Notes under the pieces: generated by a model
Database searches by the model: none
What the model saw: the letters and a program-made list of their open reading frames with translations, nothing else
What the model was told of the DNA's origin: nothing
Position numbers and translations under genes: made by a program
In this document: piece by piece, positions 1 to 64,000 of the stretch
How positions within the stretch are numbered: position 1 is the stretch's first letter
Layout: each line of letters opens with the position of its first letter
Source: Pseudobdellovibrionaceae bacterium
GTDB taxonomy: Bacteria; Bdellovibrionota; Bdellovibrionia; Bdellovibrionales; Bdellovibrionaceae
Direction of reading: 5' to 3'
DNA: 64,000 bases
NCBI GenBank assembly: GCA_019637915.1
Contig: JAHBUV010000001.1
Location: forward strand, 2,822,565 to 2,886,564

Positions 1-1680
1 CAGATCGAGTTCGCCGCCGGCCGTGGTGCGGCCCAGGGTCATCATCAGGTCCTCGAACAGCAGATGGCCGTCGCGGTAGCGCAAAAGACCGGCGACGGCG
101 CCCAGGGTGTGGTTCTCGAAAACGAAATCCCGCGTCGCGAGTTTCAGTTCGAAGGTGGCGCTGTCGGAGTCGCCGCGGGTGAAGCCTTCCACGGGTGAGG
201 TGCCCTCGAAGTGCAGGCCGGAGAGGTCCTCGATGTCTTTGAAGGCGATCTGCGGGCTCTTGTAGTCGATGCGGAAACCGGTCTTGAAGTTGACCGTGCC
301 GTCCACCTGGCCGCGGCTGCCGCCGATGCGCACGCGGGTGCTGAACTTCACGTCGTCGGCCGTGATGGCGGCGTCGCCTTCCGCCTCCAGGTCGCGCAAG
401 GAGACGATGGTGTGGGCTTTGTCGCGATTCTCGGCGCGCACCAGGAGGTGGTCCGCCTTGACCTGCCCGCGGCAGTTCACCCGCAAGGGCGACAGCTCCC
501 CTTCGCAGGGCAGGGTGGCGCCGAGGGTGATGTCCACCGGGATTTTTTTCAGGTTCAGGGATTGGAAGAGGGCCTGCAGATCCAGGTTCCTGGTGCGGGC
601 CTCGGTGCGGAAGGCGAAAGGCGCCTGGAACTCGAGGGTGGTGTTGACGAGTTCCGCCTGCCCGGCCGGATGCCCCAACGTGATGTTCTTCACCTGCAGG
701 GCTTTTTGCGTGAGCGTGCCCTCGAGGCTGGCGTCGCCGATGTGCAGGTTGCCGACGCGCACGGCGCGGGTGCGGGCGGTGAGGGCGTTTTCGAAATGCG
801 CCGTGCCCTGCAGGCGGATGTCCGTCTCCACGGCGAGGGAGCCCGACAGCGGCGGCAGCTTCACGTCCGGCAGGAAGGCGGCGAGCTCCTTCGCGACTTC
901 CTCCAGGTTGACGTCGGCTTCCGCCTGCATGCGCAGGCGCGGTTTCAGGGTCAGGTTGGCGGGATCGTCGGAGCTGCCTTGCGCGCGCAGCACGATGTTG
1001 TTGCGGCGCACGCGCAGATCCTGCAGCAGCAGGCTGCGCGCCCCGAGTTCCGCCGACAGGGTGGCGCCCACCGTGACGGCGGGGGCCTGTTTCCAGGCGA
1101 CGGTGATCTCCGGCAGATGGGCGTCCAGCCGCAGCCGCCGGTCGCGGTTCTGCAGGATCAGCGTGCGGGCGAGGAGTTGCGCGCGCAGTTCCTCGCGGCG
1201 CGAATCCAGCTCCCAGCGGGCGTTTTCCAGAACGATGTTTTTCAGCGGCACTTTTTCCAGCCAGCCGAAGAGTTGATCCAAGGGCAGGGCTTTCGCGGGT
1301 TCGGACGAATCGAGCAGGGGATCCAGCCGCACGGCCCCTTCCGGCTCCTGCAGGACGAGGGAAACCACTTCGGCGCGACCGAGCAGCACGTCGAAGAAAT
1401 CCAGACGGACGCGCAGGTTCTTCACTTTCACCGGGCCGAGGATGTCGGCGGTTTTGCCCAGAGGTTTGACCTCGAGGTCCGCGAGCTCGGCGCCGAGGGG
1501 GAACACCCGCAAACGCAATTCCCGCAGTTGCACGTCCACCAGGCCGCTTTCAGCGGCCCGCGCCAGCGCCTCCCGCTTCACCCACTCCGCCAGACGCGGC
1601 ATCGCCACCAGGTCGATCAGCGCCCACAGGACGAGCAGCGCGGCGAGGGGGGTGAGGAGGATCAGCAGAACCCTTTTCAC
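1..1680 (-). CDS. AsmA/DUF748-like membrane-anchored periplasmic protein (partial)
   Basis: The gene enters at a GTG (1680-1678) and runs off the left edge, giving 560 codons without a stop. It opens with a hydrophobic anchor (VKRVLLILLTPLAALLVLW) followed by a long stretch of alternating hydrophobic and polar segments rich in LxLxxLxV units, typical of the beta-groove AsmA/TamB/DUF748 proteins that bridge the inner and outer membranes and are implicated in phospholipid transport. The start GTGA overlaps the stop of the upstream gene by 4 bases, so the two are translationally coupled. There are no catalytic motifs. The family call rests on architecture only, and the C-terminus is outside the window. 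Confidence 0.6.
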   Translation of the reverse strand, partial: MKRVLLILLTPLAALLVLWALIDLVAMPRLAEWVKREALARAAESGLVDVQLRELRLRVFPLGAELADLEVKPLGKTADILGPVKVKNLRVRLDFFDVLLGRAEVVSLVLQEPEGAVRLDPLLDSSEPAKALPLDQLFGWLEKVPLKNIVLENARWELDSRREELRAQLLARTLILQNRDRRLRLDAHLPEITVAWKQAPAVTVGATLSAELGARSLLLQDLRVRRNNIVLRAQGSSDDPANLTLKPRLRMQAEADVNLEEVAKELAAFLPDVKLPPLSGSLAVETDIRLQGTAHFENALTARTRAVRVGNLHIGDASLEGTLTQKALQVKNITLGHPAGQAELVNTTLEFQAPFAFRTEARTRNLDLQALFQSLNLKKIPVDITLGATLPCEGELSPLRVNCRGQVKADHLLVRAENRDKAHTIVSLRDLEAEGDAAITADDVKFSTRVRIGGSRGQVDGTVNFKTGFRIDYKSPQIAFKDIEDLSGLHFEGTSPVEGFTRGDSDSATFELKLATRDFVFENHTLGAVAGLLRYRDGHLLFEDLMMTLGRTTAGGELDL

Positions 1681-2759
1681 TGATGACCCCGCCAGGCGTT
1701 CAGCAGCGAGTGTCCGGAGCGGTACTGCGGGCGGGCCGCCAGCAGGGACTCCATCACCTCGATGGCGGTGTGTTTCTGGCCGAGTCCCCACAGGGCCTGG
1801 GCGCGCAGATAGGCCGTGGCGAAAAACGCCTCGGGGTCGGGCGCCTGCGTGACTTCGACCCGCGCCAGCTCCTGCAGAAGCTCGAGATGGCGGCGCGCCG
1901 CCAGCAGCAGCTCCAGGCGCAGCCACTGCGTGGAGGCGCCGTCGTCCTCGCTCAAGGCGAGCAGACCCAGCGCGTCCTCCCAGCGCTCCAGCATGGCCGC
2001 GGCCACCGCGAAATCAGGGATCAGATCCGCGTGGGCGGCGGCGGCCACCCGCAAGGCGTCCACGAAAGCGAGGAGGAACTTCTCTTCCCCCGGCTCCCTC
2101 GCCAGGTCATCGAAACGCGCGGATGGCGAGAGGCGGTTGTGCCGCGCCAGGATCTCGAGGGCGTAGCGCTCCTTGTGCTCGCGGGCTTCCTTCCGCACGT
2201 CGCCATCGGTGGGGAACATGCGCTGCAGTTTTTCCAGCAGGCGTTTCTCCTGCTCGTAGAGCTGCTGCGTGCGCAGGGTCACCAGTTGCTCCAGCATCTC
2301 TTCCTTTTCCTGCTGGAAGTTTTTGATCATTTTGAGGCGGCGGTCGGCGCGTTCTTGTTTATTGGCGGGGAGGTGGGGATCCAGGGCCCGCGAGCGGCTG
2401 GCCTCGGCACGGCCCCGGGTTTCATCGATGCCGCGGATCAAGGCTTCGGCCAGCGCGCCGCTGATCCCGGAGCGCGACAGGGCGATGGCCTCCAGGAAGT
2501 AGGGCCACGGCACCGGGAATTCCGGTTTCGACCAGTGGCGCATCACAAATAGGATCAGTTTTGAATACAAACCGGCGTGCAACAGGAACCGCGCCAGGGG
2601 AACGACCAGGTCCACGGCCAGCAGTCCGTCCTCGTCGCTTTCCACGGAACTCATCAAGCGCTCGGCCGTCTCATCCGGAGACAGCGGGGCATCGAGAAGC
2701 GACTTGATTTCCAATTCGAAAGACAGCGACAAACCACTCTCCCTTGAGGCTTTCTTCAA
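1677..2759 (-). CDS. TPR-like helical repeat protein of unknown function
   Basis: A 360-residue soluble protein with no signal peptide. Residues about 130-190 are highly charged and predicted coiled coil (QQEKEEMLEQLVTLRTQQL onwards). The C-terminal half holds helix-turn-helix units ending in a TPR-like segment (ALWGLGQKHTAIEVMESLL). It lies upstream of, and overlaps by 4 bases, the AsmA-like gene, which suggests a shared transcript. I do not recognise a specific function. A scaffolding role linked to the envelope protein is inference from the coupling. Confidence 0.7.
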   Translation of the reverse strand: MKKASRESGLSLSFELEIKSLLDAPLSPDETAERLMSSVESDEDGLLAVDLVVPLARFLLHAGLYSKLILFVMRHWSKPEFPVPWPYFLEAIALSRSGISGALAEALIRGIDETRGRAEASRSRALDPHLPANKQERADRRLKMIKNFQQEKEEMLEQLVTLRTQQLYEQEKRLLEKLQRMFPTDGDVRKEAREHKERYALEILARHNRLSPSARFDDLAREPGEEKFLLAFVDALRVAAAAHADLIPDFAVAAAMLERWEDALGLLALSEDDGASTQWLRLELLLAARRHLELLQELARVEVTQAPDPEAFFATAYLRAQALWGLGQKHTAIEVMESLLAARPQYRSGHSLLNAWRGHQ

Positions 2760-2943
2760 CTCTCTGGATTTTCTCCTGTTTGCAAGAGATTCAGGAGACT
2801 TAACGCATTGAATTAAGACCAGAAATCAAGCTCAGGACAGAAGACCGGTCTTGTTCCTGTTTTCTTCCAGGACCTCATATTTCGGATTTAGGTTCCGAAG
2901 TAAATTGTGAAGCTCGAAAACAGTCCTCGAAAGGATGTGTCCG

Positions 2944-4602
2944 ATGAAACGCCAATTGGGTTTGAAGACGAAACTGATCGGCCTCTGCCTGACCTACTGC
3001 GCCCTGAACGCGGTGGTCGGCGGCATCGGGTACGTCGCTCTGAACCGGGTGAGCGACGAGTACGAACATATCTCGCAAGTGAACATGCCCAATCTGAACA
3101 CCTTGCAGAACATGCTCGGCGATTACCGCGGCATCCGCATCCGCCTCCGGACCTTGGGCCTGCCGGGCCTGACGGCGGAGCAGGGCCAGGCCGCCATCGC
3201 CGAAACACAGGAGTTCATCGCGACCTACGAGAAGGAAGCCGCGAGGTACGAAGGCCTGGAATTCGTCCCCGGCGAGAAAGAACTGTACGAGCCCACCAAA
3301 AAATCCTGGCTGGTCTTCAAGGCCCTCGGCGCGCGCGTCGTCGAGATCTACCAGGGGCAAAAACCCGGCTGGCAGAACGAGCTGCAGGCCATCTTCATGA
3401 AGGATTGCCCGGAAGCGGCCAAGGCCTACACGGATGACATCACCAAGCTGATCGAGTTCAACACCGCGCAGGCCGACATGTGGGCGAAGAGCGCGCACGA
3501 CACCTCCGACCGCGCGGAGACGTGGTCCCTGATCGTCATGATCGGCGGCTCGGCGTCGGCTTTGCTGCTCGGTTACCTGTTCGCCCTGTCCCTGACCCGG
3601 GCGTTCCAGAAAATGACGGATCACCTGAGCCGCACGGCCGGCGAGGTGGCTTCGGCCTCGAGCCAGATCGCTTCGACCAGCACGTCCCTGTCCGCCGGCG
3701 CCGTCCAGCAGGCCAGCGCCGTGGAAGAAACCATGGCGGCGGTGCAGGAGATCACCTCGATGGTGGAACGCAACGTGGAGAACGCCGATCACACGACGTC
3801 GATCTCGCAATCCAACGAGGAGGCGAGCGAGCGCGGCCGCCAGGCCGTCGAGGAAATGGTGCAATCGATCACGGAGATCAACCGCAGCAACGACCGCATC
3901 ATGGAGCAGATCGATGACAGCAACCGTCAGATCGCCGAGATCGTCAACGTCATCTCCGAGATCGGCAACAAAACGAAAGTCATCAACGACATCGTCTTCC
4001 AGACGAAGCTCTTGTCCTTCAACGCCTCGGTCGAGGCGGCCCGCGCCGGCGAGCACGGCAAGGGTTTCGCCGTCGTCGCCGAAGAGGTCGGCAACCTCGC
4101 CCAGATGAGCGGCAACGCCGCCAAGGAGATCTCCACCATGCTGGAAGAGAGCATGCGCAAGGTGGAGGGCATCGTCGAGGACACGAAAAGCAAAGTCGGC
4201 CACCTGATCGAAGCCAGCCGCCACACGGTGGAGGGCGGCGCCGCCACGGCCCAGCGCTGCAGCCAGATCCTGGAGGAGATCGTCGGCAGCGTCCGCGAAG
4301 CCCGCAGCCGCGTCGTCGAGATCGCCAAGGCCTCGAAGGAGCAATCCCAGGGCGTGGGTCAGATCGGCACGGCCATGTCCGAGATCAACGTGACGACGCA
4401 GAGAACGTCCAACGCCTCGGAGGAGTCGGCGGCCGCCGCCAACCAGCTGATGGGGCAGGCCGAGTCCCTGCACGCCATCGTCAACGAGTTCGTGCTGCTG
4501 GTGCAGGGCGGGCGCTCCGCCGCGCCCGCTCCGCAAGGGGAACCGAAAGAGGCGAATTTCCGCGCGGCGCTGAAACCCCACTCCGCCGGGGAAGCCGCCT
4601 GA
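2944..4602 (+). CDS. Methyl-accepting chemotaxis protein
   Basis: A transmembrane chemoreceptor of 552 residues that would signal to CheA/CheW. An N-terminal membrane segment is followed by a helical periplasmic region resembling the four-helix-bundle ligand domain, a second membrane segment near residue 195 ([18 protein letters not shown]) and a long cytoplasmic coiled coil. The conserved signalling hairpin is seen as [20 protein letters not shown] and [20 protein letters not shown] domain is not obvious between the membrane and the signalling helices. There is no C-terminal CheR-binding pentapeptide. ATG 2944 is chosen because AAGGA lies 8 bases before it; an in-frame ATG at 2935 overlaps that ribosome site. 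Confidence 0.95.
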
Positions 4603-4631
4603 TCGCGGGGCGAACGGCCGTCATCCCTTCA

Positions 4632-4673
4632 AAAAACAAGAAGGCCCGCGTTCCCGCGGGCCTTCTTGTTTTT
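4632..4673. terminator. Bidirectional intrinsic terminator between the chemoreceptor gene and efp
   Basis: Perfect 19-bp inverted repeat (arms 4632-4650 and 4655-4673) with a TTCC loop. The outer five pairs are A on the left and T on the right, so each strand ends in a run of U. It sits between the converging chemoreceptor and efp genes and can terminate both. Confidence 0.93.
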
Positions 4674-4693
4674 CCGGAAGTGACCGGGAAAAA

Positions 4694-5260
4694 TCATTTC
4701 ATGTTGACGCGCTCGACGTACTCGCCCGAGTCCGTGTCGATGCGCAAGGTGTCGCCGATGTTGATGTGCAGGGGAACGTTGACGACCAGGCCGGTTTCCA
4801 TGGTGGCGGGCTTGGTGCCGCCGGTGACGCGGTCGCCTTTCATGCCGGGATCGGTCTGCTCCACTTTCAGGTGAACGGCGCGGGGCACGTCGATGCTGAC
4901 CGGGCGCTCGTTGAAGAAGACCACCATGACTTTCAGGTTCTCGGTGAGGAAATTCGCGGCGTCGCCGACCTTGTTGGTGTCCATCAGGACCTGCTCATAG
5001 TCCGTCTGGTCCATGAAGGTGTAACCGGTGTCGTCTTTGTAGAGGTAGGACATCTCTTTGACCAGGACGTTCGGCACGCCGAATTTCTCGCCGGACTTGA
5101 TGGTCATCTCGCGGTTCTGGCCGGTCAGCAGGTTGCGCAGCTTGGTGCGGGTGAACTGGTTGCCTTTGCCGGGTTTCACGTGCTGGAAATCAACGATCAC
5201 GAAGGGCTCGTTGTCCATCAGGATTTTCAGACCTTTTTTAAAATCACCGGTTTCGTACAC
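4694..5260 (-). CDS. efp: Translation elongation factor P
   Basis: EF-P, 188 residues, the usual length. It binds ribosomes stalled on polyproline stretches and promotes peptide-bond formation. The three-domain layout is intact, with the KOW-like N-terminal domain carrying the loop VKPGKGNQF, so the modifiable lysine (K32) is present; this suggests EpmA-type lysylation rather than arginine rhamnosylation. The C-terminal signature GDTLRIDTDSGEYVERV is intact. The GTG start at 5260 is preceded by AAGAGG. It lies 59 bases downstream of a TPR gene on the same strand, probably in one transcript ending at the 4632-4673 terminator. Confidence 0.98.
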   Translation of the reverse strand: MYETGDFKKGLKILMDNEPFVIVDFQHVKPGKGNQFTRTKLRNLLTGQNREMTIKSGEKFGVPNVLVKEMSYLYKDDTGYTFMDQTDYEQVLMDTNKVGDAANFLTENLKVMVVFFNERPVSIDVPRAVHLKVEQTDPGMKGDRVTGGTKPATMETGLVVNVPLHINIGDTLRIDTDSGEYVERVNMK

Positions 5261-5319
5261 AGAAGACCTCTTTCGGGTAGGAAAGTGAAAAATGGGAATC
5301 CAATGTCCTCTGAAAGACT

Positions 5320-6171
5320 TTAGGAAGTCAACGGCGCATCCAAGTCGTCCCGCAGGCCCTCGATTCGCTGCAGCACGAGCTGCAAGGCCTTGATTTTACG
5401 GTCGCGGATCTGTTCTTCCCGGGAGGACAGGGGGGCCAGGGGCTCCGCCGCTTCCGTGCGCAGGCCGAGCTGCGAGGTGCGCCGTCGCTGCAACAAAATC
5501 TGTCGCTGCCGGATCTCGTTGTCCTCGCCGAATTCCTGACGGGTTTCATCCAGGAGCTGCGAGGCGCGGTTCAGGTCGTTGCGCACGATGAAGGCGTCGA
5601 TCAAAGAGAGCATGCGCAGGAGCGCCCCGCCGGGCGCGGCGCCGCGGTCCTTCGCCGCCGGCGCGGGGTCGCCGTCACGGGCGATGACCGTCGCGGGCTC
5701 CGGAGCCTGCAGCGGCGTCAGCTTCGTCATCGCGAAGATCTCTTCCTCGTACTCATCCGCCGTCAGGCTCTCGAGTTTCTCGACGATCCGCCGCGCTTTT
5801 TCCGCCTGCGGATTCAGGAACAGGATGCGTTTGAAAACGCGCAAAGCCTCTTTGGGGCGTTTGGCTTCGAGGTGGGATTCCCCCAGCAGCTGCAGGGCCA
5901 GGAGGTTCCCCGGCGCGAAGTGCACGGCCTTGTTCAGGGCCTCCATGGCCTCGCGCGGGCGGTTCAGCTCCTTCAGGATTTTTCCGTAGACCACCCAGCC
6001 GCCGGCGAATTCGGGATGGCGTTGCACGCCGTCCGACGCCACGCGCGCGGCCTCCGCCAGGCGTTGCTCCGAGCGGTAAGCTTCCGCCAAAGGCGCGAAG
6101 ACCTGGGAGGTGGGGTCTTTTCGCAACACTTCTTCGAAGCGGGCGACCGCATCGGATGAAAATTGAGGCAT
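5320..6171 (-). CDS. TPR-repeat protein
   Basis: A 283-residue soluble protein. The N-terminal half contains at least three tetratricopeptide repeats with the usual spacing (for example APLAEAYRSEQRLAEAARVA and ALQLLGESHLEAKRPKEALR). The C-terminal half is charged and may be coiled coil. No signal peptide or membrane segment is seen, so a cytoplasmic scaffold is likely. The start is placed at the methionine of MPQFSSDAV; an in-frame ATG ten codons upstream (6201) is also possible and neither has a strong ribosome site. It precedes efp on the same strand and is divergent from ruvC. Confidence 0.8.
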   Translation of the reverse strand: MPQFSSDAVARFEEVLRKDPTSQVFAPLAEAYRSEQRLAEAARVASDGVQRHPEFAGGWVVYGKILKELNRPREAMEALNKAVHFAPGNLLALQLLGESHLEAKRPKEALRVFKRILFLNPQAEKARRIVEKLESLTADEYEEEIFAMTKLTPLQAPEPATVIARDGDPAPAAKDRGAAPGGALLRMLSLIDAFIVRNDLNRASQLLDETRQEFGEDNEIRQRQILLQRRRTSQLGLRTEAAEPLAPLSSREEQIRDRKIKALQLVLQRIEGLRDDLDAPLTS

Positions 6172-6250
6172 GCTTCGATCTTGGCACTTCGCCTCCGGCA
6201 TTTCAATGTTTCATTGACGCTGCGGTCATGGAGCGACTTGAATAGCAGAA

Positions 6251-6760
6251 ATGAAAGTGCAGATTTTAGGAGTGGATCCGGGTTCCCGCGTCACCGGCTT
6301 CGGTCTCATCGAAGCGGACGGCGATCGTTTGCGCCATCTCCGACACGGCGTCATTCTTCTCGATGACAAGGCCGACTTCGCGACGCGACTGGCGCAGCTG
6401 GCGCGGGCCTTCCGCGAGATCCTGGCGGGCCATCAGGCGGCGCACCTGGCGCTGGAAAAAATTTTTCTCGGCAAGAACGCCGACAGCGCTTTCAAGCTGG
6501 GACACGCCCGAGGGGTTCTCATGTCCGAGGCGGCTCAGGCCGGGATGCGGATTCACGAGTATGCCGCGCGACAAGTCAAAAAAGGCGTCACCGGCAACGG
6601 CGGCGCCTCGAAAGAAGAAACGCAGATCGTCGTGCAGAATCTTTTGGGAATCCATGGTATTCAGAGATTGGACGCCTCGGACGCCCTGGCCCTGGCTTGT
6701 CACCATGCTTTTGAATTTCGCAAGGCCGCGATCCTGCGGACGGCGGTGGAGTTTCGATGA
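6251..6760 (+). CDS. ruvC: Holliday junction endonuclease RuvC
   Basis: RuvC, 169 residues, cleaves Holliday junctions symmetrically. It has the RNase H-like fold with acidic active site D9 (LGVDPGSRVTGFG), E69 (LEKIF), D141 and D144 (LDASDALALA). It is the first gene of a compact operon and its stop overlaps the ruvA start by 4 bases. It is divergent from the TPR/efp unit. Confidence 0.98.
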   Translation: MKVQILGVDPGSRVTGFGLIEADGDRLRHLRHGVILLDDKADFATRLAQLARAFREILAGHQAAHLALEKIFLGKNADSAFKLGHARGVLMSEAAQAGMRIHEYAARQVKKGVTGNGGASKEETQIVVQNLLGIHGIQRLDASDALALACHHAFEFRKAAILRTAVEFR

Positions 6761-7335
6761 TCGGATTTGTGCGAGGAAAACTGCTCTCGGCTGAAAGCGA
6801 AGGCCTGCTGCTGGACACCGGCGGCGTCGGTTACGAGCTCCTGTGCTCGATCAACACCCTGACCGACGTGGCACCCCGCCTGGGGCAGGACGTGTCGCTG
6901 TGGGTGCACACCCACGTCCGCGAGGACGCCTTGCAGCTGTTCGGCTTCAGCGGCAAACGCGAGAAGGATCTTTTCCTGTCGCTGCTGAAAGTGAACGGCG
7001 TCGGGCCGAAAATGGCTTTGGGCATCTTGTCCGGCGGCCGCGTCGAGGACATCACCGGCATGGTCGAGAGCGGCGACGCCAAGGGCCTGTCGAGCCTGCC
7101 GAAGGTCGGCAAAAAAACCGCCGAGCAGATCATCCTCACCCTGCAGGGCAAGCTGGTGCGCGCCGAGCCCGTGAACACATTGAAGAGCGAGACGCAGAAA
7201 CAGATCCAGACGGCCTTGCTGCATCTGGGTTTCAAGGCCCCGAAGATCGATGAGTTCCTGACGGGCCTGCCGAAGGACATCGAGGTGGAGGAGGGCGTTC
7301 GCCGCGGCCTCTCCGCGCTGACGGGGGCGGGGTGA
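6757..7335 (+). CDS. ruvA: Holliday junction branch-migration protein RuvA
   Basis: RuvA, 192 residues, forms the tetramer that holds the four-way junction and loads RuvB. It shows the N-terminal OB fold, two helix-hairpin-helix motifs ([13 protein letters not shown] and [14 protein letters not shown]) and a C-terminal RuvB-binding three-helix domain after a short linker. The start ATG overlaps the ruvC stop (ATGA) and its own stop overlaps the ruvB GTG, so ruvCAB appears translationally coupled. Confidence 0.98.
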
Positions 7336-8351
7336 GCATGGAAGACCGCATGACGACCACGAACCGCATTCTGGAGGGCGACCTCTTCGACGGCGAGACG
7401 AAATGGGAAAACCAGCTCCGCCCGCAGCAATTCGAGGACTTCCCCGGTCAAGACGAGGTCAAGGAGAAGCTGCGCGTTTTCGTGAAAGCGGCGAAGAACC
7501 GCCAGGAGCCCCTCGATCACACGCTCCTGTCCGGCCCGCCGGGCCTGGGCAAGACCACCTTGGCGCGCATCCTGGCCCACGACCTCGGCGTCGAGTGCCG
7601 GGTGACCTCGGCCCCGGCCTTGGACCGCAAGGGTGACCTGGCCGCCGTGCTGACCTCCCTCAAACCTTTTTCGGTTCTGTTCATCGACGAGATCCACCGC
7701 CTGAACCACCACGTCGAAGAGTACCTCTACAGCGCCATGGAGGACTACTCCATCGACATCGTCACCGGCGAGGGTCTGGGGGCCCGTCCCATGGTGTTCA
7801 AGCTCGCGCCCTTCACCCTGGTGGGCGCCACGACGCGGGCGGGGTTGTTGAGCCAGCCTTTCCGCGAGCGCTTCGGCATCGTCGAGCGCCTGCAGTTCTA
7901 TGACCGTCACGCCCTCGAGGTGATCGTCACCCGCTCCGCCGGCATTCTGAAAATCGCCATCGAGCCCGGCGGTGCCGAGGAAATCGCCCGCCGCTCGCGG
8001 GGCACGCCGCGCGTGGCGAACCGTTTGCTGAAACGCGTGCGCGACTACGCGCAGGTGAAAGGCACGGGCGTCATCGACCGCGACATCGCCGTCTACGCCC
8101 TCAACCAGCTGGGCGTCGATCAGAACGGTCTCGATCTGATGGATCGCCGCATTCTGCGGCTCATCCACGAAAAATACGCCGGCGGCCCCGTCGGCATCGA
8201 GACCCTGGCCGCGGCCCTGAGCGAGGAGTCCGACACCCTCGAAGAGGTGTACGAGCCTTATCTGATCCAGGAAGGCTTTCTGCAAAAAACCCAGCGCGGG
8301 CGCATGCTCACGGATTTCGCCAAAAAGCAGATCGAGGTCGCTTCGCCATGA
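7332..8351 (+). CDS. ruvB: Holliday junction branch-migration helicase RuvB
   Basis: RuvB, 339 residues, the hexameric AAA+ motor of branch migration. Walker [11 protein letters not shown], Walker [11 protein letters not shown], sensor 1 [11 protein letters not shown] and the arginine-finger region [11 protein letters not shown] are all present, followed by the sensor-2 segment [14 protein letters not shown] and the DNA-binding winged helix. The GTG start overlaps the ruvA stop by 4 bases; an ATG two codons in (7338) is a possible alternative. Confidence 0.98.
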
Positions 8352-9352
8352 AGTCGCGCCAGCCCATCGTCATTGAGGTCATGCGCGGTTCCGTCGTCGA
8401 GAGCACCCATCAGGTGATGGCGGTGATCGCCGACGACCGCGGTTTGGTGCACGGCTACCACGGCAACGTCGACTACCTGACCTATCCGCGCTCCTGCATC
8501 AAACTCCTGCAGGCCCTGCCGCTGGTCGAGAGCGGCGCCCTGGAAAAATTCGGCCTGGACGACAAGATGCTGGCCCTGGCCTGTTCCTCCCACACGGGGG
8601 AAAAACAACACCTGCTGGTGGTCCATCAGTGGATGGAGCGCCTGCAGGCCAAGGAGTCCTGGCTGCACTGCGGTCCCGCCTGGCCGGCCCACGAAGCCAC
8701 CCAGCACGAGATGATCCGCAAGAATCTGCAGCCCAGCCCCCTGCTGAACAATTGCTCCGGCAAGCACCTGGGTTTCATCGCCGCCTGCCTCGCCCACGGC
8801 GAAAACCCCCAGGGCTACGAAAAATGGGAGCATCCCCTGCAGGTGCGTTTGCGCAAGGTCTTGAGCGAAACGATGCGCGTGAACCACGAGCGCCTGCCCT
8901 GGGGCGTGGACGGTTGCGGCATTCCCACTTACGCCGTGCCCTTGCAGGCCATCGCCATCGGCATGGCGTCTTTGCTGTCCCCGGGGACCGAGACGCGCAA
9001 AGTGTCCGCCCGCCGCATTCTGGACGCCTGCCGCAAGCATCCGACCTTGTTGGCGGGAAGTGACGAGTTCGTCAGCATCGTGAATGAAAAAACCGGCGGC
9101 CGGGTCATCCTGAAATCCGGCGCCGAGGGCGTGTACTCGGCCCTGATCCCCGAGAAGGGCATGGCTTTCGCGGTGAAGGTGGCCGATGGCCACTGGCGCG
9201 CGGCGGAGGTGGCTTGCGCCCATCTGCTGCGCTCCCTGGGCGGCATCACGGAGCAGCTGTTCTTTGAACTGAAAGAGCACAGCATGCCGGCGGTGATGAA
9301 TTCCCGCGGCGAAAAGGTCGGTGAAATCCGCCTGCAGAAAGGCACGACCTGA
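8348..9352 (+). CDS. Asparaginase II family protein (Rhizobium-type AnsA)
   Basis: A 334-residue protein of the asparaginase II family (Pfam Asparaginase_II), which is unrelated to the E. coli-type enzymes and is expected to hydrolyse L-asparagine to aspartate and ammonia. Family features seen are the start [35 protein letters not shown], the serine-containing ACSSHTGE, the [10 protein letters not shown] motif and [12 protein letters not shown]. It is placed between ruvB and lpxC with 4-base and 1-base overlaps, so it is probably co-translated with both, an unusual setting for an amino-acid hydrolase. Confidence 0.9.
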
Positions 9353-10263
9353 TGTTCCTGCAGAAGACCATCCGCAAGCGCACGGAAGTGCGCGGCATCG
9401 GCATCCACTCCGGCAATCCCTGCACCTTGAGTTTCCGCCCGGCCCCGCCGGACACGGGCGTGTATTTCGTGCGCGCCGACCTGCCGGGCCGGCCGGCGCT
9501 GCGGGTCTCGGCCCGCGCCGTGGAAGCGACCACTTTGCAGACCACCATCGCCGGCGCGAATTTCTCCGTGGCCACCATCGAGCACTGCCTGTGCGCCCTG
9601 TCGGCCCTGCGCATCGACAATCTGTTCATCGAGCTCGACGGCCCCGAGATCCCGATCTGCGACGGCAGCGCCCGGGATTTCTGCGAGGCCCTGCTGAAAG
9701 TCGGCATGGTGGAGCAGGATCAGCCGCGCAAATACTGTTACATCACCGAGCCGATCTACTTCAGCGAGGGCGACAAGCACGCCTACGTCGTGCCCTACCA
9801 CGGCCTGCGCCTGACGGTGACCATCGATTTCCCTCATCCGGCCATCGGCAAGCAAAAGCTGGATCTGGACATCAACGAACACACGTTTTCCCGCGAGCTC
9901 GCCGCCGCCCGCACTTTCGGTTTCGTGCGCGACGTGGAAACCCTGCAGGCCCGCGGCCTCGCCAAGGGCGCGAGCCTCGCCAACGCCATCGGCCTGGATG
10001 AAAAAGGCGTGGTGAATCCGGAGGGCCTGCGTTGGCCCGACGAATTCGTCCGTCACAAGGGTCTGGACGCCTTGGGCGATCTCACGACCCTGGAGATGCC
10101 CCTGATGGGGCACGTGATCCTTTACAAGGCGGGGCATGACCTGATGAACAAGCTCGTGCGCAAGATCATGGACACCCCGCAAAGTTTCCGTCACGTCGAA
10201 CTGGGCGCCGACGTCAGCGCCGAGGTCCGCCGCTACGCCGGCTGGACGCCGGGCGGGGCATAA
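9352..10263 (+). CDS. lpxC: UDP-3-O-acyl-N-acetylglucosamine deacetylase LpxC
   Basis: LpxC, 303 residues, the committed zinc-dependent deacetylase of lipid A synthesis. Zinc ligands are H78 (TIEHCLCAL), H235 and D239 (DEFVRHKGLDALGD), and the general-acid histidine H262 (YKAGHDLMNKL) is present. The start ATG overlaps the preceding stop (TGATG). The last 50 bases overlap the 3' end of the convergent alkC-like gene. Its place at the end of the ruvCAB operon is not the classical fts-cluster location. Confidence 0.97.
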   Translation: MFLQKTIRKRTEVRGIGIHSGNPCTLSFRPAPPDTGVYFVRADLPGRPALRVSARAVEATTLQTTIAGANFSVATIEHCLCALSALRIDNLFIELDGPEIPICDGSARDFCEALLKVGMVEQDQPRKYCYITEPIYFSEGDKHAYVVPYHGLRLTVTIDFPHPAIGKQKLDLDINEHTFSRELAAARTFGFVRDVETLQARGLAKGASLANAIGLDEKGVVNPEGLRWPDEFVRHKGLDALGDLTTLEMPLMGHVILYKAGHDLMNKLVRKIMDTPQSFRHVELGADVSAEVRRYAGWTPGGA

Positions 10264-11425
10264 GCAATTCAAAAGCCAGACGACGGCCGCGCTGACCGTT
10301 CACGAGGGGCGTCCAGTGCTGGCGGCCGCCGTGGTAGGTGCGCGTGGTGACGGCTTTCAGTTTCAGGCTCTGTTCGATGGTCAGGCTTTCACCCGGTCCG
10401 AGCCGCGTCTTTTTTCCTTTGAAAACCTTCGGCGCGTGACGGCCGCTGGCCTTCAGCAGATCCAGCTCGTGATCGACGATCAGCGCGGTGGATTTTTTCG
10501 AGGCGTTGGTGATGGTGAGGCGCACCCGCAAATCGCCGCCCAGGCGCACGCGGGGGGTCAGGATTTTCACGGCGCTGAGGCGCAGGTCGCGCGCGGTCAC
10601 TCCATGCAAAGCCAAGGCGCCGGAGTGCCCCTGTTTCACGAGGGTGCGCGAGGCGCGCCGGATGATCCGATCGAGCGGCGCCGACGACGGCGCCTGGTCT
10701 TGCCAGGCCTGAAGCCGCGTGACCACCCAGTCGCCATGATTTTTCGAGTGGTCGTTGAGGTGATTCGCGACGGAGGTGCGCACGTACTCGCTGGCATCGT
10801 CGCGCAGGGCTTCCAGCAAGGGCCAGGTTTTGAGCGGATCCCGGGCGAAGGCGGGAATTTTCTGTCCCCAGGGGAGCAAGGGGCGGCTGCCTTCGGAAAC
10901 CAGGCGCCGCACGTGCTCACTCGGGTCCTTGAGCCAGGCGCGCAGCTGCCGCAGGGTTTTTTCCTCGTGCCGCAACAGAAAAGGGCGGATGGCGAACTCC
11001 GCCGTGAAAACCTGGGTCATGGCGTGCAGTGCGCCCATGGACAGCTCGAAGTCCTCCAGCCCTTTTTCCGCCACGTACTGCGTGAGCGGCCACACCAGAA
11101 AACCCGACAGGCCGATGTCGTCCTGATCGTCGCGTCGCAGGGCTTTTCGCAGCAGGGGGAAGCTGCGCGAAGCCTCGGGGGGAAGGGTCAGGGCCAGGCG
11201 CTCCTTGAGGGCGAGGACGCGGGCCTTCAACTCGAGGGGTTCGAGCTCCTTCCCGATTCCCTTCAGGAATTTTTCGGAAGGGAACTCCGGCCAGGCCCGC
11301 TTCAGGGCGGCCGCGATTTTTTTCGCCGCCGCCGCGTTCAGCCAGTTTTTGAAAGCCTTTTCTTCGGAGCGGCTTTTCCGCGCCCGGCGGTGGGCGGGTT
11401 TGTTCGGGCTTTGGACGGCGGGCAC
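10214..11425 (-). CDS. alkC: AlkC-type DNA alkylation repair glycosylase
   Basis: A 403-residue HEAT-like repeat protein of the AlkC branch (COG4335) of the AlkC/AlkD DNA glycosylases, which excise N3-alkylated purines without base flipping. Diagnostic stretches are the SEHVRRLVSEGSRPLLPWG repeat and the SEYVRTSVANHLNDHSKNH repeat. The last 120 residues are beta-rich (VRLTITNASKKSTALIVDH, TYHGGRQHW) and match the Ig-like domain known for full-length AlkC. The N-terminus is basic (RRARKSRSEEK). The start is a GTG with a weak ribosome site, so it could be a few codons off. The 3' end overlaps lpxC tail to tail by 50 bases. Confidence 0.82.
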   Translation of the reverse strand: MPAVQSPNKPAHRRARKSRSEEKAFKNWLNAAAAKKIAAALKRAWPEFPSEKFLKGIGKELEPLELKARVLALKERLALTLPPEASRSFPLLRKALRRDDQDDIGLSGFLVWPLTQYVAEKGLEDFELSMGALHAMTQVFTAEFAIRPFLLRHEEKTLRQLRAWLKDPSEHVRRLVSEGSRPLLPWGQKIPAFARDPLKTWPLLEALRDDASEYVRTSVANHLNDHSKNHGDWVVTRLQAWQDQAPSSAPLDRIIRRASRTLVKQGHSGALALHGVTARDLRLSAVKILTPRVRLGGDLRVRLTITNASKKSTALIVDHELDLLKASGRHAPKVFKGKKTRLGPGESLTIEQSLKLKAVTTRTYHGGRQHWTPLVNGQRGRRLAFELLMPRPASSRRSGGPRR

Positions 11426-11438
11426 GGAAGGGCCTTTC

Positions 11439-12620
11439 TCAACGCTGGCGAAGGGCGCGGGCCGTTTCCCCGGCGGTCGGCTTCGGCGTCACGACGGCAT
11501 CTTCCCCCGGGTCCTCGTTTTTGTCATCCTGATCGGCGGGCGGAAAAGGCGGGGTCGGGGTCGCCGTGTTCGTGCCTTGCCGCTGATAGCGCAGGATGCC
11601 GCGGTCGCTGCCGCCTTTGCTGCGCGGGGCGCGGCGCGAGAGGCGAAAGCCGTTCGCGCCATCGTCCTCGATCAGGCCGAGTTTGACCGTGCTCATGTAG
11701 AGATTGGCGTCGGCGCCGGAAACCAGGCGCACGAACAGCCGCGACCGGGGTTGCACCGCCAGGGCCTGACCGTCTTTGGGAAGCTGTCGCCGCACGGTCA
11801 TGTAGAACCGCACCTGCACGGGATGCTGGCCGTTGACGACGGCGCTGCCGGGGCCGGTGATTTTCAGGCGCTTGAAGTTCAGCTGCTTCTTCGGCAGCAC
11901 TTCGTTCTCGGGTCCCGACAGGCTTTCCTCGTCCGGGATTTTCCCGCCGGGCCGCACGCGCACCCGCGAGAGGCGGCCGCGCGAGAACTCCTCGGTGACG
12001 CTCTCGAACAGCGCCATGTCCTGGCCCTGCCAGCGCTCGAGGAAAGCCTGGCGCAGCTCCGCCAGCTCGCGGGCTTTGGCTTTCGCTTTTTCGAAGGGCT
12101 GGTTTTGCGGGTCATTGCCGCGCGGGTCGGTCACGCGGACCCAGCTTTGCGAGATCCGCTGCGTGCCTTGGACGCGCGTGATCCTCAGGTGGCGGTCGGT
12201 GGGCAGCAAGCGCACGCGGGCGCCGTTGGCGAACCAGTCCTGGAAAACCTTGAGCTCGGGGCGGGTCCGCGCCAGCTCATCCAGGCCCGCCTGGGGTTTG
12301 ATCTCGAAGCCGCCTTTTTCATCCTGAACGATTTCGCCCAGGCTGTCCTCGCGGTTCTCCAGGGTGGAGGCGCTCTGGCGACGGAAGCTGAGGCGGCCGT
12401 TTTGCACCGACAGTTCGGAGTAATTAAGATCCTCCAGGGCTTCATCCGCCTCGTCCGCCAAGGGGCGCTCGCCGTTCAGGGCGTTTTTCTCGCGGTACTG
12501 GCCATCCAGATCGGCCAGCGTCGGGCGGGGAGGACCCGCGAAACCGTCGTGCTGCTGACAGCCCGCCAGCACTGACAAAGAAAGGAACATTCCCATGAAA
12601 AACTTGCTTTTTGGCGGCAC
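11439..12620 (-). CDS. Predicted lipoprotein of unknown function
   Basis: A 393-residue protein with a lipoprotein signal: basic start, hydrophobic core and lipobox LAGC with the acceptor cysteine at residue 21. The mature part is charged with no family I recognise. A central segment (PFEKAKAKARELAELRQAF) looks helical, the following region is beta-rich, and the C-terminal 50 residues are proline-, threonine- and aspartate-rich, probably disordered. It lies 13 bases upstream of the alkC-like gene on the same strand and may share its transcript. Confidence 0.75.
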   Translation of the reverse strand: MPPKSKFFMGMFLSLSVLAGCQQHDGFAGPPRPTLADLDGQYREKNALNGERPLADEADEALEDLNYSELSVQNGRLSFRRQSASTLENREDSLGEIVQDEKGGFEIKPQAGLDELARTRPELKVFQDWFANGARVRLLPTDRHLRITRVQGTQRISQSWVRVTDPRGNDPQNQPFEKAKAKARELAELRQAFLERWQGQDMALFESVTEEFSRGRLSRVRVRPGGKIPDEESLSGPENEVLPKKQLNFKRLKITGPGSAVVNGQHPVQVRFYMTVRRQLPKDGQALAVQPRSRLFVRLVSGADANLYMSTVKLGLIEDDGANGFRLSRRAPRSKGGSDRGILRYQRQGTNTATPTPPFPPADQDDKNEDPGEDAVVTPKPTAGETARALRQR

Positions 12621-12691
12621 GAAAGCTCCCTGAGCGCGGTTTCAAAGAATCCGTCGGAGAGGGAGCAAGGGCTGTGCCCGCGGGAAGGCGG

Positions 12692-12718
12692 GCCCTGCGG
12701 TGCAGTGCGCAGGGCTTT
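12692..12718 (+). other. GC-rich hairpin in the leader before ald
   Basis: Perfect 8-bp stem (GCCCTGCG at 12692-12699, CGCAGGGC at 12708-12715) with an 8-base loop, followed by TTTCCTTTCCC. It lies about 60 bases upstream of the ald start and could be a leader attenuator or the remnant of a terminator. The T-run is interrupted by C, so termination would be weak. Confidence 0.35.
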
Positions 12719-12779
12719 CCTTTCCCGGCGTTTCGGTCCAAGATCGGGCGTTTTCACTCCAAAATAAAGAGGTTCGATT

Positions 12780-13886
12780 ATGATCATCGGGATTCCGAAG
12801 GAAATCAAAATTTCTGAAAACCGCGTCGGCATGACCGAAGCGGGCGTCCGCCAGCTCGTCAAGGAAGGTCACACGCTGATCGTTGAAAAAGACGCGGGCG
12901 TGGGCTCCGGCATCACCAACGAGCATTACGAAAAAGCCGGCGCCAAGATCATCGACACGAAAAAAGAGGTCTACGCCAAGGCCGACATGATCGTGAAAGT
13001 GAAAGAGCCGCTGCCCGACGAGTACGAGCTCATGCGCGAGAACCAGATCCTCTACACCTACCTGCACCTGGCCGCCGAGCCGAAGCTCACCAAAGTCTTG
13101 TGCGAGCGCAAGGTGAAGGCCATCGCTTACGAGACCATCCAACCCGCCGACGGTTCGTTGCCGCTGCTCACGCCGATGTCGGAAGTGGCGGGTCGCATGG
13201 CCACCCAGATCGGCGCTTTCTACCTGCAAAAAGATCATGGCGGCAAAGGCGTGCTCCTGGGCGGCGTCACCGGCGTCCGTCCGGCCCGCGTCACCATCAT
13301 CGGTGGCGGCGTGGTCGGCACCAACGCCGCCAAAATGGCGGTGGGCCTGGGCGCGACCGTCACCATCCTCGACGTGAACACCAAGCGCCTGGAGTACCTG
13401 GATGACATTTTCCAGGGTCGCTGCATGACCTTGTTCTCCAACGCCAAGAACATCGAGGAGTCCGTGCGCGACAGCGATCTGCTGATCGGCGGCGTGCTCA
13501 TCACCGGTCACAAGGCGCCGACCCTGGTGTCGAAAGAAATGGTGTCGTCGATGTCGAAAGGCTCCGTCGTGGTGGACGTCGCCGTCGATCAAGGCGGTTG
13601 CATCGAGACCTGTCGCCCGACCTCCCACCAGAATCCCACCTACGAGGTGGACGGCGTGATCCATTACTGCGTGCCGAACATGCCGGGTGTCGTGCCGCGC
13701 ACTTCGACCTACGCTTTGACCAACGTCACGTTGAAGTACGCTTCGATGCTGGCCGCGATGGGCGTGGAAGACGCCGTGGCCAAAGACAAGGCCCTGTTGA
13801 AGGGTCTGAACGTCTACGGCGGCGCCGTTTGCTACGAGCCGGTCGCCCGCGACCTCGGCATGGAGTACAAGGCCTACCGTCCGTAA
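12780..13886 (+). CDS. ald: Alanine dehydrogenase
   Basis: Alanine dehydrogenase, 368 residues, reversibly converts L-alanine and NAD to pyruvate, ammonia and NADH. The start [11 protein letters not shown]15 (ENRVGM) and K75 (VKVKEPL) of the pyruvate site, and H96 (YLHLAAE) are conserved. The NAD-binding Rossmann motif is [15 protein letters not shown], followed by a late [12 protein letters not shown] motif. It is a single-gene unit converging on the split comEC genes with a 22-base gap. Confidence 0.97.
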
Positions 13887-13908
13887 AAGGGGCTTCTCCC
13901 CCGCGGTT

Positions 13909-14622
13909 TTAAATTTCAAAAACCAGATGTCCCCATTCTTCCGTGCGAAGGATGGGGATTTTTCTTTGGCGCAGGCGTTGAATGACCTCGCGGTGGGGAT
14001 GGCCGAAGCGCGCCTGGCGCGACGACACGAGGGCGAGTCGGAGTCCCGGCAAGCGCCGCAAAAGGAAATCCGAGCTGCTGGTGCGGCTGCCGTGATGGCC
14101 GAGCAGGAGCAGGCGCAGGCGATGACGCCGCGGCAGGGCGCCGGCCCAACGTTCCTCCTCGGCCCGCGGGGAGTCCCCGGGCAAAATCAGGCGGTCCCGC
14201 CACACCCAGACGCGGCTCCGCGCGTTGGGGGAGGGACTTTTCACGGACCAATGAATTTCATTGAGTTCCGGGGCGGGCGACGGGCAGGACGGCAATCCGC
14301 GCAGCAGCGCGAGTTTGCGCGGGCTGGCGGTGCGGCCGCCGGGCGCGGCCCCGAGGCATGAGTCCGGCCACAGCCGGCGCAGGGATTTCACGCCGCCGAC
14401 ATGATCCAGGTCCCAGTGGGACAGAAAAATCTCCTGGCGGCGATCGCCGCAGCGCTGGCGGAGCGCCCGGAGCGGCCAGCGTTCGCCGCCGGCGTCGACA
14501 TGCCGGCAGGCGCCGCCTTCGACGAAGGTGACCCAGGAGCCCTGCCCGACGTTCCAGACGATCCACGCGTCCCGGCGCAGGCCCGGGGCGAGGGGCAGGG
14601 CGCTCAGCCAAATCAACAGCAT
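13909..14622 (-). CDS. ComEC C-terminal metallo-beta-lactamase-fold domain as a separate gene
   Basis: A 237-residue protein corresponding to the C-terminal domain of ComEC/Rec2. One hydrophobic segment at the start (MLLIWLSALPLAPGL) is followed by the metallo-beta-lactamase fold: VWNVGQGSW, HVDAGG, the metal site SHWDLDHVGG, LILPGDSPRAEEE and LLLGHHGSRTSSS, ending with FGHPHREVIQRLRQRKI. The ATG at 14622 is chosen because it follows the stop of the membrane-domain gene by 11 bases with GAGAG upstream. Together with that gene it would make a nearly complete ComEC. Confidence 0.85.
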   Translation of the reverse strand: MLLIWLSALPLAPGLRRDAWIVWNVGQGSWVTFVEGGACRHVDAGGERWPLRALRQRCGDRRQEIFLSHWDLDHVGGVKSLRRLWPDSCLGAAPGGRTASPRKLALLRGLPSCPSPAPELNEIHWSVKSPSPNARSRVWVWRDRLILPGDSPRAEEERWAGALPRRHRLRLLLLGHHGSRTSSSDFLLRRLPGLRLALVSSRQARFGHPHREVIQRLRQRKIPILRTEEWGHLVFEI

Positions 14623-14633
14623 GGCGGCCGCTC

Positions 14634-15521
14634 TCACCCGCGCCGCCGTTTTTGCCGCAGGCGAACCAGGTGGATCAGCACGTGCAGGAAGATCAGCCAC
14701 AGCCAGAAAAACTCCGCGCGCGGCGCCGCCCCGCCGGCGGCATCAGGCTGAAAGGACGGCATGAGTCCCAGCACGTGACGGAAAGCGCCGAAGAGAAAAT
14801 CAAACAGCGGTGAAAACCAGGGGAACAAAACGCACACCGCGCCGAGGGGCAAAAAAATCACGGAGAAAACCGGCGCCAGAAAAAGATTGATCAGCACGCC
14901 GAGGGGATGATGGAAGCTCCAGGCCGCCAGCAGGGGCAACAGGCACAACCACAGGAAAAGCCCCTGCCGCCATTCGCGCCGCCAGCCTTCGCCCCAGGCC
15001 AGAGTCAGGGCCAACGCCGCCGCCCAGCTGAGCGCGAGGGAGAGCGACGAGATCCAGGCGGGAAACAGCACCAACGTCGCCACGCCCGCCACCAGGCTTT
15101 CCTGATCGGGGCGCAGCCCATGGAGCCAGCGTCCGCCCCACTGACGCGCGCCGAGCGCCACCAAGGCCCGCACGATGGGGGGTTGCCACCCGCAGGCGAG
15201 GCTGAAGAAAACCCACAAACCGCCACGGCACCAAAGGGGGAGGTGAATCCGACGCAACCACTGATCGAGCCACAGCAGATGCGCTCCGGACACCACGAAC
15301 AGATGAAGCAGAGCATTCTGGCGTAATTGCTCTTGCAGAAGGGGTTCGCGAACGCGAGCTCCACACAAAAGACTTTCCAACGCTGCTCGTTCTGCCATCT
15401 TCTTGGGCAAGCTTTGCCGACAGATTTCGTGGATCGGCGGGGACACAAAAGTCGATATTTTCAGCATGAACGCGCTGCCTCCACTTGCTGAAAGCAGCAG
15501 CAGAGAAAGAAGAAAAACCAT
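14634..15521 (-). CDS. comEC: ComEC/Rec2 competence membrane-channel domain as a separate gene
   Basis: A 295-residue polytopic protein matching the Competence domain of ComEC, the inner-membrane channel that takes up transforming single-stranded DNA. It carries the hallmark HLFVVSGAHLLWLDQ (family pattern HLLAVSGLH) and PPIVRALVALGARQWG, then several membrane helices. The usual N-terminal OB/DUF4131 domain is missing or reduced to about 60 residues, and the beta-lactamase domain is encoded by the next gene. There is no frameshift linking the two: a stop, a GAGAG site and a new ATG separate them, so this looks like a real gene split. Confidence 0.83.
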   Translation of the reverse strand: MVFLLSLLLLSASGGSAFMLKISTFVSPPIHEICRQSLPKKMAERAALESLLCGARVREPLLQEQLRQNALLHLFVVSGAHLLWLDQWLRRIHLPLWCRGGLWVFFSLACGWQPPIVRALVALGARQWGGRWLHGLRPDQESLVAGVATLVLFPAWISSLSLALSWAAALALTLAWGEGWRREWRQGLFLWLCLLPLLAAWSFHHPLGVLINLFLAPVFSVIFLPLGAVCVLFPWFSPLFDFLFGAFRHVLGLMPSFQPDAAGGAAPRAEFFWLWLIFLHVLIHLVRLRQKRRRG

Positions 15522-15868
15522 AATTCCAGTGACTTAGCAAAAAACGTGGTTGGGGACTGGACTCCATGAATCTGTCATGAGCCGTCAAAGCATCCGAAAT
15601 ACGGATTTTAAGATCTGTAGAAAAGTCTGAAATGAAGCCTTATTTTTTTAAAAAATAACAAGTTATATTAAATGTTTAACATGTGCTTAAAATAACAGCA
15701 AATCGCTGGAAGCCTTTATTTTTCATTGGTCCAAGGTCTAGGAAGCCTGTCTTCCCACAATTTGTGTGGATAACTCCTGCTTGTGGGGTCTTCAGCCACT
15801 GTGTCATACTTTTTCAGAGGCGAAGAGTGGGACTCTTTTCCTCAACAGTTTTGAAGGAGTGAACACGG
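15522..15868. other. AT-rich intergenic region with a perfect DnaA box
   Basis: This 347-base gap has no convincing gene. From about 15600 to 15720 it is markedly AT-rich compared with its surroundings, with runs such as TTTTTTTAAAAAATAACA. At 15765-15773 lies TGTGGATAA, the exact complement of the DnaA box TTATCCACA. It separates the divergent comEC and TPR genes and must hold both promoters. Only one good DnaA box is visible, so a replication origin is not supported. Confidence 0.5.
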
Positions 15869-16387
15869 ATGAGGCACTTCTTTTTGAAGACCGGGATCGT
15901 TCTTTTCAGTTTTCCTCTGATGGTGGCGGCGAAGCCGTCCAAGTCACAGAAAAACGACGTGCTGAGCCGCGAGGCGCTCGTCATCGAGCTCACCGGAAAA
16001 GACGAATCCAAAATGAGCGACATCGATCTCTACGCGGAGATCGCCGCCGCTTACCAAGGGCAGGATGCCGTGGGGTTGCGCCGCACGCTGAAAACATTTT
16101 TGGCGCGCCACCCGAAAAGCTCCTTTGCTGACAACGCGCTTTACCTGGCGGGGCGCCAGTCCTTGGAGCGTCGCGAGTACGCCGAAGCCCTGCGCTACTT
16201 CCAGCGCCTGATCAACGACTATCCCCGCAGCAACCGGGTCGTGGCCGCGCAATTCGCCAAGGCCATGGCTTACAAAAAAATGCACCTCGAGGCCGAAGCC
16301 CGCAAAGCCTTCCGCGATGTCATCCAGAAATATCCCGGCAGTCCGGAGTCCTTCCGCGCCGACAGCGAAATGAGATTGCTCAATTGA
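15869..16387 (+). CDS. Periplasmic TPR protein, YbgF/BamD-like
   Basis: A 172-residue exported protein. Residues 1-21 form a signal peptide (FFLKTGIVLFSFPLMVAA). Residues about 80-165 hold tandem TPRs of the CpoB/YbgF/BamD kind (SSFADNALYLAGRQSLERR, YAEALRYFQRLINDYPRS, ARKAFRDVIQKYPGSPES). There is no lipobox cysteine, so it is probably soluble in the periplasm. Its stop overlaps the TTG start of the LysM gene (TTGA), indicating coupled synthesis; a shared role at the cell wall is inference. Confidence 0.82.
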   Translation: MRHFFLKTGIVLFSFPLMVAAKPSKSQKNDVLSREALVIELTGKDESKMSDIDLYAEIAAAYQGQDAVGLRRTLKTFLARHPKSSFADNALYLAGRQSLERREYAEALRYFQRLINDYPRSNRVVAAQFAKAMAYKKMHLEAEARKAFRDVIQKYPGSPESFRADSEMRLLN

Positions 16388-18138
16388 TCAAGCACGCACC
16401 CTTCTCTTTGCTTTTGTTGGCCTTGTTGTTTTCGGCGCCGGCTGGTTTCGCCCAGGACGACGCCGTCATGGAGGCGCCGCCGCCGGTTGAAAACGACATC
16501 GGCATCGGCGACACCTCGGTCGGCGACAAAGGCGATGTGGGGACGGCGGATTCCCTGGACGGCACCGAAGGCGCCGCGACCGATGTGCCGCCGCCGCCCG
16601 AGGTGGCGGCCCCCGAGGCCGCGCCGTCCGGAACGGCGGATGGCGGAACTCCCGCCGCCGCGGAGACGACGGCGGAAGCCCCGCCCAAGCCGGCTCCCGT
16701 GAAGCGCAAAAAACGCCGCGCCCCGCGGGTCGTGGAAAGACACGCCGACGGGCCTGATTTCCGCCGCGAGAAAAATTTCAACCGCATCTACATGGAATTC
16801 AACGAGCAGCCGACGCCGACGGAGGCCTGGGATCAGGCGGCGAGCGGCAGCGCCTCGAAAGTCTACAAGGTGCAAAACGGCGACACGCTCTGGGACCTGT
16901 CGAAAACCCTGTTCGGCGATCCCAACTATTGGCCGAAAATCTGGTCCCTGAACAGCGACCAGATCTACAATCCCCACGAAATCGACACCTGGATGAACGT
17001 GCGTTTCTTCCCGGGCGACCTCAACGAGCCCCCGAGCCTCAGCATCGAGCAAACGGAATCCGTTGAGGTGGCCGCGGCCGCGCCGGTCTCCGAGGGCGAA
17101 AGCGTCTCGCCGGCCGAGCCGTCCTTCGTGATCCCGCCGCCGGCGCGCAAGCCCCGGCCGGTGATCAAGAACATCCCGGGCAGCCTGCCCTTGTACCGTT
17201 ACGAAGTGGTCAACCAGCCGCCGCCGGATTTCGAGCAGGTGAAGCCGCCGCCGGCGTTCGCGCGCCCCAACGCCACGCTGTCTTACTACGTGACGGAAAA
17301 CGAAGTGAACTCCCTCGGCCAGGTCAAAGAGACCGAGCTCGGCGGCCCCACGGCCAGCGAGTACCAGTACGTGTTCGTGCAGGCTCCTTCCGCCGGCCGC
17401 TTCCTGGTGGTGAAGGATCTCGGGCCCCTGGGCGGTGAAAAGGGCGGCCATGGTTCGGCCCGCGTCATCGAGGTGCAGGGGGAGATCGAGGTCATCGAAG
17501 CGGCGAGCGACCGGGAAAACCTCCAGCGCGCCATCGTCCGGCGCAGCCTCGCGCCGATCGAGCTCGGCTCCAAGCTGATCCGCGGTTCCATCGAAAGCAT
17601 CAGCACCCAGGACGGCGCGCCCGCGGCGGGCCCGGCCCTGAAAATCGTCGGATCGCAGTACGGCAACGACCGCCGCATGGTGGACGCCGAGGGTTTGGTG
17701 TTCCTGAACGGCGGCAGCCGCACCGGCCTGCAGGTCGGGCAGATCCTGCCCATCTACGCCGATCGCAGCGTGCGCAATCCCGAGACCAGCGTGCGCTTGG
17801 GCGGCAAATTGATCGGCCATGTCCGCGTCGTCAAACTGACCCCGAATTTCGCGACCGGTTTCCTGACCAGCGTGACGGATGATATCCTGATCGGCGACGA
17901 TGTCGGACGCCGCTCCTCCGGAGCCGCCTTGAGCGCCGCGCCCACGGGTCCGGTGTTGGAGGACGAGGGCGCCGCGCCGCCCGCTCTGGACGGGGACGAC
18001 GAACTGACCGCGGAGCTGAATTCCGGCGACGCCGCCGTCGAGGCCGCCCCGATGGACGAGGGCGACGTCGCGGCCCCCGTGCAGGAGGATTCCTCCTCCG
18101 ACGAGGGTGAGCTCACTCTGGACGAAGCGGATTTCTGA
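16384..18138 (+). CDS. Exported LysM-domain protein
   Basis: A 584-residue secreted protein with a signal peptide (HAPFSLLLLALLFSAPAGFAQ). A low-complexity Pro/Ala/Glu-rich segment to about residue 110 is followed by a basic patch (KRKKRRAPRVV) and one LysM domain at about 158-210 (YKVQNGDTLWDLSKTLFGD, WPKIWSLN). LysM binds peptidoglycan. The C-terminal half is beta-rich with a tail of acidic residues and no catalytic motif. It starts at a rare TTG overlapping the preceding stop by 4 bases. The 3' end overlaps the convergent truC by 26 bases. Confidence 0.88.
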   Translation: MIKHAPFSLLLLALLFSAPAGFAQDDAVMEAPPPVENDIGIGDTSVGDKGDVGTADSLDGTEGAATDVPPPPEVAAPEAAPSGTADGGTPAAAETTAEAPPKPAPVKRKKRRAPRVVERHADGPDFRREKNFNRIYMEFNEQPTPTEAWDQAASGSASKVYKVQNGDTLWDLSKTLFGDPNYWPKIWSLNSDQIYNPHEIDTWMNVRFFPGDLNEPPSLSIEQTESVEVAAAAPVSEGESVSPAEPSFVIPPPARKPRPVIKNIPGSLPLYRYEVVNQPPPDFEQVKPPPAFARPNATLSYYVTENEVNSLGQVKETELGGPTASEYQYVFVQAPSAGRFLVVKDLGPLGGEKGGHGSARVIEVQGEIEVIEAASDRENLQRAIVRRSLAPIELGSKLIRGSIESISTQDGAPAAGPALKIVGSQYGNDRRMVDAEGLVFLNGGSRTGLQVGQILPIYADRSVRNPETSVRLGGKLIGHVRVVKLTPNFATGFLTSVTDDILIGDDVGRRSSGAALSAAPTGPVLEDEGAAPPALDGDDELTAELNSGDAAVEAAPMDEGDVAAPVQEDSSSDEGELTLDEADF

Positions 18139-18919
18139 ACATCTCCCGAACACGAGACCATTTGTCGTCGTCCGGGGCCCGCAGGCGGCGCGGGCCTTCG
18201 GGCGCCGTGAAGCCCAGGGCGTGCGACTTCAGGCACAGTCCGCCCACGCCCATCTTCTCGCGGAAAAAACGGTTGTGGTGGGAGTCGCCGTGCATGGCGT
18301 CCCCCAGGACCGGATGCGAGATGCGGTTCATGTGGCGCCGGATCTGATGGAAGCGCCCGGTTTTCGGTTCCAGTTCGAGCAGTGAATACCTCGCCGTCGG
18401 ATGGCGCCGCCCCACGGGCTGCGGAATTTCCAGGCGGGACAGGGTGCGATAGAGGGTGAGGCTCTCGGCCGGCTCCCCGGTGGAGTCCAGTTCCAGGGGG
18501 AGATCGACGCGCCCGGCGTCCGCCGGCCAGCCGCGCACCACCGCATGGTAGGTTTTTTCGACGTCGCGATTCTGAAACTGGCGCGCCAGGAAGGCCGCCG
18601 TTTGCGGATCGAGGGCCATCAGCAGCACGCCGCAGGTGCCGGCGTCCAGCCGGTGCACGGGGTAAACGTGGGTCTTCATGAAGCGGCGGGCGGCGTAGAG
18701 GAAGATCTTGTCCCGCGGCACGCGGAACTCGGTGTTCTCCGGCGGATGCACGTGAAAGCCGGAGGGTTTGAAAAAGGCGGCCCAGGCGTCGCCGCGGTCC
18801 AACAGGATCATCGCCGCAGCTTCGTCGAAGCCGGATTCCGGGACAAGCGGTTTCCGCCGTTCAGGTAAAAGCTTTTCCCGCGATGGCCCCGGCTTTGCGG
18901 ATGGATGCCGCATGGACAA
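18113..18919 (-). CDS. truC: tRNA pseudouridine synthase C-like protein (RluA family)
   Basis: A pseudouridine synthase of the RluA family, up to 268 residues. The catalytic motif is VHRLDAGTCGVLLMA, with the aspartate of HRLD as nucleophile. The C-terminal region RRHMNRISHPVLGDAMHGD followed by HHNRFFRE closely resembles TruC, which modifies U65 of tRNAs, so TruC is the most likely subfamily. The N-terminus is uncertain: the first 36 residues are not family-like, and ATG 18811 would begin closer to the conserved ILLDRGDAWAAFFKPSG. With the long start it overlaps the divergent dprA start. Confidence 0.88.
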   Translation of the reverse strand: MSMRHPSAKPGPSREKLLPERRKPLVPESGFDEAAAMILLDRGDAWAAFFKPSGFHVHPPENTEFRVPRDKIFLYAARRFMKTHVYPVHRLDAGTCGVLLMALDPQTAAFLARQFQNRDVEKTYHAVVRGWPADAGRVDLPLELDSTGEPAESLTLYRTLSRLEIPQPVGRRHPTARYSLLELEPKTGRFHQIRRHMNRISHPVLGDAMHGDSHHNRFFREKMGVGGLCLKSHALGFTAPEGPRRLRAPDDDKWSRVREMFRNPLRPE

Positions 18920-19853
18920 ACAATTGTGGACCCACCTTCGTTATTGGCAGAGCTCTTCGGAGCATGTTTCCCACCGCGCTCTCTTGCTGTCGCTGCTGCG
19001 CGAGCCTTCGCCTTGCCCGGACGTCGCGGAGCTGCGCCGTCGCGCCCGGGAGCGCGGTTTTCCCTGGCCCGCGCCGTCCGCGGCGGACCCCTTGTGGCGG
19101 CAGGCGTGCCTGGAGGCCCGGCAGTTGCGCGAGGCCGGGGTGCACGCCCTCACGCCCGCTGACGCGAACTATCCGTCGTGTTTTTGGCGCAGTTCGGATC
19201 CGCCCCTGACCTTGTCGGTGCGCGGAAGCCTCGAGGTTTTTCACCGGCCGGCTTTGTCCGTGGTCGGCAGCCGCGAACCATCGGTGGATTCGCTGCAGTG
19301 GTTGGAAAGGGAGCTGGCGGTTTTTTGCCGGAACACAGGGGCGGTGATCGCCAGCGGCGGGGCCCGCGGCATCGATCAAAAAGCCCACTCTGTGGCGCTG
19401 CGGTCCTCGTCGCCGACATTGGTTTTTTTGCCGAGTGGCATCTTGCGGCCCTATCCCGCCGATTTGGAAAAGTGGTGGCCGGCCGTGCGCGATGGCGGCG
19501 GCGCCCTGGTCAGCGAGTACCCGCCCTTCATGCCGATGCGCAAGCCTCACTTTCATCAACGCAATCGTTTGATCGCGGCGGCGGGTTGCGCGGTGCTGAT
19601 CATCGAGGCGCGACAGCGCAGCGGCACCCTGATCACCGCGGCCCGCGCGGCGGAGATCGGCAGGCCCCTCCTGGTGCTGCCGGGCCATCCCCTGGACTCG
19701 CGTTTCAGCGGCAGCTTGCAATTGCTTTTCGATGGCGCCACTTTGCTTCGCGACGGCGAGGATCTCACAATTCTTTGGCAAAGCGAGGAGGAGCGCTCTT
19801 TGTCGAAAACGCTAGCGATAGAAGACGACAACGGGTCATTCCCCGAGATGTAG
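18912..19853 (+). CDS. dprA: DNA-processing protein DprA
   Basis: DprA/Smf, 313 residues, binds incoming single-stranded DNA during transformation and loads RecA. The Rossmann-like core is complete: LSVVGSREPS, ASGGARGIDQKAHSVAL, FLPSGILRPYP, NRLIAAAGCAVLIIEA, SGTLITAARAAEIGRPLLVLPG and FSGSLQLLFDGA. The usual C-terminal winged-helix domain is absent; only about 25 residues follow the core. The start is at MDKQLW, where family similarity begins. With the split comEC 3.3 kb away it supports natural competence. Confidence 0.93.
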   Translation: MDKQLWTHLRYWQSSSEHVSHRALLLSLLREPSPCPDVAELRRRARERGFPWPAPSAADPLWRQACLEARQLREAGVHALTPADANYPSCFWRSSDPPLTLSVRGSLEVFHRPALSVVGSREPSVDSLQWLERELAVFCRNTGAVIASGGARGIDQKAHSVALRSSSPTLVFLPSGILRPYPADLEKWWPAVRDGGGALVSEYPPFMPMRKPHFHQRNRLIAAAGCAVLIIEARQRSGTLITAARAAEIGRPLLVLPGHPLDSRFSGSLQLLFDGATLLRDGEDLTILWQSEEERSLSKTLAIEDDNGSFPEM

Positions 19854-20068
19854 GGGGTGGTGGAAAACTTCGTGTTTAACTTTAAAAAAATGAAATCGGC
19901 TGAAAAAAATCGATTGCAAAGTTGCAGGCGCAACCCTAACCTTAATTTCAAGGGAGGGGCGATGTGGTCAGGGATGACCTCAGTCGTACGGATGCGGCTG
20001 CATCGCTCTATTTTTCCACTTCGGCATCCTGCCAAATCTCAAAGTTCAAATCAGAAAAAGAAAAAAGA

Positions 20069-21175
20069 TCAGTTCCAGTTGCGGCGCAGGGATTCAAGGC
20101 CCAGCAGCCCGAAGATGAAGTTGGGAAGCCAGATCGCCACCGCCGGGGGCAGCTGGCCGCCGCGGCCCATGCTTTCAAACAGCACGTAAACGATCCAGTA
20201 GATCACGATGAGGACAATGCACAGGATCATGCCGCCGGCCTTTTGCTGGCGGCGGTTGGTGTTGGTGCCCAGACCCACGCCGAGCAGGGCGAAGACCGGG
20301 CACAGGACGGCGATGGCCCAGCGCTTGTGGTACTCCGTCAGATAGGTGCGGCGGTCGTCCTCTTTCAGGTCGGGCTGCTCCAGGAGGTGATCGATGTCTT
20401 CCAAGGTCAGTGACGGCGGGGACTTTTCGCGCACGACGTCTTTGATGGGATCAACGAGCTTCAGGTCGTAAACGTCGAATTTGATTTTGGTGTGGGCCTG
20501 GCCTTTGCGGTGGATGTCGCCGTCGTTCAGGCGCAGCAGGATGCGGTGACCCGGCCTCTCGGGATCCGGGATGATCTGCCCGGATTTGGCGACGATGGTC
20601 AGCGGCGTGTCGCCCTGCTTCTCGTCGTAGATGAAAACGCCCTCGAGATGGCCTTTTTCCGAGTCAACGTGGTTGGCGTAAACCACCATGTCGAAAAAAC
20701 CTTCCGAAAAAACCCCGGGCTTGATGGCCATGGCGGCCTTGGTGTTGCCGAGCTTGGTGTAAAGAACTTCGAATTGGCGGTTGCCCCAGGGCGCGATTTC
20801 GAAACTCGTGCGGGCTGACAGGATCGACACGAGCACGCCCAGGGCCAGGGCCGGCGTCAGCAGGGTGGCCATGGACAGGCCGCAGGCTTTCATGGCCACC
20901 ATCTCCGAATCCGAGGAGAGCCGGCCGTAGGTCAGCAGCACGGCGAAGAGCAGGCTCATCGGGAAAAGCGCCGGCAGCATGGAGATGCAGACGTAACCGA
21001 TGACCTGGGAAATGGTCAGCAGGTCCACGCCGTGCACGAGGGCGAATTCCGTCAGGCGCAAGACCTGGAACATCAAAATGATGGAAACGAAAACCGCCAG
21101 GCCCAGGACGAAACCCGGGAGCATCTCGAAGAAAATATACTGGACGGCCTTTTTGCCGCGGAGACCAGGAAGCAT
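20069..21175 (-). CDS. lptF: LPS export permease LptF/LptG family
   Basis: A YjgP/YjgQ-family permease of 368 residues, one of the two membrane subunits of the LptB2FG ABC transporter that extracts lipopolysaccharide from the inner membrane. Three N-terminal helices (with SMLPALFPMSLLFAVLLTY and the RLSSDSEMVAMKACG coupling segment), a periplasmic beta-jellyroll domain, and three C-terminal helices are visible. KRWAIAVLCPVFALLGVGLG is typical. ATG 21175 has GAGGG just upstream. LptF is preferred over LptG but the two are hard to separate by eye. Confidence 0.92.
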   Translation of the reverse strand: MLPGLRGKKAVQYIFFEMLPGFVLGLAVFVSIILMFQVLRLTEFALVHGVDLLTISQVIGYVCISMLPALFPMSLLFAVLLTYGRLSSDSEMVAMKACGLSMATLLTPALALGVLVSILSARTSFEIAPWGNRQFEVLYTKLGNTKAAMAIKPGVFSEGFFDMVVYANHVDSEKGHLEGVFIYDEKQGDTPLTIVAKSGQIIPDPERPGHRILLRLNDGDIHRKGQAHTKIKFDVYDLKLVDPIKDVVREKSPPSLTLEDIDHLLEQPDLKEDDRRTYLTEYHKRWAIAVLCPVFALLGVGLGTNTNRRQQKAGGMILCIVLIVIYWIVYVLFESMGRGGQLPPAVAIWLPNFIFGLLGLESLRRNWN

Positions 21176-21222
21176 ACGTCCCTCAGTGTATCGCATTGAC
21201 CGGCCCGAAGGGGAATCGCAGA

Positions 21223-22053
21223 ATGAACTTTATGAGCAAAGTCCTGCTGGTCTACGAGGACTATTCCGAGATGACCCACATCGAGTCCGTGTTGAAGAAA
21301 GTCGGATTCGACGTGCTTTCCATTTCGAACGAATTCACGCTGGCTCAGCAGGTTCTGGCGTTCAATCCCGATATCATCGTCGGCTACGGCAAGGGTCCGA
21401 AGGTGTCCACCGTCGGCGTCGGCCGGCGCATCAAGGAGATGCCGCGCTGGCTCGGCAAGGCCGTCCTGATTTTCCCCGGCGGCGTGAAGCCGGATCCCAT
21501 GGACCTGGCGCGCATCCGCATGGACATGGCCCTGGAAGCGCCCCTGGAGATCAACCGCCTCCTGCAGGTGCTGGCCAACCTGACGGACCAGAACCCCACC
21601 GATCTGATTGAGCGCATGATGAAGGCCGTCGCCCAGGAGACGCAGAATCCCCTGCGGGTGAGCGGGGGCGTGGCGCCCGACAAAAAGGACGACACGGTCT
21701 TCGTGACGGGGACGCGGGAGAGCGTGGAGGCCTGGCAGGTCAAAGGCTCCCGCGAAGTGGACGAGTTCAACCGATTGATGGGGCTCACGCCGCCGGCCGA
21801 AGAGAAGCCGGAGGACAGCGTGATCAGCCCCGTGCGCCGTCAGCTGGAAGAGGCTCAAACCAAGATCGCCGACAAAATGAAGGGTTACGCCAAGTACCTG
21901 CAAGAGGTTCTGCCCGGCTCGAAGGGGCATTTGCGGACGGAGATGAGGAAAGCTCAGAAGAAGCTCATGCAGGAATGGTCCGAGGAGGAGCTGAAAACCC
22001 AGGATCAGCTGCGCCGGGAGGCCACCAAGGCCCTCTTCAAAAAAAAGGATTGA
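21223..22053 (+). CDS. Degenerate receiver-like protein with charged C-terminus
   Basis: A 276-residue cytoplasmic protein. The first 115 residues look like a CheY-type receiver fold (SKVLLVYEDYSEMTHIESVLKK, NPDIIVGYGKGPK, KAVLIFPGG), but the phosphoacceptor aspartate is replaced: the third strand reads DIIVGYG. It is therefore probably not phosphorylated. The C-terminal third is highly charged, helical and lysine-rich (EMRKAQKKLMQEWSEEELK). It is divergent from lptF and 33 bases upstream of thioredoxin. I do not know its function. Confidence 0.75.
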   Translation: MNFMSKVLLVYEDYSEMTHIESVLKKVGFDVLSISNEFTLAQQVLAFNPDIIVGYGKGPKVSTVGVGRRIKEMPRWLGKAVLIFPGGVKPDPMDLARIRMDMALEAPLEINRLLQVLANLTDQNPTDLIERMMKAVAQETQNPLRVSGGVAPDKKDDTVFVTGTRESVEAWQVKGSREVDEFNRLMGLTPPAEEKPEDSVISPVRRQLEEAQTKIADKMKGYAKYLQEVLPGSKGHLRTEMRKAQKKLMQEWSEEELKTQDQLRREATKALFKKKD

Positions 22054-22086
22054 GAGCTTTTGGTCCCGGGTTTATCCTGGGGTTCT

Positions 22087-22413
22087 ATGAGTACCTCGAC
22101 CAAAGCCGTGACCGACAGTTCTTTTGAAGGTGAAGTTTTGAAATCCTCGACGCCCGTCCTCGTGGACTTCTGGGCGGAGTGGTGCGGCCCCTGCCGCGCG
22201 CTGGCGCCGAAGCTGGAGGAAGTCGCCAACGAACTCGGCGGCAAAGTCCGCATCGTCAAGGTCAACGTCGACGAGAACGAAGAGACCCCGCGCCGTTTCG
22301 GCATCCGCGGCATCCCGGCCTTGCTGCTGTTCAAGGGCGGCCAGGAAGTGGGTCAGTTGGTGGGCAACCACCCGAAAGACGCCATCGTCGATTTCCTGAA
22401 CAAGAACATCTGA
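22087..22413 (+). CDS. trxA: Thioredoxin
   Basis: Thioredoxin, 108 residues, a general cytosolic disulfide reductant. The active site [15 protein letters not shown] has C33 and C36; the cis-proline loop [14 protein letters not shown] and C-terminal helix are intact. The ATG at 22087 gives the standard thioredoxin length and follows GGGG. It probably shares a transcript with the preceding receiver-like gene and is followed by a terminator. Confidence 0.96.
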
Positions 22414-22442
22414 TCCCGCGGGCGTTGAGCTTCGCGATGTTG

Positions 22443-22478
22443 GGGCTCCCCTTCGCTGCTGGAGCCCTTTCTTTTTTC
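22443..22478 (+). terminator. Intrinsic terminator after thioredoxin
   Basis: GGGCTCC (22443-22449) pairs with GGAGCCC (22461-22467) across an 11-base loop, followed by TTTCTTTTTT. It lies 30 bases past the thioredoxin stop. Confidence 0.75.
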
Positions 22479-22670
22479 CCGTTCTGAAACAACGTCTCAA
22501 AACGCGTCGGCAGAAACCCGACAGCTGTCAGTGATCCGTTGAACACCCCCCTCCGTGATTTCGATTTCATCTCGAACTGACGGCGTTTCTCTCTGAGAAT
22601 CGCCTGTTTTCAACGTTTTAACTCTGCGGCACATCCCTTGAAATACCGATAAGTCAGAAGGGAGGCCGAC

Positions 22671-23378
22671 ATGAACACGAGACGGAATAAGACCACCGCC
22701 GCGATTCTGACGGGCTTCGTCCTTTGTTTGCTCTTTCAGAACGGCAGCCTGGTGAACTGGGATGAGGCCACTCTGGAACGGGTGGACCTGACCATTCGCA
22801 ACACCCACGCCCGCGAGCTTTTGGGCGTGCACTACAAGGAGAGCGCGGCGCGCTTCCACGAGGCCAATGCCGAGCTTTCGAAAGTCATTTACCAGCGCGT
22901 GAAGAGCCGTTTGCCGGCGAGCCACACGCGGCAGGCGGGGGCGGTGACCCGCGCCATCCTGAGCGAGAGCAAGACGCACAATTTCGACCCGGTGTTCGTC
23001 CTGGCGGTCATCGAGACGGAATCGCAGTTTAACCCTTACGCCATCGGCGGCGTCGGCGAGATCGGCCTGATGCAGATCCGCCCGGAAACGGGGGAGTGGA
23101 TCAGCGAGAAGCTCAACATGCCCTGGATCGGTTCGGAGAGCCTGAAGAACCCCGTCGTCAACGTCAAGATCGGCATCGCCTACATGGCGTGGCTGCGCCA
23201 GCAGATGGGACCGAACTCCGTGCGCTACGTGGCGGCCTACAACATGGGCCCGCAGGCCGTGCGCCGGCTGATCGCCCAAAACCAGAAGCCGAAGGAGTAC
23301 CGCAGCCGCGTGCTCGCCAACTACGAGCACCTCTACCGCACCCTCCCGGCCGCCGGCGTCGCCACCGCCAAACTCTAA
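22671..23378 (+). CDS. Lytic transglycosylase (SLT domain)
   Basis: A 235-residue exported murein lytic transglycosylase. An N-terminal hydrophobic segment (TTAAILTGFVLCLLFQNG) serves as signal or anchor. The SLT domain spans about residues 90-220, with catalytic E117 in IETESQFNPYA, then GEIGLMQIRPETG, NPVVNVKIGIAYMAWLR and the AAYNMGP motif. It cleaves the MurNAc-GlcNAc bond with 1,6-anhydro formation. AGGGAGG precedes the ATG. The stop codon TAA is immediately followed by, and lies inside, the first copy of the 99-bp inverted repeat. Confidence 0.93.
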   Translation: MNTRRNKTTAAILTGFVLCLLFQNGSLVNWDEATLERVDLTIRNTHARELLGVHYKESAARFHEANAELSKVIYQRVKSRLPASHTRQAGAVTRAILSESKTHNFDPVFVLAVIETESQFNPYAIGGVGEIGLMQIRPETGEWISEKLNMPWIGSESLKNPVVNVKIGIAYMAWLRQQMGPNSVRYVAAYNMGPQAVRRLIAQNQKPKEYRSRVLANYEHLYRTLPAAGVATAKL

Positions 23379-23473
23379 CCGGTGCCAGCTCCTCTTTCGG
23401 GCCGCCCCGCGTCCCCGGAAGGTGCCAGGCTCTGTTTGGAGATGCGCCGCATCTCCAAACAGAGCCTGGCACC
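23375..23473 (+). repeat. 99-bp palindromic repeat, copy 1
   Basis: Copy 1 of a pair of inverted repeats. It begins with CTAACCGGTGCCAG, where TAA is the stop of the transglycosylase gene, and contains a near-perfect hairpin with 31-bp arms (23416-23446 and 23448-23478) around a single central base. The motif GGTGCCAG recurs at 23381 and 23421 and in inverse at the far side. It fills the gap between two convergent genes. It differs from copy 2 by only two bases, which pair with each other (23432 and 23462). Confidence 0.95.
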
Positions 23474-23478
23474 TTCCG

Positions 23479-23862
23479 CTAATTCAAACGCACTTTGATT
23501 TTGTGCTTCGTCGTCGACTTGCAGAGGGTTTCCATGGCCGTCGTCGAGCATTGCGGGGAGCCGCAGCTCAAGGTCAGGAGCTTGTTCTCCTGGTTGAGCT
23601 CTTTCATCTCTTTTTTCCATTCATCGCAAGCCTTCTTCCAATTGGAGCGGGCCTCTTTCTGCAAGGGGGCGGGATCACCGGCGAGTTCATCAGAGCCTTC
23701 GGTGATCTCGAATTTGATCTCTTCGGCCTGACGGCCTTTTTTGATCGAAATGGTGGTGTCTTCGCTGGCGTCGATCTTGTTCACTTTGACGCCCATTTCC
23801 TGCGCGGACGCGGCGAGACCGAGCGAGAGGGGGATGAGAAAGGCGGCGAGGGACTTGATCAT
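23479..23862 (-). CDS. Small exported protein of unknown function
   Basis: A 127-residue protein with a signal peptide (MIKSLAAFLIPLSLGLAASA, cleavage near residue 20). The mature part is charged, with a beta-like N-terminal stretch (GVKVNKIDASEDTTISIKKG), a helical middle (KKACDEWKKEMKELNQENK) and four cysteines, three of them near the end (LSCGSPQCSTTAMETLCKS), compatible with a disulfide-bonded periplasmic fold. I do not recognise a family. It is divergent from the hydrolase gene, and the two occupy the island between the inverted repeats. Confidence 0.7.
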   Translation of the reverse strand: MIKSLAAFLIPLSLGLAASAQEMGVKVNKIDASEDTTISIKKGRQAEEIKFEITEGSDELAGDPAPLQKEARSNWKKACDEWKKEMKELNQENKLLTLSCGSPQCSTTAMETLCKSTTKHKIKVRLN

Positions 23863-23914
23863 GGGAACCTCCTTGGACCATCATGGTGATTATCCGCGAG
23901 CAAAGGATGAAGTC

Positions 23915-25042
23915 ATGAGAAAATTGTTTCTGCCGCTGGCCGGGATGCTTTTCGTCCTCTCGTTGCTGAACATCATGCTGCCTTTTGACCTCATCACCTG
24001 GCGCCTGTCCGTGGTGACGAAGGAGTACGGTCACTTCTTTTTTCTACTGGGCGCGTTTTTTGCCCTGATGAGCTGGCGCGACAAGGACATTCCCAGCGTG
24101 CTGCTGTTCGCCTTCGCGTCTTTTTTCTTCGCACGCCCGATGATGATGGCTTGGTCGGGGGAATCCGCCTGGCGGAGGGAATTTGCCCAAACCTTGGGAG
24201 AGGAAAAACCTTTGCCGCCGCTGCTGTCGCTGAAGACCCTGTTCTTCGGGCGGGGCCTGTTGTCGGCGCCGTATGAGCGGCTGGTTTATGCCAAGTCCGA
24301 TGGCGAAGATCTGCATTTGGATTTTTATCGCGCGACCCCAGCGCCTTCGGGCCCTGTTCCTTGGGTGCTGGTCCTTCACGGCGGTGGCTGGGAGGGCGGA
24401 AGTTCGGATCAGCTGCCCGAGCTGAATTGGCATTTGGCGCGGCAGGGCTATGCGGTGATTTCGATGAGCTATCGGTTTTCACCGAAGCATCCATGGCCCG
24501 CCCAGCGTGAAGACGCTCTGGCGGCTTTGCATTACGTGCGCGAGCACGCGGCCGGAATGGGGCTTGATCTGAACCGCTGGTTCGTGCTCGGCCGTTCGGC
24601 GGGCGCGCAGATCGCCGGTGTTCTCGCGTACACGTTGAAGGATCCGGGCTTGCGTGGCTATATTTCCTTTTATCCGCCCACGGATCTGACCTTCGGTTAC
24701 GAGGTGGGGGAGGAGAACGATCTTTTGGCCTCGCGCTCCCTGGTCCGGCGCTTTCTGAAGGGTTCACCGCAGGAGAACGCCCCCAATTATCAAAGTTCCT
24801 CCGTCATCGAGGCCTTGGCGAATCATCCGGTCCCGACCCTGCTCCTTCATGGGCGCACTGATCTGCTGACGTGGTTCAAGCACAGCGAAAGACTCGCTCT
24901 GCGCCTGCAGGCCCTGAACGTCCCTTATGCTTATGTCGATTACCCTTGGGCCACGCACGGCTTTGACTACAACCTCAACGGTCCCGCCGGCCAAATCAGC
25001 ACGACCCTGATCGACAGCTTCCTCCAGCGCTTCTCCCGCTGA
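23915..25042 (+). CDS. Membrane-anchored alpha/beta hydrolase, esterase-like
   Basis: A 375-residue protein with two or three N-terminal membrane helices (LFLPLAGMLFVLSLLNIM, HFFFLLGAFFALMSW) and a hydrolase domain from about residue 110. The oxyanion motif HGGGW and nucleophile elbow GRSAGAQ place it in the hormone-sensitive-lipase-like carboxylesterase group; the acid is likely the aspartate of LLHGRTDLL and the base the histidine of WATHGFDYN. The substrate is unknown. The start at 23915 has AAAGGA upstream. It lies within the inverted-repeat island and converges on rodA. Confidence 0.88.
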   Translation: MRKLFLPLAGMLFVLSLLNIMLPFDLITWRLSVVTKEYGHFFFLLGAFFALMSWRDKDIPSVLLFAFASFFFARPMMMAWSGESAWRREFAQTLGEEKPLPPLLSLKTLFFGRGLLSAPYERLVYAKSDGEDLHLDFYRATPAPSGPVPWVLVLHGGGWEGGSSDQLPELNWHLARQGYAVISMSYRFSPKHPWPAQREDALAALHYVREHAAGMGLDLNRWFVLGRSAGAQIAGVLAYTLKDPGLRGYISFYPPTDLTFGYEVGEENDLLASRSLVRRFLKGSPQENAPNYQSSSVIEALANHPVPTLLLHGRTDLLTWFKHSERLALRLQALNVPYAYVDYPWATHGFDYNLNGPAGQISTTLIDSFLQRFSR

Positions 25043-25058
25043 AGCCACGTCCCCAAAG

Positions 25059-25157
25059 GGTGCCAGGCTGTGTTTGGAGATGCGGCGCATCTCCAAACAC
25101 AGCCTGGCACCTTCCGGGGACGCGGGGCGGCCCGAAAGAGGAGCTGGCACCGGTTAG
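25059..25157 (-). repeat. 99-bp palindromic repeat, copy 2 (inverted)
   Basis: Reverse-oriented copy of the repeat at 23375-23473, with hairpin arms at 25059-25084 and 25086-25111. Read on the minus strand it begins with CTAACCGGTGCC, where TAA is the stop codon of rodA. Compared with copy 1 it has GCTGTGTTT instead of GCTCTGTTT and the matching change in the opposite arm, so base pairing is kept. Confidence 0.95.
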
Positions 25158-26281
25158 AAGAGGTAGCGGCGGAAGGCGACGCTGGAGATGAGCCCGAGGC
25201 CGGCCATGGTCGTGAGCATGGAGGAGCCGCCGTAGCTGAGCAAAGGCAAGGGCACGCCGACGATGGGCAGCAGGCCGATCACCATGCTGATGTTCACGAA
25301 CATGTGCCAGAAGACGTAGGACAGCACCCCCACGCAGAGCAGGGCGCCGAACTTGTCCCGGGCGTTCATGGCGATGCGGATGATGATCACGAAGAGCAGG
25401 CAGAACAATCCCGCCGTCGTGATCGAACCGACGAAGCCATGCTCCTCGCTCAGGACGGAATAAATGAAATCCGTGTGGCGCTCGGGCAGGAATTCCAGCT
25501 GCGATTGCGTGCCTTTGCGGAAGCCCTTGCCGAAGAATTTGCCGGAGCCCACCGCGATCTTCGACTGGATGCTGTTGTACCCGGTGCGCAGCGGGTCGTT
25601 CTCGGGGGAGATGAAGGTCAGCACGCGGTTCTTCTGGTAATCGCGCAGCACGAAATTCCAGGCGCCCCACACGCTGATCATGCCGATCACCACGGCGCTC
25701 AGCAGGATGGATTTGCGCACCTTCGAGAACAGGATCATCGAGCCGCCGATCGAGGCGAGCATCATAGCGGTCCCCAGATCCGGCTGCTCGACGATGAACA
25801 CGAAAGGCACCAGCAGGATGAGCAGGGGGATGAAAAGCTCGCGGAAGCCCATGCCGCGGCCGAAGCTCGAGCGCGTCGACAGGATTTTCGCCAGCAGCAT
25901 GATCAGAGCGAGTTTCATGGTCTCGGAGGGCTGGTAGCGGAAAAAACCGAAGTCGATCCAGCGCTGCGCGCCCAGGGCCACCTTCCCGAAAAAGGTGGTG
26001 TAGATGATGGCGCTGAAGTTCAGGACATAGATCGCCAGCGCCATCTTGGCGACGATCGCGTAATCGATCAGCGTGACGATGAAGAAGATGCACCAGCCGG
26101 CCAGCAGCCAAACGATCTGGTTCAGGAACAACGGCGCCACGTCGCGCGAACTCGGGCCGTGGGTGGCGCTGTACAGATTGATCAGGCCGATGATGTTGAG
26201 GGCCAGGATCACCAGGATGAAATTCAGATCGAGGCGTTTGAAGATGGTTCTCTCTTCGACGTGAAAGCCCGTCATTTCCAT
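25154..26281 (-). CDS. rodA: Rod-shape SEDS glycosyltransferase RodA
   Basis: RodA, 375 residues, the SEDS-family peptidoglycan glycosyltransferase of the elongasome, with about ten membrane helices. Signature regions are FFRYQPSETMKLALI, VEQPDLGTAMM, ERHTDFIYSVLSEEHGF and the C-terminal PLPLLSYGGSSML. Its ATG lies one base after the stop of the PBP2 gene, with GGAAGGGG upstream, so the two partner proteins are coupled. Its stop lies within repeat copy 2. Confidence 0.97.
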   Translation of the reverse strand: MEMTGFHVEERTIFKRLDLNFILVILALNIIGLINLYSATHGPSSRDVAPLFLNQIVWLLAGWCIFFIVTLIDYAIVAKMALAIYVLNFSAIIYTTFFGKVALGAQRWIDFGFFRYQPSETMKLALIMLLAKILSTRSSFGRGMGFRELFIPLLILLVPFVFIVEQPDLGTAMMLASIGGSMILFSKVRKSILLSAVVIGMISVWGAWNFVLRDYQKNRVLTFISPENDPLRTGYNSIQSKIAVGSGKFFGKGFRKGTQSQLEFLPERHTDFIYSVLSEEHGFVGSITTAGLFCLLFVIIIRIAMNARDKFGALLCVGVLSYVFWHMFVNISMVIGLLPIVGVPLPLLSYGGSSMLTTMAGLGLISSVAFRRYLF

Positions 26282-26282
26282 G

Positions 26283-28262
26283 TCATTCCCCTTCCGTCGT
26301 CACGGCGGCCTCGCTCGTCTTCACGGCCTTTTTCTTGAGGGCCTCGGCGATCACTTCCGGATGGTATTTCTGGAAATAGGCCTGGATCACGTCGCGCACG
26401 ATGGGCGCGGCGCCGGTGTTGCCGTGGCAGGAGTGCTCGGCCAGGACGGCGACGGTGATTTCAGGATTGTCGGCCGGCGCCCAGGCGATGTACCAGCCGT
26501 GGTGGCGCAGGTGCATGGGGCGCGATTCGCACTTCGCGTAGATTTGATCGGCGGAAAACCCCATCACCTGGGCCGTGCCCGTCTTGCCCGCCATCTGCAC
26601 GCCCGGGATCTGCCAGAAGCGCGCCGTGCCGCGGTCGCCGTTCGCCACGCGACGCATGGCCTCTTTGACGACCTTGAACGTGGACGGGGAGACCTTGATG
26701 CCGGTTTTCTGCTCTTCGGTCAGATCGCGCACGACCTGCGGGAACTGCTCGCGCAGGATCTTGCCGTCCTGGTCGATGATCTTGCGGACGACGAAGGGCT
26801 TCACGACTTTGCCCTCGGTGGCGATGGTGTTGTAGGCGATGGCCATCTGCAGGGGCGTCGCCGTGACGAAGCCCTGGCCGATGGCGGTGCTTAGGTTCTC
26901 CCCGGGTTGCCATTCCTCGCCGATGGCCTGCTTTTTCCAGTCGGCGCTGGGCATGGTGCCGGCCACCTCGCGGTTCAGCTCGACGCCGCTCTTCTGGCCG
27001 ATGCCGAAGGGCGAGATGTAGTTGAACATCTTGTCGATGCCGAGGGCGATCCCCATCTTGTAGAAGAAGATGTTCGAGGAACGCTCGATGGCCTCGTACA
27101 CCGTGATGTTGCCGTGACCGCCGCGGATGGAGTCGTGGTAGGGGCGGCGGCCGAACATCATCATGCCCGGGGCGGCGATGATGGTGGTGGGGGTGATGAC
27201 TTTTTCCTGCAGGGCCGCCACCGCCATCAGGGGCTTGAAGGTCGAACCCGGCGCCGTGAAATCCTGGATGACCTTGTTGCGGAAGGGCTTGAAGGGATCG
27301 TTGATCAGTTTGCTCCACACCTGCGGGGAGGGCGGCCCGGCGGCGAATTCGTTCGGATCGAAGGAAGGCGTGTTCAGCCAGGCGAGGATCTCGCCGTTCG
27401 ACTTCATCGCCACAAGGGCGCCGATGCGCTCGAGTTTGCGCATGGCCACGTCCGCCGCCACCTGGATGTCGCGGTCGATGGTCAGCACGGCGTTGTTGCC
27501 GTGGGTGGGCTCCTGGTCCTGGATCTGCTCGCCGTAGACGTTCGGGGTCTGCGTGACGGTCTCGCGGCCGTGGGCGTCCACCTGGGTGAAGCTGATGCCG
27601 TCGACGCCGCGGATGTCGGATTCGATGGCCTCTTCCAGGCCGCTCTTGCCGATGATGTCGCCCTGCTCGAATTTCCACTGGCCTTTGTACAATTCATTCA
27701 GGCGCGGGATCTGGCGCTTCGAGATCTCGCCGACGTAACCGAAGAGCTGGGCGCCGTTCTCCTTCAGGGGATAGGCGCGCAGGATGGACTCGCGGATCTC
27801 CAGGCCGGGCGTGTCCAGGCGGATGCGCTTCAGGCGGAAGACCTCGTCGCGCGACAGGTTCTCCTTCAGGCGGATCTGCGCGAAGGGGCCGTTCTGCTTC
27901 TTCGACTTCTGGATGCGCGACACGATCTTGTCGGGCTCCATGTTCAGGATGGGCGACAGGGACTTCGACAGCTCCTCGATGCTCTCGATGTACTGGGGGG
28001 AGATCACGGCCTCGAAGCCGGGCAGGTTCTCCACCAGCACCTTGCCTTCGCGGTCGAGCATCAGGCCGCGCGGGGCGAGGATCTTGTTCTGTTTGATGCG
28101 GTTCTTCTCGGAGAACTCGCGCAGCTCCGTGCCGGAGACGATCTGCAGGAACCACAGGCGCAGCAGGAAAATGATGAAGGTGAAGATGATCACGCCGTAA
28201 AACAGGCGGTAGCGGCTCCAATACTCCTTCGCCTCGTCCGGATTGCTGATGTACTCGTTCAT
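26283..28262 (-). CDS. mrdA: Penicillin-binding protein 2
   Basis: PBP2, 659 residues, the transpeptidase partner of RodA. A single N-terminal membrane anchor (LFYGVIIFTFIIFLLRLWF) is followed by the dimerisation/pedestal domain and the transpeptidase domain with active-site serine in APGSTFKPL, the SSN motif in ERSSNIFFYKMG and KTGTAQ. The ATG at 28262 shares one base with the mreD stop (TGATG); a GTG one codon earlier is possible. It belongs to the mreC-mreD-mrdA-rodA operon. Confidence 0.97.
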   Translation of the reverse strand: MNEYISNPDEAKEYWSRYRLFYGVIIFTFIIFLLRLWFLQIVSGTELREFSEKNRIKQNKILAPRGLMLDREGKVLVENLPGFEAVISPQYIESIEELSKSLSPILNMEPDKIVSRIQKSKKQNGPFAQIRLKENLSRDEVFRLKRIRLDTPGLEIRESILRAYPLKENGAQLFGYVGEISKRQIPRLNELYKGQWKFEQGDIIGKSGLEEAIESDIRGVDGISFTQVDAHGRETVTQTPNVYGEQIQDQEPTHGNNAVLTIDRDIQVAADVAMRKLERIGALVAMKSNGEILAWLNTPSFDPNEFAAGPPSPQVWSKLINDPFKPFRNKVIQDFTAPGSTFKPLMAVAALQEKVITPTTIIAAPGMMMFGRRPYHDSIRGGHGNITVYEAIERSSNIFFYKMGIALGIDKMFNYISPFGIGQKSGVELNREVAGTMPSADWKKQAIGEEWQPGENLSTAIGQGFVTATPLQMAIAYNTIATEGKVVKPFVVRKIIDQDGKILREQFPQVVRDLTEEQKTGIKVSPSTFKVVKEAMRRVANGDRGTARFWQIPGVQMAGKTGTAQVMGFSADQIYAKCESRPMHLRHHGWYIAWAPADNPEITVAVLAEHSCHGNTGAAPIVRDVIQAYFQKYHPEVIAEALKKKAVKTSEAAVTTEGE

Positions 28263-28786
28263 CACAGGCCGCCCTCATGGGCCCGCTGCTCGGCGGGGTG
28301 GGGGAGCTCGAAGCGGTTCATCACCACGTAGACGACGAAGCTCGAGGGAACGACCAGCAGCAGCTGCACGATGCGTTCGAGGGGGAGCCAGGCGGCGCGC
28401 ACCGGCTCGAGGAAAACGGACAGGGCCATGTAGATGATCTGGAAGGCCGCCACCGAGCACACCGAGGCCAGCACGAAGTAACTGACGCCGCTCCAGAAGA
28501 TGCGTTGGCGGGTGAAGGTCACCACCAGGTGCAGGATCAGCAGCGAGGTGAACATCATCTTCAGCGGCATGGCGGTGAAGGCCGAGGTCAGCCAGCCGGC
28601 GGCGTAGACGAGCAGGATCGTCGACGAGCGCTCGCGGTAAAGGCTCAGCCAGGTGATGACGAGCAGCCACAGCGGCGGCGCCGTGAGTTCACCGAAGATG
28701 TTCGGCCACAGGACGGTCTGCACGCCGCAGGCGAGCAGGGTGATGACGAGGGGCATGAGGATGCGCCACAGATGACGTTTCCACAT
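28262..28786 (-). CDS. mreD: Rod-shape determining membrane protein MreD
   Basis: A 174-residue integral membrane protein with about five helices (ILMPLVITLLACGVQTVLW, LWLLVITWLSLYRE, and others). MreD is poorly conserved in sequence; the call rests on size, topology and its position between mreC and mrdA, where MreD is expected. It starts 3 bases after the mreC stop. Confidence 0.85.
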   Translation of the reverse strand: MWKRHLWRILMPLVITLLACGVQTVLWPNIFGELTAPPLWLLVITWLSLYRERSSTILLVYAAGWLTSAFTAMPLKMMFTSLLILHLVVTFTRQRIFWSGVSYFVLASVCSVAAFQIIYMALSVFLEPVRAAWLPLERIVQLLLVVPSSFVVYVVMNRFELPHPAEQRAHEGGL

Positions 28787-28789
28787 CGG

Positions 28790-29641
28790 CTACTCCTTCA
28801 GGCCGAGGCGGGGGCCCAGATCCTCGTTTTTGGCGTTGGTGACGACGAAGACCTCTTCCACCTTGTCGGGATCGACCACGGGTTTGAGCTCGACTTTCAA
28901 AGAGACGCTGAAGGTCTTGCGCTCGACGCTCTGGACGGTGGCGATGGGGAAGCCCTTCGGGAAGATGTTGTCGAGACCGCCGGTGACGACGATGTCGCCT
29001 TCCTTCACGTCCTCCGTGCGTTCCACGTATTTCAGGTTGCAGCCGCCGGCGCTGCGGCCCTCGACGATGCCGTGGGCCCGCGTGCGCTGCACGATGCCGT
29101 CGACGACGGCGTAGCGGTCCGACAGCAGCATGACGTGGGAGGTGGAGGCGCCGGGCTTGAAGATGTAACCGAGCACGCCGCCCAGGGTGATCACGGCCTG
29201 GCCGTTTTTCAATCCGTGGTTGGTGCCTTTGTTGATGGTGATGGTGCTGTGGTCGGGAACGAGGTCGCGCCCGACGACTTCGGCGGCGATCAGCTCCATT
29301 TTGGTGGCCTGGCGGAAATCCAGCATGGCGCGCAGGCGGTCGTTCTCCGTCTGCAGCTCGTTCATCGCTTCCAGGCGCGTGGTGAGCTCGCTGTTGCGGC
29401 CCTTCAGGTCGGCGCTCTCTTTTTTGATGCCGATGAGGTTCAGGTAAAGACCCGTGGTTTCCTTCACGCCGCGGCTGAAAACATCGAAGGTCTCCTGCGT
29501 GAAGCCGGCGAGGAACTGCACCGGCTCATTGAACCACTGGTCCTCGCGGCTTTTTTGCTCCACGTTAAACGACAGCAGCGGCAGGGCGATGACCAGCAAA
29601 AAGAAAAGGATTTTTTTAAGATCGATGTTGAGGAAGTTCAA
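28790..29641 (-). CDS. mreC: Rod-shape determining protein MreC
   Basis: MreC, 283 residues, a periplasmic bitopic scaffold that activates PBP2/RodA. An N-terminal membrane helix (KKILFFLLVIALPLLSF) is followed by a coiled coil (residues about 75-100, ELTTRLEAMNELQTENDRL) and two beta domains with the family motifs DHSTITINKGTNHGLKNGQ and GDIVVTGGLDNIFPKG. It is first in the operon. mreB is not adjacent; upstream lies a divergent chaperone gene. Confidence 0.96.
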   Translation of the reverse strand: MNFLNIDLKKILFFLLVIALPLLSFNVEQKSREDQWFNEPVQFLAGFTQETFDVFSRGVKETTGLYLNLIGIKKESADLKGRNSELTTRLEAMNELQTENDRLRAMLDFRQATKMELIAAEVVGRDLVPDHSTITINKGTNHGLKNGQAVITLGGVLGYIFKPGASTSHVMLLSDRYAVVDGIVQRTRAHGIVEGRSAGGCNLKYVERTEDVKEGDIVVTGGLDNIFPKGFPIATVQSVERKTFSVSLKVELKPVVDPDKVEEVFVVTNAKNEDLGPRLGLKE

Positions 29642-29758
29642 AGCTGTTTGTCCTTATCCCTTAACGCTCTCAGAAAGGCGCCGCGAGATCAACACTTTCC
29701 GCTTGAAATCCGCCAACTTCCGGGGTCTCATCGGGCCTGTTTTCAAGGAGACGAAAAA

Positions 29759-31267
29759 ATGAGTGACAACATGGCGACCGGCCTCAAACGCCGCCTGCAA
29801 GGGCGCAAGCTCGGATCGAAAATCATCGGCTACGGACTCCTCGCGGCCATCGGCCTCGTGTTCGTGTTTTTCGGAGTCAATCACGGTGGCGGCGTGGGCA
29901 TCGGCTCGGTCGCTCGGGTCAACAACACGTTGATCTCGGCCGCGGACTTTCAGAACGAGGAAAACCGCGTTCAGCAATACTTCGCCAGTCTTTTGGGCGG
30001 CTCCATGGATCTGAGCACGCAGCGTAATATGCTGCGTCGTCAAGCCATGGAGAATCTGGTGCGGGCCGAACTCGCGTCTCAAGCGGCCCGTCACGCCGGA
30101 ATCGTCGCGTCGGATGCGGAGGTCGCCTCTTATATCATGAACATTCCCTTCTTTCAGGAAAACGGCCAGTTCCGCCGCGATCGTTACATGGCGTATCTGG
30201 AAGGCTCGCGCATGAACGCCGGGACTTTTGAAGAGCGCGTGCGCAAGGACATCGAGAACATCCGCGCCCGTCATTTGGTCGAGACCTCCGCTTATCCGAC
30301 GGGCCTGGAAATCGCCCGCGCCCAGGAGCTGGCGGAAAAAAGGCTGAATGTGGCCTTTGCCCAACTCGACGCCGACGCCCTGGCCAGGTCTTTGAAAGCG
30401 TCGCCGGCGGAAGTCGACGGGCGTTTGAAAGACCCCGAGTTCGTGAAAAAGGCCGAGGATTATTTCCAGGCCAACAAGCGCGACTGGTCCAAAGAGGCCA
30501 CGGTGAAAGCCCAGCACCTGCTGATCATGGCGAAAGCCGGCGACGCCGCCGCGGAGGAAAAAGCCCTGGCGAAGATCCGCGAGCTGCGGGCCCGCGCCGA
30601 CAAAGAGGACTTCGGGAAACTCGCCGCCCAGTACAGCGAGGACCCGGGCTCCAAAGCGAAAAAAGGCCAGCTCGAGCCTTTCACCCGCGGTCGCATGGTG
30701 AAGGAGTTCGAGGACGCCGCCTTCTCGCAAAAAATCGGCACCTTGTCGGAGCCGGTGAAGACCGCTTACGGCTATCACCTCATCAAGGTGCAGGAACGCA
30801 CGGAAGCCAAAGAGCCGAGCTTCAATGACGTGAAGAACGAAGTGGCGTCGCGCCTGATCTCCCGTGACAAAGCGGAGGCCGATCTGAAAGTCCTCGACGA
30901 AGCCGTCGCCAAAGGCGAAGCGGCCCGCGTGGACGGGATCCTGAAAAATCTCGGTGCCACCTGGCAGGAGACCGGCGATTTCGATCTCGCGGCCGAGGCC
31001 GTGCCGAAAGTGCCGGCGGGCGCGGTGTCCCAGGCGGTTTTCGAAGTGACGGCGGAAAAGCCCCTGTTGAATCGCGTGGTGCGCGACGGTGGCCAGCGCT
31101 ACGTGGTGAAGTTCAAGAGCCTGAAAACCGAACCCGTCAAAGACGGCAGCCTGTTGTCCGTGGACAATCTGCAGCGCCGCCGCGCCGACGGCATCTACTC
31201 CGCGTGGCTGAATGAATTCCGCGAGAACTCCCGGGTCGACATGAACCCCGAGGTGTTCCGTCAATGA
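29759..31267 (+). CDS. PpiD-like membrane-anchored periplasmic chaperone/peptidyl-prolyl isomerase
   Basis: A 502-residue SurA/PpiD-family folding factor. One membrane helix near residues 20-40 (KIIGYGLLAAIGLVFVFFGV) anchors a periplasmic chaperone domain (SurA_N/PpiD-like, NQ-rich helices) and a parvulin domain at about 250-355 (VKAQHLLIMAKAGDAAAEE, LAAQYSEDPGSKAKKGQL, YGYHLIKVQERTE). This helps outer-membrane and secreted proteins fold. AAGGAG lies before ATG 29759; the reading frame extends far upstream but antisense to mreC. It is divergent from mreC. Confidence 0.92.
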   Translation: MSDNMATGLKRRLQGRKLGSKIIGYGLLAAIGLVFVFFGVNHGGGVGIGSVARVNNTLISAADFQNEENRVQQYFASLLGGSMDLSTQRNMLRRQAMENLVRAELASQAARHAGIVASDAEVASYIMNIPFFQENGQFRRDRYMAYLEGSRMNAGTFEERVRKDIENIRARHLVETSAYPTGLEIARAQELAEKRLNVAFAQLDADALARSLKASPAEVDGRLKDPEFVKKAEDYFQANKRDWSKEATVKAQHLLIMAKAGDAAAEEKALAKIRELRARADKEDFGKLAAQYSEDPGSKAKKGQLEPFTRGRMVKEFEDAAFSQKIGTLSEPVKTAYGYHLIKVQERTEAKEPSFNDVKNEVASRLISRDKAEADLKVLDEAVAKGEAARVDGILKNLGATWQETGDFDLAAEAVPKVPAGAVSQAVFEVTAEKPLLNRVVRDGGQRYVVKFKSLKTEPVKDGSLLSVDNLQRRRADGIYSAWLNEFRENSRVDMNPEVFRQ

Positions 31268-31836
31268 CGCTTTGTTTCGGCCGCTCCCGCGGTTTTGAAG
31301 CGCTTTTGCAAGACCCCCGTGGCGGAGACGTGCGGGGGTTTTTGTTTGAATTGGCCGTCTGGCTGGAGGCTCCGGTCGATCCCCTCTCGGGGATGACGGT
31401 GAATCTGGTGAAGGTCGATGCGTGGTTGGACTCCCTGATCCCCGAGTTGGCGGCGCGTCCCTGGAGTTCGCGCTCGGACCTGCTGGCCGCGGCCTGGGCG
31501 GGGTGGCGGGATCTTCTGAAAAGCTCGCCGCCGGTGCGTTTGGAGCGGCTGGAGTTGCGCCACTTTCCGGAAATCCTGCGCCTGGCCGAGCAGGGGCGGC
31601 GATGGACCCTGATCCGCGCTGAAAAACAGTGGCTCCGCGATGAGCGGGGCATCGCCCGCGAAACCCCGGTGGAAGCGGCCATGGATTTTCCCGCCGGTCG
31701 CGAGGAAGAGGCCCGTTGGTGGTTGAAGGAATCTTTTTCAAAGGACGAGGCCCTGCCCGCGGGTTTCCAATGGCGTGAAAAGCGCCGGCGCCGGGACGGA
31801 GACTTTTTCATTGAGCTTTTCAAAGACGGTCCTTGA
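31264..31836 (+). CDS. Unknown protein, possibly a degenerate 6-pyruvoyl-tetrahydropterin-synthase-like fold
   Basis: A 190-residue soluble protein whose ATG overlaps the preceding stop (ATGA). The segment FLFELAVWLEAPVDPLSGMTVNLVKVDAWLD resembles the beta-hairpin-helix of QueD/PTPS proteins, which read HxYxxEVTVEG, D-GMVxDF and LK at the same spacing, and VRLERLELRH resembles their late strand. The zinc-binding histidines are missing, so enzymatic activity is doubtful. The resemblance is weak and the gene could equally be an unrelated protein. It may be co-transcribed with the ppiD-like gene. Confidence 0.6.
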   Translation: MTLCFGRSRGFEALLQDPRGGDVRGFLFELAVWLEAPVDPLSGMTVNLVKVDAWLDSLIPELAARPWSSRSDLLAAAWAGWRDLLKSSPPVRLERLELRHFPEILRLAEQGRRWTLIRAEKQWLRDERGIARETPVEAAMDFPAGREEEARWWLKESFSKDEALPAGFQWREKRRRRDGDFFIELFKDGP

Positions 31837-31846
31837 GCAAAAACAA

Positions 31847-31863
31847 TTGCCAATCATTTGCAA
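31847..31863. promoter_or_regulatory. Putative Zur/Fur-type operator before the zinc transporter operon
   Basis: TTGCCAATCATTTGCAA is a 17-base palindrome with a central C and one mismatched pair. Its AAT-C-ATT core resembles Fur-family operators. It lies 21 bases before the short peptide gene that opens the zinc ABC operon, so zinc-responsive repression is plausible. The regulator itself is not in the window. Confidence 0.4.
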
Positions 31864-31883
31864 GAAAGCGAGTATGGCGCCCC

Positions 31884-32000
31884 ATGCCGAAAGCTGATCC
31901 CTTCTCCCTTCTTCTGGTTCGCCGCGGTGGTCTTTTCCGCCTGACGATCTGTCTGCTGACGGTGTTGGTTTTCGCGCTCCTGTGGTGGGGAGGACTCTGA
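31884..32000 (+). CDS. Short single-pass membrane peptide opening the zinc operon
   Basis: A 38-residue reading frame (MPKADPFSLLLVRRGGLF then RLTICLLTVLVFALLWWGGL) with one C-terminal transmembrane helix and positive residues before it, predicting a cytoplasmic N-terminus. Its TGA shares one base with the ATG of the ABC ATPase (TGATG), an arrangement common among the real genes here. No strong ribosome site is visible, which lowers confidence. It could be an accessory subunit of the transporter or only a leader for translational coupling. Confidence 0.5.
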   Translation: MPKADPFSLLLVRRGGLFRLTICLLTVLVFALLWWGGL

Positions 32001-32713
32001 TGTCCGGCCTCAAGACCCAAGGAATTTTCCTGCGCGATCGCGACGTGGCTCTGGGCTATCCGGGGCGGCGCTTGGTTTCCTCGCTCAGCGGCGATTACGG
32101 CCGCGGCGATCGCTGGGTGGTGGTCGGCCCGAATGGCGCCGGCAAATCCACTTTCCTGCGGGCCGTGCTGGACCCGAGCCTGGTGCAGAGCGGTTCGCGC
32201 CAGTGCTCGGTGGCGCCGGCGCGCATCGCCTGGCTCACGCAGATGCCGAAGCTGTCCTGGAGCGTGCCCTGCACGGTGCGGGAATTCCTGCTGGCGAGCC
32301 TCGCGGTCGTGAAGTCCTCGTGGCGGGCGGTTTCGCCGGCGGATGAAAAGCGCGTCGACGAGGTGCTGGCCCGCGTGGGCCTGAGCGACCGCGCCCACCA
32401 GGCGATCGCGCAGCTCTCCGGCGGGCAGGCGCAAAAACTTCTTTTCGGCCGCGCCCTCCTGCTGAACGCCGAGATCCTGCTGTTGGACGAACCGTTCTCG
32501 GCCGTCGATACGGCCAGTAAAAAAGATCTCTGGGCCTTGCTGGAGGAGTGCCGGCCGCGCACCTTGCAGATCCTCGTGCTGCACGATCCCTTCGACATCA
32601 TCGCCGCTCAGGCGCCGGTTCTCCGGCTGCACGAGGGCCACAGCCATATTCTGACGCCGGAGGAATTCCGCCGCGTGCAGGAAAGGAACTTCAATGTGGT
32701 CCCTTCTTGTTGA
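32000..32713 (+). CDS. znuC: Zinc ABC transporter ATPase, ZnuC-like
   Basis: A 237-residue ABC ATPase with Walker A GPNGAGKST, signature LSGGQAQKLLFGRALL, Walker B ILLLDEPFSAVD and the switch histidine in VLHDPFD. It pairs with the downstream ABC-3 family permease and zinc-binding protein, which indicates metal import. It starts at the ATG overlapping the stop of the short peptide gene. The last 20 bases overlap the permease start. Confidence 0.93.
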   Translation: MSGLKTQGIFLRDRDVALGYPGRRLVSSLSGDYGRGDRWVVVGPNGAGKSTFLRAVLDPSLVQSGSRQCSVAPARIAWLTQMPKLSWSVPCTVREFLLASLAVVKSSWRAVSPADEKRVDEVLARVGLSDRAHQAIAQLSGGQAQKLLFGRALLLNAEILLLDEPFSAVDTASKKDLWALLEECRPRTLQILVLHDPFDIIAAQAPVLRLHEGHSHILTPEEFRRVQERNFNVVPSC

Positions 32714-33539
32714 GCCTTTTCTCGAATACGAATTCCTGCGCCGGGCCCTGATCGAGGCGATCGTGCTGGGCCTGGGGTTTTCGATCGTCGGCCAGGTGCT
32801 GATCACGCGGCGTCTGTCCCTGATCGGCGACACCCTCAGCCACGCCATGCTGCCCGGGGTGGTGGTGGCCTTTTTGCTTTTCGGCGCCAACGCCATGGCC
32901 CTTTTTTGGGGCGGGTGGATCACGGGTTTCCTGATCCTGTCGGCCTCGTGGTTCCTCTTCCACCGCCGCCGCGTGGAGGCCGACGCGGGCCTGGCGCTCT
33001 TCGCGGTGTTCTCGGTCTCCCTGGGCGTCCTGCTCGCGGCGCGCACGCGCACCACGACCGAGATCCTGCACCTGCTGTTCGGCAACGTGCTGGCCATCGA
33101 TCAATGGATTTTGTCGATGTCGGTGCTGGTCGCCGCCGTCACCTGGATGGTGTTCCTGTGGAATTACCGCTCGGTGCTGATGGCCCTGGTGGACCCGGTG
33201 TTTTTCGAAAGCGTGCGTCCGTCCTCCTGGTGGCGGGTGGCGTTCCTGCTGGCGATTTTTTCCGCCAACCTCACCGTGGGTTTCGCTTCCTTGGGCGCCA
33301 TGATGACCGTGGGCCTGCTGATCGTGCCGCCGCTCGTGGGGCGCGCGCTCGGCAGAAGCCTGTTCGGCATGGTGGGATACTCGGCGTTGTTTTCGGTGCT
33401 GGTGTCCTGGGTCGGCGTGCTGATCTCCTTCCACGGCGAAGTGCCTTCGGGCCCGGCCATCGTCGCCGTCGCCTGCGCGGGATTGTTCCTGCTGCAGTTC
33501 CTGCGTTTGTTCCGCCGCGCGCGCCGGGTGACGGCGTGA
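32694..33539 (+). CDS. znuB: Zinc ABC transporter permease, ZnuB-like
   Basis: A 281-residue ABC-3 family permease with about eight membrane helices. Typical segments are GLGFSIVGQVLITRRLSLIGDTLSHAMLPGVVVAFLL, LFGNVLAIDQW and VGFASLGAMMTVGLLIVPPL. It transports divalent metal across the inner membrane. It overlaps the ATPase gene by 20 bases and the binding-protein gene by 4. Confidence 0.95.
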   Translation: MWSLLVEPFLEYEFLRRALIEAIVLGLGFSIVGQVLITRRLSLIGDTLSHAMLPGVVVAFLLFGANAMALFWGGWITGFLILSASWFLFHRRRVEADAGLALFAVFSVSLGVLLAARTRTTTEILHLLFGNVLAIDQWILSMSVLVAAVTWMVFLWNYRSVLMALVDPVFFESVRPSSWWRVAFLLAIFSANLTVGFASLGAMMTVGLLIVPPLVGRALGRSLFGMVGYSALFSVLVSWVGVLISFHGEVPSGPAIVAVACAGLFLLQFLRLFRRARRVTA

Positions 33540-34438
33540 GAGGCGCGCTGGTTGTCCTCTTCTCCCTGATGCTGTCGTTCCCCGCCGCCGCGCAGGTGGT
33601 GACGAGCTTTTCGATCCTGGGCGACCTGGCTTCGCGCCTGGTTCCCGGGGACGTGCGCGTCGTCAGCCTGGTGAAAGCCGGGGAGGACACCCATCAGCAC
33701 GAGGGCACCGCCGCCGACCTCAAAGAGCTGCGCAAGGCCCGTCTGGTGTTCGCCGTGGGCGCGGGTTTCGAGCCGTGGCTGAAAAAGGCCCACGCCAGTT
33801 CCGGTTCGAAGGGCGAGTTGATCCTCCTCACGGAGGGCATGGAGTTGCGCGAGCCGGGGCATGAGGATCACGCCCATCCGCATCAAGGACCGTCCCATCG
33901 TCACCCGCACGGCGGCCAGGACCCCCACGTGTGGTTGGACGTGGCGAAGACCCGCGCCATGGTCGCGCGCATGGCGCGCGCTTTGCGCGAGGCTTTCCCC
34001 GGGCAAAGCGCCGAGATCAGCCGCAAGGAAAAGGCTTACGACCTGGAGCTGAACTCGCTGCAGGAGGAGCTGAAAAAGCAATTCTCGGCGGTGCCGGCCG
34101 ACCGCCGTCTGGTGATCACGTCCCACGACGCTTTCGGTTACTTCGGCGCCGCCCAGGGTTTGCGTTTCCTGGCCCCGCAGGGCTGGTCCACCGAGGTCGA
34201 GCCCAGCGCCAAGCAGGTGGCCCGCCTGATCAGGCAGATCCGCGAACACAAAGTGAAGGCCCTGTTCGTGGAGAACCTCACCAACCGCCGCAGCATCGAT
34301 CAGATCTCCGGGGAAACCGGCGTCAAGGTCGGCGGCACGCTGTACGCGGATTCACTGTCGGATTCCCCCGGCCCCGCGGCCGATTACGTGCAGATGATGA
34401 AGCACAACGCGCGGACGATTCTGGACGCGCTCAAGTGA
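33536..34438 (+). CDS. znuA: Zinc-binding periplasmic protein, ZnuA-like
   Basis: A 300-residue cluster A-I substrate-binding protein. A signal peptide (VRGALVVLFSLMLSFPAAAQ) is followed by VVTSFSILGDLASRL, the first ligand histidine in GEDTHQHEG, a His-rich loop (HEDHAHPHQGPSHRHPHGG) typical of zinc rather than manganese binders, DPHVWLD, SHDAFGYF and the C-terminal GTLYADSLSD. The GTG start overlaps the permease stop (GTGA). It is followed by a strong terminator, so it ends the operon. Confidence 0.95.
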   Translation: MRGALVVLFSLMLSFPAAAQVVTSFSILGDLASRLVPGDVRVVSLVKAGEDTHQHEGTAADLKELRKARLVFAVGAGFEPWLKKAHASSGSKGELILLTEGMELREPGHEDHAHPHQGPSHRHPHGGQDPHVWLDVAKTRAMVARMARALREAFPGQSAEISRKEKAYDLELNSLQEELKKQFSAVPADRRLVITSHDAFGYFGAAQGLRFLAPQGWSTEVEPSAKQVARLIRQIREHKVKALFVENLTNRRSIDQISGETGVKVGGTLYADSLSDSPGPAADYVQMMKHNARTILDALK

Positions 34439-34461
34439 AAAGAGCCTCGTGCCCTCAAAAT

Positions 34462-34495
34462 AAAAACCCCGTCATGAATCCATGACGGGGTTTTT
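34462..34495. terminator. Bidirectional intrinsic terminator after znuA
   Basis: Perfect 15-bp stem (34462-34476 with 34481-34495) with an AATC loop; A5 on the left and T5 on the right give a U-run on both strands. It separates convergent znuA and a lipoprotein gene. Confidence 0.93.
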
Positions 34496-34528
34496 CGTTT
34501 CACCGGCCGTGGGGCCGTGAAGCGCGGA

Positions 34529-35296
34529 TCACTTGGCCAGGGTCAGGGGGCGGCGGCCGAGGCTCCAGAAGAAGTACTGGGCTTTCCACATGTCCTGCTT
34601 GTTCCAGGTGTTGGTCTTGAAGCTCATCGGGGCGCCCGTGGTTTTGGCGGCGACGGACTTCATGGACATGCCGATCGGGTTGGCGAGTTCGGTCTGCACG
34701 AAGAGGCCCAGGCCCGAGGTGCCCGAGACGTTGCCCGTGAACAGGCCGCCGACGCCCGCGACGCCCGTGGCTTCCGGCAGGCGGGCGAACAGGAAGGAAT
34801 TCGGGACGGAACCGGCGAGGCCGTCGAACTCTTTCATGGCGACCGCGAGACCGAACATCAGTTTGCCGTTGGCGGACTCACCGATGTACAGGCGCGTGTT
34901 GGCGTTGAGGGCTTTCAAAGCGATCAGGTTGGTCAGGCCCGTGATCGGCAGGTTCATGCCGTTCGGGAGCTTGGTGTCCGTCAGGCTGCCACCGAGGCGG
35001 GCGGCGTTCACGTCGGCCGTGATGGACAGCATGTTCTTGCCTTCGAGGGTGTACTCGAGGGTCAGGTAGCCGACCGGGACCGAGGGGTTTTTCGGGTCGT
35101 AGAAGCTCAGGCCCGTGTTCGGGAACATCAGCGAACCGGCGAGCTCGCCTTTGAGTTCCACCATGGTGTGCTGGGTGGTGGGGTCGATGTAGGTGCGGAC
35201 GGCGACGTCTTTCACGATGCCGTTGGTGTTGGAACCGCAAGCGGTCAGCCACAGGGCGCTGGTGACGAGAGCGGCTTGGGCGAAATGCTTCAACAT
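34529..35296 (-). CDS. Predicted lipoprotein of unknown function
   Basis: A 255-residue lipoprotein: signal peptide LKHFAQAALVTSALW with lipobox LTAC and acceptor cysteine at residue 20. The mature protein is rich in beta strands, Gly, Ala and Asn and contains repeated amphipathic segments, suggesting a beta-structured outer-membrane-associated protein. AGGAG precedes the ATG. I do not recognise the family. It stands alone and converges on znuA. Confidence 0.78.
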   Translation of the reverse strand: MLKHFAQAALVTSALWLTACGSNTNGIVKDVAVRTYIDPTTQHTMVELKGELAGSLMFPNTGLSFYDPKNPSVPVGYLTLEYTLEGKNMLSITADVNAARLGGSLTDTKLPNGMNLPITGLTNLIALKALNANTRLYIGESANGKLMFGLAVAMKEFDGLAGSVPNSFLFARLPEATGVAGVGGLFTGNVSGTSGLGLFVQTELANPIGMSMKSVAAKTTGAPMSFKTNTWNKQDMWKAQYFFWSLGRRPLTLAK

Positions 35297-35491
35297 GTTG
35301 TTTTTCTCCTGTTGAAAGGTTTGTTGAGTGGACTCCCCCTGCAACAGCAAAGCCCGGGCCATGAGAAACCACTTGAAGTTCCCGACTGAAGGTTGATCTT
35401 TCGCGAAGGATTCTCAGCGCGGGAATGTCCCGGGAACTGTCCAAAAGGCGACATTGACAAGAGTCTGGTCGGAAAAGCAGACTTGCCGGCG

Positions 35492-36328
35492 ATGTCCGAT
35501 CCGGTGGGTCTGTCCGAACTCAAAATCCCGTTGAACCGCCTCGCTCCTTTGGAAAAATTCCGCACGCGGGACGGGGGCGAGCTGCAGTATCGACGGTATC
35601 CCTGCTGGAGCCGTCACCTTCTCATTTTGTATCACGGCGTGGGGGGCGACAGCCGTTACTGGGCGCCGCTCGCCTCGCGCCTCGCCGAACTCGGATGGGC
35701 GCAGGTGGTGACGCCGGATCTGCGCGGTCACGGCGTTCCGACCTCCTCCGGGCGCGCTCCGGAGGTGAAATCCGCGCAATTGGAAGAGGATTTTGACGAA
35801 CTTTTGATCCATTTGAAATTCCAGCACGCCGTTGACGAGGTCCTTCTCGGCGGTCACTCCCTGGGCGGAGGTCTGGCCCTGAAGATCCTGTGCTCTTCTT
35901 ACGCGGCCGGCGTGCGCACCGGTTTGCTCTTCGCGCCGCTCTTGCCGGAAGGGGAGAACGCCGCGCCCGGGTACGGCGGTTGGATCAGCCGCGAGGGGGA
36001 GAGCGTGAAGGTGCACATGCCGCCGGCTTACCTGATGGGAAACGAGATCTTGGAATATCCGGAATCCTTCATCCGATCGGCCCTGCCCGCGGTGGATTGG
36101 GCGGCCGCGTGGGAAAAGCGCCACGCTTCGCATCCCGGGATGAAGCTGCACGTCTTCATGGGTCTGCAAGATCAAGTTTTGTCGGCCGGTCGCACGGCTC
36201 CGTGCTTCCGTTCGCGGGGCGGCGTGAGTTATGAAGAGCTGCCGGCCTCCCACCTGGGGGTGGTGTTGCCCGGCGCGGTTTTGCCTTCGTTGCGCGGTCT
36301 GCAGGACCGCGGGGAGTTGTTCCGATGA
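35492..36328 (+). CDS. Alpha/beta hydrolase, lysophospholipase-like
   Basis: A 278-residue cytosolic alpha/beta hydrolase. Motifs are LILYHGVGGDSRYW (oxyanion region), VVTPDLRGHG, the nucleophile elbow GGHSLGGGLA, and a likely late aspartate and histidine in GLQDQVLS and ASHLG. It resembles monoacylglycerol lipase or lysophospholipase-like enzymes; the substrate is not known. The start is placed at MSDPVGLSEL, though no strong ribosome site is seen. The stop overlaps the next ATG (ATGA). Confidence 0.85.
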   Translation: MSDPVGLSELKIPLNRLAPLEKFRTRDGGELQYRRYPCWSRHLLILYHGVGGDSRYWAPLASRLAELGWAQVVTPDLRGHGVPTSSGRAPEVKSAQLEEDFDELLIHLKFQHAVDEVLLGGHSLGGGLALKILCSSYAAGVRTGLLFAPLLPEGENAAPGYGGWISREGESVKVHMPPAYLMGNEILEYPESFIRSALPAVDWAAAWEKRHASHPGMKLHVFMGLQDQVLSAGRTAPCFRSRGGVSYEELPASHLGVVLPGAVLPSLRGLQDRGELFR

Positions 36329-36771
36329 GATTTTTTTTGCTGCCTTTGTTGTTGGTTCTCGGCGGGTGCGCGAACCTCGTTGAAAAAGTGCTGGAAAAAC
36401 CGCAGATCGACTACACCCGCTCTTACGTGAAGGACCCGAGCCTCGAGGGCGCCACGGCGGTTTTCGTTTTCAACGTGAAGAACCCGAACGGCGTGCCCTT
36501 GAAATTGGATGAGTTGAATTACCGCATTTTCCTGAACGACAAGCCCTTCGCCGGCGCGCAATCCGCGAAGAACCTCTCGGTGCCGGCGAAGTCCGAATCC
36601 ACGGTCGAGATCCCCTTGCCCTTCCGTTACAGCGATGTCTTCGACGGGGTTCTGGGCTTCCTGAAATCCCGCGAAGTCACTTATCGCGTCGAAGGCCAGG
36701 CCCACTTCGCCCTTTTCAAAATCCCGTTCTCCCGCCAGGGCGACATCCGCCTGGACGGGAAAACAAAGTAA
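36325..36771 (+). CDS. LEA14/WHy-domain lipoprotein
   Basis: A 148-residue lipoprotein with lipobox LGGC (cysteine 15). The rest matches the LEA_2/WHy fold: ATAVFVFNVKNPNGVPLKLDELNYRIFLNDKP, then LSVPAKSESTVEIPLPF and VTYRVEGQAHF. Such proteins are membrane-tethered and linked to desiccation or envelope stress in other bacteria. It is translationally coupled to the upstream hydrolase. Confidence 0.85.
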   Translation: MRFFLLPLLLVLGGCANLVEKVLEKPQIDYTRSYVKDPSLEGATAVFVFNVKNPNGVPLKLDELNYRIFLNDKPFAGAQSAKNLSVPAKSESTVEIPLPFRYSDVFDGVLGFLKSREVTYRVEGQAHFALFKIPFSRQGDIRLDGKTK

Positions 36772-36857
36772 TCCGCAGGTCGGACGGTTTGTCTTTTCCC
36801 GGTCTTTTTTTCTATCCCCTTTGAATTGCTGACCAATTGCAGTCTTGATCGGTGGTC

Positions 36858-36885
36858 TTGCAATCATACTTTTTAAGAGTATACT
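36858..36885 (+). promoter_or_regulatory. Sigma-70-like promoter of the HigBA-type module
   Basis: TTGCAA (36858-36863) and TATACT (36880-36885) are separated by 16 bases in a locally AT-rich stretch. The AGTATACT palindrome over the -10 element could be an autoregulatory operator. Confidence 0.5.
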
Positions 36886-36898
36886 AGGGGTTAGTACA

Positions 36899-37227
36899 TT
36901 GAGGCGGCGATTTGTTGAGGTCTTGTTGTTTCGAAAAGCCATGGAAGGATTCGGCGCGGAAATCATCCGGACGATTCAGATGGAAGTCTTGAAGCATCCC
37001 GAGGGCGGGGACCTCCTGCGGGGTTGCGGAGGAGTTCGGAAAATGCGTGTTGCTCTGCCAGGCCAGGGAAAGAGGGGGGGGCGATGAGGGTGCTTTATTT
37101 GGATCTGCCCCACCAAGGCGTTTGCTTTCTTTTATACGCCTACCCAAAGTCGGAAAGGGAGAACATCGGCTCCGAAGAGAAACAGCTGATCCGTCGTTTG
37201 GTGAGTGAACTGAAAGCGGGAGTTTGA
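36899..37227 (+). pseudogene. HigB/RelE-type toxin gene disrupted by a frameshift in a G8 tract
   Basis: The first frame encodes FVEVLLFRKAMEGFGAE through HPEGGDLLRGCGGVRKMRVALPGQGKRGG and then stops at 37087. The next frame continues with MRVLYLDLPHQGVCFLLYAYPKSE and GSEEKQLIRRLVSELK to 37227. Joined, they match the PF06296-type RelE/HigB toxins (GGLRKxRVALPGxGKxGGARVIYL, FLLxxYPKxE). The break lies exactly in a run of eight G; nine would restore one frame. The 5' end is uncertain: TTG 36899 is the first family-like codon. A sequencing error, phase variation or genuine decay are all possible. Confidence 0.75.
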
Positions 37228-37229
37228 GG

Positions 37230-37574
37230 ATGAAGAGAAAATCCAAAGTGGGACAGGCCTTGATTCAAGGTTTGGAAGAGGCCGTCGCATGGCAAAAAGG
37301 CAAGATGGATCTGCGCCATGAAGACCTGGAGCTGCCGGATGATCCGCCGGAGTTGGATCGCGAATGGATCAAGCATTTGCGCGAGGACATCTTGCGTGTC
37401 AGTCAGCCGGTTCTCGCCAAATATCTGGGGGTGACGGACAAGGCCGTCAAGGCCTGGGAGCAAGGCCTGTCGAAACCGGGGGGCAGCGCGAGCCGGCTTT
37501 TGCAGATCGCGGCCTGGGAGCCCCGTCAGTTCAGCCACCTCATTCTCAAAGCGGCGAAAAAGACGGGCTATTAA
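37230..37574 (+). CDS. HigA-type HTH antitoxin
   Basis: A 114-residue XRE-family antitoxin. The helix-turn-helix is LRVSQPVLAKYLGVTDKAVKAWEQGLSKPGG. It sits 2 bases after the toxin frame, the toxin-first order of higBA loci. It should neutralise the toxin and repress the promoter at 36858-36885. It is intact although the toxin reading frame is broken. Its TAA overlaps the TAA of the convergent membrane-protein gene within a shared TTAA. Confidence 0.88.
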   Translation: MKRKSKVGQALIQGLEEAVAWQKGKMDLRHEDLELPDDPPELDREWIKHLREDILRVSQPVLAKYLGVTDKAVKAWEQGLSKPGGSASRLLQIAAWEPRQFSHLILKAAKKTGY

Positions 37575-37939
37575 GAGGTGAAGATCACCAGGAGCAGCGC
37601 CAGGGCGGCCGGGAGGGCCTGCACGAGGGCGATCTTGCGGCTCACGCTGTAGCCGCCGTAGAGGCCGGCCACGATCACGCAAGCCAGGAAGAAGATCTTG
37701 AGCTGTCGCGCGAACTCCGGGGTGTCCTGGCACAGGCTCCACAGCAGACCCGCGGCGAGGAAGCCATTGTACAGGCCCTGGTTCGCGGCCAGCACCGCGG
37801 TGGCTTGGGCGCGTTCCAGGGACTGGCCGAAGACCTTGAGCCCTTTCGGTTTCGTCCACAGGAACATTTCCAAAACCAAAAAGTAAACGTGCAGCAGCGC
37901 CACCAGGGCGACGAGGGCATGGGCGATCGCGGTCATCAT
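37571..37939 (-). CDS. DUF1304 family membrane protein
   Basis: A 122-residue protein with four membrane helices (AIAHALVALVALLHVYFLVL, GLYNGFLAAGLLWSL, IFFLACVIVAGLYGGY, ALPAALALLLVIF) and the conserved MFLWTKPKGLKVFG and LAANQGLYNGFLA of DUF1304. The function is unknown. GGGGGG precedes the ATG pair at 37939/37936. It follows the DoxX-like gene by 17 bases on the same strand. Confidence 0.88.
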   Translation of the reverse strand: MMTAIAHALVALVALLHVYFLVLEMFLWTKPKGLKVFGQSLERAQATAVLAANQGLYNGFLAAGLLWSLCQDTPEFARQLKIFFLACVIVAGLYGGYSVSRKIALVQALPAALALLLVIFTS

Positions 37940-37956
37940 GGCGGCCCCCCGTTCCG

Positions 37957-38349
37957 TCAGCGGCGGCGGAACAGTTGTTTGATGGTCGGCGCGTAGGGCG
38001 GGGCGAAGAAGGCCAGGTAGATTTCCAGCAGGCCCAGGATGACGGCGAGAATCAGCCCGCTCGGCGCCAGGAACAAGTGCACCAGAAAGATGTTCAGGAT
38101 GATCGGCGCCAGCACCACGAGGGCCAGGGGAACGTACATCCCCGCGAGCAGCAGGAGACCGCAAACGGTTTCCGTGCCTTTCAGCAAGGTCATGAAGTAA
38201 CCGCTCGCCATCAGACCGTTGTTGAAGGTCTGCAGGCGCTCGGGCAGATCGGGCGGCGGCTCGACCAGATTCAAGAGGCCGACCAGGCCGGACAGGAAAA
38301 ACACCAGGCCAAGCAGGATGCGGGCGATCAGGGGAAATTTGGCTTTCAT
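37957..38349 (-). CDS. DoxX-like small membrane protein
   Basis: A 130-residue protein with four predicted membrane helices. The start FPLIARILLGLVFFLSGLVGLL and the central LKGTETVCGLLLLAGMYVPLAL match the DoxX/DUF417-like family; its physiological role is unclear. The start MKAKFP is chosen because GGAGG lies 9 bases upstream; an ATG three codons earlier is too close to it. Confidence 0.82.
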   Translation of the reverse strand: MKAKFPLIARILLGLVFFLSGLVGLLNLVEPPPDLPERLQTFNNGLMASGYFMTLLKGTETVCGLLLLAGMYVPLALVVLAPIILNIFLVHLFLAPSGLILAVILGLLEIYLAFFAPPYAPTIKQLFRRR

Positions 38350-38452
38350 GGGATGCAACCTCCGTGTTGTGCCTCAAGGTTAGCGGTTTCACCCGTTGAT
38401 CGCAAGAGGGGACAACGTCCGTGAACGGCGTCGTCCTTGGCGCCGGAAGATC

Positions 38453-39532
38453 TCAACGGGCCGTCTTCACCTTCGTCCACAGGTCTTCGTAAAGGCGGTT
38501 CTTTTCCCCCAGATCCTGCACGCGCTCGAGGCGGCCCAGCAGGGCCTTGTCCGGGAACAGGGCGGGGTTGTCCTTCAAGTCCGGCGGCAGCTTTTCACGC
38601 ACGCCCTGGACGACCGGGGTGGAGCGGATCTTCAGGACGAACTCCAGATTGTTTTCCGGCGACAGCAGGAAGTTGATCAGGCGGTGGGCGGACTCCGGGT
38701 GGGGGGCGCCCTTCAGGATCACGAGGTTGTCGACGGCCCGGGTGCTGCCCTCTTTCGGGATCACGAACTCGATGCGGCCCCCGGTGGCGGCGCCGGCCTG
38801 CAGGACGTCCATGGAGAAAGCCTGGGCGGCGGCCACCTCGCGGTTCTTCAGGATGTCGATGGTGTCGGAGGTGAACATCTTGACGTTCTTGCGGGTTTTC
38901 AAAAGCAGATCGCGGACCTCGGCCAGTTTTTTTTCGTCCACGGAATTGACACTCGAACCCAGCAGCAGGAGGGCGGCCCCGCTGACCTCGCGGACGTCAT
39001 CCAGCAGGGCGAACTTGCCGGCGAGCTTCGGGTTGTCCAAAAGATCCTTCCAGGAGGTGACGGGATCCTTGTAGACGTCGCGGTCGACGGCGATGCCGGT
39101 GATGCTGACCGAGTAGGGAAGGCTCACGCGGTTCTCGGGATCATAGCTCAGGCCCAGGAAGTCCTTCACCAGCCCGGCCGCGTTCGGGATCCGGGCTTTG
39201 TCCAAGGGTTCCAGCAGGTTGAGTTTGCCGAGCACGTCCACCATGTAGTCGGAGGGCACGGCCACGTCGAGACCGGCGCCGCCGCTCTGGATCTTGGCGA
39301 GCAATTCCTCATTGGACGAGTAGTTGGTGACGTTGAGCTTGAGGCCGGTTTCTTTTTGGAAGCGGGCGACGGCTTCGGGGGACAGGTAGTTGCCCCAGAT
39401 GGCGAGGTTGACTTCGCCCTCGCCGACGGGTCCGCCGGCGGAATCTTTCTTCGTGCAGGCGCTGGTGAAGGTCAACGCGGCGGCTATCCAAAAAGTCGAC
39501 AGTGCGTGGAAGATTTTCTTGGGGCTCGACAT
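38453..39532 (-). CDS. potD: Polyamine ABC transporter substrate-binding lipoprotein, PotD-like
   Basis: A 359-residue periplasmic-binding protein tethered as a lipoprotein (TFTSAC, cysteine 26). Family features are VNLAIWGNYLSPEAVARFQKETG, GLDVAVPSDYMVDVL, LPYSVSITGIAVDRD and the C-terminal SAHRLINFLLSPENN. It is expected to bind spermidine or putrescine for the PotABC transporter encoded divergently; only 26 bases separate the potD and potA starts. GGAGAGG lies before the start. Confidence 0.92.
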   Translation of the reverse strand: MSSPKKIFHALSTFWIAAALTFTSACTKKDSAGGPVGEGEVNLAIWGNYLSPEAVARFQKETGLKLNVTNYSSNEELLAKIQSGGAGLDVAVPSDYMVDVLGKLNLLEPLDKARIPNAAGLVKDFLGLSYDPENRVSLPYSVSITGIAVDRDVYKDPVTSWKDLLDNPKLAGKFALLDDVREVSGAALLLLGSSVNSVDEKKLAEVRDLLLKTRKNVKMFTSDTIDILKNREVAAAQAFSMDVLQAGAATGGRIEFVIPKEGSTRAVDNLVILKGAPHPESAHRLINFLLSPENNLEFVLKIRSTPVVQGVREKLPPDLKDNPALFPDKALLGRLERVQDLGEKNRLYEDLWTKVKTAR

Positions 39533-39558
39533 GGGACCTCTCCGTTTGTATGGTGCCG

Positions 39559-40650
39559 ATGATGCTGGAGATCATGGGGATCCGCAAGAGCTTTGAAGGG
39601 CACGCCGTGCTGGAGGAAATCAACCTCCGCGTGGCTGAGGGGGAATTTTTCTCCCTGCTGGGCCCGAGCGGCTGTGGCAAGACGACGCTGCTGAGAATTT
39701 TGGCAGGTCTCGAGACCGCCACGGCCGGAGAAATCCGCCTCGACGGCCGCCGGGTCGACCAGTTGTCGCCCCAGGCGCGCCCCTTCAACATGGTTTTCCA
39801 GAAGTACGCCCTCTTCCCCCATCTGACGGTGAAAGAGAACATCGCCTTCGGTTTGAAACTCAAAAAAGTCCCCGCCGCCGAGATCTCGAAGCGCTGCGAC
39901 CGCGTTCTCGGCATGGTCGGCTTGAGCGCCCTGGCCTCGCGCCGGCCCGAGACCCTGTCGGGCGGGCAGCAGCAGCGCGTGGCCGTGGCCCGCGCCCTCG
40001 TCAACGAACCGAAAGTGCTTTTGCTCGACGAGCCGCTCTCGGCGTTGGATCAGAAAATGCGCGAGCACATGCAGACCGAGCTGCGGGCTTTGCAGAAAAG
40101 CCTGGGTCTGACCTTCATCTACGTGACCCACGATCAGGAAGAGGCCATGACCCTGTCCGATCGCATCGGCGTCATGAACCGCGGTCACCTCGAGCAGGTG
40201 AGCGCGCCCCGGGAGATCTACGAACAGCCCCGCACCCACTTCACCGCGCAATTCGTCGGCCGCATGAGCCGCCTGCGCGGCGAACTGGTGAGCCTCGACG
40301 GGGGCCTGGCCCGCCTGCGCCTCGACAACCAGGTGGAGATCGTCGGCCGTCCCGCCGCCGGCGCCGCGGCCGAGCTGCACACCGGCATGCGCATGGAAGC
40401 CTTCATCCGCCCTGAAAAAATCCAGATCCTCGAGGAGGCCGCGAACGGCGGCGGCCGCAATCTGCTGCCGGGCCGTTTGTCCGAGAGCGTGTTCAAGGGC
40501 AATCAAACCGAAGTCCACGTCGATGTGGACACCGGCGGGTCCTTGCTGGCCCTGGCCGCCGCCACCGGCGTGCCCTGCGCGCCCGGCGGCCGTCTCGCCC
40601 TGGCGTTTTCCCCGGAAGACACGTTTTTCTTTGGTGAGTCCGAAGGATGA
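39559..40650 (+). CDS. potA: Polyamine ABC transporter ATPase, PotA-like
   Basis: A 363-residue importer ATPase with Walker A GPSGCGKTTLL, Q-loop FQKYALFPHLTV, signature LSGGQQQRVAVARAL, Walker B VLLLDEPLSALD and H-loop VTHDQEEAMTLSDR, followed by a C-terminal TOBE domain. It energises polyamine uptake. The start is at MMLEIMG; no good ribosome site is visible. Its stop overlaps the potB start. Confidence 0.94.
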   Translation: MMLEIMGIRKSFEGHAVLEEINLRVAEGEFFSLLGPSGCGKTTLLRILAGLETATAGEIRLDGRRVDQLSPQARPFNMVFQKYALFPHLTVKENIAFGLKLKKVPAAEISKRCDRVLGMVGLSALASRRPETLSGGQQQRVAVARALVNEPKVLLLDEPLSALDQKMREHMQTELRALQKSLGLTFIYVTHDQEEAMTLSDRIGVMNRGHLEQVSAPREIYEQPRTHFTAQFVGRMSRLRGELVSLDGGLARLRLDNQVEIVGRPAAGAAAELHTGMRMEAFIRPEKIQILEEAANGGGRNLLPGRLSESVFKGNQTEVHVDVDTGGSLLALAAATGVPCAPGGRLALAFSPEDTFFFGESEG

Positions 40651-41471
40651 AATCAGGGGTTCGTCTGGGGGGACCGGCCCTGGCCTGGTTGTGTTTTTTC
40701 ATCCTCGCCCCCTTGGGCCTGGTTCTGCTCATCAGCTTCGCCCAGCGCGGGATTTACGGCGGCATCCAATGGGACTTCGGCGCCGGCAATTACTCGCGGC
40801 TCTTTTCCCCTGAAACCCTGTTGATCGTTTGGGACAGTCTGCGGCTCGCCTTCTTCACGGCGGTCGTTTGCGTTTTCCTGGGGTTGCTGTCGGCCTGGGC
40901 CATGGCCACGGCCTCGGAAAGACGCCGCCCCTGGTTGCTGGGCCTGATCGCTTTGCCCTTCCTCACCAATTTGATCATCCGCGTGTACGCCGTGAAATCC
41001 GTGGTGGCGGCGAACGGGCCCCTGCCTTTCTTGCTGACCCTGCTGGGCATCGAATTCGACCCGTTCGCTTTGACCGCGAACTCCTGGCTGGTGGCTTACG
41101 GCATGGTCAGCAGCTATCTGCCCTTCGCCGTTTTGCCCCTGTACGGGGCCTTCGAGAAATTCGATTTCACCTTGGTCGAAGCCGCGCAGGATCTCGGCGC
41201 CGGGCCGTGGAAGATCTTCGGCCAGGTGATCGTGCCGGCCTTGCGCGGGCCGATCCTCGGGGCTTTTCTGTTGGTGTTCATTCCCTGCCTCGGCGAGTAT
41301 GTCATCCCGGATCTCCTGGGCGGCGCCAAGAGCATGCTGCTCGGGAATCTGATCACCGATCAATTCCTGAAAGCCCGCGATTGGCCCTTCGGCGCGGCGG
41401 TGTCGGTGGGCATGATGGGCTTGCTGGTGCTGACGGGGCTGCTGTTGCGGGTGCTGCGGAGGACGAAGTGA
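40647..41471 (+). CDS. potB: Polyamine ABC transporter permease, PotB-like
   Basis: A 274-residue permease with six membrane helices. The EAA coupling loop is visible as LVEAAQDLGAGPWKIFGQVIVP, and IPCLGEYVIPDLLGG and NLITDQFLKARDWPFGAA are characteristic of PotB. It overlaps potA and potC by 4 bases each. Confidence 0.94.
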   Translation: MKSGVRLGGPALAWLCFFILAPLGLVLLISFAQRGIYGGIQWDFGAGNYSRLFSPETLLIVWDSLRLAFFTAVVCVFLGLLSAWAMATASERRRPWLLGLIALPFLTNLIIRVYAVKSVVAANGPLPFLLTLLGIEFDPFALTANSWLVAYGMVSSYLPFAVLPLYGAFEKFDFTLVEAAQDLGAGPWKIFGQVIVPALRGPILGAFLLVFIPCLGEYVIPDLLGGAKSMLLGNLITDQFLKARDWPFGAAVSVGMMGLLVLTGLLLRVLRRTK

Positions 41472-42289
41472 ACGAACGTCGCCGCGTGAAAGCCCCGTGG
41501 TTCGCCCGGGCTGTTTTGATTCTGGTGCTGCTCGCCCTGTACGGGCCCCTGCTGGTGCTGGTGGCGGGGTCTTTCCTCGAGTCCACCGCGACCGGACTGG
41601 TGGTGACCGGGCGCTGGTTCATCGAGGTTTTCGCCGACACGGTCCTGGGAGGGGCCTTGCTCAACTCCCTGATCGTGGCTTTTTGCTCGGCGGTCTGCGC
41701 GACGGTGCTGGGCACGGGGGCGGCGATCGCTTTGCACCGCGGGCCCTTCCCCGGCCGCCAGGTCCTGCGGGGACTCAGCTTCGTGTCCCTGGCTTTGCCG
41801 GAAATCGTGTTCGCCCTCGCCCTGCTGTCGTGGTTTTTCCTGCTGCACTGGCATTTGAGCCTGGTGACGGTGATCGCGGCGCACATCACGTTTTCGCTGT
41901 CTTACGTGATCCTGACCGTGAGCGCGCGGCTATCGACCATGGACCAATCCCTGGAGGACGCGGCCCGCGATCTGGGCGCCGGCGAGTGGCATCTGTTGCG
42001 CCGGGTGATCCTGCCCCTGCTCAAGCCGTCTTTGATCGCCGCTTTTTTGTTGAGTTTCCTTTTGTCCTTCGACGACTTCCTGATCACGTTCTTCGTGAAC
42101 GGCGTCGGCCGCGACACGCTGCCGATCAAGCTCTACACGTCGATGAAAATGGGACTGACGCCGAAGCTGAACGCCCTGGCCACGCTCATGTGGTTGGGCA
42201 GCGCTTTGCTGATCATTTTGGCCTTCCGTTCCCCCGGCTTCCGTGATGTCCTCAAGGCCGGGGAGGACAAACCCGGTGAGAACGAATAA
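41468..42289 (+). CDS. potC: Polyamine ABC transporter permease, PotC-like
   Basis: A 273-residue permease beginning at GTG 41468, inside the potB stop. Six membrane helices, the EAA loop LEDAARDLGAGEWHLLRRVILP, and FLLSFDDFLITFFVNG are typical of PotC. It completes the PotABC core complex whose binding protein is divergent potD. The end overlaps the next gene by 14 bases. Confidence 0.94.
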   Translation: MNERRRVKAPWFARAVLILVLLALYGPLLVLVAGSFLESTATGLVVTGRWFIEVFADTVLGGALLNSLIVAFCSAVCATVLGTGAAIALHRGPFPGRQVLRGLSFVSLALPEIVFALALLSWFFLLHWHLSLVTVIAAHITFSLSYVILTVSARLSTMDQSLEDAARDLGAGEWHLLRRVILPLLKPSLIAAFLLSFLLSFDDFLITFFVNGVGRDTLPIKLYTSMKMGLTPKLNALATLMWLGSALLIILAFRSPGFRDVLKAGEDKPGENE

Positions 42290-43565
42290 AAAAATCCTGA
42301 GCTGGGCCCTCTATGACTGGGCCAATTCCGCTTTCGCCACCACCGTCATGGCGGGCTTCTTCCCGGTTTTTTTCAAACAGTACTGGAGCGCCGGCGCCGA
42401 TGCGACGATCACCACGGCGAAGCTCGGCAGTGTTTTGTCCTTATCGAGCCTGATCATCGCCGTGCTGAGCCCCACCCTGGGCGTGATGGCCGATCTGAAG
42501 GGCGCTAAAAAAGCCTTTTGCGCTTTGTTCATGCTGATCGGCGCCGCCTGCTGCCTGTGGATGGCCTTGATCCCCTTGGGCGGTTGGATGCAGGCCATGT
42601 GGGCGTACGGGCTCGCCATGGTGGCCTTCGCCGCCTCGTGCGTGTTCTACGATGCGCTTCTGCCGTCGGTCGCGCGCGGCGTGCAGATGGACGACGCCTC
42701 GTCCCTGGGATATGGCCTGGGTTATCTGGGCGGCGGCGTGCTCTTCGCCATCAATGTCGTCGTTCTGCTGAAACCGGCGTTTTTTGGATTGCCGGAAGGG
42801 GACGCCGGTCAGGTGCTGGCGATCAAATGGGCCTTCGCCAGCGTGGCGATCTGGTGGCTGTTCTTCTCGATTCCGCTGTGGAAGAACGTGCCGGAGCCGG
42901 CCTCGGAAAAGCGTTCCCTCGGGTTGTGGCCGGCGACCCGCGAGTCGATCGTGGGTTTGCGCCGCACCCTGCGCGACATCAGGAAGGACCGCAACCTGTT
43001 CTTTTTCCTCCTGGCTTTCTGGATGTACATCGACGGCGTCTACACGGTGATGACCATGGCGGTGGACTTCGGTTTGTCCATCGGGCTCGGCAGTTCCGAT
43101 CTGATGACCGCCCTCCTGATGGTGCAGTTCATCGCCTTCCCCTCGACCGTGGCTTTCGGCAAGATCACCGGCCGCTTCGGTTGCCGCAAGCCGATCCTCC
43201 TGTGCATCGGCATCTACGCCGTGACGGTGGTGCTGGCCACGCGCATGTCGACGACGGCGCATTTTTTCCTGCTCGCCGCCGTGATCGGCCTCGTGCAGGG
43301 CGGGGTGCAGTCCTTGAGCCGCAGCCTCTTCGGCCACATGGTGCCGCCGGGCCGCACCGGCGAGTTCTTCGGCTTCTTCAATCTCATCGGCAAATTCGCC
43401 TCCATCGTCGGCCCCCTGGTGGTGGCGGTGACGGTGTTGATCACGGGGAATTCCCGCTACGGCATGCTGGGACTGTTGATTTTATTCACGGCCGGGGGCT
43501 GGTTGCTGTGGAAGGTTCAGGAGAGGCCGATTTCCATAGCCACCGCTTCGGGGGATCAGCTATAA
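42276..43565 (+). CDS. MFS transporter, UMF1/Atg22-like
   Basis: A 429-residue major facilitator with about 12 helices. The start KILSWALYDWANSAFATTVMAGFFPVFFKQYW is the hallmark of the UMF1/Atg22-like family (LYDWANSAF). Later motifs include LSPTLGVMADLKGAKK and PPGRTGEFFGFFNLIGKFASIVGPL. The substrate is unknown; amino acids or other small molecules are possible. GTG 42276 has GGGGAGGA upstream. It is co-transcribed with potABC by overlap. Confidence 0.9.
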   Translation: MRTNKKILSWALYDWANSAFATTVMAGFFPVFFKQYWSAGADATITTAKLGSVLSLSSLIIAVLSPTLGVMADLKGAKKAFCALFMLIGAACCLWMALIPLGGWMQAMWAYGLAMVAFAASCVFYDALLPSVARGVQMDDASSLGYGLGYLGGGVLFAINVVVLLKPAFFGLPEGDAGQVLAIKWAFASVAIWWLFFSIPLWKNVPEPASEKRSLGLWPATRESIVGLRRTLRDIRKDRNLFFFLLAFWMYIDGVYTVMTMAVDFGLSIGLGSSDLMTALLMVQFIAFPSTVAFGKITGRFGCRKPILLCIGIYAVTVVLATRMSTTAHFFLLAAVIGLVQGGVQSLSRSLFGHMVPPGRTGEFFGFFNLIGKFASIVGPLVVAVTVLITGNSRYGMLGLLILFTAGGWLLWKVQERPISIATASGDQL

Positions 43566-43590
43566 AGTCCCTCTCTGCCAGCGAGGGACC

Positions 43591-44199
43591 ATGGGCTACA
43601 ATCCGAAAGATCATTTTTTCAAAAAAGCCAAGGCGGAGAACTTCGCGGCCCGCTCGGTCTTCAAGCTCGAGGAAATCGACCAGAAGTTCAAACTCTTCAA
43701 GCCCGGCCAGATGGTCCTCGACCTCGGCGCCTCGCCGGGTTCATGGTCGCAGTACGCCAGCAAAAAAATCGGCTCGTCGGGCCGCGTGCTGGGCGTCGAC
43801 CTGTCGCCGGTGACGGTGAAATTGCCCAACGCGGTTTTCATCCAGGCCGACCTGCGGGACCTGAATCTCGGGGAGATCTTCCAGGCTCATGAGTTCGCGC
43901 CGGTCTTCGATCTGGTGCTCTCCGACATGGCCCCGAAGACCACCGGCATCCGCCTGACCGACCAGGCCCGTTCCATGGAGCTTTGCGAACTCGCCCTGGA
44001 GACCTCCCGGAGGTTCCTGAAAAAGCACGGGCATTTCGTCTGCAAGCTGTTCCACAGCGACGACTTCAACAAAATGCGCGATCTGATCAAAGCCGAATTC
44101 GAAAAATTCGAGGCCGTGCGCCCTGAATCCACCCGCAAGATCTCGAAAGAGATTTTCCTGGTGGGTCTCAATCACAAAAGGGAACCCACCGGTGTTTGA
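43591..44199 (+). CDS. rlmE: 23S rRNA 2'-O-methyltransferase RlmE (FtsJ)
   Basis: RlmE, 202 residues, methylates the 2'-OH of U2552 in the ribosomal A-loop. The start DHFFKKAKAENFAARSVFKLEEID, SAM motif VLDLGASPGSWSQ, catalytic aspartate in LVLSDMAPKTTG, lysine in FVCKLF and the late SKEIFLVG fit the K-D-K-E tetrad. A GAGGG ribosome site lies within a small hairpin (CCCTC/GAGGG) just upstream. It overlaps the next gene by 8 bases. Confidence 0.96.
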   Translation: MGYNPKDHFFKKAKAENFAARSVFKLEEIDQKFKLFKPGQMVLDLGASPGSWSQYASKKIGSSGRVLGVDLSPVTVKLPNAVFIQADLRDLNLGEIFQAHEFAPVFDLVLSDMAPKTTGIRLTDQARSMELCELALETSRRFLKKHGHFVCKLFHSDDFNKMRDLIKAEFEKFEAVRPESTRKISKEIFLVGLNHKREPTGV

Positions 44200-44866
44200 C
44201 CTGGTGTTCGACGACGGGAACTTCGTCATCGCCGACAAACCGGCCGGCTGGCTGACCGTGCCCTCGCGCTTCGAGGCGGAGGACGAACGCACCGTTCTCG
44301 GGCGCGAGCTGGAAAAATCCCTGAACGCCCGCCTTTTTCCCGTGCACCGCCTCGATTTCGAGGTGAGCGGTCTCGTGATGTTCGCCAGGAATCCCCGGGC
44401 CCATCGCGAGGCCGGTCAGTGGTTTGAAAAACGCCAGGTGACGAAAACCTACCAGGCCCTGAGCGCGGCGCGGGATTTTTCCCACTGGCCGCCGGATCTG
44501 CGTCGCGCGGATGAAGCGATCAGCGTGGGCGAGGAGCTGGAATGGCGTTGCCGCCTCCTGCGCGGCAAACGCCGCAGTTACGAGCACGCCAAGGGCGATC
44601 TGGCCGTGACCCGGGCGCGCCTGGAAGGGGTGGACGAGGGCACCTGGAGATGGTCCCTGCATCCGCTCACGGGCCGGGCCCATCAGCTGCGCTTCGAGAT
44701 GAGCCGTCATGGTTTCCCCATCCTGGGGGATGCCCTGTACGGCTCGAAAGCCGTCTGGGAGGACAAGGCCATCGCCTTGCGGGCCGTGCATCTGGATTTG
44801 TCCCAGGCGCCGGGCCGCAGGGACTGGCAGTTGCCGGAGTCGTTCCAGGTGAAAGGACTTTTCTGA
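44192..44866 (+). CDS. RluA-family pseudouridine synthase
   Basis: A 224-residue pseudouridine synthase of the RluA superfamily, without an S4 domain. Catalytic motif VHRLDFEVSGLVMFA (aspartate nucleophile), VTKTYQAL, and HPLTGRAHQLRFEMSRHGFPILGD are conserved. The RNA target cannot be assigned by eye. It starts at GTG 44192 inside rlmE and its stop overlaps the LOG gene start (TGATG), forming an RNA-modification cluster. Confidence 0.92.
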   Translation: MFDLVFDDGNFVIADKPAGWLTVPSRFEAEDERTVLGRELEKSLNARLFPVHRLDFEVSGLVMFARNPRAHREAGQWFEKRQVTKTYQALSAARDFSHWPPDLRRADEAISVGEELEWRCRLLRGKRRSYEHAKGDLAVTRARLEGVDEGTWRWSLHPLTGRAHQLRFEMSRHGFPILGDALYGSKAVWEDKAIALRAVHLDLSQAPGRRDWQLPESFQVKGLF

Positions 44867-45414
44867 TGAAGGCCGTGTGTTTGTTCTGTGGCGCCCGCCC
44901 GGGGAATGATCCGCGCTTTGTGGCGGAGGCCCAGGTCTTCGGCCGCGGCCTCGCGCAAGCGGGTTTGCGGCTCGTGTACGGCGGCGGGCACGTGGGACTG
45001 ATGGGTCTGGCCGCCGATGCGGCTCTGGCCGCGGGCGGGGAAGTGATCGGCGTGATCCCGCAGGCGCTGGTGGACCGCGAGGTCGCCCATGAGCGGGTGA
45101 CGAAACTTCATGTCACCCGCAATATGCACGAACGCAAAGCTTTGATGGCGGATCTCTCGGACGCCTTCGTGGCCCTGCCCGGGGGGTTCGGCACTCTGGA
45201 CGAGCTGTGCGAGATCATCACCTGGGCGCAGCTGGGACTGCACGCGAAGCCCATCATCCTGCTGAACACGGCGGGCTTCTACGACGGCTTCCTCGAGTTC
45301 ATCCGCACCGCCGCGGACTCCGGCTTCATCGCCGCGGAACATCTCCAGCTCTTCCGCGTCGCGAAAACGCCGGAAGAGGTCCTGCGGGCTCTGTCCGTCT
45401 CATCTCGGCCTTAA
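44866..45414 (+). CDS. LOG-family protein (nucleotide 5'-monophosphate phosphoribohydrolase)
   Basis: A 182-residue lysine-decarboxylase-like LOG protein. The start AVCLFCGARPGNDPRF, GLRLVYGGGHVGLMG, the catalytic NMHERKALM and PGGFGTLDELCE are diagnostic. Family members release adenine or a modified base from nucleoside monophosphates; the physiological role here is unknown. Its TAA shares TTAA with the convergent antitoxin stop. Confidence 0.93.
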   Translation: MKAVCLFCGARPGNDPRFVAEAQVFGRGLAQAGLRLVYGGGHVGLMGLAADAALAAGGEVIGVIPQALVDREVAHERVTKLHVTRNMHERKALMADLSDAFVALPGGFGTLDELCEIITWAQLGLHAKPIILLNTAGFYDGFLEFIRTAADSGFIAAEHLQLFRVAKTPEEVLRALSVSSRP

Positions 45415-45677
45415 ACGGCGTTTTTCTTGAAAACCACCCGTTCCAGTTTTTCCAGACGATGCGTGAGTTCCTCTTTTTCGGAAGGCCACAGGGACTCCCG
45501 CAAGAGGCGGTTGAGCAGGGTCTGATATTTCGTTCCTTGCTTGCCGGCGCGTTTTTTCAGTTCCTCGAGGATATCCCCATCCAAAAAGGTCGTGATGCGC
45601 ACCTTGTGGTTCTGCGGCTCAAGATACGACTCGTCGAGAAGTTTTTTGTTCTTAGCCTTGGCTTTCAACCCAGTCAT
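45411..45677 (-). CDS. Ribbon-helix-helix antitoxin-like protein (BrnA/CopG-like)
   Basis: An 88-residue basic protein. The segment KVRITTFLDGDILEELKKRAGKQGTKYQTLLNRLLRESL matches the ribbon-helix-helix of BrnA/CopG-type antitoxins, with a C-terminal charged tail likely to bind a partner. It overlaps the upstream partner gene by 26 bases. It should bind the palindrome at 45919-45943. Confidence 0.82.
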   Translation of the reverse strand: MTGLKAKAKNKKLLDESYLEPQNHKVRITTFLDGDILEELKKRAGKQGTKYQTLLNRLLRESLWPSEKEELTHRLEKLERVVFKKNAV

Positions 45678-45906
45678 TCCACGCCTCCAAAAATTCTTTT
45701 CGATATTGTTCCACGATGAGCAGGATGATGTTCAGGTCTTTCGGATGAAACCCGAAAGACTCGATCACCAACACCCGATCCAGCCGGACTTTCGCGAAGG
45801 CTTCATGGTTTCGGGGAGTCCCATGATAGACCGTCACGTGGGGGAATCCATGCTCCCGAGTGTGCAACATGAACCGCAAAGCCTTGACGATCAGTAGAGT
45901 CGGCAC
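45652..45906 (-). CDS. DUF4160-like protein, probable toxin or partner of the RHH protein
   Basis: An 84-residue protein starting at GTG (PTLLIVKALRFMLHTREHG) with HVTVYHG, KVRLDRVLVIESFGF and LIVEQYRKEFLEAWNDW, matching DUF4160-type proteins. GGGGAG precedes the GTG; an ATG seven codons upstream is less likely because it would run across this site. DUF4160 genes are often paired with small DNA-binding proteins, which supports a toxin-antitoxin or regulatory pair, but toxicity is unproven. Confidence 0.75.
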   Translation of the reverse strand: MPTLLIVKALRFMLHTREHGFPHVTVYHGTPRNHEAFAKVRLDRVLVIESFGFHPKDLNIILLIVEQYRKEFLEAWNDWVESQG

Positions 45907-45918
45907 TTCACTCCCCTT

Positions 45919-45947
45919 ATTATGCATATATTGTATGCATAATGCAA
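45919..45947 (-). promoter_or_regulatory. Promoter and palindromic operator of the DUF4160/RHH pair
   Basis: On the minus strand TTGCAT and CATAAT are 17 bases apart. A perfect palindrome with 10-bp arms (ATTATGCATA at 45919-45928, TATGCATAAT at 45934-45943) and a 5-base spacer covers the promoter, exactly where an autoregulating RHH repressor would bind. Confidence 0.7.
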
Positions 45948-46126
45948 GGCGTATTCCGTCATGGGACCCCGGGAGGGGCGTTTTTCATGTCGAAAGCGGT
46001 CCGAAGAGCGGATGCGGGGAGGATCCGAGTCCATCGGGCGGCCGTTCTTTCTGTCCTGAAAGAGTTCGACGCAACTGTCCTGGCCGCGGGCTGGACGGAT
46101 CGTGTTCTTGGCCTCACACTGGGGGC

Positions 46127-47002
46127 ATGCTGAAAAACGTCCCGGAAGGCACACGCTCCGCATTGCTGGCCTACACGGCCTGGGGTTTGTTCCCGTTGTA
46201 CTGGAAGCTGCTCGGTCATCTGCCGGCCCTGGCGATCTTCGGCCAGCGGGTTTTCTGGTCCCTGGTTTTTTATTCCCTCATGCGGGCCTTGTGGCGCCGC
46301 GAGCGGATGTTCTCCTTCCGGCTCACGGTCCGGCAGTGGTGGGGGATCGCGCTGTCGTCGCTTTTGATCGGCGGCAATTGGCTGCTTTACATCTGGGCGG
46401 TCAACACCGGCCACATCGTCGAGACGAGCCTGGGTTATTTCATCAATCCGTTGGTGAACATCCTCCTGGGCGTGGCTTTCCTGCAGGAACGTCTGACGCG
46501 ATCCCAGAAGGTCGCGGTGCTTTTGGCCTTGGCGGGCGTGGTCGTGCTGACCGTCGAGGGCGGACGCCTGCCGTGGATCGCCCTGGCTTTGGCGACGACC
46601 TTCAGCCTGTACGGTTTCACGCGCAAGAAAATCGGCGTGCCCGCTCTGGAAGGCGCGCAGCTCGAAGCCCTGTTGATGCTGGCGCCGGTCGCGCTGCTGG
46701 TGTCCCGGGAGCATTTCGCCTGGGGGAGCGTGTCGTGGGTGGACTGGGGCTTTCTGGTCGGCGCCGGCGTGGTGACGGGCCTGCCCCTGCTGTGGTTCAT
46801 CGAGGCCGCCCGGCGTTTGCCCTATTACCTGATGGGATTCTTCCAGTACATCGCGCCGACCCTGCAGTTCCTGACGGGGGTGTTGATCTTCCGGGAGCCC
46901 CTGACCTCCTGGAAGCTCGTGGGCTTCGCTTTCATTTGGGCGGGCATTTTCCTGACCCTGCAGGAGGGCGTGCGGTCGTTGCGTCGTTCCGCGCCGAGAT
47001 GA
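46127..47002 (+). CDS. rarD: EamA-family transporter RarD
   Basis: A 291-residue drug/metabolite transporter with ten helices. The start SALLAYTAWGLFPLYWKLL, GNWLLYIWAVNTGHIVETSLGYFINPL and FIEAARRLPYYLMGFFQYIAPT are typical of RarD. The substrate is unknown. The GGGGG before the ATG is very close, so the exact start is not certain. The 180 bases upstream hold only a doubtful 48-codon frame. Confidence 0.92.
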   Translation: MLKNVPEGTRSALLAYTAWGLFPLYWKLLGHLPALAIFGQRVFWSLVFYSLMRALWRRERMFSFRLTVRQWWGIALSSLLIGGNWLLYIWAVNTGHIVETSLGYFINPLVNILLGVAFLQERLTRSQKVAVLLALAGVVVLTVEGGRLPWIALALATTFSLYGFTRKKIGVPALEGAQLEALLMLAPVALLVSREHFAWGSVSWVDWGFLVGAGVVTGLPLLWFIEAARRLPYYLMGFFQYIAPTLQFLTGVLIFREPLTSWKLVGFAFIWAGIFLTLQEGVRSLRRSAPR

Positions 47003-47093
47003 AAGGCAGATGACTTTCCGGCGCTGCACTGCAAGAGCCGCTTTTCAAGCTCTCGACACGAGCGTATGACTGTTGTCAGTGGAGGTCGGCGTC

Positions 47094-48353
47094 ATGGCGA
47101 CAAAAGTGATCGTGGTCGGGGGTGGGTTCGCGGGTCTGAATGCGGCCAAGGTGCTGGCGCGGAATCCCCAGGTGGAAGTCCTGCTTCTCGATCGTCGCAA
47201 TCACCATCTTTTCCAGCCCCTGCTTTATCAGGTCGCCACCGCCGGTCTGTCCCCGGCCGAGATCGCCACGCCGATCCGTTCGGTGTTTTCCGATTTTCCC
47301 AACGTGCGCGTGCTGATGGAGGAAGTGCGCGGCATCGACCGCCAGGCCAAGAGCGTGACGACGTCCAGCGGCTCCCACGATTACGATTACCTGATCATCG
47401 CGACCGGCGCCCTGCACAGTTATTTCGGCCATGACGAGTGGGAGAACTTCGCCCCCGGCCTCAAAACCGTGGAGCAGGCGACGGAAATCCGCCGGCGCAT
47501 CCTCTTCGCTTTCGAGGAGGCGGAAAAAATCAACGATCCCCATTTGCAGAAGGAGTGGCTGAGCTTCGTCATCGTCGGCGGCGGGCCGACCGGCGTGGAG
47601 CTGGCCGGCGCCATCGCCGAGATCAGCCGCACCACCCTGGAGAAAGACTTCCGGCACATCGATCCCGCCCAGACCCGCGTGCTGTTGATCGAGGCGGGAC
47701 CGCGCCTGCTCGCGGCCTTCGATGAAAGCCTGTCCAAGCGCGCCTCGCGGGATCTCGAGCGCATGGGCGTGCAGACGTGGACGCGCACGCGGGTCACCGA
47801 AGTGACCGAGGACGGTGTGCGTTTCGGCGGCGAAAGCGTGCGCGCCCGCACCGTGATCTGGGCCGCCGGGGTGGAGGCCTCGCCTCTGGGCAAAAAACTC
47901 TCGACCCCCCTGGATCGCAGTGGCCGCGTCATCGTTGAGAAGGACCTGTCCCTGCCCAACGACCCCCACGTTTTCGTGATCGGCGATCTCGCGGCCTTCG
48001 AGGAAAAACCCGGAAAATATCTTCCGGGTCTCGCGCCGGTGGCCATGCAGGAAGGGCGCGCGGCGGGACGGAATATTCTCCTTGATCTGAAAGGCCGCCC
48101 CCGTGAGGCGTTTCGCTACGTCGACAAGGGCATCATGGCCACCATCGGCCGCCGCCGCGCCATCATGGAGGTCGGGAAGCTGCGGGTCGGGGGCATTTTG
48201 GCCTGGTACGCCTGGCTTTTTATACATATTTTTTATTTGATTGGTTTCAAGAGCCGGCTGTTCGTTTTCATGCAGTGGGCCTGGTCGTATCTGACCTTCA
48301 AAAGGGGCGCCCGTCTCATCGTCGACAAGGATTGGCGGCTGACAAAGGGGTGA
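47094..48353 (+). CDS. ndh: Type II NADH dehydrogenase
   Basis: NDH-2, 419 residues, a single-subunit, non-proton-pumping NADH:quinone oxidoreductase. The FAD-binding motif VVGGGFAGLNAAKVL, the NRRNHHLFQPLLYQVATAGLSP-type stretch (here DRRNHHLFQPLLYQVA), the NADH-binding IVGGGPTGVELAGAI and IGDLAAF are present. A C-terminal hydrophobic segment (AWLFIHIFYLIGFKSRLFVF) anchors it to the membrane. GGAGG lies 8 bases before ATG 47094. Confidence 0.95.
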   Translation: MATKVIVVGGGFAGLNAAKVLARNPQVEVLLLDRRNHHLFQPLLYQVATAGLSPAEIATPIRSVFSDFPNVRVLMEEVRGIDRQAKSVTTSSGSHDYDYLIIATGALHSYFGHDEWENFAPGLKTVEQATEIRRRILFAFEEAEKINDPHLQKEWLSFVIVGGGPTGVELAGAIAEISRTTLEKDFRHIDPAQTRVLLIEAGPRLLAAFDESLSKRASRDLERMGVQTWTRTRVTEVTEDGVRFGGESVRARTVIWAAGVEASPLGKKLSTPLDRSGRVIVEKDLSLPNDPHVFVIGDLAAFEEKPGKYLPGLAPVAMQEGRAAGRNILLDLKGRPREAFRYVDKGIMATIGRRRAIMEVGKLRVGGILAWYAWLFIHIFYLIGFKSRLFVFMQWAWSYLTFKRGARLIVDKDWRLTKG

Positions 48354-48409
48354 GAATGAATCTTCTCGACGGCTTGTCAAACGTCACCTCTTGAAATCTA
48401 CAATTAAAC

Positions 48410-49987
48410 ATGATCAATGCATGGCTTCGCGCGGCCCTTCTCAGCCTGTCCTTCGTCCTTTTGATCGGCGGGCTGATGTATTTTTCCTGGAAATCGCTGG
48501 ATGAGCAGATCGAGCTCCGCACCGCCGTGACCGCCGGGGAGATCGGCGAAAACCTGCGTCTCCTCGTCGAAGGCCACGTCAAGGCCCTGCAGACCATCTC
48601 GAGCATCGAGGAGGCGCGCAGCGCCGCCGATTTCCGCCGCCTCGCCGCCGCCGTCACCAGCAACTATCCGGGTTTCTACGCCGTGAATTGGGTCGACCGT
48701 CAGGGCGTGATCCGTCGCGTGCATCCCGATATCCGCGGGCCCGACATCCTGGGCGCGAGCGTCTACGATCATCCGCGCGTGCGCGAACAGGTGCGCTTCA
48801 GCGACGAGTACAAAGTGCCGGTGATCAGCCCCAAGGCGCAGGTCCTGCCGGGCGTGGAGGCGGCCTCGGTCTATCTGCCGGTGCTGGAGGGCGAGCAATT
48901 CTACGGCTGGATGAACGGCGTGATCGATTTGCAGGGCTGGTTCGCGGATTATTTAAAACGCCGCGCCGATCACCGCCTGTCCGTGCGCATCCGCTGGCTG
49001 TCCGAGGAGGACTCCATTTACGAATTCGGTCCCGCGCCGCCGGCCGGCTGGTCGCGGGAGGTGCATTCGCAGATCCTGAACCAGCCCTTGAGCATCCAGG
49101 TGGCGATGGATCAGACGGCGGACATGTACCGGCGTTGGGCCTTCGGCGCCGGCGCCTTCGCGGCCGGGGTGCTGCTGGCGGTGCTCTTGAGCGGCCTGGT
49201 TCTCAGCCTGCAGTACTCCGTGCAGCAGCTGATGCGCAGCAACCGCAGCCTGGCGATCAAGAACGCCCTGATCTCCTCGCTGACCCACGACATGGGCACG
49301 CCCCTCACGGTGATGGGGATCTGCCTCGATCAGATGGAAAAAAACGGCGAGGCGCGGGAAAAAAACCTGTCGCGCATGAAAAAGACCACGCAGACCCTGA
49401 AGCGCATGATGGAGTCCGTGCGCCGGATGCACGCCGCCGCCCTGGGGCGGGCGGTGCTGGAAATCCGTCCCGTGAATCTGTGCCAGTCGGTGAGCGAGGC
49501 GATCGACCAGGTGAAGGAGCTGGCCGACCGCAAGGACATCGTCATCCCGCCGCTGATGCCCATGGACTGCTGGGTGATGGGGGAGCAGACGACCCTGGCT
49601 TACAACGTCCTTCCCAACGTGCTCACCAACGCCGTGAAATTTTCCAGGCCCGGCGGCCGCATCCTGATCCAGGCGGAAAAACAAGGCGACGAGCTGGCCC
49701 TGATCATCAGCGACTTCGGCGTCGGCATGCCGGCGGAGCAGGTGAGGATGCTGCGGGAGGAGGGCTCGACCTCCATGCCGGGCGTCGCGCCCGACGGCGA
49801 GGTGGGGACGGGGCTCGGCATGATGCAGGTGAAAACCTTCATGGAGATGTACGGGGGGCGCTTCGAGGTTTTCTCCCGACAAGCGGTTGCCGGCGAGACG
49901 GAAGAGATGTATGGCACAACGGTGAGTCTGTATTTCCGTTTCGCCCCCGCGGACGCGTCACGAGGTGAACTTGAGCCGAGATCGTGA
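48410..49987 (+). CDS. Sensor histidine kinase with CHASE-like extracellular domain
   Basis: A 525-residue membrane histidine kinase. The N-terminal helix and a second helix near residue 245 (FAAGVLLAVLLSGLVLSL) flank an extracellular domain resembling CHASE (YPGFYAVNWVDRQGVIRRVHP). The phosphoacceptor histidine is in SSLTHDMGTPLTV, and the ATPase domain has N-box NVLTNAVKFS and G boxes ISDFGVGMP and GTGLGMM. No response regulator is adjacent; a 224-residue protein overlaps its end. Confidence 0.92.
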   Translation: MINAWLRAALLSLSFVLLIGGLMYFSWKSLDEQIELRTAVTAGEIGENLRLLVEGHVKALQTISSIEEARSAADFRRLAAAVTSNYPGFYAVNWVDRQGVIRRVHPDIRGPDILGASVYDHPRVREQVRFSDEYKVPVISPKAQVLPGVEAASVYLPVLEGEQFYGWMNGVIDLQGWFADYLKRRADHRLSVRIRWLSEEDSIYEFGPAPPAGWSREVHSQILNQPLSIQVAMDQTADMYRRWAFGAGAFAAGVLLAVLLSGLVLSLQYSVQQLMRSNRSLAIKNALISSLTHDMGTPLTVMGICLDQMEKNGEAREKNLSRMKKTTQTLKRMMESVRRMHAAALGRAVLEIRPVNLCQSVSEAIDQVKELADRKDIVIPPLMPMDCWVMGEQTTLAYNVLPNVLTNAVKFSRPGGRILIQAEKQGDELALIISDFGVGMPAEQVRMLREEGSTSMPGVAPDGEVGTGLGMMQVKTFMEMYGGRFEVFSRQAVAGETEEMYGTTVSLYFRFAPADASRGELEPRS

Positions 49988-50639
49988 AAAATGCCTGAAA
50001 GGCGTGCGCGAGCACCACGCGCTGCTGGTGTATCCCCTGGAAAACCGCGCCGAGCCGCCGTCCCTCTGGAAGGTGCTGCATCCGCGCTCGCCGATGCGCT
50101 GGGAGTGGGACCAGGACGGCGATGACCGCGTCTCGCGCCTGTGGATCCTGCGGGAGGAGCTGTCCCGGTCCGGCGAGGTCGTTTACAGCAAATGGTTCCG
50201 CGGCCGGGCCACCTTTTTCTCGAAGGAGGCCTTCGTGCACCTGCTGCGCGCCCTGCGCAGCCACGAGCGCGAACTGCATCTGCGGGGAGAGGCCCGCGTG
50301 CTGTACGATCTGATGCGGGAATCCTCGCCCCGTTCCACCAAGGAATTGAAAACCGAGAGCGACCTGCGCGGCCGTCTGCTGGAAGGCGTTTATCAGAGGG
50401 CGATGAAGGAACTTTTCGAAGCCGGCCTGGTGGTGGCCTGGGGCGAAGTGGATGAAGGGGCTTTCCCGTCCCTGGCGACCGGCGCCACCCGGGTGCTGTT
50501 CGAGGATCTGTGGGAAAAAGCCGCAAGCGGGGAGGCTAAGGCGTCCCTCGCTTGGTTGGAAAAAAATCTGCCGTCGGATTTCGCCCGTTACTTGAAGAGG
50601 AAGCGGGCCGCTTCCAGGGACGCCGTGGACGAAGGCTGA
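49965..50639 (+). CDS. Unknown protein with winged-helix-like central region
   Basis: A 224-residue soluble protein I do not recognise. It is charged, with an N-terminal SLWKVLHPRSPMRWEWDQDG region and a middle segment (ESSPRSTKELKTESDLRGRLLEG then YQRAMKELFEAGLVVAWG) that looks like a winged helix. A relationship to AlkZ-type glycosylases or to regulators is possible but unproven. It starts at GTG 49965 inside the kinase gene, overlapping 23 bases, and overlaps the convergent protease by 52 bases. Confidence 0.7.
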   Translation: MNLSRDREKCLKGVREHHALLVYPLENRAEPPSLWKVLHPRSPMRWEWDQDGDDRVSRLWILREELSRSGEVVYSKWFRGRATFFSKEAFVHLLRALRSHERELHLRGEARVLYDLMRESSPRSTKELKTESDLRGRLLEGVYQRAMKELFEAGLVVAWGEVDEGAFPSLATGATRVLFEDLWEKAASGEAKASLAWLEKNLPSDFARYLKRKRAASRDAVDEG

Positions 50640-51634
50640 CCTTTTTGCGCGAGCGCGCGGTGGACGTTGAGGCGCACGCCGTGCTTGGTTTTCCCTTTCA
50701 ACGCTTTTTCCGCTTCCCCGCTGCGCACCAGGCGGCGGATCACTTCCGCGGGATTTCGCAGCTCCGGTTCCTGGGACAGGAGCAGGGCCGCCGCGCCGCT
50801 CGCGAAGGCCGTGGCCTGCGAGGTGCCCGTCATGACGCCGTAAGCTCCGCCCGGCAAGGTCGAGAGGATATTTTCGCCCGGCGCCGCGAGGTCGACGCTG
50901 CGGGATCCGTAGTTGCTGCTGGCGAGCACGCGCTGGCGCGAATCGATGGCGGTCACGGACAGAATGTTCGGCAAACCGTAATCCGCGGGATAGAAGGGCA
51001 GGATGTCCGAGTTGGATCTCTCGTTCCCCGCCGCCGCGACGAAAAGAATGTTCCGCGCGGCGGCTTCGCGAATGGCCTCCTCTTCGCGGCTGCTGGCCTG
51101 AAGCCCTCCTCCCGAGTAGTTGATGATCCGCGCGTTCATGCGGACGGCGTAACGGATCGCCGCCACTGTGTTCCGCAAATGATCGCGGTCGCTGAGTTTC
51201 GCATCATAATATTTCAAAACCATGATTTTCACCTTGGGCGCGACGCCCAGGCGCTGACCGGCGATCAGGCCGGCGACGTGGGTGCCGTGGCCGTGCCGGT
51301 CGCGGATGTCGGCGTTGCCCGCGGCGAAATTCCAGCCGTGCACGTCATCGACGAAGCCGTTGCCGTCGTCATCGATGCCGTTGGTGGATTTGTCGCGCCC
51401 CTGGGCGTCCAGGCCCGTCTCCCCGGGATTGGTCCACAGGTTGTCGCGCAGGTCGGCGTGCTGGGAGTCCATGCCGGTGTCGATGACGGCGACCACGATG
51501 TCCTCGCGGCCCAGGTGCCATTGCCAGGCGGCGGGCAAACCGAGCTGCCGCTGCCCCCAGTCCGGCGGCGGCAGGGATGCCGACGCCCCGGCGCTGAAGA
51601 ATAAAAGACACAGGACTTGCCAATGAAGTGCCAT
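50588..51634 (-). CDS. Secreted subtilisin-like serine protease (S8 family)
   Basis: A 348-residue exported subtilase. Signal peptide at residues 1-20, then the catalytic triad: D52 (AVIDTGMD), H116 (RHGHGTHVAG) and the serine of GTSQATAFASG. NGIDDDGNGFVDDVHGWNF is the usual calcium-associated insertion. There is no long propeptide or C-terminal domain, so the mature enzyme is compact. GGGAGG lies 6 bases before the ATG. The 3' end overlaps the preceding plus-strand gene. Confidence 0.95.
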   Translation of the reverse strand: MALHWQVLCLLFFSAGASASLPPPDWGQRQLGLPAAWQWHLGREDIVVAVIDTGMDSQHADLRDNLWTNPGETGLDAQGRDKSTNGIDDDGNGFVDDVHGWNFAAGNADIRDRHGHGTHVAGLIAGQRLGVAPKVKIMVLKYYDAKLSDRDHLRNTVAAIRYAVRMNARIINYSGGGLQASSREEEAIREAAARNILFVAAAGNERSNSDILPFYPADYGLPNILSVTAIDSRQRVLASSNYGSRSVDLAAPGENILSTLPGGAYGVMTGTSQATAFASGAAALLLSQEPELRNPAEVIRRLVRSGEAEKALKGKTKHGVRLNVHRALAQKGQPSSTASLEAARFLFK

Positions 51635-51964
51635 GCGGAAACCTCCCGTTTTTTTGAAAAAAAGGGGCGCGTCCTGCGCCCGAGAAACCCCCCTGTCACA
51701 TCCGTGTTTTGCCGATGAGCATTGCAACGTCGCGGCCAGCATGAAACCGGCCTGATTCGCCCGCGGCGCCGCGAAGGGGTGTTAGCCTCCTGTGAGGCTC
51801 GACGTGTTCGTCCGTTTTCTAACAGTGTGAGCGGGCTGACAGCGGGTCCCACCTTGAGACGCCGCCTCCCGACCAAAGGCCATTGATTCCGCCTGGCGTT
51901 CCTCCGATGGAAAAAGAGGGCCCGCGGGGCCGCGGACGGCTTGGCCGGGATGAAGGAGTTTTCA
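51635..51964. other. Intergenic region between protease and diguanylate cyclase genes
   Basis: About 330 bases with divergent promoters presumed. It contains GTTTTTTTGAAAAAAAG near 51650 and a short hairpin-forming stretch, but no gene, repeat or clear promoter that I can support. Confidence 0.3.
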
Positions 51965-53065
51965 GTGAAGCAGTGGGTGAAAAAACTGGTGGATCAGTTC
52001 GAAATCGACTGGAAGGGCGGCAAGGAAGGCAAAGACGCCACGGCCCTGGACATGTCCGACGAACGCGCCACCTTGCTTTATTTCATCGACACCTACAGCA
52101 AGCACCTGTTCGAAACGGAAAAAATGCCCGTGCGCAAAACCCGCGAGCTGCTGGACTCCTTCGCCAAGGAGCTGCTGAAGGGCGGTTCCGACGACAACCT
52201 GCTGTTCCGCTTGCGCCAGTTCTTCGGCAGCTACCGCATCGACGAGTTCACCTATATCCAGACGACCTTCGATGATTTCAAAACCATCATCTGGGATTTC
52301 GCCGACCAGTTGAGCGAGGACATCCGCAACGAGAAAAGCCGCGACGCCCAGGTCCACCAAAGCCTGAACGGGCTGCGCGAGGCGGTGGAGGCGAACTCCA
52401 TCGACGAACTGCGCGCCAAGTCCCGCGAATTCATCAATCTGTACATCGAGCACCAGTCCAAAAAAGACGAGCGCCGCACCAAGCGCATCGACCGGTTCAA
52501 AAAGAACCTGAACCAGGTGAAACAGAAGCTGGTGGAAGCCACCCAGCACATGATGACGGATCACCTGACGGGCGCTTACAACCGCCGCAGCTTCGACGAA
52601 CAGCTGCGCAACCACCTGCGCCTGTTCGAATTCTCCAAGGTGCCGGTCTGCCTGATCATCCTCGACATCGATCACTTCAAGAAAATCAACGACTCCTACG
52701 GCCACGACCTCGGCGATTTCGTGATCAGGGAGTGCGTGAACTCCGTGAAAGCCGTCTTCGACCGCCCGTCGGACTTCGTGGCCCGCATCGGCGGCGAGGA
52801 GTTCGCCGTGCTGCTGCCGGAGACGAGCCTGGAAGAGGCCCTGCGCAAATCGGAGGAGCTGCTGGAGAAAATCCGCCGCGACGTCTTCGTGCAGGAGAAC
52901 CTGGAGATCCGCTTCACCGTGTCCATGGGGCTCGCGCAGTGCCTCGACGGCGAAGGCGCGGAGGCCTGGCTGAAGCGCGCCGACGAGGCCTTGTACCAAT
53001 CCAAGAACAAAGGCCGCGACCGCTGCACCCTCGCCGCCCCCCACGAAGTGAAAAAAGCGGCATGA
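51965..53065 (+). CDS. Diguanylate cyclase (GGDEF domain)
   Basis: A 366-residue cytoplasmic protein making cyclic di-GMP from GTP. The N-terminal 200 residues are helical and lack a recognised sensor domain; the GGDEF domain follows (DHLTGAYNRRSFDEQL, LDIDHFKKINDSYGHDLGD, active site GGEEF). An inhibitory RxxD (RPSD) lies five residues before GGEEF, so product inhibition is likely. GTG 51965 is chosen because AAGGAG lies 6 bases upstream; ATG 51950 overlaps that site. Confidence 0.93.
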   Translation: MKQWVKKLVDQFEIDWKGGKEGKDATALDMSDERATLLYFIDTYSKHLFETEKMPVRKTRELLDSFAKELLKGGSDDNLLFRLRQFFGSYRIDEFTYIQTTFDDFKTIIWDFADQLSEDIRNEKSRDAQVHQSLNGLREAVEANSIDELRAKSREFINLYIEHQSKKDERRTKRIDRFKKNLNQVKQKLVEATQHMMTDHLTGAYNRRSFDEQLRNHLRLFEFSKVPVCLIILDIDHFKKINDSYGHDLGDFVIRECVNSVKAVFDRPSDFVARIGGEEFAVLLPETSLEEALRKSEELLEKIRRDVFVQENLEIRFTVSMGLAQCLDGEGAEAWLKRADEALYQSKNKGRDRCTLAAPHEVKKAA

Positions 53066-53222
53066 GCCGACGCCTCGCGCTTCGTCGGGGGAAGTGAAGA
53101 GAGTTTCATCGTCTCTTCCACTCGACACGAGGCGCGCCTGTTTATTGACAGCCGGACCTTTCCCTTGCCCTCCCGCCACGGGGTCGGAGTTATCCTCGAA
53201 AAACAATCGCCGAGGAGGAGAC

Positions 53223-55430
53223 GTGGAGGGTCTTTCACGTTTGGGTCAGCTCTCGTGGCGGCTCAAAATTCTGTTCATCGTGATCCCTTTGCTCATGACC
53301 CTCGGCTTTCCGATTTTCCTGCACAGCTTGAACCGTCTGCACAGCAGCCAGCAGGTGGCCCGCTCCACGCGGGATCTCATGCTGGACCTGGAGCGCTTGC
53401 TGGCGCTGATGCGCACGGCGGAAACCCACCAGCGCGTTTTCCTGATGACGGGGCAAAACCGGCCCCTCGCGGACTACGGACGGGCCGTCGGCGACGTCAA
53501 CGACCTGCTGGTCAGCCTGCGGGAAAAGGCCGTGGGCCGTCCCCGGCAGGCGGCCATGCTGGAGGCCATCACCAGCGAGTGGGGCATGAAGCGCCGCGAG
53601 CTGGAGCGCGTCGTGCAGATCCGCAAGCTGCGCGGCTTCGAGGCCTCGCGACGGCAGCTCATGGCCAACGCCGGCCAGCGGGAGATGGAGAACCTGCGTT
53701 TCTACATCGCCAGCGTCATGGAGAAAGAGCGGCGGGTGCTGGCGCGCCAGGAGGAGGAGGAGCGCACGGTCGAGCGCATCCTGAGCGTGTCCCTTTTCGG
53801 TTTCACCGGCATCGCCCTGATGCTGCTGATGCTGGCGCACTTTCTGTGGCGGCGGGACCGCCTGCACCAGGCCGCGGCCACGCGGCGTCTGGCCGAAAGC
53901 GAAGCGCGCATGCGCGTGGTGATGAACAACGCCCCGGTGATCCTCTGGTCCGTCGACATGGCGGGGAATTTCATCGTCCTCGAGGGCAAGGGCCTCGAGC
54001 TCGCCGGTGACGGGGCGGAACCCCTCGGGAATTATTTCGAGAAATACCGCCACGAGCCTGAAATGGCGGAGCCCCTGGTGCGCGCCCTGGGCGGCGAAAC
54101 CGTCCGCATCGACCTGAGCACGGCGGGACGCTGGTACGAGGCGGTCTTCATTCCCGTGCATGAGGGGGAGTCCGCCGTCAGCGGCGTGGTGGGGCTTTTC
54201 GTGGACGTCACCGTCCGCAAGTTGCGCGAGCAGGAGGCGGAGCAGGCGAACCGCGCCAAGAGCCGCTTCCTCGCCAACATGTCCCACGAGATCCGCACGC
54301 CTTTGGGGATCATCCGGGGGTTTTCCGAAGTGGCGATGACCTCCGAGCTCAGCCGCGAGGATCAGACGCGCTACCTGGGGAAAATCAAGCACCACGCGGA
54401 CATTCTGGCGAAGCTCGTCGACGACATCCTGGATCTGTCGAAGGTGGAGGCGGACCGCCTGGAGATCGAGCGCATGGCGGTGGCGCTGCCGGAACTCCTC
54501 GATGAGCTGCGGGAGACTTTCCAGCTGAAAGCGCAGGCGCGCTCCCTGGGGTTCCATGTCGAAATGGCGCCCGACGTGCCCGAGTGGATCATCTCCGATC
54601 CGACCCGCCTGCGGCAGGTGCTGATGAATCTCCTCGGGAACGCCTTCAAGTTCACCTCGCAGGGAGAGGTGCGCCTGTCGGTGCGTTCCCTGGGACGTTC
54701 GGAGCATTGCTGCCGCATGGAGTTCCGCGTCCGCGACACCGGCGCCGGCATTCCCCTGGCGCAGCAGTCGCGGCTCTTTCAGCCGTTCTCCCAGGCCGAC
54801 AGTTCCACGACGCGTTTTTACGGGGGCACGGGGTTGGGTCTGGTGCTGTCGAAAAAACTCGCCGAGGCCCTGGGCGGGACCCTGGAGCTGACCTGGACCG
54901 AACCGGAGAAAGGCAGCGAGTTCGTTTTCGCCGCCTCGTTCGATCTGCCGGCGGCTCATCGGCATCGCGGCGCCCCCCGCGTGGAATCGGAAAAAGCCGA
55001 GCTGGCGGCCCGCTCGGACATCTTGAAGGGCGTGAAGGTCCTCCTCGTGGAGGACGCCCTCGACAATCAGTTGCTGGTGCGCATTTACCTGGAGGCCCAC
55101 GGCGCCCAGCTGACCATGGCGGATGACGGCCCGAGCGGCGTGAAAAAAGCCCGGGAAGGGAATTTCGACGTCATCCTCATGGACATCCAGATGCCCGGCA
55201 TGGACGGTTTCGAGACGATGCGCACCCTGCGGCGGGGCGGGGACACGCGGCCCATCGTGGCCCTGACGGCCCACGCCCTCAAAGAGGAGCGGCTCGAGGC
55301 CCTGCGCTCGGGGTTTGACGACTACATGACCAAGCCCATCGACCGCGTCGAGCTCGTGCGCAAGATCGAGATGCACGCCCGTCGCCGGACGCCCCCGCCG
55401 GATCAGCGCGAGGCTTTTTTCTCGAGGTAA
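53223..55430 (+). CDS. Hybrid sensor histidine kinase/response regulator
   Basis: A 735-residue membrane hybrid kinase. Two helices (LKILFIVIPLLMTLGFPIFL and about residue 200) flank a helical CHASE3-like sensor, followed by a PAS-like region, HisKA with NMSHEIRTPLGIIRG, the ATPase domain (NLLGNAFKF, DTGAGIP, GGTGLGL) and a C-terminal receiver (VLLVEDALDNQLL, phosphoacceptor in ILMDIQMPGMDGF, TAHALKEER). GAGGAGGAG precedes the GTG start. The last 28 bases overlap the convergent ABC-F gene. No Hpt or output gene is adjacent. Confidence 0.94.
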   Translation: MEGLSRLGQLSWRLKILFIVIPLLMTLGFPIFLHSLNRLHSSQQVARSTRDLMLDLERLLALMRTAETHQRVFLMTGQNRPLADYGRAVGDVNDLLVSLREKAVGRPRQAAMLEAITSEWGMKRRELERVVQIRKLRGFEASRRQLMANAGQREMENLRFYIASVMEKERRVLARQEEEERTVERILSVSLFGFTGIALMLLMLAHFLWRRDRLHQAAATRRLAESEARMRVVMNNAPVILWSVDMAGNFIVLEGKGLELAGDGAEPLGNYFEKYRHEPEMAEPLVRALGGETVRIDLSTAGRWYEAVFIPVHEGESAVSGVVGLFVDVTVRKLREQEAEQANRAKSRFLANMSHEIRTPLGIIRGFSEVAMTSELSREDQTRYLGKIKHHADILAKLVDDILDLSKVEADRLEIERMAVALPELLDELRETFQLKAQARSLGFHVEMAPDVPEWIISDPTRLRQVLMNLLGNAFKFTSQGEVRLSVRSLGRSEHCCRMEFRVRDTGAGIPLAQQSRLFQPFSQADSSTTRFYGGTGLGLVLSKKLAEALGGTLELTWTEPEKGSEFVFAASFDLPAAHRHRGAPRVESEKAELAARSDILKGVKVLLVEDALDNQLLVRIYLEAHGAQLTMADDGPSGVKKAREGNFDVILMDIQMPGMDGFETMRTLRRGGDTRPIVALTAHALKEERLEALRSGFDDYMTKPIDRVELVRKIEMHARRRTPPPDQREAFFSR

Positions 55431-57022
55431 TAATCCCAGCTGCCCTCGGTCACCGTCAGCTGGTGGCGGTCGAGCTCGAACACCTTGGTGGTGATCTCGC
55501 GCAGGAAGTGGCGATCGTGGCTGACGATCATGACGGTGCCGCTGAAGCGCTTGATGGCGTCCAGCAACAGCTCGCGGGATTTGATATCCAGGTGGTTGGT
55601 CGGTTCATCGAGGACCAGGAAATTCACCGGCCGGGCCAGGATGGTGGCCAGCACGACGCGGCTTTTTTCGCCGCCGGACAGGATGCTGATTTTTTTCTCG
55701 GCGTCCTCGCCGGAGAATTTGAAGGCGCCCAGGAGGTTGCGCACGTAACCGAGGCTGGAGTTCGGGATGTGGTGGTGGACTTCATCGATCACGGTGGCGT
55801 TCGGATCCAGGACGTCGAGGGAGTTCTGGCTGAAGTAGCCGACCTCGATGCTCGAGCCCACCACGGCCTGGCCTTCGCTGCCGTCGGTCTGGCCCGTGAC
55901 GATCTTCAGCAGCGTGGATTTGCCGGCGCCGTTGACGCCGACCACGGCGACGCGGTCGGTGCGTTTCACCAGGGCGTTGGCGTTTTTGAACACCAGCTTC
56001 TCCTTGCCCTCGGGGGTTTTCCAGATCTTGCCGAGGTTCTCGATCTTCAGGACCTCGTCACCGCCGCGCGGGGAGGCCGGCCAGTCGAACTGGATCTCCT
56101 TTTCGTCGGGCGGGATCTCGATGCGGTCGATCTTCTCGAGCTTTTTGACCCGCGACTGCACCTGCGCCGCGTGGGAGGCGCGGGCGGCGAAGCGGGCGAT
56201 GAATTCCTCCTCCTTGGCGAGCATGTCGTCCTGGCGTTTGGCGGCGGCCACCAGCTGTTCGTGGCGCACGGCTTTTTCGCGCTCGTAGAAGTCGTAATTG
56301 CCCGAGTAGGGCGTGATCGTCTTGTGCGCCACCTCGACGATCTTGCTGACCAGGCGGTTCATGAAATCGCGGTCGTGGCTGGTCATCAGGATGGCGCCGG
56401 GGAATTTCGTCAGCCACTCCTCCAGCCAGATGATGGACTCGAGATCCAGGTGGTTCGTCGGTTCGTCCATCAGCAGGACTTCCGGGTTCAGGGCGAGGAT
56501 CTTGGCGAGCGCGATGCGCATCTTCCAGCCGCCGCTGAAGCTCTCGGTGGGGCGGTGGTAATCCTCCGGACCGATGCCGAGGCCCGTGAGGATCTCGGCG
56601 GCGCGGGCGTCCAGGTCATAACCGCCCAGGCGCTCGAACTCGGCCTGCAGCTCGCCGTACTCCTCGAGCACCTTGGTCATGCGGTCGTCGTCCATGGGCT
56701 CGGCCAGCAGGGCGTCGAGCTCCTGCATGCGCTTCTGGAGGCGCGGCACGTCGCCGGCGGCGGTTTTCACTTCCTCGATGGCGGAGCGGCCTTTCATCTC
56801 CTCGATGTTCTGCGAGAAATAACCCACCACCAGGCGATCGGGTTTGGAGATGTGGCCGCCGTCGATGCCCTCTTCGCCCATGATGATGCGGAAAACGGTG
56901 GTTTTCCCGGCGCCGTTCGGTCCGACGAGGCCGATCTTCTCCCCGGCGTTGATCTGAAAGGTGCCGTTTTTGTAGAGGATCTTGTTGCCGTACTGTTTGG
57001 AGATGTTCGACAGATGGATCAT
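55403..57022 (-). CDS. ABC-F family ATPase
   Basis: A 539-residue soluble protein with two ABC domains and no membrane part. Walker A GPNGAGKTT and GVNGAGKST, signatures FSGGWKMR and LSGGEKSR, and MDEPTNHLD and LDEPTNHLD are all present, with the inter-domain linker (PtIM) between. ABC-F proteins act on the ribosome, but the subfamily (YbiT, EttA-like or resistance type) is not clear. The ATG overlaps the stop of the upstream ABC-F gene (ATGA). Confidence 0.93.
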   Translation of the reverse strand: MIHLSNISKQYGNKILYKNGTFQINAGEKIGLVGPNGAGKTTVFRIIMGEEGIDGGHISKPDRLVVGYFSQNIEEMKGRSAIEEVKTAAGDVPRLQKRMQELDALLAEPMDDDRMTKVLEEYGELQAEFERLGGYDLDARAAEILTGLGIGPEDYHRPTESFSGGWKMRIALAKILALNPEVLLMDEPTNHLDLESIIWLEEWLTKFPGAILMTSHDRDFMNRLVSKIVEVAHKTITPYSGNYDFYEREKAVRHEQLVAAAKRQDDMLAKEEEFIARFAARASHAAQVQSRVKKLEKIDRIEIPPDEKEIQFDWPASPRGGDEVLKIENLGKIWKTPEGKEKLVFKNANALVKRTDRVAVVGVNGAGKSTLLKIVTGQTDGSEGQAVVGSSIEVGYFSQNSLDVLDPNATVIDEVHHHIPNSSLGYVRNLLGAFKFSGEDAEKKISILSGGEKSRVVLATILARPVNFLVLDEPTNHLDIKSRELLLDAIKRFSGTVMIVSHDRHFLREITTKVFELDRHQLTVTEGSWDYYLEKKASR

Positions 57023-58872
57023 GCGTCTCCCGCGATCTTGCGTTCCAACTCCTGCCAGCGCGCATAGAGCGTCTCGACGCGGAGTTGTTGATTCTGGAAT
57101 TGGTGGGTGAGGTCCTGGAGTTTCTGGTAGTCGGCGGTGTGGCCCGGCTGATCGAGTTCTTTCTGCAGGGCTTCGAGGCGTTCTTCCGCCTCGAGGATGG
57201 TGGCTTCCATGGTGTCGAACTCGCGCTGTTCCTTGAAGCTGAGTTTGACCTTCTTGGCCGTGGTTTTGGCGGGAGGCTGGGCATCGGCCGCGGCCGGAGA
57301 GGCCTTTGCGGCCGGCGCGTTGTTGGCGCCGGGCGTTTTCGCGCCCTGTCCGGCGTGCCAGCTCTGCCACTGGAAGATGTCGGCGAAGCGCAGGAGCTCC
57401 CCTTCGTTCGGCGTGAAGGCGATGATCTCGTTGGCGACGCGGTCCATGAAGTGGCGGTCGTGGGTGACGAGGATCACGGCCCCGGGGAAATCCGCCAGGG
57501 CGTCCTCCAGCACGTCGAGGGTGGCGATGTCGAGGTCGTTGGTCGGCTCATCGAGCACCAGCACGGGCTCGCTTCGCAGCATGAGCTGGGCGATGCGCAG
57601 GCGGCTTTGCTCGCCGCCGGACAGGCGGCCCACGGGCTGGTCCATCTGCTCGCCGCGGAACAGGAACCGCGACAGGTAGGAGCGCGCGAACACCGACTGG
57701 CCCTGCACCTGCACGTAGTCGCCTTCGGGGCACAGGGTGCGCAACAGGCTGGTGTTCGGATTCAGGGATTCTTTCTGTTGCTCGAAGAAGGCGAACTCGA
57801 TCTGATCGGCGACGAAGACGCTGCCCTCGTCCGGCGGCAATTCGCCGATGAGGGTCTTGATGAGCGTCGATTTGCCGCAGCCGTTGGGGCCGAGCAGTCC
57901 CAGCCGCGATTTCGGGCGCAGGGTGTAGGAGAAATCGCGGAAGAGGGTGCGGCCCTGGTAGGTCTTCGAGACGTTTTTCGCCTCGACGATTTTTTTCGGG
58001 GCGCGGGCGACGTCGCCGAAGTCGATCTGCACGGTGGCGGCGCGATGGCGGCGTCCCAGGTCCTCGACGTCGGCGGCGAGCTCGTGGGCCCTTTCGATGC
58101 GGGCTTTTTGTTTCGTCTGCCGGGCTTTGGCCCCGCGGCGCAGCCATTCGGTCTCGCGGCGGAGGGTGTTGCGCTTGACGTCCTCCAGGTGCTGCTGGGC
58201 CTCCAGGCGGGCGGTTTTGAAATCCAGGAAGTCCGCGTAGGTGCCGTCGAACTTGATCAGCCCCTCGGGCAGGCGGGGATCGAGATCGAAGATCAGATCG
58301 CAGGTGGTTTGCAGGAACAGGCGATCGTGGGTGACGGTGAGCGTGGCGAGCTCGCGCTGCCGTTCCAGGAAATCCTCGAGCCACAGGATGCTGTCGACGT
58401 CCAGGTGGTTCGTCGGTTCATCGAGCAGCAGCAGATTCGGCCGGCGCGCCAGTTCCCGGGCCAGGGCGACGCGTTTCTGCCAGCCGCCGGAGAGCTCGTT
58501 CACCAGGCGGTCGGTGCCGGCCTGGGGGCCGTCGAGTTCCAGGCGGGAGATCAGTTCCTGCACGAGCCCCAGATTGTCGGCGTCGTGGGGGTCGTCGGTG
58601 GCGCCGGCGATCACGTCAAAGACCCGCGCGTCCGCGGCGAAGCGCGGGGTTTGCTCCAGGTAAGCCAGGCGCAGGCCTTGCGAGAAGTGGATCTTGCCCT
58701 CATCCGGCGTGTCCTGGCGGCTCAACAGGCGCAGCAGGGTCGATTTGCCGGCCCCGTTGGCGCCGATCAGGCCGATGCGTTGCCCTTCCTCCACGGCGAA
58801 GCTCAGCCCTTCGAACAATGTTCGGGACCCGTAGGTTTTGCTGACCTGCACGGCGGAGACCAGAATGGACAT
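57019..58872 (-). CDS. uup: ABC-F family ATPase Uup
   Basis: A 617-residue ABC-F protein. Two ABC domains show GANGAGKST/GPNGCGKST, LSGGWQKR/LSGGEQSR and LDEPTNHLD/LDEPTNDLD. A C-terminal region of about 70 residues is a coiled coil (ATILEAEERLEALQKELDQ), the DNA-binding C-terminal domain of Uup, joined by an Ala/Pro/Lys-rich linker. Uup is linked to precise excision of transposons and to ribosome function. It is followed by the second ABC-F gene with a 4-base overlap. Confidence 0.93.
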   Translation of the reverse strand: MSILVSAVQVSKTYGSRTLFEGLSFAVEEGQRIGLIGANGAGKSTLLRLLSRQDTPDEGKIHFSQGLRLAYLEQTPRFAADARVFDVIAGATDDPHDADNLGLVQELISRLELDGPQAGTDRLVNELSGGWQKRVALARELARRPNLLLLDEPTNHLDVDSILWLEDFLERQRELATLTVTHDRLFLQTTCDLIFDLDPRLPEGLIKFDGTYADFLDFKTARLEAQQHLEDVKRNTLRRETEWLRRGAKARQTKQKARIERAHELAADVEDLGRRHRAATVQIDFGDVARAPKKIVEAKNVSKTYQGRTLFRDFSYTLRPKSRLGLLGPNGCGKSTLIKTLIGELPPDEGSVFVADQIEFAFFEQQKESLNPNTSLLRTLCPEGDYVQVQGQSVFARSYLSRFLFRGEQMDQPVGRLSGGEQSRLRIAQLMLRSEPVLVLDEPTNDLDIATLDVLEDALADFPGAVILVTHDRHFMDRVANEIIAFTPNEGELLRFADIFQWQSWHAGQGAKTPGANNAPAAKASPAAADAQPPAKTTAKKVKLSFKEQREFDTMEATILEAEERLEALQKELDQPGHTADYQKLQDLTHQFQNQQLRVETLYARWQELERKIAGDA

Positions 58873-58945
58873 CGGCGCAGATTAACCGCCGCCCCGTGGA
58901 AAGGCAATGGATGACAAGCCCGGTTTTCACTGCGAACGTGAGGGG

Positions 58946-59902
58946 ATGAAACACGCTTTTCTCCTCCTGCTGACGGTCGGGGGGCTCGCTGTGCCGGCGG
59001 CCGCCCAAGAAATGCCCTTCCTGGGCGATGACGGCGGCAATCCCTTCGTTTTCGTCCTGGACTCCCTGCACGCCGCCCCGGCGGAAGCGGTGGGCGGGCC
59101 GAAGACGGCGATGAGCGAGCAAAAAATGCTGGTGAGCATCCCCCTGGTCACGGGCGAGGAAACTTCATGGAAAGCCCTCGTCAAAGGCCAGCGTTTGACA
59201 CTGGACGAGGACCTCGTCATCGCCGACCGCAACTTCACCCTGCCGCGGGATTTCGGTTCGGCGGAAGTGGGCGTGGGCTGGCAGCGCCGCTCTTCGGAAA
59301 AACAGCGACTCAGCGTCGTGGGCGCGCTGGGTTCGACGGGACGCTCGCTGCTCAGCGACCGCAACGCCGTCGAGGTGTCCTTCAACGTCCTCAGCGAGAA
59401 CAAAGCGGACGACGAGGGCACGTGGATCTATTTCCTGAACTACTCGAACAACCGCACGTTGCTGAACAACGTGCCGCTGCCGGGTTTCGCTTACGTTCTC
59501 AAAAAAGATTCGACGGTCTACGTGATGGGCGTGCCGTTCATTTTCTTTTTCACGCATTCGGGCCGCTGGTTGATGAACGCCGCCCTGTCGCCCTTTTTCG
59601 TCGGCAGCGAAGTGACCTACATCTGGGGCTGGCCGCAGCTCTTCGCCGGCCTCGGTTGGATGCCGCGCTCGTACCAGAACCTGGTCACCGACGACGCCGA
59701 AGACCGTTTGTTCTACGAAAAAAAAGAAGGCGTCTTGGGCCTGCGCCTGCCCTTCGGCAAGCAAAAGTCAGCCTCGCTCGCGTACGTGCACAACTTCGAC
59801 CGGAAATTCTACCTGGGCGAATCCACCGGCAAGATCCACTCCGACGTCCTGACCCTCAAAGACGGCGGCAGCCTCCAACTCAAAATGAAGTACGCCTTCT
59901 AG
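58946..59902 (+). CDS. Predicted outer-membrane beta-barrel protein
   Basis: A 318-residue exported protein: signal peptide (AFLLLLTVGGLAVPAAAQ), many short alternating strands with aromatic ends (WIYFLNYSNN, VYVMGVPFIFFF, YIWGWPQLFAGLGW) and a C-terminal phenylalanine (MKYAF), the outer-membrane sorting signal. It resembles DUF6268-like proteins of unknown role, without certainty. The start is set so that the signal peptide is normal; GAGGGG is immediately before the ATG. Confidence 0.75.
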   Translation: MKHAFLLLLTVGGLAVPAAAQEMPFLGDDGGNPFVFVLDSLHAAPAEAVGGPKTAMSEQKMLVSIPLVTGEETSWKALVKGQRLTLDEDLVIADRNFTLPRDFGSAEVGVGWQRRSSEKQRLSVVGALGSTGRSLLSDRNAVEVSFNVLSENKADDEGTWIYFLNYSNNRTLLNNVPLPGFAYVLKKDSTVYVMGVPFIFFFTHSGRWLMNAALSPFFVGSEVTYIWGWPQLFAGLGWMPRSYQNLVTDDAEDRLFYEKKEGVLGLRLPFGKQKSASLAYVHNFDRKFYLGESTGKIHSDVLTLKDGGSLQLKMKYAF

Positions 59903-59949
59903 GGCACAGTTCCCTTTTTCGGATCCAGGCGCATCACGCGCCGGTCCCC

Positions 59950-59986
59950 GGAAAAACAAAACCCCGCCTGGATCACAGGCGGGGTT
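59950..59986 (-). terminator. Intrinsic terminator of the DEAD-box helicase gene
   Basis: Perfect 11-bp stem (59960-59970 with 59976-59986) around GATCA. Read on the minus strand it is followed by TTTTGTTTTT, so it terminates the helicase transcript. Confidence 0.82.
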
Positions 59987-60014
59987 ATCAAATCAACCGA
60001 TTCAAATTTCGCAA

Positions 60015-61727
60015 TCAGTAGCGGTCGCGGCGGTCGGCGCCCGGGCCGGCGCGGCGTTTGAAGCCGCCGCCTTCGTGGGAGCGTTCGTCGCGGCGGAAAC
60101 CGCTGCCGCGACGATCGTCGCGCTTGAAACCGCCGCGGTCTTCACCGCGGGGGGCGAAACCACCCGAGCGGTCATCGCGACGGAAGCCGCCGCCGTTGCC
60201 ACGGTCGTCACGGCGGAAATTGTCGTTGCCGCCGCGATCCTCGTAGCGGCGTTCGCCGCCGCCGCTGTAGTTGTTGAAACGGCGCGGGCCGCGGTCGTCG
60301 AAACGACGCTCGCCGCGGAAATCCGGGCCACCACGGCCGCGGGGGGCGCCACCGCCGACGCCGCGGTCATCCGAACGCAGTTCGAAGGTGCGGGGCTCGT
60401 TTTGCGGGGCGGCCTTCAGGATGTGGCCGGTCACCTGTTGCAGATTGCGCGTGATCCACTCACGGGCGTCGGCGTTCAGTTCCAGGCCTTTTTCACCGGC
60501 GCACTCGTCGATGATGTTGTCGTAGAAGGTGCGTTCTTTCTCGCTGACCTCGAGGCTTAGCAGCTCGTTCAGCTGACGCTTCACTTCGGAGGCGATGACG
60601 TCCTTCGAGGTCGGGATCTTCAGGTTCTCGAATTTGAAGTTCAAAGCGCGTTCGAATTTGCGCAGGGTCGGGGCCTCTTTCGGGCGGACCAGCGTCCACA
60701 CGATGCCGGTTTTGCCGGCGCGGGCCGTGCGGCCGATGCGGTGGGTGTAGGTCTCGACGTCCCAGGGGATCTCGAAGTTCACCACGTGGGTGAGGTCCTG
60801 GATGTCGAGGCCGCGGGCGGCGACGTCGGTGGCGACCAGCACCGTGGCCTGACGGCGGCGGATGCGATCGAGCACCTTGTTGCGCTCCACCTGCGGCTTG
60901 TCGCCGTGCAGGCTCTCCACGCGCATGCCCAGGCCCAGGAGGGTCTGTTCGAGGTCGGACACCTGTTTTTTCGTCTGGGCGAAGATGATGCCGTAGAAGT
61001 CGGTCTCATTGCGCAGGAGCAGGGACAGCGCGCGCACCTTGTCTTCTTCGAAAACGACGGCGGCGTAGGACGAGATCTTCGGCGCGGACTCGGTGTTGGC
61101 CAGCGTGAAGGACTGCGGCTGCTTCAGCAGGCGCTCGCTCAGCTTGCGGACCGAGAAGCTCATCGTGGCCGAGAACAGCCAGGTGCGCAGGGTTTCGGCG
61201 TCGAACTGACCGCGGATGGTCTCCAGGGATTCCTGGAAACCGAAGGACAGCATCTCGTCGGCTTCGTCGAGGACGAGGTGGCTCACCGAGGACAGATCGA
61301 TCAGTTTTTGCTCGAGCAGGTCGACCAGTCGGCCGGGCGTGCTCACCACGATCTGCGGATTGCGGCGCAGGCTTTCGATCTGGCGGCGGTAGCTTTCCCC
61401 GCCGAGGATCGAGGTCACCGACAAACGCTTGGGCGCGCCCAGGCTTTGCAGGGCCTTCGCCACTTGCGCGGCGAGCTCGCGGGTCGGGCAGAGCACGAGG
61501 GCCTGCAGCTTCGGCTCGGAACTCAGTTTTTCCACCAGGGGAATGCCGAAAGCGGCGGTTTTTCCCGTGCCGGTTTTGGCGAGGACGATGACGTCGCGGT
61601 CATTGGCGCAAAGGAAGGGGATCACCTTCTCTTGAACAGGCGTCGGGTTTTCAAAACCCATGGCATCAATGGCCTTGAGAACTTCTTGGGAAAGCCCCCA
61701 GGAATGGAAGACGGATGTGGAAGACAC
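60015..61727 (-). CDS. DEAD-box RNA helicase with RGG-rich tail
   Basis: A 570-residue ATP-dependent RNA helicase with Q motif, AKTGTGKT, PTRELA, TPGRL, the DEAD box in VLDEADEML, SATM, TDVAARGLD and HRIGRTARAG. After about residue 440 comes a low-complexity tail rich in RGG, RRDDR and GGGF units, typical of RNA-binding disordered tails in CsdA/RhlE-type helicases. GTG 61727 is preferred because AAAGGA lies 5 bases upstream; ATG 61751 lacks a good site. The 190-base upstream region may be a long leader. Confidence 0.95.
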   Translation of the reverse strand: MSSTSVFHSWGLSQEVLKAIDAMGFENPTPVQEKVIPFLCANDRDVIVLAKTGTGKTAAFGIPLVEKLSSEPKLQALVLCPTRELAAQVAKALQSLGAPKRLSVTSILGGESYRRQIESLRRNPQIVVSTPGRLVDLLEQKLIDLSSVSHLVLDEADEMLSFGFQESLETIRGQFDAETLRTWLFSATMSFSVRKLSERLLKQPQSFTLANTESAPKISSYAAVVFEEDKVRALSLLLRNETDFYGIIFAQTKKQVSDLEQTLLGLGMRVESLHGDKPQVERNKVLDRIRRRQATVLVATDVAARGLDIQDLTHVVNFEIPWDVETYTHRIGRTARAGKTGIVWTLVRPKEAPTLRKFERALNFKFENLKIPTSKDVIASEVKRQLNELLSLEVSEKERTFYDNIIDECAGEKGLELNADAREWITRNLQQVTGHILKAAPQNEPRTFELRSDDRGVGGGAPRGRGGPDFRGERRFDDRGPRRFNNYSGGGERRYEDRGGNDNFRRDDRGNGGGFRRDDRSGGFAPRGEDRGGFKRDDRRGSGFRRDERSHEGGGFKRRAGPGADRRDRY

Positions 61728-61917
61728 GGGGGTCCTTTCGGTGAGGCTCATGGTTTGACAGGTTTCGTCAGGAAAGTCCAAAGAATCCCCGGAATGCGCG
61801 GAAAGCTCGCTCCCACCGGGTAAAAAGCACCGTCATGTTCACTCCATCGACACCACCGTCGAGGGCAGCTTTTTCACACCCCCGAGGACCCCTGTCTTCC
61901 GACAGGAAAGGGGCTTC

Positions 61918-62781
61918 TCAGACGGAGGGGCGGTGGGCGTGGTGGCGGCAATTCTTCGAGCAGGTGACCGGGCTTCGGGTGGCGCACTCAGGGCACAGGC
62001 GGGCCTCTTTCCCGCATTGGCCGCAGCTCAAGACCTGGTCGGCGGGGCGGCCGCAATGGGGGCAGAGCCGGTAGCGCTGGCTGGGCTGGAGCCGGGTGTC
62101 CACGGCGACCCGGTCGTCGAAGACGAAGCACTCGCCCTCCCAGGAACCGCCCCCGGTCTCCTCGAGGTAGCGCAGAATGCCGCCGTCCAGCTGGTGAACG
62201 TCGCGGAAGCCCTGTTCGCTCAGGGCCAGGGCGGCTTTTTCGCAACGGATGCCGCCGGTGCAGAAGATCAATATTTTTTGTTGCGGATCGAGATTCATTT
62301 TTTCCACCGCCGCCGGGAACTGCTCGAAGCGTCCGATGTCGGGGAGCAAGGCGCCGCGGAAACTGCCGATGCGGGACTCGTCGAGGTTGCGCGTGTCGAG
62401 CAGCACGGCGCCTTCGGCGATGGCCTGATCCCACTGCGCGGCGGACAGGCGGTTCGCCTGCCGCGCCGGCACGAGGTCGGGCCGACCGAGGCTCACGATC
62501 TCGGGACGGATCTTGATGCTCAGCTTGCGGAAGGGCGGGATGACGCTCAGCGAGCGTTTGAAATCCAAAGCCGCGCGGAAAAACGCGTTCAGCTCGCTTT
62601 CGAATTGATCGCGCTCCGCTTCCGACGTGAAGCCGGCCGTGCCGTTCAGACCTTCCGCCGCCAGGATGATCAGGGCCTTCATGCCCAAGGCCTGGCCGCG
62701 CTCCCGCAGATGCTCTTTCAACGCGGCGGGGTCGGCCACCGGGGCGAAATGATAAAAGGTCGTGATGTGCCAGGGATGCAT
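61918..62781 (-). CDS. trhO: tRNA uridine(34) hydroxylase TrhO
   Basis: TrhO (YceA), 287 residues, oxygen-dependent hydroxylation of U34 in tRNA. The N-terminal ferredoxin-like domain (KALIILAAEGLNGTAGF) precedes a rhodanese domain with the catalytic cysteine in IFCTGGIRCEKA and QLDGGILRYLEE. The C-terminus has a cysteine-rich zinc-like module (LCPHCGRP, SCGQCGKEARLCPECA). It is upstream of the helicase on the same strand. Confidence 0.95.
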   Translation of the reverse strand: MHPWHITTFYHFAPVADPAALKEHLRERGQALGMKALIILAAEGLNGTAGFTSEAERDQFESELNAFFRAALDFKRSLSVIPPFRKLSIKIRPEIVSLGRPDLVPARQANRLSAAQWDQAIAEGAVLLDTRNLDESRIGSFRGALLPDIGRFEQFPAAVEKMNLDPQQKILIFCTGGIRCEKAALALSEQGFRDVHQLDGGILRYLEETGGGSWEGECFVFDDRVAVDTRLQPSQRYRLCPHCGRPADQVLSCGQCGKEARLCPECATRSPVTCSKNCRHHAHRPSV

Positions 62782-63171
62782 GGCCCTTTCTTAGCCCGGG
62801 CGGGCGAAGGGGTCGAGCAAAATGCGGAAAAGCCCGAGGCGAAGCACCCCGACTGGGGCAATTTTCATGGTGCCTTCGGGGCATTGTTTGACCGTGTCGC
62901 GAACGAAATCAAACCTATTCTTGATTGGGCTTTGGCACCACGGTTGCATTTGTCTCTGACGTGATCGCAGCCGGAGATTCTCCGGAAACAAGATCCACCC
63001 GGGACTGAAACCGGTGTTTCAGTTTCTCCTTTGTGTCGTAAGACCCGAAGAGATTGACCTGGGCGACCCGAAGTCTTTGAGTCAGGAGTCGAGAACGCAA
63101 GTTCCAAGCACTTTGAAATAAAGCTTCGGATCGGAAAGGGTTGGGATTTATTCCAACCCTTTCTTTTTTTT
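62782..63171 (+). ncRNA. Putative structured RNA or 5' leader ending in an intrinsic terminator
   Basis: No credible gene fills 62782-63293, but the plus strand contains ordered hairpins: CCGGAGA/TCTCCGG at 62971-62985, ACTGAAAC/GTTTCAGT with a CGGT loop at 63004-63023, a repeated GACCCGAAG at 63042 and 63065, and a full terminator at 63134-63171. This is consistent with a small RNA, or with a leader that attenuates the downstream HPF-like gene. The 5' end is not determined; the promoter was not identified. It does not match 6S RNA, tmRNA or a riboswitch that I recognise. Confidence 0.35.
63134..63171 (+). terminator. Strong intrinsic terminator upstream of the HPF-like gene
   Basis: GAAAGGGTTGG (63134-63144) pairs with CCAACCCTTTC (63153-63163) across GATTTATT, followed by eight T. 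No plus-strand gene ends before it, so it ends a non-coding transcript or works as an attenuator; 63172-63293 separates it from the next gene. Confidence 0.88.
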
Positions 63172-63293
63172 GCTCTCTGACAAATCCGCCTTGCCGCGCC
63201 TGTGACGAAAGTTTCCGAAGATTTTGTTCAAGTGGGAATTCCGTCGGTTCAGGAGCAAACTCCTTGTTGGGGAACACCCCCGAAGGAGGACCG

Positions 63294-63653
63294 ATGTTTT
63301 ATTATCAGATCGACTTTTCCGATTGCGATCCTTCCGACGCCGTCCGTTTCGAGATCGAGCGCCATTTGCAGAAGCTCGACCGGCTGCATGACCGCATCAT
63401 CGAGTGCCACGTCTCCGTGCGCATTCCCCACCGCCATCAGCGCAAGCACACCTACCACATCAACCTGCAGCTCAAACTGCCCGGAAAAGTCCTGGTGGTC
63501 GACCGTGACCCCGACAAGAACGACACCCACACCGACATCAAAATCGCCATCCGCGACGCCTTCGCCAAACTGACCCGGCAGCTGGAGGACTACGTCCGGC
63601 AGCGGGCCGAACCGACCCCCGCCCCGGAGGCCCCGGCGGAGAACTGGGCCTGA
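63294..63653 (+). CDS. hpf: Short ribosome hibernation promoting factor-like protein
   Basis: A 119-residue protein of the HPF/RaiA fold: an N-terminal strand (YYQIDFSDCDPSDAVRFEIE), a first helix (HLQKLDRLHDRIIECHVSV), strands (KHTYHINLQLKLPGKVLVV) and a second helix (TDIKIAIRDAFAKLTRQLEDYV). It lacks the long-form C-terminal dimerisation domain. Such proteins bind the 30S decoding region during starvation. GAAGGAGG precedes the ATG. It lies behind the terminator-bearing leader. Confidence 0.85.
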   Translation: MFYYQIDFSDCDPSDAVRFEIERHLQKLDRLHDRIIECHVSVRIPHRHQRKHTYHINLQLKLPGKVLVVDRDPDKNDTHTDIKIAIRDAFAKLTRQLEDYVRQRAEPTPAPEAPAENWA

Positions 63654-63665
63654 AAGGAGTCCGCC

Positions 63666-63977
63666 ATGTTCAGCCTCTGCAGCCCCGATTTCCGTGACGG
63701 AGAGAACATCCCGCGCACCTTCACCCAGGAAGGGGAGAACATCTCGCCCCGCCTGGAGTGGTGGGACGTGCCGGATGAGGCGGAGGAGATGGTGTTGATC
63801 TGGCACCATTACAAATTCCATCTGTACGCCCTCAATCAGCGACTGGACCTTCGGCCTGGTTTGGACGTGAAACGCCTGCGGGAGGCCATCCTCCCGCACA
63901 TCATCGCCGACGTGGAGATCATGGGCCGTTACCGCCGCGACCGCCGGCCGTTGCGGACGGAAGAACGCCATCCTTGA
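63666..63977 (+). CDS. Miniature PEBP/YbhB-like protein with the central region missing
   Basis: A 103-residue protein with a good ribosome site (AAAGGAG). The first 40 residues match the start of YbhB/YbcL phosphatidylethanolamine-binding proteins (DGENIPRTFTQEGENISPRL, EWWDVPDE). The rest matches their end (HHYKFHLYALNQRLDL, HIIADVEIMGRYRR). The usual middle of about 50 residues, with the DPDAP and HWV ligand-pocket motifs, is absent without a frameshift. It follows the HPF-like gene by 12 bases. Confidence 0.72.
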   Translation: MFSLCSPDFRDGENIPRTFTQEGENISPRLEWWDVPDEAEEMVLIWHHYKFHLYALNQRLDLRPGLDVKRLREAILPHIIADVEIMGRYRRDRRPLRTEERHP

Positions 63978-64000
63978 GATCCCCCGCGACTTCCGCCAGA

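Follow-up and report, generated by a model that had tools for sequence, protein, structure and literature searches.

A pair of near-identical inverted repeats in the window, the 64,000-nucleotide stretch of a Pseudobdellovibrionaceae genome that we analyzed, belongs to a palindrome family distributed throughout this genome and several of its relatives. These repeats are most probably (we put this at roughly 0.85) minimal nonautonomous elements, REPINs or TIR dimers, of a RAYT/TIRYT system, which have spread in trans and have been kept mainly in the gaps between convergent genes.

The repeat pair in the window

The inverted arms, at 23374-23473 and 25059-25158, are 100 nt each and 98% complementary, with 1585 nt between them. 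The features of this region are as follows (positions in the window).

22671-23378, plus strand: SLT-domain lytic transglycosylase; stop codon abuts copy 1
23375-23473, plus strand: composite repeat copy 1 (outer half-TIR, spacer, and 53-nt palindrome)
23381-23405, plus strand: outer half-TIR of copy 1, GGTGCCAGCTCCTCTTTCGGGCCGC; the outer TIR at the RAYT locus has an identical sequence
23421-23473, plus strand: 53-nt palindrome of copy 1, with 25-bp arms and a GCC center
23432-23462, plus strand: swapped pair, C23432 with G23462; counterparts in copy 2 at 25070 and 25100
23479-23862, minus strand: small exported protein without a match in Pfam or NCBIfam; its orthologue adjoins rodA in G004, G010, and G027
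23915-25042, plus strand: membrane-anchored alpha/beta-hydrolase (Abhydrolase_3/BD-FAE), an accessory gene
25059-25157, minus strand: composite repeat copy 2, inverted
25059-25111, minus strand: 53-nt palindrome of copy 2
25127-25151, minus strand: outer half-TIR of copy 2
25154-26281, minus strand: rodA; stop codon abuts copy 2

Each 99-bp unit combines a palindrome of 53 nt with a 25-nt half-copy that is separate from it and directly oriented; the two starts are 40 nt apart. The original prediction had treated all 99 bp as one palindrome; the repeat is real, but the palindrome itself accounts for only 53 nt and the half-copy stands apart from it. Sequence comparison bore out the prediction of near-identical inverted copies whose two differences pair with each other: the sole differences are at 23432 and 23462, palindrome positions 12 and 42, which form a C-G pair in copy 1 and a G-C pair in copy 2 (25070/25100, in that copy's own orientation). 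Pairing in the copy 1 palindrome extends over 63 nt, and the RNA fold z-score of the window hairpin (-9.8) is far stronger than that of shuffled sequences. The copies also begin at host stop codons and fill the adjoining gaps, as had been claimed. Copy 1 begins at the SLT transglycosylase stop codon (TAA, 23376-23378), occupying the gap before the small gene, and copy 2, between the esterase and rodA, ends at the rodA stop (TTA, 25154-25156). An Rfam search of the hairpin returned only microRNA-precursor matches, far under the gathering score, as generic long hairpins do, and the 99-bp unit had zero matches in phage and plasmid collections.

A palindrome family and its probable RAYT

The genome comparison set comprised 60 genomes, namely the host (G000; 3.32 Mb, main contig of 3.26 Mb) and 59 relatives, with one genome per species and no reads. 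Searching for GGTGCCAG-N-CTGGCACC with permitted spans of 16 to 76 nt, we found 19 palindromes in the host genome, every one exactly 53 nt long (25-bp arms and a 3-nt center), versus 0 occurrences of a reversed control pattern. Pairing was perfect over 25 bp in 14 of the 19. Beyond the window, the host carries three more full-length copies of the composite unit (80-83% to the 99-bp unit), and many palindrome-only copies are scattered over the whole chromosome. The pattern was present in 17 of the 60 genomes and 14 of 41 genera, with a span of mostly 53 nt, so that the search of genome and relatives suggested with the original prediction did find the unit elsewhere. Dispersal of the repeat over the 3.26-Mb contig and its presence in relatives rule out assembly duplication as the source of the copies.

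The 53-nt span recurs with differing arm sequences in the host, G001, G002, G013, G021, G042, G044, and G054; spans are variable in G029. Among the 15 palindromes of G042, the arms are nearly identical and the central 3 nt are free (ACA, GCA, TTT, AAA, GAT, and TCT, among others). Most host palindromes are flanked by AAAA...TTTT, while flanks elsewhere are A-rich or TA. When flanks were compared in G000 and relatives, a GTAG or GTGG tetranucleotide was absent 0 to 2 nt 5' of the hairpin foot at the palindromes examined. We considered whether the elements provide host genes with their stop codon, CTAA, but copies distant from gene ends lack it. Palindromes less than 3 kb apart are more alike than random same-genome pairs (permutation p = 1e-4), so the two window copies can be nearly identical without any special island.

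The host genome encodes a RAYT, a 212-amino-acid Y1 transposase (G000:C1:670750-671388) that exceeds the Pfam Y1_Tnp cut-off and carries the HFH and YxxxNP motifs. It matches NCBIfam REP_Tyr_transpos with an E value of 1.4e-15, though below the curated cut-off, and matches TnpA-REP (PDB 4er8) weakly (E = 0.004). Its closest named relatives, among the matches listed, come from Bdellovibrionales metagenome genomes. The gene is bracketed by 56-bp TIRs (54/56 identical), each consisting of the outer half-copy that also occurs in the window together with an inner GGTGCCAGGTCCTG. The original prediction had likened the motif to REP/BIME sequences mobilized by RAYTs, and this hunch proved sound, since the unit occurs genome-wide and the genome does contain a RAYT with these repeats on either side; as the prediction had also noted, no transposase is close by, the RAYT being 2.2 Mb away. 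A second Y1 transposase gene (G000:C1:2222738-2223337) has its own TIR family, AGGTACCGCCTACTTTCTGGTACC, a further copy of which adjoins a 53-nt palindrome near 3199.4 kb of G000. A literature search on the motif or on RAYTs in Bdellovibrio found nothing.

Across the order, nearly all of the RAYT relatives scanned have a flanking inverted repeat, most of which begin with AAGGTRCC(A/T)G or similar. We compared palindrome arms (positions 9 to 25) with the TIR of the resident RAYT in six genomes that have both and obtained a mean match of 0.83 to the own TIR versus 0.67 over permutations, with 3 of 720 permutations equally good. This specificity signal is carried mainly by G021, G042, and G044, and the host row alone is not specific: the host RAYT TIR matches its own hairpins at 0.67, no better than it matches those of some other genomes. 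Most surveyed relatives that possess a RAYT lack the exact GGTGCCAG pattern, as is expected if their TIRs differ. G001, of the same genus as the host, has five palindromes and no detected RAYT in a draft that is 92% complete.

Paired changes, placement, and gene order

The original prediction read the paired swap in the window as directly showing that the hairpin is under selection. Paired changes turn out to be the rule in this family, and the swap is typical of it. In a set of 44 distinct palindromes with 17 free pairs, two-sided changes occur at 15 of the 17, and 94% of cells are paired compared to 69.5% after shuffling, a signal that is abolished by sliding the partners. Comparison of each palindrome with its nearest copy yielded 40 two-sided versus 21 one-sided changed pairs. 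The covariation check proposed at the outset thus came out in favor of pairing conserved in relatives. Paired changes of this kind fit selection on the hairpin and arm-to-arm DNA templating equally, and older paired differences are also compatible with an origin of the two arms from a single TIR; compensatory changes here need not imply selection for RNA structure. Fixed length and common compensatory changes were likewise reported for REPINs (PMC3116915), and Nunvar et al. described palindromicity as preserved (PMC2817692).

We assessed placement with crude gene calls from a simple hexamer gene finder, covering 40 palindromes in five genomes. Convergent gaps hold 20 of the 40, compared to a convergent share of 19% among the remaining gene pairs (p = 1e-5), and divergent gaps hold 3; REPs are similarly described as favoring convergent and unidirectional gaps (PMC3733652). 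That half of the hairpins lie in convergent gaps, often a few nucleotides from both stop codons, could mean that they are mainly host bidirectional terminators kept by RNA-structure selection, with the link to the RAYT secondary. Their layout of A-tract, GC-rich stem, and T-tract, seen in the AAAA...TTTT flanks of most host hairpins, agrees with such a role. So does the contrast within the window, where native convergent gaps of 90 to 112 nt contain ordinary two-way terminators and the hairpin gaps contain none except the repeat; the other convergent gaps there are overlaps or a few nucleotides, apart from one that a crude call puts at 215 nt. We nevertheless consider this explanation unlikely. 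The window copies run into TTCCG instead of a T run, convergent gaps are not the site of about half of the copies, arm sequence tracks the RAYT TIR, and AAAA is itself part of the TIR at many RAYT loci of the order. Mismatches (10 G-T versus 12 A-C) show no G-T excess, a weak test for palindromes, whose strand is not fixed.

The segment 23375-25157 could instead be a composite cassette that moves, or inverts, together with both of its genes, given that nearly identical inverted copies face outward at its two ends, the arrangement also seen at the RAYT locus. The esterase is accessory (5 of the 60 genomes), and genes enclosed by near-identical pairs of hairpins occur in G042 and G021 too. Gene order speaks against this reading, which we regard as very improbable. 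Read from rodA, the order is rodA> small> SLT> <thio in G004, rodA> small> <thio in G010 and G027, and rodA> SLT> <thio in G022; relative to these, it is the SLT gene that is flipped in the host. These orders make the small gene an ancestral neighbor of rodA, with the orientation that it has in the window. The bracketed pair therefore did not arrive as a unit, and compared to the ancestor the segment is not inverted. The two-gene island of the original prediction accordingly shrinks to one accessory gene, the esterase, and the inversion it envisaged finds no support, as the small gene keeps its ancestral orientation to rodA. Close hairpins are also similar in general, and the synteny of the small gene with rodA led us to reject the composite two-gene version. 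In G001, rodA has no hairpin downstream and ends at the same residue, a second point against a stop codon provided by the element. Downstream of rodA in that genome (G001:C161:1-3100) are repeat-rich genes for surface or tail-like proteins, together with a reading frame similar to a tyrosine recombinase.

At some loci, such as 584-586 kb, genes and hairpins alternate, which recalls integron-like or other tyrosine-recombinase cassettes with hairpin attachment sites. An integrase search produced none over the cut-off, its matches being ordinary tyrosine recombinases such as occur in 14 of 14 control genomes, and the hairpins are spread chromosome-wide and match RAYT TIRs; this alternative is extremely improbable.

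We therefore return to RAYT-linked elements as the preferred reading. The 53-nt palindrome would be two RAYT TIRs of ~25 nt placed back to back around 3 nt, and the direct half-copies at 40-nt spacing may be remnants of array (BIME-like) arrangements. The RAYT would cut and paste the single-stranded hairpin in trans, and insertions would survive chiefly between convergent genes, where they could double as a two-way end of transcription. The near identity of the window copies may stem from local spread or conversion, and their paired base change from arm-to-arm templating or stem-keeping selection. We infer the mobility of the hairpin elements; in this set, where each species is represented by a single genome, there was no direct sighting of transposition, excision, or an empty-site polymorphism.

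Known repeat systems and possible passenger genes

The closest described counterparts are TIRtrons, that is, TIRYT genes and TIR repeat families (Di Nocera et al. 2013, PMC3733652; Quentin et al. 2018, PMC6006769). As in those systems, the host has a RAYT-like Y1 transposase gene (HUH, single Tyr) between long inverted repeats that lack a GTAG tag (here 56 bp, 54/56), along with moderately abundant TIR repeats elsewhere in the genome, single or often dimeric. The TIR motif differs, being GGTRCC(A/T)G, starting GGTGCCAG, instead of GGGGWSAS, which is described as frequent (the majority of cases) but not obligatory; exact 53-nt TIR dimers with 25-bp arms also set the system apart. Bdellovibrionales are not named in the searched passages of either survey.

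Like REPINs (Bertels and Rainey 2011, PMC3116915), the palindromes are extragenic, linked to a RAYT, and composed of two inverted units that form one fixed-length hairpin with common compensatory changes. Unlike REPINs, their halves contain no separate REP palindrome and no GTAG, the whole length pairs, and copies number in the tens, not hundreds. Shared with REP/BIME systems (Nunvar et al. 2010, PMC2817692) are a RAYT gene between two inverted repeats, joint change of repeats and RAYT, and a location in convergent and unidirectional gaps, whereas the GTAG tag and short imperfect hairpin of those systems are missing from the Bdellovibrionales repeats. A TIR pair without a transposase gene, moved in trans (here by inference), is also the layout of MITEs and mobile insertion cassettes, though the transposase here is of the HUH/Y1 type, not the usual DDE type. 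Taken together, the system has the defining features of a TIRtron with a repeat family; being GTAG-less, the repeats are not GTAG REPs, and their format is REPIN-like. They are a new branch of a known bacterial repeat class.

The usual picture of RAYTs is one of domesticated transposases that have nothing but hairpin repeats to mobilize. At one host locus, a GNAT acetyltransferase gene (G000:C1:2805736-2806420) lies between 51-bp inverted repeats of the RAYT family (47/51), with no RAYT inside, in the convergent gap of folE and pepN. These two genes are direct neighbors in G002, G024, and G026, with gaps of ~40 to 100 nt and no intervening gene. The GNAT gene occurs in 3 of the 60 genomes and is unbracketed in the two others. 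It is possibly cargo, and the element would then be the cassette version of the MITE-like layout, although one case is no proof of mobility. We offer only tentatively the broader proposal that the Bdellovibrionales RAYT/TIR system moves passenger genes such as GNAT too, and that hairpins may renew by arm-to-arm copying, explaining the paired changes.

Other loci also combine genes with these repeats. In G042 (G042:C111:6963-8392), an AAA+ ATPase gene located between glpK and a convergent gene is bracketed by two TIR dimers, which are 79 nt long, compared to 53 nt as a rule. Near-identical gene copies lie ~6.3 kb apart at G000:C1:1505.1-1512.4 kb (5620-5985 and 11982-12347 in L058), the second with a 53-nt palindrome at its edge, and a DUF2239 gene (G000:C1:1502232-1503059) has a single half-TIR on one side and a full palindrome with matching arms on the other.

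Real mobility of the GNAT element, if it exists, would make RAYTs a gene-shuttling route as well. The palindrome family provides a clear case against taking compensatory base changes as proof of RNA-level selection. Finally, a whole order with many separate RAYT-repeat pairings in one hairpin format constitutes a natural experiment on the arm-sequence specificity of RAYTs.
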